A stretch of 64,000 nt of DNA from Nautilus pompilius (Eukaryota > Mollusca > Cephalopoda > Nautilida > Nautilidae). The position numbers and the translations under genes were made by a program. The notes below the pieces were generated by a model. That model was not told the DNA's origin and did no database searches. It worked only from the letters and a program-made list of their open reading frames with translations. The stretch spans positions 1,157,501-1,221,500 of the forward strand of contig JACATO010000329.1 of NCBI GenBank assembly GCA_018389105.1, written 5' to 3'. This document shows positions 1 to 64,000 of this stretch, piece after piece (the stretch's first letter is position 1; each line of letters opens with the position of its first letter).

Positions 1-220
1 TATTATTGTTATTATTATTATTATTGTTATTATTGTTATTTATTGTTATTATTATGTTATTCTTGTATCTTGTTTTCTTATTATTATTATTATCTTATTA
101 TTTCTTTTATTATTCTTATTATTATTATTAGTATTGTTGTTATTATTATTGTTGTTATTATTATTGTTGTTTATTATTTATTATTATTATATTATTATAT
201 TATTATTATTATTATTTAGG
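1..220. repeat. TTA/TTG trinucleotide microsatellite
   Basis: The first 220 bases are almost only T and A with scattered G, built from att/gtt triplets with occasional slips. It is a simple-sequence tract with no coding content. The bases between it and the Tc1-like element at 446 hold a short CT-rich patch and A/T runs and no gene that I can see. Confidence 0.9.
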
Positions 221-445
221 CGGCGGAATAACTACTGCTAGGTGTCGAGAGACCAAGTCGGCTTTTGGCATTGTGTCTTTCTCGCCCCTCTCTCTCTCCG
301 GGTACCTTTGTCTCTTTCCATATCTAAGGATGAAACAGGTCTTCAATTGTAAAAAAAAAAGAAAAAATGGAAGAAAAAACTTTAAAGAATCTACCGTAGT
401 TGATTGAATGCGAAATTAAAAAAATTTTTTTTTTACTTTGATATA

Positions 446-1894
446 CAGTGGCGGGAAAGGTTCACGAACATTGGCAGAACAAAGATAAGTTGGCCTGTGT
501 TTAAGTAAATATCTCAATATGGGCATCGGGCTGATGGAAAAAGCAATTTCTCGTTGTTTCGATTGACGGATACACCAACTTAGCCCATAGTAAATGTTTT
601 GCATACGCTCTCTCTTCTTACATCATGACGACGGAATTTCGGAGCGGCAAACGTTTAGAACGTCAACTGGTTATTTTTGGGGGTTTTTCGGAAAACCGGT
701 GAGATATAATAGACTAATGCTAACCCTTTCAGAGAGCAGTGGGTGGAGAAGCCAGTTCGAGACCGACGAAAGGCGCCCGGAGAAACTCTCGAATTCCCAG
801 ACCGCTAAGCCCCTGGTCGGGTGAACTGATTCTCGGACCGTATCAAGGGTCTATCAGAAACGGACGGGCACAAGATTTCTGTTGACGTTTTAAGGGATTT
901 GAAAGGATCACAGATTTACACGAAAACTTTCCAGAGACGGTTTTGTGATTTCAAATTAATTAATGGGGCGTGTTGACAGGAAGAAACCCTTTAATTTTCT
1001 TAAAGAATTGAAGGCCCCGACTTCAGCGCGCCAAGCACCAGTACCATTGGACCCCGAAAATACAGGTTGCTCTGGCCAGATGAATCAGGGTTCCAATGGT
1101 TTGGATGAGATGGTGGGACTTCGCGGCGAAGATTTGGCGAAGCATTCTACTCGAAGTGTAGTAAACTGACGATCAAAGGTGTGGGCGGGACTGTTATGGT
1201 ATTCGGGGAATAAGGGATCGGTTTGTTTACTGGACATTTTGGTCAATATACTACAAGTACATCATAGGACCGATTTCCTCGCTCTCAACTGGATTTTCCG
1301 ACATGACACCGACCCAAAACATCCGGCCGCCATCATCAAGCGGTATCCAACAGACCAGAAAATACTCCAGTTCTAAAGTTTGTCGGCTCAAAGCCGTTGA
1401 TTTTTGAATCCAACAGAGAATCCATGGAACGATATGGAGAAAGCTGTTAGGATGGAAAACCTAGCCAGATGTTTCCATCAATTGTCCCATATTTTTGGTC
1501 GACTTGAGCCGATATTTGCATAAACCGATGTATTCATCTTGTGGAGACCATGCTCAAGTAATGTCAGGCCGTGACTGATGTTCATGGGCATGCGACCGAA
1601 TACTGGTGCTTTCTTGAACTGTTTATCTCATGTAATCTCTAAAAATTGGGGTTTTTTTCTGGAACCAACTCTGAGATGTGTTTGGCTTTTGTCGCCACGA
1701 AATTCCGTCATAATGTAAGAAAAGCGAGTAGATAATTACTGCCGATCGTGTTGGTGTGCACGTGATCGGAGGAACGAGAAATTCCTTTTCTCTCAGTGTA
1801 ATACATATGGCTAGAATGTTTCTCTTACAAATTTCACGTACCAATTTGAGTTTGTTTTTTTTTCCATTGTTCTTAAACATTTTGTTCGTTACTG
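446..1894 (+). mobile_element. Degenerate Tc1-like DNA transposon with inverted ends
   Basis: The element is flanked on both sides by TA (444-445 and 1895-1896), the Tc1/mariner target duplication. The left end starts CAGTGGCGGG and the right end, read on the minus strand, starts CAGTAACGAA; both continue with a shared GAACAnTGG block. A longer inner inverted repeat is visible: a segment at about 545-660 with AATTTCTCGTT, TACACCAAC and ATGACG...GGAATTTCG recurs inverted at about 1680-1790. Between the arms, in shifting frames, are transposase remnants: WTP...ESGFQWFG, GGTVMVFG, DTDPKHPA and NPTENPWNDMEKAV, which match the Tc1 blocks around the DDE catalytic residues. Many stops and frameshifts break it, so it is inactive. 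At 1449 bp with subterminal inverted repeats it resembles the IR/DR group of Tc1 elements. Confidence 0.8.
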
Positions 1895-1896
1895 TA

Positions 1897-2639
1897 TGTA
1901 TGTATGTATGTATATTACAGCTATATTATTTTATAAAACCCACGCCTGGCGGTTACTTTTTAACAAATAAGTTTTCTTTTACTGGTCTTATGAGTTTTTT
2001 TTAGTGTTCATGTCAAGTATCTTGCTTAGTTCACCTGAATCCTCTCTTTAATTCTGCTTTTGCACGAAAACTATGAATGAAAATTATAAATCGCCGTCCA
2101 AGAAATGTTCTAAGATGTGAGAAAAACGAAGCGATTGTGTATATGATGTATGGAAAAGGTTCGATGTTGAATTCGATTTCATAGGAAGAATTTGACAGCA
2201 TACTGTTCTCCGGATGGGTTAGTTCAAAAGAGTGGTGCTGGCTTTTGTATAATGGAAGTGAAAATTACCAAGTCTGTGTTGGAATAAAGAATGTTGTTAT
2301 CATAAAAAAGTTACCGCGGCTCCATGGCTGGGTGAGCACAAGCTATGAGTTTGAGTATTTTTGCTCTATTATTTCAGACTAATAGTTTTGAATTTCTGTT
2401 TTTTACACGTCGTGACAAATGATTGATTCTAACAAACTTTGGAAGATAGTTCTACAAAGCCCCTCCCCCAGCCCTAGCATTTTGGACACTTTTAATTATT
2501 AAATTGCGTTAGTTTGTTGCGAAAAACAAGAAATGAAGTGAAATTCTTTGCGCTAGTACTTGATCTGGCTCCCTTTTGCAGCACGAAACATTTCTACCTT
2601 TTTCGGCAATGAGTCAGAAAGATCTGGCATCACGGTCTG
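1897..2639. other. Intergenic, no gene seen
   Basis: This AT-rich stretch has no open frame with recognisable similarity and no clear terminal repeats. It separates the Tc1-like element from the CT microsatellite. Confidence 0.5.
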
Positions 2640-2651
2640 ATCCAGGATTTT

Positions 2652-2683
<32 letters not shown>

Positions 2684-3021
2684 CTATAGACTCTTCTCTC
2701 AGCTCTCTCTCGTCTCTCTCGCTCTTACTCTCGCGCAAGCTCTCTCTCTCTCTCTCTCTTACGCTCTCTCCATCTCTCTCTCATGCTCTCTCTCTCATCT
2801 CTCTCTCTCTCACGCGTCTCTCTCGCCAGCTCTCTTCTCTCTCAACTCTCTCTCTCTTCCTCCTCTCTCTCATCTCTCTCTCTCTCTTCATTATCTCTGT
2901 CTCTCACTCTCTCTCTCTCTCCATCTATCTCTCCTCTTCATCTCTCTGTCTCTCACTTCTCTCTCTCCATCTCTCTCTCTCTCTCTCTCTCCATCTCTCT
3001 CTCTCTCACTCTTCACTCTCT

Positions 3022-3110
<89 letters not shown>

Positions 3111-3115
3111 CATCC
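2640..3115. repeat. (CT)n microsatellite, about 470 bp, interrupted
   Basis: This is a nearly pure pyrimidine tract of CT dinucleotides broken by short words such as catct, cacgcg and tcttca. The longest perfect run lies at about 3030-3092. Open frames through it encode only Ser/Leu or Arg/Glu repeats and are artefacts. Confidence 0.95.
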
Positions 3116-6100
3116 GCGCGAGGGCTTCTTGTAATCCACCATATCGGCGGGCGGGAATCGGAGATGTTGCTTTCAGCTAATGATCCAGATTCTTTCTCTC
3201 GCAGATCTTTTGATCCGATTCATGGGAGGGAGGGCTTTGGGGGGGGTGTCTTGGGAAGCAGTTCCATGCCATGATCACACGAGAAGGGCGGCGTGTACCA
3301 CCATCCTTCTGAGAAAATAGGGACGTCGGATCTCGTGACGTGAAAGATGTCGTTGAACTAGCAATGAATCCGGCAGAATCAGATGTCCTCCGACAAGCAT
3401 CGACTGTGGCTTTCCGCCGCGATAGCTCGGCAGTCGCACCTGACGGTTTCCCGACGTCTGTTAGGGTTGAAGCCATCCTCCACAATCAGATGCACAATCC
3501 ATACTTGAACTTCTCGAGAATCCTGCACTCACGTGCATGCCGCCATTGCTTATATAACGCATAGCCAGCCGATCACAGGTGGCGCTTCCACTATTGCCGC
3601 CTCTACCGCTCAGTCAGAATTAACCTAAAAGTTAGCTAATAACAACAAGTGAAAGAACCAACACCCCGAACGTAAGCATTTCCATTTTGTTTGCATTTGC
3701 CTCCCTAAATTCCCTTTTCGCGCCCTCAGACTTCTCCTACGTGGCAGCGGTTGTGTAAGATGGTGGGGGGAGGTTTCAAACAAACAAAAACAAAAATTGG
3801 TTTGCACCTCAAAATCTCCTACATGGAACCGAAAGGCATCTCGTCGGTTTTGCCTGAACTTTTTAATGGCTGGAGGCCAAGCTCCGTAAAATCTACCTAA
3901 GAAGATGTATGCACTTTCCTTCAAATATTTACTAATCAGGGTAAAGTACACATCTATCTTGGATTAGTTAAGTAGGTTATAAAAATACGTTTGCTTCTAT
4001 GAGTTTAGGGGGGGTTTTAAACGATCTGCGTCGTTATATGTTGTTAGTACGAAATAAATGTCTGTTCAAATAGGATCAGGCTTGATTAAATCGTGCAGAT
4101 AACGATAAAATCAGCGGGCAGTGAAATATCCAGTTATTAACCATAAATATGATACATCCAACAATGTACGACTAAGGGACGGTTTCAAAACTAAATGAAA
4201 ACGCGTGGCGGTGGTTGAAAGTGGCAAACTGTTTGAAATTTATAAAAAAAAAAAAAAAAAATACTGTGCGGGCCTGACCCCTGACTCACCGGTGAGAATT
4301 CCAGATCTCAAACGTGGAGGGTGTTTAATAGTGTACCGTGATGTACAGCAGGAGATATGCAAAGCCGGAAGCCGTAGGAGAAACGTGGAAAAGTCTGATA
4401 CGGAACTGGGATGGTCGGGTAGGAAGCGTGACGGGAGATGAGTGGACCGAACGAATTTTCGAACGGATTTCCAGAGGGTGTAGGGGAAAAAAATAGAAAA
4501 GAAAGAAGATATGTCGGAATGCCATGTATCAATAAACAAACATAATGCCGGGAAGAGACGTTGAAGACGGGGAGTTGCGGGGGAAACTCTTAAAAATGGC
4601 TTATTTATATTCGTCCGACAATGAAGTGGTAGATATGAACCCAAGACGTTTCAGAATTTCCCCGGTTCTCTCAAGAGTCGGCGATTCAACCTTAGAAACT
4701 GTATTCTCGGCTTAGTATTTTCGAAAACCGTCCCGGGTTCCGACCTCCCACCAACAGGTTTGTCTGTCCTGGGCGCATTTTGGACATTCTCTGAAGGTAG
4801 CCATTCCCATCCTATGAACGTGGGCGTTTAGAGGCGACCGGACCCGTACCGGTAGATCTCCGCGTGACCCGTGAAAATCTTTTCGCACATTTACTAATTT
4901 TTAATTTCCCCAAATCAACGTATGTTGTTTTCAGAATCAACTCAACAAGGATTCTTCCCTAAAATTTCGGTTGACACGCTCTCTCGCTCCAGGAGTCAGA
5001 CTCTAGCCATGGCCTCCAGGAGTGTGGTATCACCTCCATCCCAGTAACAGGTTTGGCAAACTAAGCCAGAAGATCCCAGTTGCAACCTCTATGGCGATAC
5101 CAACTTGATTTCCATTCGTGGCATTAATAATCTAGCAGACGTAAAGTTTCGAGGTATAAATAAACTCTATACCTGTGTAATTTATTAGATTAGTCAGTCA
5201 ATTGAAGAATGACATCTGTCGCAGAGATTTAGCGTTATTTAAATAAAACAAAAGAATTATATTCCTTATTACATGAAAATAACATTATCGAAAATTGTTA
5301 TTTCAGTGAAGAATTCACCAGGTTGGTTTTCCGCCTCTCCGCAACACCTGCTCTAAGATGGATTTTAATGTAGCAAAATGGTTTTATAGAGGATGACTCC
5401 ATATCCTTTGTTTGCCAATCTGTAAGTCGCATAGGGCGTTACGCGCCTTCGAAGGCAGCGACCATTGTCTCAGCCGTTTGGCCTTGAGCCGAGAGTGGGC
5501 CGGGTTCTTCCGTAGACGGAGATATCTGCGGTAAGTGCCACCGAGCGAACCTGCTACACTACCCGCTTGGCTGGCAATTGAAATATGATGAGGATGAGAA
5601 AAGTGCAAAACTGTTGCAGACCGACGACACTTGCACGCATCAAGGATCACGCTGTGAATGACGCACAATATAGTATAGGGCTGACTGCCCCTCCTGTTCA
5701 AGTTATCGGTAAAAGATTTACTGCAGCTAACCTGGCCGGACTATCGTATCTAACTACTGGTGGCCCGCTACTGACTGGAAGTTTAGATTATAACTTTTAG
5801 CCTAAGCACAAAAACACTAAATTAAAAACTTAAATATATAAATATACTTATATATTATACGTTATGGTGTTCAGCATTTTTTTTTTTTTTTAAATGCGAA
5901 ACTAAACCTTAATGTAGCTGCGAAAAGTTATTTTAGGGTATTCTGGGAACGACACCACCTGACGGCAATCTTATCTTTGGGCGTGTGGACGTATGGGTTA
6001 CGTGGACTCCACGCGAGGAAAACTCCCTCAGTAACCTCATTCGGTTTCAGCCAGTACCCGATTTGGGGGTGGGTGGGGTGATGAAAAGCTGCCAACGACC

Positions 6101-8690
6101 AACAGCACGCAACCAATGGTTACTGCGTCAAGTGTATGAAGCTAAAAGCAAACCTTTATCAGCGGACACTCTTAAAAGAGTGTCTGTCCGATTTTGACTC
6201 TTTCTTCTTCATACAAGCGTGTGAGAACGATTATCTCAGAGTAATTCTATTCCTTTGCCTTTCGTGAAATCCAAAATGAGTTTTGGACAATTAATTCTCT
6301 TTCGATGCTCTGCTGTAAGTAAAGTTTTTAACGGGACTGTATGAAAATTCATTCCTTATCTTCTTACAGCGAAGTTTTTTTTTTGAGGGAGGCTATTCTG
6401 AATCTTCAAAAAAAACAGATGCCGATAACTTGTTGCCCAAATCCATAGATATGTGACATTATTATTTTCTTCTGTCGATTTTCTGCGAACAATGGAACCG
6501 ATCAGAACCCCGCAACTATGTTTTGCCCGAACTTCATTTTGGACGCTTTTCAGATTTACCACGTGGAACAGCTGGGTCTGTCCCGACATGCTCACTGGTG
6601 AATCAAGAGGTGCACATTTGACAAGATGCAATCTCGTTAACCAATTTTCGGTAACTACTGATAGAAATCGCATTCTTTCAGCCAGTCTCGTTAAAAAAAA
6701 AGAAGAAAATCTGCTAGTAGTATTTCAGATTTTATCAAAATCAGAACTGAAATGCTGCATAAGTTACTTAAGCCCGAACAACGGGTCTTCACCAGGGCAT
6801 GTATGTATAGTCAGGCCTATACTACCCTTCCGGCGCTACTTCGGCCCAAGAGTCCACAACCCACTGACACACTGCCTCAATTTGAATATTTTTGTATTTT
6901 CAAGAAGGGGCTGACATTAACTTACATAAGAAACGATCTGCATTCTCATTGGTTAATTACGCCTGTAAGTATGTTTCAGTACCTGAATTAGTGTTAAATT
7001 GGTGAGGTGTATTCTAGTATTGTAGTAATAGTGTAAATACTATAGTAAGTATACACAACTGTACACTCAGGTCGTAAGTCACCGCTATCATCTTAATGAG
7101 TGCAGAACAAGCATAAATTATAGGCCCATTGCTTGAATAACGAAGGCATCTGACACTTACTCGCCCAAGTGTTCTCTGGTCTGAGTACTTTGATACACTT
7201 GAAATGCGTGACTTGAATATAAAATCCACAATGACGTGAGATGAATGAGGCTCTGTTTCCAGGAAATACCACAAACATAACGCATGTAGTAAGCATGTCA
7301 GAGCTTTCTAAGGCTCTGAGAACACAAAAAGACAGTTTCACAGTCATTCTAGAAGGTTTTTCATTTCCCGACCATGTCAGTTATCATGTGAGTCTTTCCC
7401 AGAAACAAATAGGGGCCTACTATGTGTTTTTTCAAGGAGAATACATAGGGATTTTACTCTTCAAGAAGGGAGGGCGGCTTATACACCGGTAATATACCAA
7501 AACCACATATATTACCATGGAAAGTAGGTGTAGGCTTATACTCGGGGGCGGCCTATACACCGAGATCTACAGTAATATAAGTAGCAAAAGAAAGAAGCAC
7601 TGACCTGGTACCTTTTTCATAATTTATTATTTTTAAGGTGTTCAGTTAATTTCAACAGATCACGTTTATAATTAATTGTTTCCCATTCACTGAATTTATT
7701 AATTTTGTTTATTAGTAGACTAGTAGTAGTAAGTAGTAGTTATGATTTTCTTGTTTGTCTTTAGAACTATTAATAGAATGTTTGTGAACTGTGCACCGGC
7801 GGAGCGGAGCCTTAAATTTCCGGTAAACAGCACATCAACCGGGTCCCAGGTAACTCTGGTAGTAGTTAAAACCGCCATGGGTGTCAGGGAAACCTGTCTC
7901 TACACGTGTTTCAAGTTCTCTGCAGCCCCGTAAATGGTTAGGCCTGCATGGGTGGTCGCACTGCAACAACAGAGAGGTAAGACGTCGTCCCGACCCCCGT
8001 ATGAGGGAAACCGGTTGGGGTCCCTTTGTGACTTACCATCATTTTTATTTAAATATTAAAAAATAAAATTACTGGCAGTGTTATGAAGAATATCGTTAGA
8101 AATCAAATAAAAAGATGCGGAGTGTAATATATGGAATTCCGAGAAGCAAGAATGTGTGTGTGTGTGTGTGGATTATTGATTAGTAAGCTGTTCTCGTGTT
8201 CATTGTAGCACAAGTCTCTTCGCTACTTATTGTCATAACCAATGTTTATTTGTATAGAAAAATTGAAGATTAAACTTTTGGTTAATATATGTTTAACGTC
8301 ATTTTCGCCCGCCATTAAATAAATGCAGATAGCGATGGTGTAATAATTTGGCGTGGAGGTTTAAGGAGACTTCCAGAGTGTTGAAGAACTTCCGCTTATA
8401 GTTTTACACTTTAAAGGTGAGCTGTCACCTGTCTGAATCCCATTACACCTCTATGAATCATTACTCTTTTCTTAGTTTGTTTTGTTTCTGTATGTTGTTG
8501 CTCCTTCTAAGAGAAGCAAAAACAAACATTGGGAAACAATAACTTGAACTAGCAAAACTCAAGTCAGTGCTGCTACAGGTCACTCGATTTATTCATTCAT
8601 TTTACGTATAGATGCACGGAGTGATGGTTGAAACAAACAGCGGTTACGTCGGTATTGCGACTAGCTGAAAAGTGAGACCACTCCATCAGG
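3116..8690. other. Intergenic region, no confident gene
   Basis: This 5.5-kb stretch has more CpG and G+C than the right half of the window. I see only short open frames without recognisable domains. Around 7460-7575 there are diverged iterations of a GGCTTATACnC-like word (GGCTTATACACC, GGCTTATACTCG, GGCCTATACACC), which suggests a transposon terminus, but I could not define ends. At 4720-4760 a GGTTCCGACCTCC word resembles a tRNA-type box B and may be a SINE relic. Confidence 0.4.
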
Positions 8691-8693
8691 GCA

Positions 8694-8968
8694 GAATCTC
8701 TCTCTCTCTCCCCCTCTCCCTCTTTCTGTACTGACGTTATATCACCATCTCTCTCTGTACTGACGTTATATCGTCTCTCTGTTTTCTCTTCTCTCTCTCT
8801 CTGTACTGACGTTATATCGTCTCTCTGTCTCTCTGCACTGACCTCATTCTCTCTCTCTCTCTCTCTCTCTCTGTACTGACGTTATATCGTCTCTCTGTCT
8901 CTCTGCACTGACCTCATTTCTCTCTCTGTCTCTCTGCACTGACCTCATTCTCTCTCTCTCCCTCTCTG

Positions 8969-8999
<31 letters not shown>

Positions 9000-9000
9000 C
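8694..9000. repeat. CT-rich minisatellite with a repeated TGACGTTATATCG unit
   Basis: A compound tandem repeat. Blocks of (CT)n alternate with the word TGTACTGACGTTATATCG, seen four times (the first diverged), and TGCACTGACCTCATT, seen three times. The composite units are about 40-80 bp, so this is a higher-order array and not a plain dinucleotide. Confidence 0.85.
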
Positions 9001-9915
9001 GTTTAATTCCTTCCCTTTTACAAGAACTAATTTCCGAAAGGTATTTAGATACTCAATATTATAATAAATGTGCAACCGTAAATGAAAGCTTCATAACCGG
9101 AGAGGGGGGGGGGATGCTTGGTAACCTAACCAGACAGTAAAAGAAGTACTCTACAATGGCTAAGAGGAGCTTTATTGGTTAAATTACCGTGAAAAGGGTC
9201 ACTAATTATCATTCCATCGAACGAACGAATATCAAATGCCACGTGCTACCAGCACCACCAGCATACAGATGGATAAGTGTATGCGTTGTGCGTGTACAGT
9301 GGGCAGGTACAGTTTCAGTATTGAAGAATTTTTCACTTCTGCGGGCAAAACGCTAGGAGGTTGGTTGTTGTTTTCTCTTGAATGGCTGTCGGAAGAGAAA
9401 GAGCGGCGTATGACGCGGGTTATAGAGGCAGCAACAGTCTTATCTACTAATTTCGTGCGCGTGTGTGTTGGTGGGGGGACTGTCACAAATGCAAGATAAA
9501 TCTAAAAAAAGCACTCTCGATTAGATATTAGGAAATGGTTTTCAGGGATCGTGTGTTTTGCCAAGTCAAGTGGCGACAGAGGCTGTCCATATATTGTATA
9601 AGTTCTAAACCTTTCTGCTCCCCCGACCTTTCACATCTATCGCCCTTTTCGATAGTGGGCCAAGACGAATATTTAGAAGTTATTTGCGGTTTTAGTGGAA
9701 TGCTCGCTGACTGCAATCTAATTAACTTTTAAAACAAAGAAACGTTTGTTCTAACTTATATATATATATTGGTGATTCGGTATTGTCGACCTCCATGGTA
9801 AGATTTGGTAGGAGTTGAAAGAATGGTGTATTGTAATGTGGTATTTGTTTATGTAGATTTCTGAAAACTGATTCTGAGCCGTCAAATCGTAAGGCCGTTT
9901 TCTCAACTTTCAGTC

Positions 9916-9976
<61 letters not shown>

Positions 9977-12900
9977 CTTTAACTCACTAATAAGGTCATT
10001 GGTGTCTTTCAAGAGAGAGAGAAAGCAAAATAATTATCTAACCCTTAGCGACCCCTGTCGGGCCTTTTTGAAATTCGTTGTAATTCGGTAAACAGTAACC
10101 CGGACTCGGGGCGAAATAATCCCTACGTCTTAAACAATTTTTCACCGCTGCTGAACTTTATCTCAAGAATTTTTGTCTAACCTTTTCCCCCTTTAACTGG
10201 TGGAAAATAAATCCATCGGAATTGCTGGATCAGACTTTCATCCACGATCTGGTCGCCAATGGGAAAATGAGTTAATAAATTAACAGTATGGTGAAATTTC
10301 TGAACCACTCAGCCAAGTAGAAATGTTAGCGGAGGTTTGCACTGAAGAATGGTGATAATGCGATTGCTGACAAAAGGGGAAGAATTTCACACAAAAGTGT
10401 TAAATTAATTACGCAGCGCAAAGTGTTTGTATCTCTTCTTTTGTCTGCTTGACTGGCTGTATTTTGTCGATATAAGAGTACCTGCTTAGCACTCAGCTTT
10501 CAGCGTTCTTAATATGGCCGTCGTCGTACTTGACTTCGTTTGTTGCACTTTTATCCCGCTGGTGGCGCAGTACGACTGCGCGCGCGAGGATTTCGGAACT
10601 TCTTTCCAACGGCTCAGCGGATTAAGGCGCAAAAGCCGAGCTGGAGTTCGTTCGTTAGAAAGGAAAGTGTAAGTCCTAAAACATTCGTGTGCAAATGCGC
10701 AGTGAGCGTTACGAGTCTAGAATCAGTTATGGGAACGGTTTTCTTTCAAGCGCAGTGGCCCTGAAGACGAGCTGCGTTCAGGTAGCAGGCCACCAACTGC
10801 CATGACACCTGGCAGTACAGAGCGTGGAAGGGCTGATTCGAACGCTTTTATCTTTTACATTTATAGTCTGAAACGGAAATATATATATATATATGTTATT
10901 TTTTACGTTCTCTTTACTAGTGCGAGTCTGGCTGAAGTGCGAGGGTTCGACTGTTTTCCTCATAACGGCCGCCATTATTAACTGCCTTGCTCTGATTCTC
11001 CTCGACCATGTGCAGGTTAATTTCTCCGAAATCTGTAAACACTGGGCGGGACGTTCGTTCGAGTCATCTATCACCAAGTTAGCCATCGATGCCTTGACTT
11101 AAGATTTGTTTCGCTGTTGAAGCCGTCACCTGCGGAGGCAAGAAACGGATATAAGATTAACCCTTTCACAGAAAGCGTTCCCGCACTGCAAGACGAACGA
11201 GAAGGCCAAGTTTATACGACCTGATACTGCCACTCTCCCACCGCCATAAACAAGTTCTCGCTGTTGGCGTTTAAAATACCTTTCTGTAGTAGCTGACAAA
11301 GCCCGAATTTCCAGGCAGTACCTTTGAAGTAATCCCTGCGAAAGGGCATTCTCTGCCGGGCAGGGCGGCTTCAACCTTACCTGGTTTCAAACCAGTTTAA
11401 ACCGCTCTATAGAATTTGCGTAGTTTATGCAGTTCTATGCTCACATTCTGCTCCACAATCAACGGGTGGTTTTTAATTCGGCGTAACAGGGTTTGGATTA
11501 AAACGGACCAGGTTTATAAGCAGAAAACCTATAGATATCGAAGTAGGCGTGTCTCCGCATGTCCGGTTGCTGCAGTATCCGCTTAGCCTACCACGCGGTG
11601 CTTCTTGGGCGAAACAGAAACAGGTCTCGTTGTATCGGAAGCAAGTGCCCGACCTCTCTCTCTCTCTCTGAACGGAAGTTGTTTTTTTTTTTTTTTTTTT
11701 AAAAAAAGACGCCAGGATACACCCATCGTATCCTGGCCCCGAGGGTGTTGTCTCGCTTCTGCTGCTGAGGTCACGATGAAGCGCGAGAGTGGCTCTGCTG
11801 AAACATCGGATGCAGTCCACGTCACTGTAGAAGAGGAAGAAGAAGAAGAACCCGTCGAGATTGTCTTGCATCACTGATTATGAATTTACATATATTGTAG
11901 ACTATTTTGCATTTACGTATACATATAGAGTATTGAGTTTTGCTCGAGGTTATTTTAATAATGTAAGTTAAACAAAAGTTCGCAGTTTAATTTTTATGAA
12001 TATAAACCAAAAGTTGTGCACACATAAAAAAAACTTAGTTGCTTCTGACAAAGATGTAGGCGAGTCGCTGCGTCCGAACATGGCGCAAAAGGAAAATCTG
12101 ACGACGATTCTGCTTCTGTGGGAATGATTACAACAGGGTGAAAGATGCTAAAGCGATTACATCATCCACACCCCCTTATCATTCAGCACCCTTTCGGTCG
12201 CCATCTGAAAACTTATCGTTCCACGAAGCTTAGAGTTTACAACACGTACGGAGTTTGCTATAAAGGAGGTCGAAACGAAGATTGGTAGTGCCAGTGTGCG
12301 AGTATCAACCGTCAAAGGCAACTAAGTTGCCAAACGTTTTGTTGTGTGCTAGAGCACAACTTCCCGATTAACAGTCCCCAAACATTTTTTTAAAGGTGAC
12401 CATTTTAAATCTAGGGTTCTCAAAGGCCAGATTCAAGCAACAGCTAAATCTGACTATAAATCTGGTGCTTTTGCGACCAGTAGGGTCTAATAGGGACAGA
12501 TTTAATGTGGAATTTTAAACCAAAATTAGTTCGAAATTAACTAATTCGTGAATTCATAAATGAACAAAACAAAGCACGACTTATTATTACTTAATTATTA
12601 ACTGATTTATGTTAAATTTAAATTTACTAAGGTAATAGAGAAAAAAGTCAGATACAAATCTGATGATGGAAAAGATTTAAAATTCGAATCTGTTTCTATT
12701 TTATTTACATCACAGATATTTTAAAAATTAACAACTTGCCTTTATTTTAAATATGTCCTTCAAAAAATGTAATGAATTTAGAAATCGATCATCTCCAGTT
12801 GTACATCTTCAAGTGCATCATCCACTTTTACTCTAAAAGAATTCAGAAAGATCTGCAGCTATTTTCTGTGTTTATGGAACTCCCTGAATCTCTTCTGGAA

Positions 12901-13038
12901 CCCGAGAGTAATTTTTCAACGAGCTTTGCAACTCTCTTGGCTGGAAGCTCCTCAGTGATGTTGTATATTGCTGCAACGCAGCAAATGAAGTAGACAAAGT
13001 TCCCATCGTTTATCTGTTTGTGAAAACGTCTCAATCAA
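9001..13038. other. Intergenic region with short simple repeats, no confident gene
   Basis: Contents: an (ATA)n trinucleotide tract at about 9916-9976, a short AT run near 10880, and a poly-T tract near 11680-11700. A possible promoter plus first exon lies at about 10470-10670: a TATAAG word at 10471, an ATG at 10514, an open frame to about 10666 and then GTAAGT. I found no downstream exon, so I do not call a gene. The rest is AT-rich and shows no recognisable coding sequence. Confidence 0.4.
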
Positions 13039-14280
13039 TCAGGTTGTTACAAATGTTTTGTCGGTATTTTTACTGCAACAATGAGAATGAGACTTCATGT
13101 CGTTGCTGAACGTGAAGTTTATTAATCAAAGTTAGTTCCATTACAATCAATACACTTCTGCCAACAAGTTACCAGCGCATTTGTACCATTTTGAAAAAAA
13201 ATCTGGATTTCTGGAGTCGATAAACTGTTTGAAGGCAGTTTCAATTGCTGCTTGGCTGGAGAAGGATTTCACACGGAGGAAGCTGTCGAGGTGTTTGAAA
13301 AGGTGGTAGTCTGTAGGACAAAGGTCTGGTAAATAGGCTGGGTGAGGGAGAACTTCGTACCCCAACGTGTTCAGTTTCTGAAGAGCCACTTTGCAACATG
13401 AGGACGAGCATTGTCATGGAGCAGGATTAGGCCTCTTCGATTGACCAATGCTAGCTGTTATTGAGGGAGTTTCTGATAAACAACGTATTCATGACGGACC
13501 TTTCAACTGTGATGGTTTTGCAAGAAGTTATAGTGGATCTCACCATCTGTCCACCAGACAGTGACCATGACCTCCTTTGGGTGGAAGCTGGGTTTTGGAA
13601 TATGGTTAGGCACCTGGCTCTGCTGAGCCACTGTTCTGATTGTTTGCAGTTGTCATTAAGGATCCATTTTTCATCACATCTAATGATTTGGTCAAGAAAT
13701 GGGTTGTTTTTTGTTTCTTATGACAAGAAAAGAGCAGATCTCCAATCAACGATTTTGTTGTTCATTCAACTCGTGAGGCACCCACTTGTCAAGCTTTTTC
13801 ACCTTTCTGATTGCATCAAGATGCCGGGAACCAGTTGTAGTGTTTACGTCAAGCTCTCCAGCAATTTCTTTCACTTTTCTTGGATCAGCTTCAACTGAGG
13901 CTTTCAGATATCCTTCCAGCTGTGATGACAACCGTCTGGTATGTTCCTTATCTTCGATCTTCGAGGCTCACATCTCCTGATTGAAACTTTGCAAACCATT
14001 GTTGTACTGTGCGCTCATTTGCTGTGTCCTCGCCCCATGCTTGCTTAATGTCACGAGTTGCTCGCCCTCTTTGTGGCCTAGTTTGAACTCGTGGAAAAAC
14101 TTTTCTATCCATGCTTCACTCAGAACCCTGAAACAAATATCCATTTAATGATTTTTTAAAAAAGGTGGGTTTTGCATAATGTATGCCAAAGCACACGCTA
14201 CAAATCGATATATATATATGCAAAAATTGACCCCAAATTAACATAATATGAAAACCGACAAAGCATCCGTAACGACCCGA
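13039..14280 (-). mobile_element. Degenerate mariner-like transposon with terminal inverted repeats
   Basis: Both ends carry a shared inverted repeat of about 28 bp. The left end reads TCAGGTTGTTACAAATG and the right end, on the minus strand, reads TCGGGTCGTTACGGATG; both continue into TTTGTCGGT. The right flank is TA; the left TA is altered to AA. On the minus strand the transposase can be followed in pieces: a helix-turn-helix part with DKWVPHELNEQQNR, then FLDQIIRCDEKWIL with the first catalytic Asp, then the block LPHPAYLPDLCPTDYHLFKH, which holds the third Asp of the mariner D34D triad, and finally a C-terminus ending CIDCNGTNFD before a stop near 13125. Several frameshifts and stops break the frame. 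Total size 1.24 kb is normal for a full-length mariner, so this is an old, inactive copy with intact outline. Confidence 0.88.
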
Positions 14281-15042
14281 TAGCTTTTAAAGATTTTAAG
14301 TTGCTGAACATGTCACACACAAGTAGATTCAGCTCGTTCAGGTCGCTTTTCGTGGCGACCAAGAAAGCGTGATCGCAGACCCAAACAGGGTCAGACAGGT
14401 TTTGATTTTTATTTCAGTTCTCGGTCCGATGTTTTAAGATTCTTTCACAACTGAGCCAATGCATTTTAGAATGGTAGATAACGCTACCGAGATCTGCTTC
14501 GATTTGAGACAAAAAAAAATTACAGAACTGACGACGATCGAGTCGATGCCTGAAAACAAAACTGACACAGGGTGCTACAACTTCCATTTCTTCCCCTAAA
14601 TTCAACGTTTTCCCCAGACACACAACGACTGTTGGTGACCAATACAGCGAAACTGCACTGGGGATTTCAGAGTTAATTTCCTCCATGTGCTTGTTTATAC
14701 GACCTGTGTGTGCTCAGCGCTTGTACCAATCACCGCCAGTGGTGATACTTTCCAATTGGTTCCAATTGAGGTGGAGATTTTTTATTGTCTCCCAAACTTT
14801 TAAATGTATATCCTCACCAGTTCTATTCTCGATCACTTTGTAATTTTGCCAATTCCTCCGACGAAGATAAGAAATTGAGCGGTGTCTGAAACGCCATTTC
14901 CATCCAGCGCTAGAGAAAGCTGAAGGGGTGACTAAGAAGGTCTACGATTCATCTCCTGTCTAAAGTTCGGAGTGGAAAGAAACCCAACAATAGTAAATAT
15001 AGTTTAAACAATTTTCAAGGTTATTCACATTTTTTTTTTTTT
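14281..15042. other. Intergenic, no gene seen
   Basis: There is a poly-T run near 15031. I see no recognisable coding sequence or repeat boundary here. Confidence 0.4.
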
Positions 15043-15650
15043 TTGTTAAGGGTAATACTTTATGTTAATACACTTTTCATCAACGGGCCCGTACTTTGGG
15101 GACCCGGGCGCAGTCCAGATGTCCGAGAGACCACTTCCAGACAAGATAGGTTCCTGGAGTTTGCTACTTTCCGAAACAGGGCCGTCGTTGCAACTTCTTT
15201 GCTACAGCAACTACGGGAAATCAGCCAGGAGTCGTCTCCAAGTTCCAGGTCTGCTATCCCGCCGTCCATCCAGCTGTGACGGAACCTGTTACACAAGTTC
15301 CCTGTAGACGTAGCCTCCACTGATGCAAAGTTCACATCCAATGGAATCAACAGCTGCAGACGCCAAGGAGAAAGTTCCTCCAGTTCTCCTGCTCGTGAAC
15401 ATGGCAGGCGAGAGGCTACAGAGGCGACGTTCTTTAACCTGTTGGCCTAGGGTAAATGCGAAATACAGGACCTCGAGCCAGCCTACGAGTTGGCAATGCC
15501 AGAGATCTCAACGGTCACGCGTCGGCTATTTCCTACAGCTGAACTGGATCAATAGAAAGCACTAACCAGCCAACTCACTGGATGTAACATTCATCCCACA
15601 CAAGCTATTGCCAGGACGCTTGAAGTATTCAGAATAGATACCTCAAAGTC
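15043..15650 (+). pseudogene. Possible Tc1-like transposase relic
   Basis: In broken frames the plus strand gives RETTSRQDRFLEFATFRNRA followed by VVATSLLQQLRE, which looks like the second helix-turn-helix region of some Tc1-like transposases (pattern TT-RQDR---L---RNR-V-A--L---L). No catalytic DDE block can be followed and I see no terminal repeats, so the call is tentative. It could be another repeat translating by chance. Confidence 0.35.
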
Positions 15651-16499
15651 CAGACCTAGACATTACGGAACCGGTATAGAATAATCATGGTAGGAAGAGG
15701 CACAGAAAGCCCCATAATCAAAAGGAATAACTTTGGGTAGGTGTTTTAAAAAAGGCATGGAACACTATTCCATTGGAATATGTACAAAAACTACAAGAAA
15801 ATATTCCTTGTCTTCCCCAAGCTGTTATAACAGGAAAAGAATAAATAAATTAATAATAAATAAACCTTTAAAAGTGATGGAAATGCATTTTTCCATATAA
15901 CCTGAACAGCTATAATTGGGTAAAACCCCATACTACATGAATCTAAATGTTATTAATGACTTATCGTTAAATTATTTGCAATAATATAGATGATCTCCAA
16001 ATGTATATCCCTCGATGTAGCTTTTTTTTACCTGATCTTCTGCAAAAATTCATTTAAAAACAACAAACGTTTACAGTAAATATTCCCACCGTAATTGCGC
16101 TTAATCAACTCATCATAAAACATATAGAACATGACTATCACAAGGAAATCGTTAAGTAATAATTTATTTCACCTGAATTTTTAGGAGTCGTTCGTAATTT
16201 GTTGTGTTTGTTGTGTCTGTATATATTTCAACTACCATGTTGCGCGATGTTACAGCAGTGTCCGGAAAAAATGTCAGAGTATGGAAACAAAGTCAAATTT
16301 TAAATATGTCAAACAATACGTGAGTTTTGTTAGCCTTGGACGACGTGTAACTTTGTCTATTCGTAGTTTGGTATCGAGCTTGTGTGCTTATCGTTCTCGA
16401 GATTTTGCCTATTGTTTGCTTATATATTGTGTGCTGAATAAAGAACTTGTGGAACTCATATAAATTATTGAAAGTAATAAGCGCGGTGGCTATTGTCAA
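15651..16499. other. Intergenic, no gene seen
   Basis: AT-rich sequence between two transposon relics; I see no gene or repeat with definable ends. Confidence 0.4.
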
Positions 16500-17800
16500 G
16501 GCAGTTTGACAACAAACCTGGAGAAAGAGAATCCGGAGATACGCCAGCCTCACATCCACGCTCTTGATGAGACCGAGGTCCATCTTGTCAAAATGCGCAA
16601 GAAGATGAGAGAGCAAGTATCCAACTCCCGAGACAAGCCAGCCCAGATCTATTCTCATTGTTTTAGTCAGTGTGATGGCGACGTAGTATGCTTATTCCTT
16701 TTGCTAGTACCTACAAACGAACTCCGCGCAACCAAAGGTAAACTCTACCTGTACGTTGCCTACTACAAGATCTAGGTGAACTTCCAAATGAATTCACTCA
16801 TACAGTTGGCCCTAATCCGGAAGAGTTTTTACTCCATGATAACGGACCAAATGTGAACAACCGGATCCTAGTGTTTGGTACCCGTGAAGGCCTCAAACAC
16901 TTTGTCGGTGCTGAAATATGGATATTTGGATGGAAATTCTCCATAGTTCCAAATATCTTCAAACAACCGTACGTCATCCGTGTGCTTTTCGGTGAAACAA
17001 CGATTGCTTCAGCACACGCTCTTCTACCGAACAAGACCCGTGTCACCTGCGAAGAACCAGGCTGTAGTTGGTGAGTGTGCAGACTTTAACTATAACATCA
17101 TTGTGCAAACCATTGTCCACGACTTTGAAGACATGTATTAAGAGCTGATTTTGTTGCGTTTGGGCGCCCCGCTAACAGCAAAGGTTGTTTCTATCCTTTT
17201 AAGCAGTCCACTTGGCGTACGATCCAGGAATTGGGCTCGGGGAAACATTACAAAATTAATACCGAATTCCGTTTGTTTTGTGGCGTGGTTGATGCGCTGG
17301 CCTTCTTGTCTCCGGGTGACGTTGATGAAGGTATGAACCACCTCAGAACGGTCATTCCGCAACATACACTTGAGGCCGAGGAGTCGCTCATTTACTTCGT
17401 CGATCGTACATCTGTTAGTGACTTCTTTCGGAAAATCCAACAGCCAACTGCCGTCCCTCATGGGGCTCTGTCTTCGCGAATATGCCATAGTCCACCTGTG
17501 TTCGCGCCTCACCTTTGAAATGCGTATGGCGCCATCATGAACAGCAACCATCGTGCCAACAACGCACCAGAAGGATGGAACAACAAGTTCTCCAATCTTT
17601 CGATCATTTCCATCCCTCTCAGTCTGGCACGTCATCGAATGGTTTCAGCGTGAAGAAGCGACAGAGAAGGCCATTATCTTGCAAGACGCTGTTGCAGACA
17701 ACCTCAAAGAAGAGTTCGCTGACGCTATATGCAAATACAAGAAGGGCTTCGGAATTTGTGTGTTACTCGACAAAACTCTTCGGTAGAGTTTCTTTGCGGC
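16500..17800 (+). pseudogene. MULE-type (Mutator-like) transposase relic
   Basis: Plus-strand fragments in several frames line up with animal Mutator-like transposases that follow a FLYWCH zinc finger. In order: DETEVHLVKMRKKMREQ and RDKPAQIYS (16.56-16.66 kb), RILVFGTREGLKHF (16.86 kb), PNIFKQPYVIRVLFGE and ALLPNKTRVTCEE (16.95-17.06 kb), GCFYPFKQSTW and IQELG (17.19-17.24 kb), FRLFCGVVDALAFL (17.27 kb), then a stretch like NNAPEGWNNKFSNL (17.56 kb) and KAIILQDAVADNL (17.68 kb). Stops and frame changes separate the pieces, so the gene is dead. I could not find terminal repeats, and the true element may extend further on both sides. Confidence 0.7.
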
Positions 17801-20092
17801 GTCGGTTGGAATATCCATCTGAACCATCAACGTTAAAGACCACATAACTGAATGCAAATGCATTATCAAATTATTTCGGTTTTGTTATATTTCTATTTTT
17901 TAATGAAAGTCTGACCTTTTCCCTACATTCGTTACAGTAAATTGCAGTAGGACCTGTAAATAGACTTTACAGGGTACAATTTTGTAATTTTTCGCCAAAC
18001 AATATTGAACAAAGTTACTACGTCTTACAGTTTCACTATTAACTCTACTCGCTCACATTTGAGCTAAATTAGCAAGTTTTTGCATTTTTAAAATTATGTC
18101 TGCTCAATAAAAAAAAACACAATTTATTGTTCTAATAAGTCGGAGATGTTTTAAACGGGAACACAACGCAGTTTATTTTGTAACAAAAATTTCCCATCAA
18201 AGTATGAACGAATAACTAAAAGAACTTTGTTTTCCGTTACACCGGTCACGGGTAAAACAGAAATGCCTCAATGCAATTGGTTCATAATTACCCGTGAATT
18301 ACTCCGTACCAGATCTTCACTTGTATTAGTGTTTTAGTGTTTTATAATACATTATATTATTCATTCAAAATGAATTTATCTATGTATCCAGTTGAAATTA
18401 CAGAGGACACGTTTTTGGCTTTTACACCGGTAAATAAAAAAAAAAAGAAGAAGGAAGTAATTGTTATAGTGTTTTCTTATTGGTTGAAATATATCTGCTG
18501 TTTGTTTTGTTTTTTTCTTTTTAATTTCTCTTGGAAAAAAAAAATCGTAATTTATATTTCTGTTTTTAAATTTCGTTCTAATGCTCACCTCCCTTACTAA
18601 TCATTTCTATTTTCGTTGTTGTTTGTTCGTCTTTCCGCCTTTCGAATAAAAACAAACAACAACACAACAAAAAAATGGTGGGGGGGGGTCCTGATTTGCA
18701 CTCGGTGACTTTTGAGTTCCAGGTACGTAATTCACCGGTACGTGTTTGTGCTTTATTCTAACTGTCCCGAATCATTGCAAATAAAAATGCGCTGTTATTT
18801 GTGGGTGGTGGGAATCGCCAGGAAGGACAGCAGAGAAGCGGCAATGGCGGTCTCGCGACTTCCGCCTTCCTTGCTTCCGCCGAGCTGCTCCCATCCACTG
18901 AAGAAACCGATTCCACCCAGGAGAGCGTTTGACCGCGGCCTGGTCGGAGTAGAAACGGGTAGCCAGCCAGCCAGCCAGCCAGCGTAAATAGATCACTGAA
19001 TTGCTATGTCGGACCCGACTCCCCCTCCCCTCCCCTCCCCGAGAGAACGGACGGATTATATCTTAAGATGGAATCCAGACCGGCGGCGGCGGCCGTTCAC
19101 CTAACCGTCTCTCCTGTTATGGAGAAACCGCCAGTGAAAGCCGCCTAATTAATGTTGTTTGAAGTCTCAGCCCAGCAGAGATGATGAAAAACCAACTACA
19201 AAAATCTCTCCCCTTCCCGTTGCGTTTATCAAAGCTTTCTACCTCTCCCCCCCCCCTTCCCAACCCAACTCTCGCTATACTTGCCTGAGGCACTGACACT
19301 AATTAAAGGGTATCTAAAGGAGACAATAAATCTCCGTGTCGTGTCTACATTGAAGTAAACCCCGTCGGTATGTCGGCTTGCAGTCTTTTATGCAACTTAT
19401 CATATGTTGTTGATGCGAATCAACATAGGAACTACTCAACACCCATCATAGTTGGTTTCTATCTTGCTACAATTATTCCTCTTGTTGTTGTTGGTTTTAT
19501 TTTAGAAATACCAGTGTTAGACAAACATCAGACATTCATAAAAAAAAAACAATATATGGAGTGATCTTGCACCCTTCCTGTTTATGATAGTGTCAAGTGC
19601 ATCGAATTTGAACTCCAAATGCAAGGAACCTCTGAACAATTGTGGTTCTCTAGTTCAATTTACCGCCCCTCTGTAATTACTGTATTTTCCGTAAGTTGAT
19701 AATTAATACCTAGTGAAATCTAATACTATATTATAATGTATTTACTGTGCTCTGACTGGAGTGAGCTTATTAATGATTTTTTAAAACTTTGAATACAAAT
19801 AGTTTTTTTTTCTGAGGTTTTTAAGATTACCTATGGGATTCAGCTTTAATAAAAGAAAAAAAGTATGGAACAAATGCAGAATTTTTTGCTGTATCTACTA
19901 CTACATTTAACCATCAGAGAGTGAGAGAAGATAACTTTAAATAACATGAATAAATGAATGCCCACAAACTCCTTTTCTATACTTTGCTGCATTAGAATGT
20001 ATTAATATTTTCAGATTATAACTGAAGGTATGCCAGACCACTACGTGGAAGACAGCTAGAATGCTTTTTAAAGATCCAAATAGAGAATACTA
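17801..20092. other. Intergenic; probable 5' region of the claudin-like gene
   Basis: The first part is AT-rich and carries a poly-G run near 18680. From about 18820 to 19130 the sequence becomes GC- and CpG-rich, with a CAGC repeat at 18961-18983 and a GCG repeat near 19083. This may be the promoter or a non-coding first exon of the gene starting at 20093; that is inference from position only. A C-run lies near 19250. Confidence 0.35.
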
Positions 20093-23000
20093 ATGGTGAT
20101 TAAGTTGCTGCAGAGTAGTGCATCAGAAATTGTGTGTCTCTGTTTGATCATTGTTGCAAATGTGCTGTATGGTTTTGCTGCAGTCACTCATGCTTGGTTT
20201 AAACTGCCTCCACACAGCTTTTACGGTTTGTGGTGGGTGAAGTTTTGTGACTACCTCCACTGTCAGATCATTCCAGCCTTTTATACAGATGAGCCAGGTG
20301 GGTTTGTGTTTTTGTTCTCTTGTGTTAATATGATGACCTGAAGTTCATTGCGAACTATTATAATCCTGCCACCTTTTGATATGGTGTCTAGAATTTACTG
20401 ATTATTTTTGAGCATTTTCAAGAATCTTTGCCTAGTTACCAGACTCTTTTTCCCATTGGTGGTAGTCAATTTTTGAGTGCCTGCTACTGATTTAAGAATT
20501 TAGTTAAATAAAGGGAAATAATTTTGGTATTCCATGGAAGTGGTTCTAATGATTTTCTTAATATATTATGAATTTCTTTTTATTAAATGTTTTCCTAAGC
20601 TTATCTAGAAGCAACTGATGACATTGCCTGTTTTATTTGCGTTTAGTTCAAATTTTCATTCATGGAAGATAACCAAGTTATTAATAATGTGCTAACTATA
20701 GAAACTAAAGGATTTATCTGAGTGTTTCCCCATGTTATCTTTTGATCATTTCCTCTAATGGCAAGAAGGAATGGTTGCCAAAATGAAGTTTAATTAGTTC
20801 CAATTATAAGCTGGAAAAACTTCACTAAATCCTGTACTTTCATGCCTCCTAGTAAAACCTAATAATTTTTTTTTTCTTCCAGCTACAGGAATTCTAAAGT
20901 ACAACTTCACACAAAACATTCCAGAAAGAGTAATTTTTTTTAAAAATGCGTTTTAAGAATATATTATTTATTAGATTCCTTGTTGATTTTTTATTGTGTA
21001 GAAATAAGAATATATTTATATATATTGGGAGCCACTGTTATGGAGTCACCAGTGAATGAATATCTTTTATTTTGTACTTAATAAATGCATTAGTATGCAT
21101 AGTTACATGTGTATAAACATATGACTTAGAAAATCCTTACAGGTAAAAAAAAAAAAAAAAAAAGAATACATTTCAAACTTTTGTTATACCAGATTTGTTT
21201 TTTTAATTTGGGATACTCTCTTTTATGCTTTACCTTAATTATGGCACCAAGTGTACACTAAATTTTAAACAGTTCTGCACAGTTGTTTAGACTCAAGATA
21301 TCAAAAAAAAAAAAAGAAGAGAGTATAGGTTTATGAAAGTATGAGAATAAAACAAAAAAAAAAACTGCCTAATACCTTTTTTAAAATGTTTAAAGAATCT
21401 CACAATTTGTTTTGTTAGGTGGTTTCTGCTTTCAAGTGAACTATTTCAAATTTTTAAAATTTAACTAAAAAAATGCTTTGCTTTTTTTTCCAGCTTGGTA
21501 TCATGTGATGCAGTGCCTCAGTGTAACTGGTTGGGTCACCTTGTTTTTTGCTATGATAATGCTGATTTCTAATCGATTAGACTGTCATCTTCCTATAGTT
21601 TGCAGAACCAATCGAAAACTTACAGTATCAGCCATTTGCCTTCTTTCTGGTTAGTGCGAACTCTGAATTTTTCAGTTGTTGTCATGCATTACTGGTGTCA
21701 ACATTTTCTGCTTGTGTGGCAATTAGACAAATGTTCACATTGCTGTAGTGCAGTCTCCCATATGTTTACCTCTTGTGATATTTATGTTTTACACATGCAA
21801 ATCATACAAAGCTTTACCCTGCCTGTGCACTCAGCCCCCCATAGTTTCATTTGTCACTGTTCTTTCAATAATTACTCTGGTTACCTGAAAGGAATGTTGC
21901 AATCTGGAGGGCTACAAACTGAGATTACCCAAAGTTGTTGCCATCCAGAGTATTTACAGATTGACCATAAGCAAACCATAGGATCAATTTTGACAAATCA
22001 ACCACTGGAGGCAGGCCAGGATGACATTGTAGGGAAAGACCACTACATGCATACAGCATTTCTGGGATTGGTTTATTACTGCTACCTCAACAGATATAGT
22101 GAGAGTAAGCCTGGGCTATACCAGATATACTAATCAGAAACCATTTCTGAGTTATGATGCTAGTAACAGGCCATGTTGATTTCATTTGTGTTCTGCAATA
22201 CTATAACCTAGGTGCATAAAAACTTGTGCTGCAGTGGCACCAACAGTGCATGTTATGGCTTCAGATGTGATTGACAACAACATTTAGTGATGAATCCAAT
22301 TTTTTGTGGGCTGCTGGTCAACAGTTTGCAATCTTTGTTGTTTCATAAACTTTTTCTCTCTGTGTGTACACATGCTGGTTGCCATAAATGTGGACTCACC
22401 AGCGAAATATCTCAGGAGTGTATTTTGACTTTTTTTTTAAGTCTTGAATTATCAATTCAACCTAAACTTGTAACAAATTTTGTTACCTATATACTTTCAA
22501 ACAGTAATGCTAATAATATACATGTAACTGTCTGCACAAATAAATTGATTATACATAGAATGTGAAATACTTCATTGGTGAGTTCCCAATTATGGCTGCA
22601 TCCATCAACAAATAAATAAATACATTTTTTTGGCTGCACAAATCTAAGCAAAGTTAAAACTGGAATACTTTAATTAAGCCATCAAATTCAACTATAGCCA
22701 AAGGGAAAGAACTCTTAAAATTATATATGAAAAACGTGGCGATGCTGAGGTTGAGTGTTGTCTTCTGATAATATAATATAATATATCGTTTTTGGTTGCT
22801 TTCTTTCTTTTTAAATTCACCTCGTTTAAATGTTAAATTTACTTAAAAAAAGAATCACCAGATGAAAATAATTGCAATCTGTTTTAGAAATTTTCTGATG
22901 AGGATGGGAGGGTTATATGACTGGAACACACACAACCTTTGCCTTTTACAAAGTCATTGTAGAAATACTACCAAATTAGACAAAGAGAATTTTAATTGGA

Positions 23001-23274
23001 GATGTTTGCTGATGCAAACTCAATGTTTACTATGTTTTATCACTATAAATTGTCCTCTATTCTACACATGAACACAAGCAACCAACAATCAGCAATTATT
23101 TTTTTCTTTCTATTTTTAGTGTCCACTCTGTCAGCCAGCATCTTAATGTTTTATACCAAGTTAGAAGAGTCAAGTCCAAAGGAAATGCCCCAAGTGTCAT
23201 GGTCAGCTGAACTCGCTGGACTAGCATGTCTCCTTGAGCTCATTGCTGGACTTATGCTACTTGCTTCTTCCTGA
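20093..23274 (+). CDS. PMP22/claudin-like four-helix membrane protein (3 coding exons)
   Basis: The exons are 20093-20297, 21494-21649 and 23120-23274. Both introns are phase 1 GT-AG and the joined frame is 516 nt, 171 aa. The ATG has an in-frame TAG 12 bases upstream, which supports this start. Four hydrophobic segments are visible at about residues 13-33, 72-95, 112-133 and 150-170. The first extracellular loop has W35, then G45-L46-W47, C52 and C57, a compact form of the W-GLW-C-C signature of the claudin/PMP22/EMP superfamily. The second and third segments are joined by a short Cys- and basic-rich loop (RTNRK). Such proteins sit in the plasma membrane and act in cell junctions or membrane organisation. 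The family call is by topology and motif; the exact subfamily is not resolved. AATAAA at 23760-23765 could serve as its polyadenylation signal. Confidence 0.75.
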
Positions 23275-25912
23275 TCCTGATTTAGTTGCAGCTGCATATA
23301 TTTTTCACAATTAACAGTTCAGAACCTTTTAATCAATTGTTTGTTTGTGTCTAATACAGAAGTCATATATTTAAACAAGAGGAGATAATCCATTAGTAAT
23401 TGTTCTATTGTAAACTAAGTGAAGTCTGCCAGTTTAACTTTTACTTATGTTCCAGGAGAGAATAATCAATTAGCTTTTTGTGTCAGCTTAAGCTTTAGTT
23501 CCCAAAAAGCCAGAACAGTTTACCAAGCAGCAGCTTATTTACTAGAGAAAAGGAGAAAATAACCAAATTGTTTGATGAAGACCGGAATCTGCCGAATAAT
23601 GCTTTAGTCATCTAATATAATATTTTTTAATGATTTTTCAGATTAACTTGTATTTATTTGGGAAGATAATCCATTGTGTTTTTACTAAAAATAGGCAAAA
23701 TCTATTATGCTGTTATACCATCTAACAAGGTGGTTCAAGTGTGAGACTCATACATTTTGAATAAATGTACTATCATTTTTATACTAAAAGAACTAAATCA
23801 TGGGCATGAAGCTTAGCAAAAAAAATGTTTTTTTTTTTAAAAAAATTTTTTTTGTTATTCAGCCTTTATTTTTTATTAATTTATCTTTAGATATTAGGTC
23901 TACTTTTTAAATTATGATTGTGCATTCCATCAAAACTGACTATGCTTACTAAGTTTTGACATATTTTATGTATTTTCAGATATATTGTAACCTTTTTCTT
24001 AAACTTTCTGGATGTTTTTGTTTTATTTAGCAAAATTTTGATTTTATAGTGATTATTACATATCAAACTCTTTAATAGTTCTGAAAGAACTTATGTATTT
24101 TATAACATTAATTTTCGAAGTCAGTGATTAAAGAAAGACTCATCATCATGTTTGTCTGGACAGTGATATAGCAAATCCTGTGTAAAATATTGTCATGTGA
24201 TTTCATCATTTGCCTGCCCCTTATTAACATAATTCCTCACATCATCATAAACATCATTCATCCCATAATGATTTCACTGTGTTTGTGCCTCATAAATGTT
24301 AGGCAGCTAACATGGTGTATATAGTTTTAAAACTACTTTTTAAAGTTTTATTTTCACATTTACTTGACAGTTAGATATTAATAACTATTGGCAACATTTA
24401 AAAAAATGATTAAAAAAACTTTTCACAGTTATTTTTATCAGTGGTTTTCTAAAAAGTTGAATTGAGTTGCAGCTTTCATGTAAATAGTGAACAAGTTTTG
24501 CATTTAATAACTTATTTTAATTAATTGAACATTCAATCATCTGTTTCTTCTCCTGGAAAAGTTTTTATTTTGTCTTTTTTTTAAGGCATACAAATGCATT
24601 TTCTTACCTAGCATGTGGTCCCAAATAAGCATAACACTTCAGTGCCGAAAAAAAAATTTTATTTACATTTTGTGTCATACTCTGTTTTAAAGTAAATAAT
24701 AAAAAAATATTGTCTCCATTGTGTAATGATATATATATATATTATGTTCTTTCCTCTTTGTGAACCCCTGTTGGACATGTCACAGCAGTGAGCCATTCGG
24801 GGGATGTATCATCTGGCAAAACTGCTGCAAGTACCTGGAAAATCTTGATTAGAACTACACTGTTTATCTGTAAGAGGAAACCCATGTAGGTAGACTGGTT
24901 CAGAAGAGAGAGAGGGGAAGCCACACTATGGGAGATTGCCAAACTTTGTTAGATCCTGATGGAAAGCAAACCAAGGGGAGGAGACCCTCATCCACTTAAC
25001 CAGTTAAAAGCTGTGTGCGCGTGCACAATCTTGCTCTGGTGCTGTCCTTTATCGTGCTATTTTTTAAAAAAATTATGTAGAATCATCCATATAAATAACA
25101 TTTTTAATCTGAAAAATTCTGACAAATTTTGTTAGTTTATATATTATAAATGCAAAAATATATAAATCAGAAGTAGTAATGTTATGGTTCAGGATATATA
25201 TATATATAGAGAGAGAGAGAGGGGAGCACAGCATGTCCTCTCTGGCTGGTTATTGGAATTCTAGGGTGATCATCTTGCCTTGCTTGAGGAAGAAGTTTGC
25301 TTATATTTCAAGTCAGATCATCATCAGGTTTATTATCCATTAGTTTGCATCACGCACACTGGCCTTGTAATTATGGCAGAAGCGATGGATGGCGGCATTT
25401 TCATTGAATTATACCAACAACAGTTGTGACATGGAAATGCAGGAAACCTAGAAAATAGTTATGGTTTCCTGCTCTTTCTCTGGAACATTCCATTGCAGAA
25501 AAATGACTTCCCTACCGATCCCGCAAGTCTATGTGAATTCTTTTGTCGTGATCTGTACTTTTTGTTGTTCTTTATTCTCGCATTTACTGTTGTTTCTTAA
25601 GTGTGCCCATGAAAAAGACAAAACTTAATTCCTTTAACCCTTAACATGCGTCTGGAACAATAAGATGTTCGTTGACAGCACTCTATCCATATCGACGAAT
25701 TTGACGGATTTTTTTTTTTGGTTTTTTTTTCGTAAATATTCTTTTGTTTCCTTGTTTTTTTAAAAGTAAAGCAAAGCACACACCGTGTTTTAAATGTAAT
25801 ATATCTTTAGAATTTTTTTTTTTGCGACTACGTAGTTTCCCGAAATGTGCCGAGTGTTCACGAAGGCGCGACCGGTGGTGGCTCTCCGGTCTTCAGAAAG
25901 CGTTCGGCTCGG
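23275..25912. other. 3' UTR of the claudin-like gene and intergenic AT-rich DNA
   Basis: Very AT-rich. It holds AATAAA at 23760-23765, several A/T homopolymers, an AT dinucleotide run near 24730 and a (TA)n(GA)n tract near 25196-25220. No coding sequence is recognisable. From about 25830 the CpG content rises towards the MOCS3 start, consistent with a promoter. Confidence 0.5.
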
Positions 25913-25924
25913 ATGCCCGACAAG

Positions 25925-28900
25925 ATGGAGGCGTGTAGCGCGGCTCCTGCAGAAGTGGAAAGGCTACGGGCTGAATTACGCGAAAAGGATTCCGAAATCC
26001 TGCGATTAAGAAGCCTGCTTGAAGAAAGGGTAGCTATTTTCATCCTAACTGATTTTGCTTCGCCGCTTCCTGTGGGGGTTTCGGGACCTCTGCTGCTCGA
26101 CTCTGTGCGAGGGGAGGGGTAATTGTTTTCTCAACGCCAGAAACTAATAAATTAAAAAGGGTTCGTTGAGCAGCCCCTCCATCTCTGCCAGCTCCCTGCT
26201 GTAATATATATATATATATATATAAGTAATCACCATTTTATTTATCTTTTTTTAAACAAGTCAGACGCTGCATTTAAATTAACATTTTCTATCGGGTCAT
26301 CATCATAATATAGTGTAGTATGGCCAAATCCAGAGGGACAGGTAGTTTGTCACTTGTATAAAGGTATCTACTAAATAAGGGCGTTTGTCTTAAATTGTTG
26401 CAGTATTTGCGTTTTATGCTAATTTTTTTTGTGGGGGGGGTGGTGGGACGCTATTACAGAATTTACGCTTTACCGACATTAGTGTTCAAGGGGACGTAAC
26501 TCTCCCTGCCCGCCCCGAGAGGAAATACTCTTGCGACGGGTCCCCGTAATTTCGAGAAACATGGACGGAGGGGGGCGTGAGAAATGATACAAAACCTTAC
26601 TGTACTCCGAGCAGAACCCTGTGTTGTTGTTGTTGTTGTGTGTACCCGTGTTCATGTTTTAAAGATGTTTTCTTTAAATTACGGACGAATGCGAATGTCA
26701 CCGTGGTCTGTGAAGTTATGAGCCTCTGAATGTTGTCAGCGGAAGGTAGACCCAGATTTTGTAGCCATGCCTTATACAGAGAGATTACCTTCACCTTCAC
26801 CTTTGTATATCGCGCCTTCCCCCCCCCCCACACACACAGATGGATAAATAACACAGGGGAACAAATTTTAAATAATTTTCAGTTGCATGGAATATTTTAA
26901 CAAATTTTGATAGAACTTTAGGCGCTGATTTCAAATCTGAAATTAGTTTTTCTCTACAAGCTTTAGTTTGCATGCAATTTGAGGTTAGTGAAATTTTACA
27001 ATGTGAACTTACGTAAACCATATATAAGCATTTTCATGTCCATATAAATTTATAACTTTTTGTATTTTTATAATTAAATTATAATTTATCATTTGTTTCA
27101 GTTTAAACATGGCTTCTATTAAGAGAAATCATTGCAGAAACAAGCCTAATGCCTTCTGCTACATATGTGGATGCTACACACTAAATCGTCAAAAACGTAA
27201 TGTATCCTCCTTTGTCAAGCGTGCTTACAAGGCATATTTTGAAGTTCATCTTGGTGACCAAGACAAGCAATGGGCGCCTCATGTTGTGTGTCACAATTGT
27301 GAAGAAATGCTTCGAGACTGGACCAAAGGAAAACGTAAAAGTCTACCTTTTGGAGTTCCGATGGTTTGGCGTGAACCAACCAATCATTTAACTGACTGTT
27401 ATTTCTGCATGGTAAACACATCGGGAGTTGGAAAAAAAACCGACATAAAATTACGTATCCAAACATTCCCTCAGCTATTCGGCCTACTCCCCACTCTAGA
27501 GAAGTTCCTGTTCCAATATTAAAGGCTTACCTTCATTAGACGATAAAGACATTGAAGATGATACAAACAAACAAAATAGTAGTGACAGTGAAGTGGCAGA
27601 AAAATGTTCGTCGTCGGAGAATTGTTCTTCAGACTCTGAACCTTTTCCCACCCCTAAGCCTCTTCTGCAAGTTGAATTAAATGATTTAGTGCGAGATTTG
27701 GGCCTTTCAAAAAAAGCAGCAGAGGTTTTGGCATCAAGATTACAAAGTAGAAATCTTGTTGATCACTCTGTTAAAGTTTCATATTTTAGAAATCGTGACC
27801 AACTTTTTGTAGCTTTCTTTTCAGAAGACAAACATTTTGTTTACTGCCATGACATTCCAGGGCTTCTTAAAGAACTGGGTGTATCTTACTATAATCCTGC
27901 CGAATGGAGACTCTTTTTGGACAGTTCAAAACGTAGTCTAAAGTGTGTTCTTTTACATAATGGCAATGTTTATGGAGCGGTACCTATCGGTCATTCTGTG
28001 CATTTGCGAGAAGACTATGATGATGTGAGAATAGTCATGGACTTATTAAAATATCATGAGCACAATTGGATCATTTGTGTGGACTTAAAAATAGTCAATT
28101 TTCTTCTTGGACAACAGAAAGGTTTTACCAAGTTTCCATGTTTCCTTTGTATGTGGGACAGCCGAGCACGAGACAAACATTGGGTCCAAAAGAACTGGCC
28201 TATCCGTGAAACTCTTAAAGCTGGCATGCCAAATATCATAAAAGAGCCAATTGTAAACAGAGATAAGATCATCTTCCTCCTCTTCACATAAAATTAGGTT
28301 TGATAAAGCAATTTGTTAAAGCCCTAAAAACCGAAGGTGAATGTTTTCAACACATCATCACAGCTTTACCAGGGTTATCATTTGAAAAAATCAAAGCAGG
28401 TGTGTTTGATGGCCCACAAATTAGAACACTATTTCGTGATAATCAGTTTGTTGCTAAGATGAATGCTTTGGAAAAAGCAGCATGGTTATCTTTTGTGGCA
28501 GTTGTTCAGAACTTTCTCGGAAACTATAAAGCGGAAAACTACTGTGATCTTGTGAACACAATGCTCCTCGCTTTTCGTGATCTCGGGTGCAACATGAGCA
28601 TCAAGCTTCATTTTTTGAACAGCCACCTTGATAAATTCCCTGACAATCTGGGAGCTGTAAGTGACGAACAAGGAGAACGATTCCACCAAGACCTAAAGAT
28701 CATGGAAGAACGTTACCAAGGGCGCTGGAACAAAAGCATGATGGCTGACTACTGCTGGAGCATTAAACGAGATTGCCAAGATAAAGTGTACAAACGCAAA
28801 AGTTACAAACGCAAATTCCTTCCTGGATAAAATACACATTCAGATAAAAACTAATGAAAATATGGCACGATCAACACTAGATAATAATTTAATTTACTCA

Positions 28901-31900
28901 TAAAATTTTTTAATTCTCTATCTTTTGCTTCAATAAATATTTTTAAATGACTTTTTTGCCGTTTTAAGATTAAAGTGAACAGAAGAATTTTGATTAATGT
29001 TGGAATTTGCTAAAATAACGAAAAATAAAAAATGTCAAATTGCATGAAATCTGTAGCTTGCAGACAAAAACCGACTTTAAAATTAAAATCTACATATTCA
29101 AATTGACTAGAAAAAAGTATTTTTTTTAATGCAACAAAATGAGTGTTCCCCAGTGTAATCGTACAATACTTATTTCGGTGACGGTAACGTAAGAAATCTT
29201 GTTGATTTCTGTTTTTATTGCTTTTTACCAAATAAAATGTTTAATGTGGAATTTAATTGTTTTTTGTTGTTGTTGTTGTTTTTTTTTTTTAAAACAGGAA
29301 AATATTCCTCTAACTTTTCCACCAAAAGAATGTAGCAGCAGCGCTTCTCGTTCGGACAGAAACTGTAAGCAAGCTTAGTAATGAAGCTGTAGCCAGGTAC
29401 AGCAGACAGTTGATCCTTCCAGAGTTGGGTGTGAAAGGTAAGTAGTTGGCAAAATAATGAGATGTTGTCTGTACAAATGAAAAAAAAAACAACAAACAAA
29501 AAAACACGAATAAATATAAAGGTTGAAAACCACTGCTGGAGCTTTTGCCCCTGTCCGTGGTGGTATGTGGTCAGGGGTCTGCTGTACAAGTCTACTATGC
29601 CTGTGGAGTTGGTTTCCCAGAATATTAAGACTCCAGGAGCATTTAGGAAAACATTTAATGTAAAGGTGGACTGGACAAACCAGTCTCATGAAACCCTAAC
29701 CAAAAGATAATGATTCTGTTGTTTGAAAGTTGAGTTTGCTCAATCTCTGCCATTTCTGTTTGTCATGGTAGAAGTACTGTATTATGTTAATCCTCTCTGG
29801 CTCAACTCTAGTACCACCCTCACCCGATCGATGTCTGGTTACTGAAATGCTATCTCTAAGGCGTTATGGCTTCAAGAAACAAACTGTTCTCTGTTAATGA
29901 ACTAGGATAGCACATTTGCTTTCTTTTAAGGATTGTATTGCCATTTTTGACAATGTCTGCAAAGTGCATCATTTAACTTGGAGTTTTGGATATTAAAGAA
30001 TTCAGAGTTTAAAATGCTTGTTTATTACCAGTTAATAGAAATAATTGAAAAAAATTATAACCCAAGAACACAGAAATTTTTCACTCTTCTCTCTAATACA
30101 TGCTTTGTATGCTTGAGTAAATGCTAAAAATTATAGATGATCCTTAGTGCATATGATGAACAACAGTTGACATCTGATTTAAATTTCCTTCTCTTCAAAC
30201 ATAGTGCTGCACAAAAGGTCAAGGGTATTGGATATAAAGAAATACTAAATAGTTTACTTTGAAATATTTGTATCTCTCCAGGACATTGTGTGATGGTTTC
30301 ATTAGTGAAAAATTGGTAGCTATCTAAGTTTTCTTGTTCGATATCACATGATCATAATATCAAAAACTGCATGGATCAGATACTGTAATGTATTGTTCTT
30401 AACACCTAGCTAGTACGTATATAGTGCAGACAGCGTCCTGGAATATTGCATCATTTATTCTCCATTGTGATTTGCAGATTAGCCATTGTCTTGTAGTAAT
30501 CAACACATTATTGAAGATCCATGACAATATAGTTATTGTTTCATATCTGTCTTTCTCTGAATGCTACAGCATTTCTTGTCATCAGGATTTCAGCAAGTCA
30601 GTACTTGGTATGTTCACCAATGTTACTATGGAATACCCACAGAAGTCTAATTTGTAGAATGGAATGTGAGCGACATATCCTGGCTTCAGTGTTAATAATG
30701 GCTCTGTGATATAAATGTTTTCCTAGCTCATTCATGGCATCAATTGCTGGCCTGTGTTTGAGCCCCATTGGAAACCAATTTGTTTTGGTGTTCCATTGTT
30801 GTGGACTTCCATTTTCTTTCTACAAATAGAGATGAACTCTAGTAGGAACTTTCTATTTCCTGCTGAACATGGAAGCATTAGATCTCACAAAATGCTGCTT
30901 TGTCTACATTGCATTGGCAAAACTTGTCACCTTGCTATTGGAGGTGGGCATTGTGTTGCTGTAGGAGTCACATTTGTTAAATTGTAGTGCCTCTTACACC
31001 TTATGTTTTATCTCAATCTCATAATGATGATTGGATGTACTGGAACCTCTCTTACTTCTACTGTCACTGAAGCACTCTGGTCACTATTTCCACAGATAAT
31101 TAGCTTTATCTATTGGTTCCTGTAATGCAGGATTATCAGAATAAATGATTGAGGTTTCTGCACATCCCGGGTGTTAAATTTAGAAAACAAAAAATTATTG
31201 TTGAGTACATTTGCAAAGAAACTATCTTTTTGAAATGTTAATTCTTGAGTTTGCTGATTACTTCTAAAATCAGCTAAAACAAATAGTCACCTGTAATTCT
31301 AATCTGAGTTTACTTTTTTTTCAAGTTACTATTTAGCAACTCTAGTTTTAAGTATCGACAATTGTATCTCAAGCTATAATGTTATAGTAAAATGTCTACA
31401 AGTATTTTAAAAGTACATTTGTTTGAAATATGACAGTTTGATTTGAAATGCTCTCTATCCACTGAAACCTGTTAAATAAGAATATGGGTGTTAAAGGATG
31501 GTGAATAACTTCTAAAAAGCCACACAAACAATGTGAGAAGCAAAAAAATAAACACGTTTAAACCAAGATAGTGTTTATTTTTCTGTCGTCTGAAAATAAC
31601 ACTAGTTTTTGGAACTGTTTGATCCACATTAATTTAGGTGTTTTTTTTTTTTCTTTTGAGTTGTGTAAATGTTCATGGAGATGACATCAAGATGTTCTGG
31701 TTATCAAGAAATACTACTATTGTAGTGAATCAAATATTTTAAAGTCTTCTTTTTTTTTCTTGTCAAAAATAATTGTATACATCTGTAGAAATATTTGTTG
31801 AGGCTGCATAGCACCATGGTAACTTCTAACGGTGTTGCCATTTCTTGTGCCTTATGGAGCATGGCAGTTTTACCTTCCGTGGGAATGGAAAGTACCTGGG

Positions 31901-34900
31901 CTGCTACAAAGGAGTGAGAAAAAACTGAGTTAGGGGAGAATGGTTAGCCTCATAGTCTATGTTAGGGATCAAACTCAGAACCCTGCTGCAGCTATCTACT
32001 ACCCAAAAGTAGTATCATTTATTTATTTATTTATTTATTTATTTAGTTATTACTAAATACAGCAGTAGTTGTTTCAGAAGTAATCTTTTAGGGGGGGTAA
32101 AAAGGGAGATTTGTATGGCAGTGGCTATTTTTTAAACTAGCATGTTAAAGGTAAGCAACCAATTAATGCTGAACCAACTGCACAACAATTCTGAATGTGG
32201 GTAAAAGTTTTATTTTTGCTTGCTATCCAGATAGATTGATGCATTGGAGATTTTAGCATGGTTTTTTTATATATGCATCTTTGCCTTGAAACAAGAAAAT
32301 ATGGTGTTAAATATTTAAACCCATGGGATGAGAATTTTACAGTTTTGGCATTTTGGTTTTATTTTGGAGAATAATCATCATGTCCCCCATCAAACACAAA
32401 TAAAGATGTCAATGTGCTTGAGGGGAAAAGTGGGGGCTTTCATGGAAAAAAATCTCAGTGACGGCCATTTTTACAGCATTGACTAGTGATTGAGTGTGCT
32501 CACACAATTAGACGTTTCCATGAATTATTTTAGTCTTTTAATCTTAATTTGCAGGACAACTTGCCCTAGCAAATACCTCTGTTCTCATAGTTGGTGCTGG
32601 TGGTTTAGGATGCCCTGCTGCTGTTTATTTGGCTGCTGCTGGCATAGGTAAGCCAAGTTAACTTCCTTTAGTATATACTTTTGTTTTGTCTATTGTACCC
32701 AGGGCTACCTGTGTCGCAATATATAAAAATGTATTTTTGGTTATTAACCAAACTTCAAAGATGTTTACATTTTGACTTAAAAAAAACAGTAGCCCATTAC
32801 TTGCCGTTTAACTCTTATGGTGCTGAAAGTTGAAAGCGGGTATGACCACTTTGACATTTACAGCCCTTTGACGCTGGAAGCAGATTCAGCCTAAGGCTTC
32901 AAAAAAACCTTTCCCTCTATTGAGATAAGCGAGAACACCCTCACATCTTTGAAAGCTTTGCAGCTTCTGTCAAATTCCTAATTTCATTTTTTGATGGATA
33001 ATTGAGTTTCCAGCCCAAAATTTAATTAAGCACTGAAAGGGTTAAAGCACCTACTAAAAACTGATGATGATGGATTTCCGAAATTTCTTGCATGTTTTCT
33101 AAATCTTGCCCAAGTAAAATATGGAATTAAATAGTTTTACTAATTTGTTTCTGTGACACTTGATTTCCTAAGATGATATCACAGAACTATATTTCCAAGA
33201 TTAAAATAAACATCCTTGTTATACAGTTTTAGGGGAGTACAGGCTTTCTCACTGAAGACATGTACTATACTGAGACTTTTTCTTGAATTGCTAGGCAAAC
33301 TTGGTGTGGTGGATTATGATGAAGTTGAACTTTGCAATCTCCATCGGCAGATTCTGCACACTGAGCAGAGGATTGGCGTTTCAAAATCATTGTCTCTGAT
33401 TCTTGGATGTTCCCGGTCAGTGAAATAAAAAAAAAATGACTTATTTGTTGTGCGTAAGATTCTTAAGATTTTTCCAGTTAGATATTTACATTTTTATTAA
33501 TTTAATATTGTTTTAAAAAATTATCTACATACAGCTTGAGTGCTGGAAACTGTAAGTCATGTAAATTTTGTGATTTTCTAAATGAGATTATTTGATGTTT
33601 TAAAAAAATGTTAAAGATCAAACCTGTATGGAACAATTAGTGGACTAAAATAGTGGTATTATACACCAGACACAACCCTGGTGAGGGAGTGTAGTGCTGT
33701 GGTTATCCGCTAGAGAGCATTTGTGCTGCGATAGGCCTGTGCCTTTCTGCTTTGGCAGAGAAAACATGTTACTTTCTTTGATAAAAACTAAATGACAGCA
33801 CAATGTAGTGATTTATTGTGCTTTAGAAAATCTCTCTCTTTCTCTCTCTATTAAATTTAATTGAAGCCTTGTTTTGTTTCTGGAGCCAAAGATGGTTGTG
33901 TAATCCGATACATCATCAATTCATCAAACAAGGATTTTCTGTAAATGAAACTTGCAAACTGTTGTCTTTAAGCAGTGAAATGCAAGCAGAATGATACAGA
34001 TAGACCCTGCATAATTTCAGTGCTATAGGTTTAATGTACATACAACAACTCTTCCAGGATTCAGTATTGGTAGGAGCATTACTTGTGTTGTGTAGAACTG
34101 ATGTAAAGTTTGGTCTTGGTATTTGGTCCTTAGTTTATGAAGAAGAAACTCCCAAAGGTGTTCAATGGGGGTTCACATATGGGCTCCTCTTCCAAGCTAT
34201 AGTATTTCTGGATGTTGGTGCTACAGGATATGTTGATTATCTTTGAGGATGTTTTGGTCAAATACAAGCAGGAAAGCATTCAAGAAGATGGATAGGTTAA
34301 CCAGTGGTATTTGAATGTCAATCAGTGAATGACAGGTCTGTTTTATTCACATACCATCGCTCCAAAATCACCATGCTTATTGGATGTAAATACACTACGG
34401 AAAAAGCCTTACAAACCTTTACCGGATCCATCCATGTTCATCCAGAGGTGGTGAATTTCAGATGAAAGCTTGACTTATTTGTGAAGACTCTAAACTGTCA
34501 GTACATGTTACACCAGGAAAGAAGATGGCTTTTATTTACATCTGGCAGCAAAGACTTCATTGAGTAACTCTTCTAATGAATCTAACTCTAGACAGGAGCC
34601 ATTGCAGAGACTTGGTGGTGTTAATGCTGCAGTAACTGAGGTATTATATACAATCCAGTCTGTGCATACAGGATATTGGAGGAATGTTTGTCATGCAAGC
34701 GGTTACATTCTTTCACCTTAAGCAGATGAATTATTCAATGCATATCTCATTGCCACTATAAAATTGGCTCCTGAGATAGGCATCCATTTTTTTGAGAATT
34801 TTTAATGCCAGAAAAATGTAGCAGCGCTGGTCAGTCCATATTTCCTGCCAGATTTGTACCTTCCAAATAATCTGTAGATTTTTGTTTTTCATAAGGTAAA

Positions 34901-37900
34901 CGCTACTCCAGCCCTGCCTGTCCAGAATCAATTCTTTATAAACTTTTTTTTTTGTTGCATTTCAACAGATTAAACTCCTCTGTGCAGTATGTGCCATACC
35001 ACTTCCAGCTGGACAGCTCAAATTCCCTGGACATTATTCAGCAGTATCCTCTGAGTTCTAATTTCTATATTTGACTTACTGACGACTTTTACACAAAAAG
35101 AAATGATTTGAAGCCATTGGCAATGCCTGAGCCATTCTTAGAATGTGATGTTATACAGATTCTTTCTCATTACCATCACCTAGCACTCGTCATGATGTTT
35201 TTTTGGGTGTTGATAATGCAGATTTTCTATTATTTTCTTTTGGGCCAGGAGATTGTCAACTATATCTAGCTCTGCCACTAGGCTTGCATGTTTAGAACAG
35301 AGGAAGGCCAACAGGTCTAGCTAGGAACCTGACTCATTGACCTGGAAAGCAGTGATCACTGAGCCTGTGTCATAATGACAATGCTAACATCACTAAAGTA
35401 TATCAGTTTGTTTACTTCTATAGGTGGACAGAAAATCTACCTTTATATAAAAAATTTCAGACTAGTGTGGTTACATGTGGTTTAGCCTTTTCTCTTTGGT
35501 TGCAGATATTGATGCTTAGCAGTACAGCACACACATCCTGATCATTCTCTCTCTTGTCTTGTCTTAAACAGTCCCATCAGCTTTCTATTTGGTTTGATAC
35601 TGTACATAGAACAGAGAGATGGTTCCTATTTTAAAGTTCTTGTCAGGTTGGATGCATGAAAATTCATTTTATGGAACAATATACAAAATAAAAATCATTG
35701 ATTGTGTTCAAAACCGCTGAATAAATTATCTGAAATGGAAAACCGCAATGCCTGTCTTGCATCAAAAATATCTTATTTTCCTCTTTCAACTTTCTTCTTC
35801 TGAGTCATCTTTTTCAATTTCTGAAATCTTCCTTAACAGTTACTAGTTATGACATAATCTTAGATGCTACAGACAACGTGGCCACTCGATATCTTTTGAA
35901 TGATGTGTGTGTGTTAGGTGGCAAGCCACTGGTTTCAGCCAGTGCTCTGAGGTTTGAGGGACAGGTGAGTTGCTGGTTTGTCATTAGCATTGGACAGTGT
36001 TATGGCATGTCATCTGCTTAGTATACTTTGAAAGATGCGTTCACTACCAGTAATTTTTAAAATAGAAAAAAAGAGCTGTCAAATCCACAGCTTTGTTAAT
36101 CATCGTCTTTTAGAAGATTACAGAGCATGGTCACAGTATTGAGGCTCTGAAAGTAAAGTAACCATTTCTATTGTTGTAGTTTTGTGTTTTGGGTATTTAG
36201 CATTTTACAGGTTGTTGGTTAGGCTAGGTTCCAGGCCCCGTTTTTTTGAGTTCCATTGGATTTTTTTGTAGGTGTGGTGAATGGGATAAAATTTGGACTG
36301 TTTCATTAAGCTTGCATTCAAATAGGAAAGTTGACATCGTGTCGGTTGATCAGAAACCAAAAGGGTGGCGGCATGGAGAAAAGTGGCATTCCAGAAGATT
36401 CCAGGGCTGTTAAAGTTGTCATCTTACACTTTTTAGCATGTTTTCTAATTCACCATTAAATGGTTTTGCTTTCCAGTTGACGGTGTACAATCACAATGGG
36501 GGTCCTTGTTACAGATGTCTGTTCCCAGAGCCTCCACCCCCAGAGACTGTCACTAACTGCTCGGATGGAGGAGTTGTGGGAGTAGGTAGGATCAATCACG
36601 GTGTACTGTTGGTCGGGTGTATCTTAGACTGGTGTGAAATCTCTCAGGCAGGAGTAACTATTCTAAAAGTGGTTGGTTAATAAACTAACTATTCCTTAAA
36701 AAAAAAAATAGCATATCAAATTTGTTGGCATGAAAATTAATTTTAAAATTTTAGACCTGCCTACCTGATCAGCTGAGAAACAACTTGATACCCTGGTATC
36801 ATAATTGAGCTGCTTTTTTTTTTTTTTTTAAAAAAAAGAATATCAGCAGATTGATCTTGAAATTTTTAAGTCAGCATTATTTAATTTTACTAGATTCCAC
36901 TGGTTTCTAACCTGGAAATCGTGTTTCTGCTGGCTATTAGCTCTGAATTACTATAGAAGAAATGTGAAGCCTAATGACATAGAGTTCATGTGTGTGATAA
37001 TTATTTTATATTCTTGATCAACTAAGAAGTGAACGAATCAAACCAGTCTCCCTCTTATAATAGTCATTATGCTAAATAAACTATTTGAGAAGCAGCATAA
37101 TGTGGATTTTTTTTAAAATGACCATCATTATTGCTTAGCAAAATGGCTTACTGTAATGAAACTGAGCTTTGTACTCATCAGGATTTAAAAATCAGTTGTT
37201 TAAGATTACATTTGTGGTTTCATTAATAAAAACAAATCAATCTTTGAACATTGGATGAGGCTGTGTAGTGGCCTGGCACTTGTGACATCAGCAGATGATT
37301 TGTTGTCCAGCTGTGCCACATTTACCGAGCACGGCAGGGTTATGAGCTGTTGGAGGGAGGGTATTATGATTCTGAGGTTTCTAAAACCTTAGATATACAG
37401 ACATCCAGTCTTTAGCAAATGCATAGATTATTATTTCTAGTAAGCATATACAGATGCTATTTTTTCAACTTGTTGTTTAAAAGGAACTATACTGATAGCT
37501 TGAGCAGCAGCTTCTCTACTGTTATATAAAGAGTTTGAAAGCTGTTTTAAAGAAAACAAAATGAAGTTTGTTTGTGTGTTTTACAGTTCCAGGTCTTCTA
37601 GGATGTCTGCAAGCTTTAGAAACAATTAAAATGGCATGTGGTTTGACTAGTATCCTTTTTATATTTAAAAAAAAGAAGTTAATTCTATGCCTGTTAATGA
37701 AGAACAATTTTGCATTTTACAGATGTTTTTAATAGAAAATGTACAGCATGAACTTAAAAGATCTAGATCTGCATTAGTTGTAGCTAATCTAACAGTTTAT
37801 GAGATGCACATAATTATTGTTTGGTTGTCGTATGCCATTTTGTACGGAGATAACCTTGGTAAGAGAACACTGCATATTCTACACCATGTTGGGGCCAGCA

Positions 37901-40900
37901 CTTGACTTCGGCAGGTAAATTCCTACTAGAATTCTATATGCGGCACCTGGCTGGTGAAGAGTGAGAAGAAACTGTCAGGGTGGTCTGCCAAACTGATCCA
38001 GCTGACTTGGGTATTTGTACCCTAACTACTGGGTCACCAGCTGCCCTTCGAGTGACTGAAAAAAAAACAGTTTGCATAGATTGATGGATCCCTATAAAGG
38101 TGATGGTAGGTTTATTCATCATGTTTGTCAGATAGTCCAGTTTGTCTTTGAGCAGAAATCTTTTAAAAAAATTAATAATTAGATTCTTGATTAGTTAAAT
38201 GGAGACTTTTCACACTAATGAGGTCCATTGTTAAGTATTGGCAAACAACCATTTCACATGATTGCACCAAAGGATAATTTCTGAGAACGGATACCTACCA
38301 CTGTAGCAGAGAAATTCCTGGCTCTCTATCCTTTAAAATAAATGAGATTAAAAAAAAACTTAAAAGGGCTCAACATGATTAAATTAAAATTATACAACTT
38401 AACTGTTAAATCAGATTAACAGAAGACTGCAAAAGTTGAGCATATTTAGTTCTGTCCCAACTCCCTTTCCCTAAGGCTCAGGCATGTATCCTTTCATTTA
38501 TATTGTGGCTAACATTCAGGTGTACTTTACCATTGTTAGTAGAGTTGTTTTTTGGGTTACTTTGAATGCTATGCAAGTAAAATACTTAGTGTAAGAGACT
38601 GTTAAGTGTGCTATAAGTGCTTAAAGATGCCATACACATTACTGTGCAATTATTTAAGATTAGCCAATTGCTAATGTGATGATTTTAAAAAATTATTTGA
38701 TCCCTATATCAAAATCCCTTTTCTACAAACGTTTTTGCTTTTACTGTATAAATGCTAACTATGGTAAGTACTAGAGAGAAGAAACAATCAGAAATGGAAT
38801 GTGAACATTGCCAGGCACTTATAATGATGCAGGTGAAAACCAAGAGTAGAGTGTGGTATGCCTCCTGCTGTTCAGGATCACTGATTAACTTCATCCTCCA
38901 GCATGGAATTGATGATTAATTAGCCACTGGTGCAGTGCACTATCTATGGTTTATAGCAAGGAAAGGCACCACTGCCATGTGTGTGTTAAGCTCCAACAAA
39001 CTCCTCTTTTAGATGTGGGGTGAAATTTGTGTGACCAGTTTTTGAAGACCAAGAAGAAACCATGCTGGCCAGGTCTGTACCAAACCAAGTCTGTCTCTAG
39101 TGGTAATTGAACTTGGGCTTGCAAAATGCACACAAGGCAGTAGATCAAGATCCTGTCATTAGCAAATGACATCTGAATCATGACTGACTAAAAAAAATAA
39201 TATTAGTCCAAAATCTACAACACTGCCATTTATTTGGGATTGTTCCATTCTGCAGGTTGCTACACTTGAGTTGTTGCTAAATAATGGTATAAGTAGCATG
39301 GAAGGTATTCTGTTGCTGCATTTTAACAAATTGATTATCCAGGCCTATCTCAAAGCTACAGCCAGCTGGATATAAGGCAATTTCATCCCAGCATTTTGTT
39401 GAGATATTTGTTTCAAAAGTTCTTTCATACTTTCCAGCACATCTGGAATAATAATTGTTAGAAATGTAATTTTGAATTAATTTATCAAACAAGTTAGTCT
39501 TGCAACTTTCAAAATGTTTTCTTTCACAATTTCTTAGCTTTGAGCCAGAAATTGCTGCTGTTTGATGGGCTCGATGGTAGCTTTAGACTGATTAAGTTAC
39601 GCCCACGGCAGGAGTCCTGTTGTGTTTGTGGCAAAAATCCTAACATTACTCAGCCAATTGATTACGAGCAGTTCTGTGGTGCTGGAGCCACTGACAAGGT
39701 TGGTTCGGTTGTTTCATCAAACTGATGATGCATTTTTTTTTAAAAAGGGGAAGACCTCAGACCTACATGATGTTAAACAGATATAACTAAAATAGTAATA
39801 ATTTTCTTATGGCATATAAGTCTGTACTCATTTAACTTGGAAGTCCAGGCTTCCACATATCTATGGATAGTCATTGAAATTACTTTAATGAACAAATTTA
39901 AAAAATTACTGCCCAGATCCTTTGCCTATCGTGTAAGCAATTAACTGTTAATGCACTCACTGAAGCATGTAAAATTATCCGATCAATATTAAGTGCATGC
40001 TTAACGATTGCATTCTAATATCTTAATTGTATGTATAAATACCCTACCAGATGAATCCTCTACCTCTTGAAATGGTTCCTGTAAAGTATCACAGGTCATA
40101 TACAGCAGCTTTTGTTGTAAATTGTTAAATTCATTGAAAAAAAAAAATGGTGGTAATATGGCTGTGCATAGGGAAATACTGGAATAAGTTAGAGGTATAT
40201 GTGCTAGCCCAGTACACTGCATGTGGTGGATTTAGAACTGTACAGCTGAGACTAAAGGTCAAACAAATCAATGCCTTTACATTTCCTATCTATTTTCCAC
40301 TGGTGTAGTGTTTGGCATCAGAGAAGAACGGCTGAATTTTTGAATTTGAATGTACTGTAATATCTGAAAATCCAATTTTATCTGTCTTGACACTATTTAT
40401 GTTTGGCTTTTTAAAGTAGGCAATTCAACACAGCGCAGATGACACTGCATCACCTGATGATCACTGGTGTCATGCAGCAACTAGAAACACACACTGGGCT
40501 TTCAATTCCAGAATCGACAATAACATTTGCAGTTTGTTCCAGTTCTCTCTGATTACAAACTAGTTGAAAATCTATTTCAGCACCCCAATTTATCCAGAAG
40601 ACTGTCTATGAGTTCAATGACTTGCACAAACAGATCATTGTGACAGTTTGAAGGAAAGGAAAGTGGGAAAATTAACCAATTGGATTTACACTCTGAAAAA
40701 TACAGAACTCTAATCTCTCTTGCTGTTCAGCAGTGCGTAATTTTAGAGATCAATGTTTTTGTTTTCCTTTTACTGAATAGTGGATACTGCTAACCATGAA
40801 ATATCTACATTTCCAGGATCGACAAATCCATTTGCTACAGGACTTTGATAGAGTTTCTCCGAAGGTAAGTGCGCCATGCTGTTCAGCTATACTTTTAGGT

Positions 40901-42010
40901 CCTTGTTGGTCTGACTATTGTATCAGAAAGATTTTGCATTTCTAAAATGCTTGAGTTTTAAAGGCATCTAATCTTAGTTCCATCAATATTATTAGACATG
41001 ATTTCTTTCATGAGATAATTGCAGTTGTTTTAAGTTGGGTGCCCCAAAGTTCTTTAATATCTTGAAAATGTAAATTATTAGGGTAAAGTTAAGTTACATC
41101 ACTTTGCTGCTGCTGCTCATGCTTTAGTGTGATATTGATAAATTTCCTCATTGATCTTGGCTGTTTGTTAATAAAAAGGAAATGCTTTTGCTATGAACTA
41201 ATAGATCTGTTTCTCTGATAGTAAACAAGCAGTTACTTTCAGGAATACAAAGCCCTCCTAGATCAGAATGTACCGCATCTACTGGTGGATGTTCGGCAAC
41301 CTGTGGAGTTGGAGATCTGCTGTTTGCCAAAAAGAGCAATAAGTATCCTTTTTCACATCTTGCATCAAATTATGTCAGACAACTGATTGACTGAATCTTT
41401 GATTAAAACTAAAAATAAAATAGCGTGATCCTCTTAATATCCCCATGTTTTGATTGGTGTAATTTTTTATGGATGACACTAAAATGAAAAGGATCTAGGG
41501 GTAATTATTTACCCAAATCTATTGTGTAAAGACCCCTGTTAAGCACAACAAAAATAGTTAGTTTCACTATAAATTCTTGTTTCTGCAGACATGAAGAACT
41601 TATTAGGATGTTTTAAATATGAGATTTACCAGGAGGTTTGAAGGTCACGGGTACAGGGACACAGCCTGGTTTTCCGAAAAACAAAGCAACTTCTTGATCA
41701 ATTTAGTTATTTAAGAAAAAAACTGTTAGAAATAATGACTGGTGAGCTGCTGCTGCTTCATTTGTTTCTTTCCTTAGCAGCAGACATTCCAATCAACCAG
41801 ATTCTAATGACAGAAAACATCGAAAAGCTGAAGAAAGAAGCAAGAGGAGTAAGTCAGGCCATTGTTGTTTGCAGACGAGGCAATGACTCTCAGAAAGCAG
41901 TTAGGACCATCAAGCACCACCTTGATGACAGTCATATCTCGGTGAAAGACTTACGTGGAGGGCTGACAGCTTGGGCAAAACAAATTGATCCTAATTTTCC
42001 AGTGTATTAA
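25925..42010 (+). CDS. Mocs3: MOCS3/UBA4: E1-like adenylyltransferase and sulfurtransferase (12 exons, complete)
   Basis: Exons: 25925-26029, 29329-29437, 32555-32647, 33295-33415, 34969-35043, 35847-35964, 36477-36585, 37587-37649, 39538-39698, 40817-40864, 41243-41342, 41784-42010. Phases close exactly: 1329 nt, 442 aa, against 460 in human. The enzyme adenylates and then thiolates the C-terminal glycine of MOCS2A (molybdopterin synthesis) and URM1 (tRNA wobble thiolation) in the cytosol. After a coiled N-terminus, the ThiF/E1 domain has the nucleotide loop GAGGLGCP (residues 85-92), the zinc pairs CYRC (218-221) and CCVC (292-295), and TNC with C235. The rhodanese domain has its persulfide cysteine, C397, in [11 protein letters not shown]. 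The ATG at 25925 has a strong Kozak context; an in-frame ATG at 25913 is weaker. Introns 5, 8 and 11 look U12-type. The last acceptor could also be 3 bases earlier. Confidence 0.96.
26849..29158 (+). mobile_element. Near-complete 2.3-kb DNA transposon of an uncharacterised family, in MOCS3 intron 1
   Basis: The element proper is 26852-29155. The left end is CACAGGGGAACA and the right end, on the minus strand, is CACTGGGGAACA. The arms pair over about 120-130 bp, including TTGCAT, an inner CAAGCTnnAG and CATGCAATTTGA (left inner edge about 26982, right about 29034). TAA stands directly outside both ends (26849-26851 and 29156-29158), a 3-bp target duplication. It carries one intronless coding region (27109-28830). 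The TWA-type duplication recalls PIF/Harbinger, but the encoded protein does not look like a Harbinger transposase to me. The right end lies 170 bp before MOCS3 exon 2, close to the branch and acceptor region of that intron. Confidence 0.85.
27109..28830 (+). pseudogene. Cys-rich putative transposase of the 2.3-kb element, frame broken by three one-base losses
   Basis: Three open segments (27109-27522, 27593-28291, 28300-28830) belong to one protein of about 574 residues. The frame slips by one base at the A8 run 27432-27439, in AAAGG near 27515 and in CC near 28276; the third is shown by the copy at 43.8 kb, which keeps the missing C. The N-terminus has three CxxC pairs, C17/C20, C61/C64 and C97/C100, a likely zinc-binding DNA recognition module. 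An acidic Ser-rich linker follows, then a conserved core: [25 protein letters not shown], a block reading [17 protein letters not shown] once the frame slip near 28276 is allowed for, [29 protein letters not shown] and MADYCW. I know this core from uncharacterised repeated genes in many invertebrates, but no biochemical function. The spaced Asp, Asp and Glu could form an RNase H-like site; that is inference. Confidence 0.7.
33950..34900 (-). pseudogene. Tc1-like transposase relic in MOCS3 intron 4
   Basis: On the minus strand broken frames contain HHLWMNMDG, then [10 protein letters not shown] (compare the Tc1 block KHGGGSVMVWG), then ILWLGRGAHM followed after a stop by [15 protein letters not shown], which matches the PDLNPIEHLWD block that carries the last catalytic acid of Tc1 transposases. 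Stops and frameshifts are frequent. Ends were not identified. The core, from TPIEHLW at about 34150 to the upstream block near 34450, is the best supported part. Confidence 0.55.
35044..35846 (+). other. U12-type intron (MOCS3 intron 5)
   Basis: The donor is GTATCCTCT and the branch site is a perfect TTCCTTAAC at 35829-35837, about 10 bases before the acceptor AG at 35845-35846. There is no polypyrimidine tract between branch and acceptor. It interrupts codon phase 2. All of these are hallmarks of introns removed by the minor (U11/U12) spliceosome. Confidence 0.85.
37650..39537 (+). other. U12-type intron (MOCS3 intron 8)
   Basis: The donor GTATCCTTT matches the U12 GT-AG consensus exactly. 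A weaker branch candidate, TTCTTTCAC, lies about 12 bases from the acceptor at 39536-39537. Phase 1. Confidence 0.75.
41343..41783 (+). other. U12-type intron (MOCS3 intron 11)
   Basis: The donor GTATCCTTT matches the U12 consensus. TTCCTTAGC at 41770-41778 resembles the branch site but is very close to the acceptor. Three AGs (41776-41777, 41779-41780, 41782-41783) could be used; the last gives the residues that best match the family. Phase 1. Confidence 0.65.
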
Positions 42011-42327
42011 ACTGACCTGTAGGTTTGTTGAGATTTTGAAAAGCTATCAATGTTAAAAAGACATTTAATTCCAGGTATGTACAAGAGGAAGATTCAGCAT
42101 TCCTTATGGACTTTGAGAGCTTCCTTCCACCTGAAATAGATAAAGAAAAACTTGGATTAGATTTTAGAATTAAACAGACAATCCTCCTAAATAGAATAAT
42201 GTTAATTTCCTTTGGAGTGAATGCCATTTCATGTCTCTCTGAATTCTAGAAATTGGCAAAGATGTAGTCTTCATTCAACAAGCATTGGAAGTATATTTGA
42301 TCAGCTTTTACTAACAAATTGTGATAC
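42011..42327. other. Tail-to-tail gap between MOCS3 and NOP53
   Basis: Only 317 bases separate the two stop codons. ATTAAA at 42169-42174 could end the MOCS3 mRNA. On the minus strand ATTAAA at 42069-42064 could end the NOP53 mRNA. If both are used, the 3' UTRs overlap in antisense by roughly 100 bases. This is inference from weak hexamers. Confidence 0.4.
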
Positions 42328-45300
42328 TTACTCTATTTCTTTGTGTGATCGTTTTTCATAATTCTTCAGCTTGTACTTTCTCACAAATCTGAAGAAACAA
42401 ATGTGTTAGTTTACTTAAAATCAGATAAGATGGTAGGGGACCTTCACCTTAGTTCTTTTTTTTTTTGTTGAGAAATTTATGGATGTTTTGACAAAAAAAT
42501 TATACAATTTCTATTTATCTCCCCCTTATTTAGAAAATACATAAAATCAACTTTAATTGTCATTTTAATAAAAAAATATGGTAAAAACTAACTTTTGTCT
42601 GATCCGTGGCTCAAGTATATTTCTTCGTTGAAGACTCTTAAACCTGTCGATTATAAGATGACCTTCAGGCTGTAGAACAGAAAAAGTTTGGTTAGTCCCT
42701 TGAAATGTTACCTGCAGCACCCTTATTAAAAATTAAATAATCTAATGTTATGAGATACAGTTGTAGAAAACAATCATTTTAACATAAGAGATGCATGGAT
42801 GCCTCTACTCAGGATATTAAGCCATACATAATTACTCACTTTCAGAAGCCTAAGTGAATCAGTCAGTTCTTCAGACAGTTTGACTTCAATTTCAGACGGT
42901 TCATAGCTGGATGTTTGTTAAGAAAACACATGACGAATAGGCCTGCCCTTGGGAGGGGGGGGGGCATTAAAATAGTTGAATATAAATTAAAAAGCATTAT
43001 TGAGACGATGAAATGATGCATGACATTAGATTTTCCCTCATGCTTTCATTCTGGTTTGCCATGGACAGGTAAGACAAATTTTGATTTCTGTCTATGAAAT
43101 ACAGGTTTTTATACACCTTTTTTTGTGGGGAAGGCAGAAGAGTTGAGTGACAGCAGTAAGGGGAGTTGTTGTTGTAAACCACATCTTATACTCTGAAGTA
43201 TCACATCATTCTTGTACCTTCTATCAGGTTTTTTTCCCCCAGAAAATTTGATTAAAAAATATTGCTCCATTCAGTACAATGAGATGAATTTCAGTTACCT
43301 CTCTACCCTACTCCAATATTTCGATAATGCTGAATACAAAGTTCAAAACCTCAGGTGTTTATCATTCAAAAATAAAATAAGGTCTTGCCAGAGTAAGACG
43401 AGTTACTGTCAATTGTAAATGTTTTCCAAGTCGTCGTCGTTGTCGTCATAAGTTGTATTGCTCACAAAACAAAGGATACTTTAATTTTCCCAGGATCTTT
43501 GGTTCTGTTTTCTTTTTCTCTGCCAGTTTTTTCTTCTGCTGTTTTCTGATCATTGTCTTCTCTTTCATCTCCTTAATGTCTTTTTTCAGGGAATGGATTC
43601 TAAATCGAGAGAGATTAAATATCAGAGTGGGGAGGAATACTCTTGTACGCAGTTTTTCCTTCTGAAATTCAGGTAGAATATAAAGAATTAAAAAAAAAAG
43701 TTCTTCATTACACAAACACCATCCAACATTTTTTCTGCTGACTAAGATCTGACGCTTGTTTTTAACTGATTTGAAAAATAAAATAGGCAAAAACCAATCA
43801 CATCAAGCTTTTGTTCTATGGGATCTTAAAATGGTTAACTTTTTACTTGGTCAACAACAAGGAGGATACACGAAATATCCATGTTTTTTGTGCCTGTGGG
43901 ATAGTAGAGCTAAGGACAAGTATTGGATTCAGAATAACTGGCTGGTGAGAACATGCTTAAATGTCGGAGAACCAAATATCAAAAACCAACCATTAGTAGA
44001 TCGGGTAAAAATCATCTACCCTCCTCTCCACATCAAGCTGGGTCTAATGAAGCAGTATGTTAAAGCTTTGAGCATAGAAGGTGACTGTTTTAAGTACATA
44101 TGCACAACCTTTCCTAGCCTCAGTTATGAAAAAATAGAAGCTGGTGAAAGATCACCATTTCACAAGCTCCATGAATGATATGGAGAAAAGAGCATGGAAT
44201 TCTTTTGTAGTGGTTGTGAAAAAGCTGAAAATTACAAAGATCTTACTCAAACATTGCTTAAGAATTTTCATTGTCTGGGGTGCAACATGAGCATAAAGGT
44301 TCATTTCCTCAACAGTCATCTTGATAATTTTTTGAAAATCTAGATGATGTAAGTGATGAGCAAGGTGAAAGGTTCCATCAAGATATACAAGCTATGGAGG
44401 AGTGATACCAAGGAAGGTGGGATACTCACATGATGGCTGACTACTGTTGGAGTATTAAAAGAGACTGTCTGGAAATGAAGCACTCCAGAAAAGCCTACAA
44501 ATGAAAATTTAATCCACGAAGGAAGAATGTGTCATTTACTGTAAATAAACCCATGTCTGTCATTGTTTTGTTTGTACGGTATTCTAAATGAAATGATAAG
44601 AATATTCTGGATTAGTTTGTGCCCATTTTTGACTAAAATTCATTCAATTCTAGCATCAATATTTTAACCAATATATTTGTTAATCTCAAAAATGATTCAT
44701 GGTATTCTAAATAAAATGATAAGAATAGGATTGAGGAGATTGTGGAAATCATTGTAATCGGGTACTTTTTTATGGTGATTGATCGGAAATGGGGGTATGG
44801 TGTAGAGCAAAAACTTGTGATATCTGAGTTCAGTGCCCCAAAATTAGTCAGAAACAAGTCTCAGATATAAGTCAGTAAAAATTGTGTTGACCAAGCGTAA
44901 TCTAGAATGAGAACTGTCTACCTCCTTAATAAAGATAACAATCTAAGATATACGATTTTGACCACACATCTATGTTATGGAGGGAAATTAAAGTAGGCAG
45001 GTAGTTAAAATTAGTAATTCACAAACTGTCTCCCACCACTTCAGTTTAAATCTTAACTGATTGTGAAGCCAACCCTAGTATAACTCACTTTCTCTAAATG
45101 GAAATACAGCCACTCTTACCTGTAGACTTCATTCTCTCTCCTCTTGTACAGTTTTTCTGCTTTTCTTTTAAAATCCTGTTTTAAAAAAATTTTTTTCTCA
45201 GTACAAAAATCCATATATGAGTTTTTTTTTTTTTAAAACTATGTAGTGAGGTTATGCAAGCAGATTCTTGAGTTTGACTGATATTTTTGATTCACAAGGC

Positions 45301-48300
45301 TAAGCACAAACTTAAAAGTGCATACAAAACTTCAGAGAATTATCATCATGAAAGATGAATGGTTAAAAACCATCCCCCCAAGAATAAAGGTAAAAAAACT
45401 GTTTACCTGTGAAACTTTAGGTAATTTTGTTCAACTCACAAACAAAAAAAAGTTGTACTAAATAAATGGATATTGAAAATTTTCAACTCATAACTCTAAT
45501 TATGGACTACTTAGTTTAAAACAGATGGAATTTACTGAGGCTGGACTCCTTTTATTAAAGATAGTTTACCAAGTCTAACAGTTAAAGCTTTCAAAATTTC
45601 TATGTATGTTAATTGATGCTAAGAATGTAATATCATATCATAAAGTTCCATATAAAAGACTAATGGGTTTGTGCGGTATGGATTAAGTTAGAAAATAGAC
45701 ATTATTTAAAGCCTTGCAGTTATCATATCAACTGACAGGTTTTAGCTTTGTATCCTTTATTCTTAAATCTAAATGTACATATTAGCAACATCACTCATAA
45801 CAACAAAAAGATTTCACACCTGTGTTATACCTGGAATATCATTAATTAATTTCATAGGACTGACCAAAGACTGAAGTTATTCTAACAACGAATAAATTTT
45901 TTTTAAAAATCAATCTGATGGGGGGGGTCTTAAATTGCAAAATAGTTTTAGAGGAGGATTCGATTTAATATAACCAAAAATCTTCCAAACTTTTCAGCAA
46001 CCTGGAAAAGATCTAGTTATGTGTCAGCAAGCATTTCGTTGTCATGATAGAGACAGTCTACTCTGACTTCAAATAAAGATGCACTCAGTAACGTGAGATA
46101 GTTCTATACTGGGTGATGCATATTTCAAGCCCAATCAGAGATTCACCCTATTAACTAACCCTTCTAAAATATTTAAGGTTACAAAAAACAAACAAACAAA
46201 CTTTGCTGTTTAATCTGTGAATCCTGCAGGACTGCAGATAAGGTTTTAAAAAATTCAGTTCCATTCTGCAATTGTCCAAGGTGCATAGCTCTCCTATGTC
46301 CTTAAACCCCACTTTTGTTTCTCCAATATTCACACTTAACTGAATACATAATTCCAGTTATTCATGTCTTGATATTACTGGCAGCATATGCAAGTACAGC
46401 CACAGAATGTGAAGAGTTTTTAACTGTCTACAGAATACATGGCATCAGCATCCTGGCTGAGGCTGCAAAGTATTGTCCCATCTCTGCACAGAAACAAGCT
46501 CAATATCCAAATAAAGTGGAGAAAAGATGTTAATGGAATTCTTCATATAAGAGGCAGGGAATCCAGGAGTGGTAGACAAGCACAGCAGAAACCAACTAGC
46601 TACATCCCAGATACAATGCCACTACAATGAACAAGCAAAGTTAGCAGCCCTGTCCCGCTGCCTTTGTTTTCAGCTGTTAGGAGAAAAGAGAAAAAAATAA
46701 ACAGCAAGCATTTCTTCTCCCTTGCAGTACAATCATAAAATCAAATGTCCTCTACTTTTTTTTTTTTTTTTGCATAGGCCATTTATCAATTCTAAAGCAC
46801 TCACTCATAATGGGTCTGCATACCTCTAGTTTTTTCTTTGCTGCCCTCCGGCGCTGCTGTCTGGTTCTTGGTCGAGACAGTTTGGGAACCACAGCTACGC
46901 TCTGCATCTCCTCTTCCACCATGTCATTTTCATCAGCTTTGTCAAATAAACCGGCAGACATCTCGTCCAACCAAGCTTTCTAAAGAAAACAACAACATTA
47001 ATACTTACTAGGAGTAACAGACACTTTCACATTACATCGCATAATTCAAAATTTTCATTGTTACAAACAGCAAGCTAACTAATGGTCATTGTTTCTTGTC
47101 TGAATTCAGGCTCAGACTCCTTCAGTGGTTGTTGATAGTATCTATTGATTAGGCCAGTGCAAAAAATGCATATATCCACCCATCTCCACTCGTTTGACAT
47201 TTCAGATACTTGTCAATGAATTATCTCCCTTTAGATTAAAATAAAATTCCACATTTCCTGCTCAGACACACATGCAGTACATCATAAATATTTTTTTTCC
47301 TTTAATTCTTGTTAGCAATTCATCTTAAACTTAATACAGTGGATTATTTTTGACAATGTTAAAATGGTTATAATTAGTTCTATCAGACTAGCCAATAATG
47401 GAACAGAGCTAACTCCCTTTATCAAAAGCATCTTCAAAGTACAGGTGACCGATCTAATTGCAACAATTTTCAAGAAACAAAATTCTTTTCCACTTATTTT
47501 CACATCTGATAATTGCAACAGTTGAGGGGTGGAAAAACTATATTCTGTGAAGAAATCTTTGCTAGGATACAGTATCATAATAATCAGCAAAACCAGAGTC
47601 CCGCACATGCCACATAGTTCACACAGGTGCAGCCAGTCGATAAACATCAAAGTGACTGGCCACATGAAAGTGAGCAGCTCGTCAACTGGATAAATTTTCA
47701 ACAGCACACATTTCTGAGAAAAAAAACACAAAACTGCCGCCAGCTCATTTGAAGCCATGAATATCAGCTGCCTAGCTAAGTACAGTAACACTAACCCCAA
47801 TGTCTGGAATGAGTAAGACAAAATAAAGAACAGGAAGTGGAGGATGCAATGTATCTTTGGCTCAAGATTAAACAAGCACAGCAGTTGGTGTGTAGATTAG
47901 ACCATAATTTTCAAGGTAGAAACACCAGTACAACATTGCTTTTAAGAAAGAGTACAGCAAGAGACAAACCACTGCTTTCTGCTTCAAAATGGAAGAGGGG
48001 ATGAATTACTACCAGAGATTTTGTAATCATTAACGATGTTAATGAGACTGGTTTTTCCTTGCTTTATTGATCATGACTGCACCATATGCAATGCTAAGTT
48101 CATTGGTGGTAAAAAGTGATAGACCCTTAACCTTATTTTACTGTACAAACATGGATGGCAGAGGCAAATAAATGCGTTTTCTTCTCATGTCTGGAAAATC
48201 AAAATGTCCTCAGGCTTTCCCTTAAGACATGAGACAAATGGCACTGAACTACAAAAGTTCAAAAAAAGCCAAGGATGGCTGTTGAGATTAGTTCAAGCTA

Positions 48301-51300
48301 ACTCCAGAAAAAGGACTGTGACCCTTGATTGTAGTGTTGGCATTTGCTCGATAACTCCACCACCCACTCAGTGAATCATCCTACTAACATCACACTGAAG
48401 ATTTTTCCTCCAAATGCATGTCATACAACCACTGAATATGGGCATCATTTAAAATGTCAAGCTCCCCACCGATCTAGATTCGATGCTGGAATTGTGGTTG
48501 CATTTGATGCTGATGCTACTGGATGCAATTAATTTGATCAATGAGAACTGGAAGGCTGGCAGGAGACAACTGTGATTGCTTCAGAAAACATGGCTGTGTA
48601 ACTGGCATAATCTCTAACGATGAAGGACTAAAGCCTTGTGACCCACCAAGTGACCAAGATTCCAAACAATATGACACTTGAAAAATTTGAAATTGTCAAC
48701 TGTGATTGAGATGTGCCAACAACAGGTGAGCTCAGAAGCTGCACCAAGGAGTATGGTGAAGCTTGAGACAACAGGGTTCAGCCTACTCTTGCCAAGTGTA
48801 TGCATGCACTGATTCACCACTGCTCAGAAATCAAGACTAGCAGACACTATGTCCTCAACATTATTGAGGGATCTATGTTAAATGATAAATATTAGAAACC
48901 CTTGATTCATTCCTTGTCTGTAATGTTCTCTTATCATTTTATAATGAAAATCTCATGCTTTTTGCAAACATGGCTTCATTAGCTAAAGAAGAAATTCATA
49001 TGGCACAGGCCTTTTTTCTTTCACCTGCTTGTTCTAGAACAAGTAATAGCAGATACAGTGAATTGTTCTATAATTTGTCACTTCCACATAACTAACAGAC
49101 AGCATAAGTAAAACTTGATGCTATGCAAGGCTCAAAATACATGGTTGCATTGTTCACTTTAATATTTCACTAAGTTACAGCTGTACCTGACTGTATAAAT
49201 AGTGTCAGGCCATTTAATTGAGACTACCAGATAATTGCAACAATTTCTTGGTGACAAACCTGCTGAAATTTAGCAGTATCAACCATACACTGCTCAAAAT
49301 ACTGCCTCAGTTACTTTTCAGTTTAGCAAAATGGTTTCCACCATCCAAACAGGTTACTCTGCTCTTTGTATTCAAGAGTTAATACACAAAAATTTTATGC
49401 AAAATATGTAAATTGCTACAATTACCATACCATCCAACTTGTTCCCAAGCATATTTTTAGAACCACACCAAGTTTCAGCATTAATCAACTTAAAGAAACT
49501 TCAGTCCCTCTGGTGTGTGTCCAGACTTATGACCTTCAAATTAAGCATGTGTTCTCACCTGACTGGGAGCATGATCTGGAAATTTTGCAATCAGTGTGTT
49601 ATACAGCTTATTCTCAGCTTTCTCCTTCTCCATTTCTATACTGTTAACCTGATTCAATAATTCCTGAAAAAAATTATTTTAATTTTTTCACTTCTTTAAA
49701 TTAGACATGCCTAACGACAATGGCATAAAGGAATTTTACTTTAAAATTCACAAATTTTGTTTTCACAATTTTTAAAAAAATTACTCAAAAGATGAATTTT
49801 TTAAAGTAAAGCTGAATAAAATTGTAAGTGTTAAACTTTTCGATAACAAAATTTAGTCAACTGCTTCAATATCATTTGCTGAAAATGAAATGTACATCAT
49901 TCATTACTTGATACTTCTGAATGAATGAACAAACTAGCGCCATGCTGTCCCTATCTCCCCTGGTCCACCACCACAGAATAAACGGTAGCTCAGGTAGTTT
50001 CACCAGCTGGAGTCCCAAGGCTACAGAAACAAGTTAACCCCAGCTAAGGGCCCAGAGCTCCAAGAAAACACAAACAGAACCCACTGAGATTTTCAACATT
50101 TGATTTTGAGATTTAACATGGACTTTATGAAAAAACAAAAAAACTGACTTACATGAATATCCTATGCTGTTTATTTATCAAGAAACTTTCTTGCACCATG
50201 AAAAATTGAATAAAAACTTGGTATTTGGTAAAAGCTATCATAATTTTTTTTAAAAATCATTTACCATTCAACACTCTTCTTTTTGTCCTATCCTGAATTC
50301 AGTAAAAGTCCACAGAACAGTGAGACCTTTTTTAACCATCAAAATCTTTTGTTATATACATCCACTGAATAGATTCTGATAATCAAGCACAGCCCATTCC
50401 TTTCCCCATGCGTACATCACAAAGATGTCATAACTAGATACCTGATGATGAAAATAAGTGGGATTGTACGAAGCACCTGGATGAGGAAGCTCAACGGATG
50501 GAAGTTCAGATGTTTTCTTGTTGTAAGAGATAGGAATCTGCAATAACAATGCCAGCAGCACAATCATTAAAAAAAATCCAACAACAAACAGAAAATATAG
50601 ACAAAAAAAAATAAATTTTCCTTTAATAAAATGAAATACTAACGTGAACTCTCATCTTCTTTGTTTGACGTAAATAGTAAGGATCTGCATCTTTTTCAGG
50701 CAGTAAGTTCAGGTCTGAAAGTAGAAATGTTTGACATCCCCACTAAAGGAAGTTAAAACAAACATAAAATCCATTTATAATTGAACAGTTTCATGAACGC
50801 ACAGGTGGGAAAACAGCAATTAAACAAATTTTTTTTAAAATTAAGGATGAAATTGATTTGTTAATTAAATGCTCAAATAGCCCCTCAAAATCACAAGAGA
50901 CTCGTTTTTAAATGCCTTTTTATATATGGGTTGCTTACTATTTTTATTATCTGTATAAAGTGGCAAACATTATGGGAGGCAGCTGTGTGTTAAAGCTGCT
51001 ACCTTGCTGCAGGCCATGATACAAAACAGCAGTTGCACTTGACAGTCTTCAGCTTTACCATCAGTCAGTGGTTCCAGCCAGTTATTCACTGTGTCATAAT
51101 GAATGCCAGTTCTGTTCTGCAAGTGTGCATTCAGCCACGAGGGAAGTTTGTGGTAATCAAATCCCAGGACTCAGCAGGTACATTTGCTCAGTGTTTGCAT
51201 TGCAGTTGAACATTTTAACTTGTAGTATTTGCATCCTTTGTATTTTTTTTTTCCTAGAAGCAACAACAAAGGCAAATGTTTGCCTGTTTTCCTCCCTTTC

Positions 51301-54300
51301 TTGACAATAACCATCGCCAACATAAAATAGTCATTTTTAGATTCCTCTCTCCGGACCAATCCAAAAATTACCATCCCCGTTTCATTAATCTCTCCACAAA
51401 ACTATCTTCCTATTGTTTGTTTTTCTTTATCAAGTCTTTAAATGAATAAAACGCTGAAGAATTCCCTAGCTTCAGTAGTGAGTGTTAAGAAAGGGAAGCG
51501 AATACCAGAACTAGAGCTAAATTTGTAAAACTTTGAAGCATTACACTAGGAAAAAAAATAATAAAACAAGCAGGTGCTTTTAGCATAATTCTGCTGTTTG
51601 ATTTCTCTTCTAAATACTTGCTGCTGTCAATGTTACACGTAGTTTGTAGATGTAGAAAAGTATTTTCATTGTGAGATTTAAGAATACTCAAAAGGCATGG
51701 ATAGTGAAATTACAACTTAAAAATATAAAAATGGCACAATGGTGCTCCAGCAGTTAGGCTACTGGACCTGCCAATCAGCTCAGTTTGGTACACGTTTGCT
51801 CTTCTTCATTATCCACCTCCCACAATAATGAGTTCTGGTTGGGGTTTCCCTGCTAAACTTGGAAGTGCCAGATCCCATATAGTATAGGATTGGCAAGCCA
51901 CCCTAACAGACAGCAGTGGGGCGATGCTCCCTTACAAGGATTGTCTCCTTTGTAGACTTCAGCTTACAACACAACAATAGAGAAAGAATAGCTTAGAATA
52001 AATGCTTCATATGTTCGCATAATTTGAAAAGTCTAATATTTACCATTACCCCACAAATCAAAACTAACTTGGTTGGTAGCTTTTTTCCTTTTCGTTTTAG
52101 CCACCACTGCCCTTTTCACAGACTTAGAACCATTGTCTTGTTTCTTCCGCAGAGTGTTCAAACGAGCAGTTCTCAGTTTAATTCTATGATTTGGAGGACT
52201 GCAGAGAAAAACAAAACAAAAACTAGCAGCAGACTAACATCTGTTTGACACAACACTGAACAGTAGTTAAAATATGAACAAAAAAGTTTAGGGTCAATAC
52301 ATTAGTGCAACATGCATTTTGAAATCTTAAAACATTGAATATTTTGACACCTAATTTTTTTACCAAATTGAACCACAGTAAGTTATATTGGAGAGAAATG
52401 TGCAGTCTCAAATGTCGGTAACACCTAGAAGGTGCACTTTATTCAAATAAAGGATTCTCAATTGTCTGACAGTGCAAAGTAAATAGATTTTGTTAGTACA
52501 TATTTAACTTTGCATGTACAAACTATAAATGTATGAGGTCAAGCGGAGATGAATTCATTTCCTTACTTTACAATCAACAAGTCAATTTGACCACTTAAGT
52601 AAAATGATAAGTAAGATCGTTATCTTCAGCAAAGACAGGGCAACAATTACTGGCCACTTTGACTGGGGTCACAAAACTGTATATGTAACTTATGGAAAAG
52701 ACATTGACAAACAGCATTCTGGAAGACAAAGGGTCACCTCTCAATGACAAGAGCAGTACATCTCAGTGACTTCAAAATAATCAATGCATTGCTGGTGTTG
52801 CCTTTTCTGTATAATTAAGAGTAATTGGGCCCCCCCCAATGTCTACTCAAACTGCCAAAAACCCATTTGCAAGCTGGTGACGTATGTGTCAGTCAGCAGT
52901 CAGGCTGGACCCCATCAGAAACCACTGTCTGAAGTTTGGTGCAATATCAGGTAACCATGTGTCCTCACCACAGACAAATTTTGGTTTAATCTGTCATTCA
53001 ACAATGGTTGACAATGTGTACAGATATGTCAGAATGGCAATGTTGCCAAGTGCAACAGTTGTAATAGTACTTCAGTGATTGTATGGGAAGGATGCTCTCA
53101 TAGAACAAATGTCCTTTATATTATACAGGGAATCTCACTAGACATTTAAAAAATGGGATTGTCCATCCTATTGCTGTGTCCTGCCCTCTTCAGAGCTCTT
53201 GTTCTGGGATGATAATGTCTCACAGAGTAAGGACTATAAATGACTTTCTCCAACATGCTCTCACGAAGATGGACTGGCCATCAAACATCAAATTTACCAG
53301 ACCTAAACCATATGGTATATTCTTAGGAGAATTTACATTATCCACAACCATGTCAGCTGACCACTCTGATATGGCAGAGTCTCTCTCAAGCATGTAAACA
53401 CAGGCACCAGCAGAGAACTGATGCAGAGCATACATTTACACCCAGGGTACCATGTACTATGTTGTTTTCAGTAATGCAGTCCATTATTAATGGTTCATGC
53501 CAAAGCTGATCCGTCATTTTTGGACTAAGTGCAAGAGAAAAATCCCACTATCCTGATATTATTGACATTGACCCCCCATTGTCAGACACATCCTTCCCAA
53601 CAGCTTAAAAAAACAACAAAAAAAAAAAAAAAAAATGATACATTCTCCTCAATTAGCTCTGCTATAATGTTTGATCAATTCATGATTAAAACATTTGATG
53701 ACCGTAAACATTATTTGGAAAGTGAAAATAAGTTGTTTCTTTTCAAAATTATTCATAATAAATTAGTGTTTGAAATTTTTTTACTATTATAAACCTGGTT
53801 TGGTCATTTGGGTATTATTCTGTTGGAGTATTTACTTTGGGTTCAAAATTAAAGAGACAGATAGGCAATACCTACATAAGAGCTGGTTTGATTTTAGGAT
53901 CTGGCTCCAGATTGGCAAAACATCGCAAATGGCTCTGCTGAAGGTGTTGGTTGCCATTAGCTGGAAATTCCAAGTTTAATCATAAATACACAAGCATTTT
54001 TTTTGTTTGTTTTTAACATCAAGGCATATTTACCTGCATTTTAAATATTAAAAATATTTAAAAATTGCATATTGCAGATAGGAAAGCATCTTCTAACACA
54101 TCATTTTTACTTTAAAAATTATAAACATTTCTCTAATAAGTTAATTGACTTTACAGTTTCTTCTCCAGCTAATTTTAAAGTTTCTCACACCAACCAAAGG
54201 AAATGAAAATTGTTCTTGTATTACAAAATAAAAAAAAAAAGCCCACTACAATCCATCTCAATAATTAATGACTGCTTACTGTTTCTTTTTATGTCAAAAA

Positions 54301-57300
54301 GGTTATGAAATTGCAGTTGTTCTACTTTTAGATGTATAGGCTTGCATGCAGTGGTGCAGTCTACTCAACAGTGGGCAGCAATGCAGTGCAATGGGGTTAT
54401 GGAAAATAGGTGTACTCAGTGTGTGAGATCTGACAGCATCTTGCACTGAATAAACCTTGTTAAGTGTACACCAGAGATTCCTTGCAAACTGTAATCTTTT
54501 TTAATCACATACTGACTACTTCCCAAGTACTGACTGAAGCTTAATATAGGAAACCAAGAAAAGATAGTTTTGCCTTTAAATGTGCGGTGGCAGTGAGTCA
54601 CTAAAGTAGTAAAGATTTTTATAACGAGATGAAGCAGTTGCAAGGGAACAAGGCCATGTATACACTTAGCTCTATTTCACCAAACAAACTGCTGCTGTTG
54701 TTGTCAAGAGCACTGCTACAGGATTCGATTTTAACAGATAAGTGCACGCTTCTGGAAAACATAGTATGGTGCAAGTTTAGGAACAGCGCACATGCTAAAT
54801 CATAATCACCTTAACGTTAAGAAAGTGTGCCACCCTTCCAAATGTTCCAACATCATGCTGTGCAGACAAAGATAAATCCCCACTACAACATCCTCATCAG
54901 TATCACTGTGGATGAGACCTGGTTGAATCACCAGAACTCTCTCTAAATAAATTCAGCATGTGGCAATCAGTGGGTTAACTGATGGCAATAGAACACAACA
55001 ATCAAAATACTATAACCTCAAATTTTAGTCTTGGAAAGCAGTATATGCCTAAACATTATCCAGGAATGCTGCAGCCTACAATTAAAGAGAGTGTTGCTTT
55101 AACCAGCCTGGTCTGCTCAAGAAGTTGGGTCTTTAGTGGGGATCAATGTTTTAGTATTGATGTGAGATCAGTGAAGTGTCATAGCTTGAAGCAACAATTG
55201 TAGTAGTAAGAATGGTAGACCTAAACACACAACTACTGCTGATAATTATGCTGAAAAGTTAGTACCTATCTGGACTAACTCTTGTGAACCACAAAATAGT
55301 CTTTAATATTGAAATACCCTCCTAAAATCACAGCTTACACTTCAAAATGTTTCTTATCAAGTTGATTACCTTCATGTTTTATCAGTGGCAGGTTCTTATC
55401 AATAAAGAAAATATTGTTCTTCTTTGTATTATCTCTGTAAAAGAAAAGAAAGATACTGAAATATTACTGCAAGGTAATTTAGTTAGACTAAACATGCAAT
55501 CCAAGTTTACACCAAAGATTCATTTCAAAGATTATAAAGCATAACAAACACTCTTACTTAGAAATCTCAATATAATTTTTATATCCAAGTATTATTTGAA
55601 ATCTCTGGCATTCTGCAATATCAATAATCTTTGAGTTAGTACCACAATTTTTTTTTCTATTAAAGCAATTATTTTTCCAGAGTTCAAAGTAATATAACAT
55701 CTGGTGTGTCCATATCACAAGATCAGATAACAAAACTCCATAAACTTTACTGAAGACCAAGCTGCCCAACAAAGATAGCACATGATTTCAATCAGACTAA
55801 ACTGTGGTTAGAGTTGTCTACTTTCTGCTGCATATCAAATTTCCTAAACTTAAATAAAACTGTTAAGGCATATCAACTGTTTCCAGCTCTTGTTTAAATA
55901 AACTGAGAATATTAGATCTACCAAGGAATGTTAGATGCTTAAGAGATCTAATAGAAGTTTTTAATGGGTAGACAGTATCAGTAACTGTTTATAGTTGCCC
56001 CAAGGATCATAATTATAAATTAACTAAGATTTAAAAACAGCTACGATGGTTGAAAGCGGAAGCGATCTAGATACACCACATACCCATACAACTTTACACC
56101 AGAGTTAGCTACTTTGTGGACTAAATAAATTGTTAGGCGCAGAAAAGAGAATTTTTAAAACATGGTTAGATATCAGAAAATGTATTTTCAGTAATGGGAA
56201 TGCTAATGAGCAGGAAAAATTACCAACGAGAATACTTCATAGTTAGTCTTAATCAATTTAGGAATGGTAATGATGGCCAATTCTCTTGGACCTTCCTTGT
56301 TTCTCCTAACTACTGACCTAAACAAGATTGTCTCTAAAATTCCAATAAGAAAATAATATTAAAAAATCAAAAAAAATTCTAATAACAAACCATATTTGAA
56401 ACATGTTTGCAGATATGGGTATATATTTGTTACATAACAAGAGTTACCATAATCAGTATTTATCAGATGAAAATCGATTAAAAAATCTGAAGCTGCTGAG
56501 GTCCCGGTCCACGTACAGCGCTACCTTTTATGCTATATATAAAATAAAGCAGGTTACCTACCTGCGGCAACATCGATAGACAAGAAATCATCTCTAACAT
56601 TTTCACTGGGTAACCTGAGTTTAAAAGGCAAGGTCCTCCAGAACATGAAGTCAGGAGGGAAATATGTCACTGGTAGCACTGTTCAGAAGGGAACATTGCC
56701 TCCCTGTGATATCTGCCTAGACTACCTACTGTAAATCTAGTTATGCGCATCCAACAGAGAGAGAGAGAGAGAATGGGTAACAGAGAGAGAGAAAGAGAGA
56801 GAATGGGTAACAGAGAGAGAGAGAGAGAGAGAGAGAGAATGGGTACAGAGAGAGAGGAGAGAGAGAGAGAGAGGAGAATGGGTAACAGAGAGAGAGAGAG
56901 AGAGAGATAGAATGGGTAACAGAGAGAGAGAAAGAGAGAGAATGGGTAACAGAGAGAGGAGAGAGAGAATGGGTAACAGAGAGAGAGAGAGAGAGAGAGA
57001 GAATTGGTACGAGCGAGAGAGATAGAGAGAGAATGGGTAACAGAGAGAGAGAGATAGAGAATGGGTAACAGAGAGAGAGAGATAGAGAATGGGTAACAGA
57101 GAGAGAGAGAGAGCTTGGGTAACAGAGAGGAGATAGATAGAGAGACTGGTTAACGAGAGAGAGATCTCGAGACTGGGTAACTCTATAGAGGAGAGAGAGT
57201 TTAAGTATAGCGAGAGAGAAGAGAGAGAATCCCTTCTCGACTAGAGAGAGAGAGAGAGAGAAGTTGTTTACCAGAGAGAGAGAGAGAGAGAGCCCTTTAT

Positions 57301-58145
57301 GGGTAACAGAGAGAGAGAAGAGAGACGAATGGGTTTCCCCTCTCTCTTTCTCGCTAGAATGATACCCGCTCGCTCTCGCTCTCTCATGTTATAATCGCTC
57401 TCTCTCTCGCTCGCGCCTAGCCTGTTTCCCCTCTGCTCTCTCTATCGCGACCTTGGTTTTTGATCCCTCTCTCTCGCTCTCGCCCTTTTTCCCAGAGCTC
57501 GCTCTCGCTCCTGCGGTAACAGAGAGAGGATAGAGAATCTCCTTTTCACAGAGATAGGAGAGAGAATGGGAACCGAGAGAGAGAGAGAGAAGACGGTTAA
57601 GCGAGCGAGAGAGAGCTCGAAGAGAATAGTTAGCGGTCGAAGAGAGAGAGAGCAAGAGCGAGCGAATGGTAAACACAGCGAGAGAGATCGAGCATGGGTA
57701 CCCGAGAGAGAGCGCTAGCTACTGGGTAACAGAGAGAGAGAGCGAGCAATGGGTAAAGGAGCGAGAGAGCGAATTGGTACAGAGAGAGAGAGCGAGAGAC
57801 TGGGTACCGCACGCAAGAGTCGCGCGAGAGAGAGAGAGAGAGCGCATGGGTCCCGCCAGCGAGATGGGTACCGAGAGCTCTGCTTCGAGAGATCGTCGTT
57901 TTTACACTTCGAGCGAGGTGTTAAGAGAACAGTAATAAGCGAAATCGCGAATACACCTACAACAACCGTGCTCTCCCAGGTCTCCCAGCAACTTGTATAA
58001 TTGGAATTTACCCAAGATACTGTTCCTGGTTCTTCTCGGACGCCAAGAAGTCTTCCGTATCCTTCACATCGGTCTTCCTCCACGCCTTTTTCTTATTTTT
58101 CGCCACGTGAATTCTACGCGAGGATCTCTTCGGCTTGGCGGCCAT
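42328..58145 (-). CDS. Nop53: NOP53 (GLTSCR2) ribosome biogenesis factor (13 exons, complete)
   Basis: Exons in coding order: 58145-58012, 56614-56562, 53960-53876, 52198-52044, 50714-50644, 50537-50442, 49663-49559, 46979-46824, 45175-45120, 43599-43480, 42906-42840, 42669-42593, 42388-42328. They join without a break to 1236 nt, 411 aa, against 478 in human. NOP53 is a nucleolar protein that recruits the Mtr4-exosome to pre-60S particles for 5.8S rRNA 3'-end maturation. Recognisable blocks are the basic N-terminus (KKKAWRK), SFDLWG, the family signature PHPGASYNP (residues 184-192), RPRTRQQRRRAAKKK, the K/E-rich helix of exon 10, YEPSEIEVKLSEELTDSLR (exon 11), RFKSLQRRNILEPR (exon 12) and the basic end KYKLKNYEKR. 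The ATG has a good Kozak context. Exons 2 and 3 are the least conserved and rest mainly on phase and splice sites. Intron 10 is U12-type. Introns 2, 3, 7 and 9 hold transposon relics, and intron 1 holds a GA array. Confidence 0.94.
42907..43479 (-). other. U12-type intron (NOP53 intron 10)
   Basis: Read on the minus strand, the donor is GTATCCTTT, an exact U12 match. The branch site TTTCTTAAC differs by one base from consensus and lies about 11 bases before the acceptor, with no polypyrimidine tract between. Phase 2. Confidence 0.85.
43783..44510 (+). pseudogene. 5'-truncated second copy of the Cys-rich putative transposase
   Basis: This lies in NOP53 intron 9 on the opposite strand. It starts within the conserved core at [20 protein letters not shown] and runs open as far as 44178 ([27 protein letters not shown]). 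It then continues in other frames with [28 protein letters not shown] and [13 protein letters not shown]. It lacks the zinc-binding N-terminus and the linker and has several frameshifts and stops. It is clearly related to the protein at 27.1-28.8 kb but well diverged, so it is not a recent duplicate. Confidence 0.8.
44572..44740. repeat. Short direct duplication
   Basis: The word GGTATTCTAAATGAAATGAT at about 44578 recurs with one change at about 44701, each followed by AAGAATA. It follows the truncated transposase copy directly and may be part of that element's 3' region. Confidence 0.5.
48320..48890 (+). pseudogene. Pogo/Tigger-like transposase relic in NOP53 intron 7
   Basis: In broken frames the plus strand reads LDNSTTHSVNH and NITLKIFPPNA, matching the DDE region of pogo-like (Tigger/Jerky) transposases (LLDN-PAH, NI-L-FLPPN). 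FDAGIVVAF follows (compare QPLDAGIIAAFK), then INLINENWK and VPTTGEL, both typical of the C-terminal part. Frameshifts and stops are numerous. Confidence 0.55.
51725..51970 (+). mobile_element. Possible tRNA-derived SINE relic
   Basis: The stretch starts with a tRNA-like segment, CAGTTAGGCTACTGGACC, which resembles an A-box and anticodon arm, followed by a weak B-box-like GTTTGGTACAC. A non-tRNA body follows and an A-rich end is near 51985. No second copy was found in the window, so the call rests on the promoter-like words alone. Confidence 0.3.
52640..53470 (+). pseudogene. Tc1-like transposase relic in NOP53 intron 3
   Basis: In broken frames the plus strand gives HSGRQRVTSQ and QEQYI (the helix-turn-helix part), then KFWFNLSFNNG (compare ESRFNLSFSDGR), then RTINDFLQ and MDWPS, and near the end CRAYIYTQGTMYYV (compare RC-A-I-A-GGHT-Y). 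Order and spacing fit a full-length Tc1 transposase of about 1 kb. Stops are frequent, and the PIEHVWD block is not preserved. Confidence 0.55.
54800..54980 (+). pseudogene. Possible mariner-like transposase fragment in NOP53 intron 2
   Basis: Two short pieces, LNVKKVCH and ITVDETWLNH, have the order and spacing of the mariner N-terminal linker and the first catalytic Asp block (DETW). The flanking sequence cannot be followed, so this is weak. Confidence 0.35.
56745..57900. repeat. (GA)n array with interspersed AATGGGTAAC words, in NOP53 intron 1
   Basis: About 1.15 kb of AGAGAG blocks is punctuated by GAATGGGTAACAGAG units, more than ten copies, some degraded. Between about 57335 and 57500 the strand composition flips to CT-rich and then returns to GA-rich, which means an inverted segment inside the array. 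The right end lies about 110 bp from the exon 1 donor of NOP53. Open frames here encode only low-complexity Arg/Glu or Ser/Leu. Confidence 0.9.
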
Positions 58146-60335
58146 TGTTGTTGAAACAAGGGCGGAAAGAGCGAAGAGTTTTTGTTGTTTTGTTTTTTTA
58201 AATAAAAGTTATCTCCCTTACCTGCGAACTCTGAATAACGTTTCTCATTTAGACTCAACGAGTAAACAGATATTTGTCTTAGGGTAAAAAATCAAGAAAA
58301 ATGGCCAGGACCCGAAATTGATTAAAAACAACAAGGAACTCTGCCGACAGAATGAAAATTTTTTTATTTTTTTTAAAAATTGTAGCTTTTTTACTGCAGT
58401 TTCAGGTTTAAAGACCAGTGATGGAAAACTTTAATTTTTTAGTTTTACAGTTTTTTAAAAAAATTCTTTACAATTCACAATAGACTCTGGCATCAGATTT
58501 TGTTTCTGCTTTTCGTTCCTGGTACTAGGCCTCAATGTATGGTAACTTGTCCTTCAAATTAAAACTACTTACAAAGATACACTCACATCTTGTTATTTCT
58601 GCTAAGTATGCATTTGTTTGTGTCATTCTACTTGTAGAAAATTATATTAAATTATAAGGGACAAAAATAGGTTTTTGATAAAATAGTTGTTATGTAAGTA
58701 TTACCCATCTGTAATATTTTGAATTATAAGCTTGGTAGTGATGATCTTAATAAAGCTGAGAGTATGGCAGACTGCACATACTTAATGAATGGCTTTTGAA
58801 TACTCTCCAAGTTATTACAACTTTCTGATAGCAATGGACATTATTCTCAAACCATAGAGAAATCAGTACTTAAAATAACCCTATTTTGATAGCCACAGGC
58901 TTCCTGTTGACCCTGTTGCCTCTCTTTAAAATGTTATGATAATCAGGTTTCCTAAACCTACTCTTAGCACATAATACTCATGTAGTTCTATTTAAGCATC
59001 CTTAATATTTACTCTTTAGTAAATAAGATTTAAACAGAAAATTTCTTGATATTTTGAAAGAAAAAAAAAAGAGTACAAGAAATTAAAAGAACAGTCGCAG
59101 GGAGTGCCCTAAGTGATATCATTAAAATCCATCCAATTTATGACCACCCTCTGAAACCTATTTCGTTATCTAGTTCATTTATCAGCTCACTAGCAATGAT
59201 AGCCATTATCTTCAGTATTTGGTATTTTGCTAAAAAAATTGGTCCCTCTAACACCACTATCACTCCAAAAATAGAGGTCATATGTGATTAGCAATAATAG
59301 AAAAAGATAAACCCCACAATAAGAAAACCAAATTTCAATTCCATCACTTCATCTGAATTATTTTGTTCAGTTATGGGTATGCAATCATGTCAAGTGAATC
59401 CTGTTTCCAACAAATTACTGCACAATAAATTATGGTGGTAAGAATCTGAAAATAACTTTATGTTCCTGATCTCTGTTGTAATTACTAGTAAGCCAACACA
59501 ATTTATGAGATCTTCATCAAATAACGGATTGTACTTAATCAGTGACCCAACCTACATCCAAACTTTTGCTTTCTTAAAATTTTTAATATCATTTTGAAGG
59601 GCAAAGGCCCTCACCAGTTTTAAGGATCAGTTACAAGATGTTGCTTTTTTAAACAATCTACTTCCATTTTAAACAATTTGAAAACGCTTTGCGTCACAGT
59701 ATTCCCCAGATTTCATGGATAAAGCCAGGGCTAATTTAGAGAATGCAAAAAATCCTGTGCTGGTTTTATTTGTCTATGACAAGAAAATCATCAATGTAGT
59801 AATTTATTTTGTATAGAAACATTTTTACATTCACTGTACTATTTGAAATTAAATGCTAATTATTGTTTATTAAGAAAATTCATACAGGGCAACATGATTA
59901 TCATCTTATAGCAATTTAAATGTTCAAAACTTCAGTTTGTTATGCTTGATACTGTGCTAACTAAAGTACAAATCTTGTCTGTGCATTTGTAAATATAACT
60001 CTAGGTGGAGTTAGAAGCAGGGTTTAGACAGAATATGTAGTATAATTTATTTTACTATCATTTTTTTTTTAAATAACAAATAGGTAGAAAACAAAAACTG
60101 ATCTGCTCTTTTGTTCAGTGCACTTTGGATTCTTTAAGCCAAAAAAAATATTGGGTACAATTTTCTCCCCCAAATTATATTACAAGGTAGGAGGAGAGAA
60201 AATATCTTCAAACTGTTCAACTAAGACAAAGACAAGACAAGACAATAAAACTAACATTTTAAAAGATTTATTTGAACTAATTTAGTACGGTAAACAAGAC
60301 TGATGCAGTACACAAGACAAGTTTCCATCAAACAA
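58146..60335. other. Intergenic region between NOP53 and PSMC1
   Basis: The first 100 bases upstream of NOP53 would hold its 5' UTR and promoter. The rest is AT-rich without recognisable coding sequence. The minus-strand AATAAA at 60272-60267 lies 64 bases past the PSMC1 stop and is a good candidate for its polyadenylation signal. Both genes read leftward, with about 2.2 kb between the PSMC1 stop and the NOP53 start. Confidence 0.5.
60267..60272 (-). terminator. Probable PSMC1 polyadenylation signal
   Basis: A canonical AATAAA on the minus strand, 64 bases after the PSMC1 stop codon. Confidence 0.6.
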
Positions 60336-63782
<3,447 letters not shown>

Positions 63783-64000
63783 CTGGAAATACATTAAATA
63801 AATGTACATTTTGAAAAGAGAGCAAACACTGAAATTTATCGCGAGTCTTAAGCATTATTTTAAAGAGAGAGACGGTTAGGGTTCCTAACACATCAGACAT
63901 TACTTCTCAGATTAAAACTTCTTAGCTCCAGTTGTCATCCAGATAAACAGACAGCATGTTCAACCAGTGGAATCAATAAACACAGAGCAGTTTAAAAATT
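63783..64000 (-). other. PSMC1 intron, cut by the window edge
   Basis: No exon is visible here. The exon preceding 63782 must end in phase 1 with the GPPGTG part of Walker A, and it is not present before position 64000. Confidence 0.7.

Follow-up and report, generated by a model that had tools for sequence, protein, structure and literature searches.

The 2304-bp feature found in the 64,000-nt stretch of Nautilus pompilius DNA analysed here (the window) is very probably one copy in a young family of autonomous cut-and-paste DNA transposons that belongs to Chapaev3 (CMC/Transib group). The element belongs to a recently multiplied family, and genome copies bear out the first-pass annotation of this DNA in its claim of a bounded, multicopy DNA transposon. 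The same annotation took the encoded protein for a member of an uncharacterised family, a view that is not upheld, since the motif order, the ends and the target are those of the published Chapaev3 signature; the element is a fresh example of an already described group and not a new family. This links the protein firmly with a mobile element as well as with a named group. Chapaev transposon biology was called largely uncharacterised in 2014 (PMC4079192), and the young family described here, in which five copies look intact and many insertions are nearly identical, offers convenient material for testing the activity of a Chapaev3 transposase. Beyond that use, the result is otherwise routine transposon annotation.

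Boundaries, genome copies and target sites

The inverted ends, the arms of about 125 bp and the flanking TAA duplication that had been proposed for the window copy were all recovered (Table 1). The two ends are the only exact matches to CACWGGGGAACA in the 64 kb, and with up to two mismatches there are 13 matches against 6.6 expected by chance. TAA lies directly outside each end. The arms align imperfectly, reaching 131 bp on the left and 121 bp on the right, and include a 56-nt block that is 77% complementary; their local alignment score is 47, while the maximum among 1000 shuffles is 43. An Rfam search of the 64-kb window gave no match at the gathering score.

Table 1. Positions of the transposon, its ends, its gene and a related relic in the window.
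Feature	Position	Strand	Remarks
Chapaev3-type DNA transposon (probable), full length, 2304 bp	26852-29155	+	transposase gene frameshifted; supported by genome copies
Left terminal inverted repeat, CACAGGGGAACA	26852-26863	+
Right terminal inverted repeat, CACTGGGGAACA	29144-29155	-	as read on the - strand
Conserved target base A; left TSD TAA	26848; 26849-26851	n/a
Right TSD TAA; conserved target base T	29156-29158; 29159	n/a
Inner left inverted arm	26927-26982		77% complementary to 29035-29090
Inner right inverted arm	29035-29090		pairs with 26927-26982
Transposase piece 1, 137 aa	27109-27522	+	ATG start; coding frame lost before the end of the piece
N-terminal Cys-rich region	27157-27408	+	Cys17, 20, 22, 61, 64, 97, 100
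Transposase piece 2	27500-28291	+	stop to stop; contains D272, D326, C(2)C
First catalytic Asp, D272, predicted	27920-27922	+	putative role
Second catalytic Asp, D326, predicted	28082-28084	+	putative role
C(2)C motif CFLC, Cys345/Cys348	28139-28150	+	motif named in PMC4079192 and PMC12730594
Transposase piece 3	28267-28830	+	contains LH, H(4)H, final Glu
LH motif in PPLHIKLG, His394	28282-28287	+	motif in PMC4079192
H(4)H motif HFLNSH, His502/His507	28609-28626	+	motif in PMC4079192
Final catalytic Glu, Glu521 or Glu524, predicted	28666-28677	+	putative role
Decayed, 5'-truncated relic of a related transposase	43789-44516	+	53% and 68% aa identity in two pieces

The genome of N. pompilius holds at least 40 insertions of the family. 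The 40 candidates that were scored comprise 36 full-length, two internally deleted and two left-truncated copies, and in 38 of them both ends are kept and fall at the same bases, which was the outcome expected by the first-pass annotation for a true transposon. All 38 start with CAC, end with GTG, are flanked by TWA on either side and carry A at position -4 and T at position +4. The full-length copies share the same internal gene, and the internally deleted copies seen are two single ones. Pairwise identity among 30 aligned copies ranges from 98.9 to 99.96%, with a mean of 99.5%. A search with the flanks of 30 loci yielded no empty site; among the junction-spanning matches listed there were simple TAA repeats only.

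The TWA duplications are identical in 33 of the 38 insertions. In the remaining five the central base alone differs, one flank reading TTA and the other TAA, and the surrounding A and T never change. This number of mismatches exceeds the yield of point mutation. Conceivably, though this is unlikely, the central W can be left mismatched when Chapaev3 integrates, and the two sides of the duplication would then not always stem from a single target; such a mismatch might arise by joining into a heteroduplex or into ends that another excision had left.

The transposase gene and its product

The intronless coding region of 574 codons described at first for the window copy is present in five sister copies, whereas in the window copy itself the gene is broken by three one-base frameshifts between three long open pieces. 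The intact frame, found in five of the 38 copies with both ends (L002, L004, L005, L010 and L035), starts at the ATG that lies at 27109 in the window and fills the element, the next same-strand frame being of 63 aa. Among the 30 aligned copies two of the frameshifts are private to the window copy and the third occurs also in L007. Private changes relative to L010 in the other 29 copies amount to 76 nonsynonymous, 22 synonymous and 7 stop changes, a spectrum near the neutral expectation of 72, 24 and 5%, respectively. Changes common to several copies are six nonsynonymous, one synonymous and one stop, and L010 has three nonsynonymous changes of its own. Altogether there are 141 private changes, or 146 with those of L010 included.

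In the 574-aa protein (P0001), whose numbering is used throughout, the motifs follow in the order D272, D326, C345-x2-C348, LH394, H502-x4-H507 and E521/E524, with which a predicted RNase H-like fold and D/D/E active site are consistent. Seven cysteines lie within residues 17-100, and this N-terminal region is a candidate zinc finger of the Chapa type, a domain described for Chapaev3 and likened to the N-terminus of RAG1 (PMC4411706). The AlphaFold2 model built from the single sequence has a pLDDT of 34.9, too low for the model to be of use. Pfam and NCBIfam profiles gave no match to the protein at the family cut-off, and below the cut-off the 137-aa first piece matched Zn_ribbon_12 (E 0.026), FYVE (0.63) and DUF5637 (0.89) in Pfam. 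A PDB sequence search with the third piece gave no match, and phmmer with the whole protein against PDB gave one, to a collagen IV chain (E = 0.0021, residues 60-109), which we read as a chance likeness of Cys-containing stretches. No relatives were found in IMG/VR, in phages (176-aa third piece as query), in plasmids (574-aa protein as query) or in GTDB contigs, the last searched by one 9-residue pattern. Text searches of the literature gave no match for peptide strings, and 18 papers contain the 12-base ends, presumably as primers, the titles listed being off-topic.

The relic further along the window (Table 1) derives from a related transposase. Of 32 stop-to-stop frames of the window, 10 were selected for a Pfam search, among them the relic's frame at 43753-44175, and none gave a match at E ≤0.1.

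The 574-aa transposase of the intact sister copies would bind the inverted ends, excise the element by a metal-dependent D/D/E (RNase H-like) reaction and join it into A-TWA-T sites, and repair of the 3-nt stagger would leave the TWA duplication. The window copy has complete ends and a broken gene, and would depend for its movement on transposase from another source.

Family assignment and rival explanations

The family call rests on hallmarks, namely the ends, the target, the order of the motifs and the intronless gene, which together point to Chapaev3. As described in PMC4079192, Chapaev3 elements have CAC/GTG termini and a TWA target-site duplication, the latter in all those examined there and always between A and T; their transposases carry C(2)C, LH and H(4)H motifs and are encoded mostly by a single exon. 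Two elements given in that paper are Garfield_BM (2289 bp, 556 aa) and Merrow_PM (2451 bp). Chapaev3, with these hallmarks, is a branch of the CMC/Transib group (PMC4079192, PMC12730594). The likeness to Chapaev3 is one of hallmarks, and the CMC/Transib group is diverse, with C(2)C and H(3-4)H common across it (PMC12730594), as would suit a separate superfamily within or beside that group that shares only the motifs and the target with Chapaev3. Such a superfamily is nevertheless improbable, as LH, H(4)H, A-TWA-T, CAC/GTG, the intronless gene, a length of about 2.3 kb and a protein of 556-574 aa all coincide with Chapaev3. A wholly new superfamily was likewise set aside on the Chapaev3 hallmarks, and so were Academ, Zator, Kolobok and KDZ.

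The insertion mode had been likened at first to that of PIF/Harbinger, with an unrelated and unnamed protein. A 3-bp TWA duplication is indeed given for PIF/Harbinger in PMC4482050, and inverted arms are present here, but the TWA duplication is common to PIF/Harbinger and Chapaev3, and every separating feature that was tested argues for Chapaev3. Autonomous PIF/Harbinger elements, as presented in PMC4482050, mostly have two open reading frames (a DDE/HTH transposase and a Myb/SANT protein), are on average about 4124 bp long and have terminal repeats that usually begin with A or G, whereas the present family has one gene, a length of 2.3 kb and C-initial CAC ends in all 38 copies. In addition, the 574-aa protein has no Pfam transposase match, its C(2)C, LH and H(4)H motifs are those of Chapaev3, and TWA set between A and T is in its own right a signature of Chapaev3 (PMC4079192). 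The PIF/Harbinger reading, which these features do not bear out, is therefore very improbable. The broken frame of the window copy would also be expected of a captured pseudogene, that is, of a host gene enclosed within a MITE pair or a repeat. This explanation has next to no probability and is already refuted by the genome copies, since the 36 full-length copies all match over their entire length, the internal gene included, and two more depart from them by internal deletion; the protein thus belongs to the mobile element, as the first-pass annotation had held. Chapaev3 remains the preferred assignment.

Comparison with known transposons

The family shares with the Chapaev3 elements Merrow, Garfield and Conan the CAC...GTG ends, TWA between A and T, the C(2)C, LH and H(4)H motifs and a length of about 2.3 kb, and with most Chapaev3 members an intronless gene. 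The genes of Merrow and Garfield have two exons, whereas the gene of this family has one. Chapaev3 as reported in PMC4079192 includes amplified MITEs, whereas in the present family internal deletion was seen in two single copies only.

Common to the family and the wider CMC/CMCT group are C(2)C and H(3-4)H between the second D and the last E, and an N-terminal Cys-rich region, possibly a Chapa domain. In Transib the target-site duplication is 5 bp. Ends of the form 5'-CA..TG-3' and target-site duplications of 2-5 bp are shared with Chapaev, EnSpm/CACTA, Mirage and Transib/RAG1 (PMC12730594, PMC4411706). Unlike the CMC/CMCT group at large, the present family has a strict TWA between A and T, which is a trait of Chapaev3 as described in PMC4079192.

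Boundaries, copies and age of the element

The element is a real, young and well-bounded transposon of 2304 bp, which starts with CACAGGGGAACA, ends with TGTTCCCCAGTG and is immediately flanked by TAA on both sides. The inverted arms pair imperfectly out to about 121–131 bp, and their alignment has a local score of 47, against a maximum of 43 among 1000 shuffles. Across the 64-kb window, CACWGGGGAACA is matched exactly just twice, at the two termini of the element. In a DNA search of the host's own genome assembly (727.6 Mb, 2558 contigs), 40 of 1580 candidates were scored, giving 42 matches that represent 40 insertions, as each of the two internally deleted copies (L037 and L040) occupies two rows in the match table. 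There are thus at least 40 insertions, 36 of full length, 2 internally deleted and 2 without the left end (L038 and L039), and the actual number may well exceed 40 because scoring covered just 40 candidates. Every one of the 38 copies with both ends starts with CAC and ends with GTG; in one copy, L006, one of the left 12 bases is mismatched. The boundaries and TAA duplication given in the first-pass annotation are therefore right, and its proposed search recovered copies with shared ends and TWA (W is A or T) on both sides.

In a 30-copy alignment, three one-base frameshifts break the coding region of the window copy into three long open pieces, with a short segment between the first and second frameshifts in a third frame. 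The single frame of about 574 codons claimed earlier is thus lost here; it is preserved, open and with the same ATG, in 5 of 38 copies (L002, L004, L005, L010 and L035). Certain one-base length differences between the aligned copies fall in homopolymers and could be assembly errors. Pairwise identity is 98.9–99.96% (mean 99.5%). The spread of the family is thus recent, and by now most examined copies, the window's included, are broken. Relative to L010, private changes (those in one of the other 29 copies) divide into nonsynonymous (76; no-selection expectation 72%), synonymous (22; 24%) and stop (7; 5%); the shared changes in these classes number 6, 1 and 1. At the gene's 3' end, a 15-base deletion of one unit in a short tandem repeat is common to 6 of the 30 copies (L020, L024, L026, L028, L029 and L030), which possibly mark a subfamily.

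Positions of features in the window and in P0001, the 574-aa transposase
Feature	Position	Detail
Element	26852-29155	
Tandem-repeat unit deleted in six copies	near 28789-28815	
Related transposase piece	43789-44516	+ strand; decayed, 5'-truncated
AG/TC-rich array	2652-3111	
AG/TC-rich array	8703-9000	
AG/TC-rich array	56756-57796	
P0001 first D	D272	in LFLDSSK
P0001 second D	D326	in ICVDLK
P0001 C(2)C	C345/C348	C-F-L-C
P0001 LH	LH394	in PPLHIKLG
P0001 H(4)H	H502/H507	H-FLNS-H
P0001 E	E521/E524	after H502/H507

Target site and unequal duplications

All 38 two-ended copies are preceded by A-TWA on their left side and followed by TWA-T on their right. A purine precedes the A in 29 of 30 copies and C or T follows the T in 25 of 30, so the target is roughly R-A-TWA-T-Y. 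Left and right TWA are identical in 33 of 38 copies and differ at the central base alone in five, with TTA left and TAA right in L015, L023, L026 and L033 and the reverse in L034.

Five central mismatches in 38 duplications are too many for point mutation, since a private noncoding divergence of ~0.2% for each site and copy, calculated from 36 such changes in 585 bp of 29 copies, predicts well under one. Positions -4, -3, -1, +1, +3 and +4 around W are unchanged in all 38. The likeliest source, we infer, is gene conversion, or assembly polishing, off a sister copy: homology between copies spans the element end plus the A, T and A surrounding W, so a tract that extends to the end can exchange W alone. 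The mismatch could also be a property of the integration reaction.

Transposase, relatives and family assignment

P0001 is the natural reading of copy L010, and its motifs follow the order of the table. Residues 17-100 hold seven cysteines, and no Pfam or NCBIfam family model matched the transposase at cut-off. The second D lies 19 residues from C345, the first cysteine of C(2)C, a spacing also present in RAG1.

The related piece shows 65.9% identity over 695 bp by blastn, and by tblastn it matches P0001 at 53% (residues 315-511) and 68% (residues 511-573). It is interrupted by stops and a switch of frame, and a search for matching ends or terminal repeats found none. The host has therefore carried at least two such transposon families. 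Among the long AG/TC-rich arrays of the window, one has a recurring AATGGGTAAC unit within (AG)n.

The first-pass annotation took the protein as uncharacterised and the insertion mode as PIF/Harbinger-like. PIF/Harbinger does share the TWA duplication according to PMC4482050, but most of its autonomous elements have two ORFs, and the group usually has A/G-initial ends and an average length of about 4.1 kb. With a single gene, ends that begin with C and a length of 2.3 kb, the element does not fit this pattern, and the hallmarks are instead those of Chapaev3, a published branch of the CMC/Transib group of cut-and-paste DNA transposons. As described in PMC4079192, Chapaev3 has CAC/GTG ends, TWA duplications always with A before and T after, and transposases with C(2)C, LH and H(4)H motifs, all of which recur here; PMC4411706 places a zinc-finger Chapa domain at the N-terminus in Chapaev3. 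The element is thus very probably a Chapaev3 transposon, a call based on several concordant hallmarks rather than on a tree, and it adds a member to an already described branch. PMC4079192 also gives a single exon for apparently most members, and for a silkworm member 2289 bp, 556 aa and two exons, compared with 2304 bp for the window copy and 574 codons in one frame in the intact Nautilus copies.
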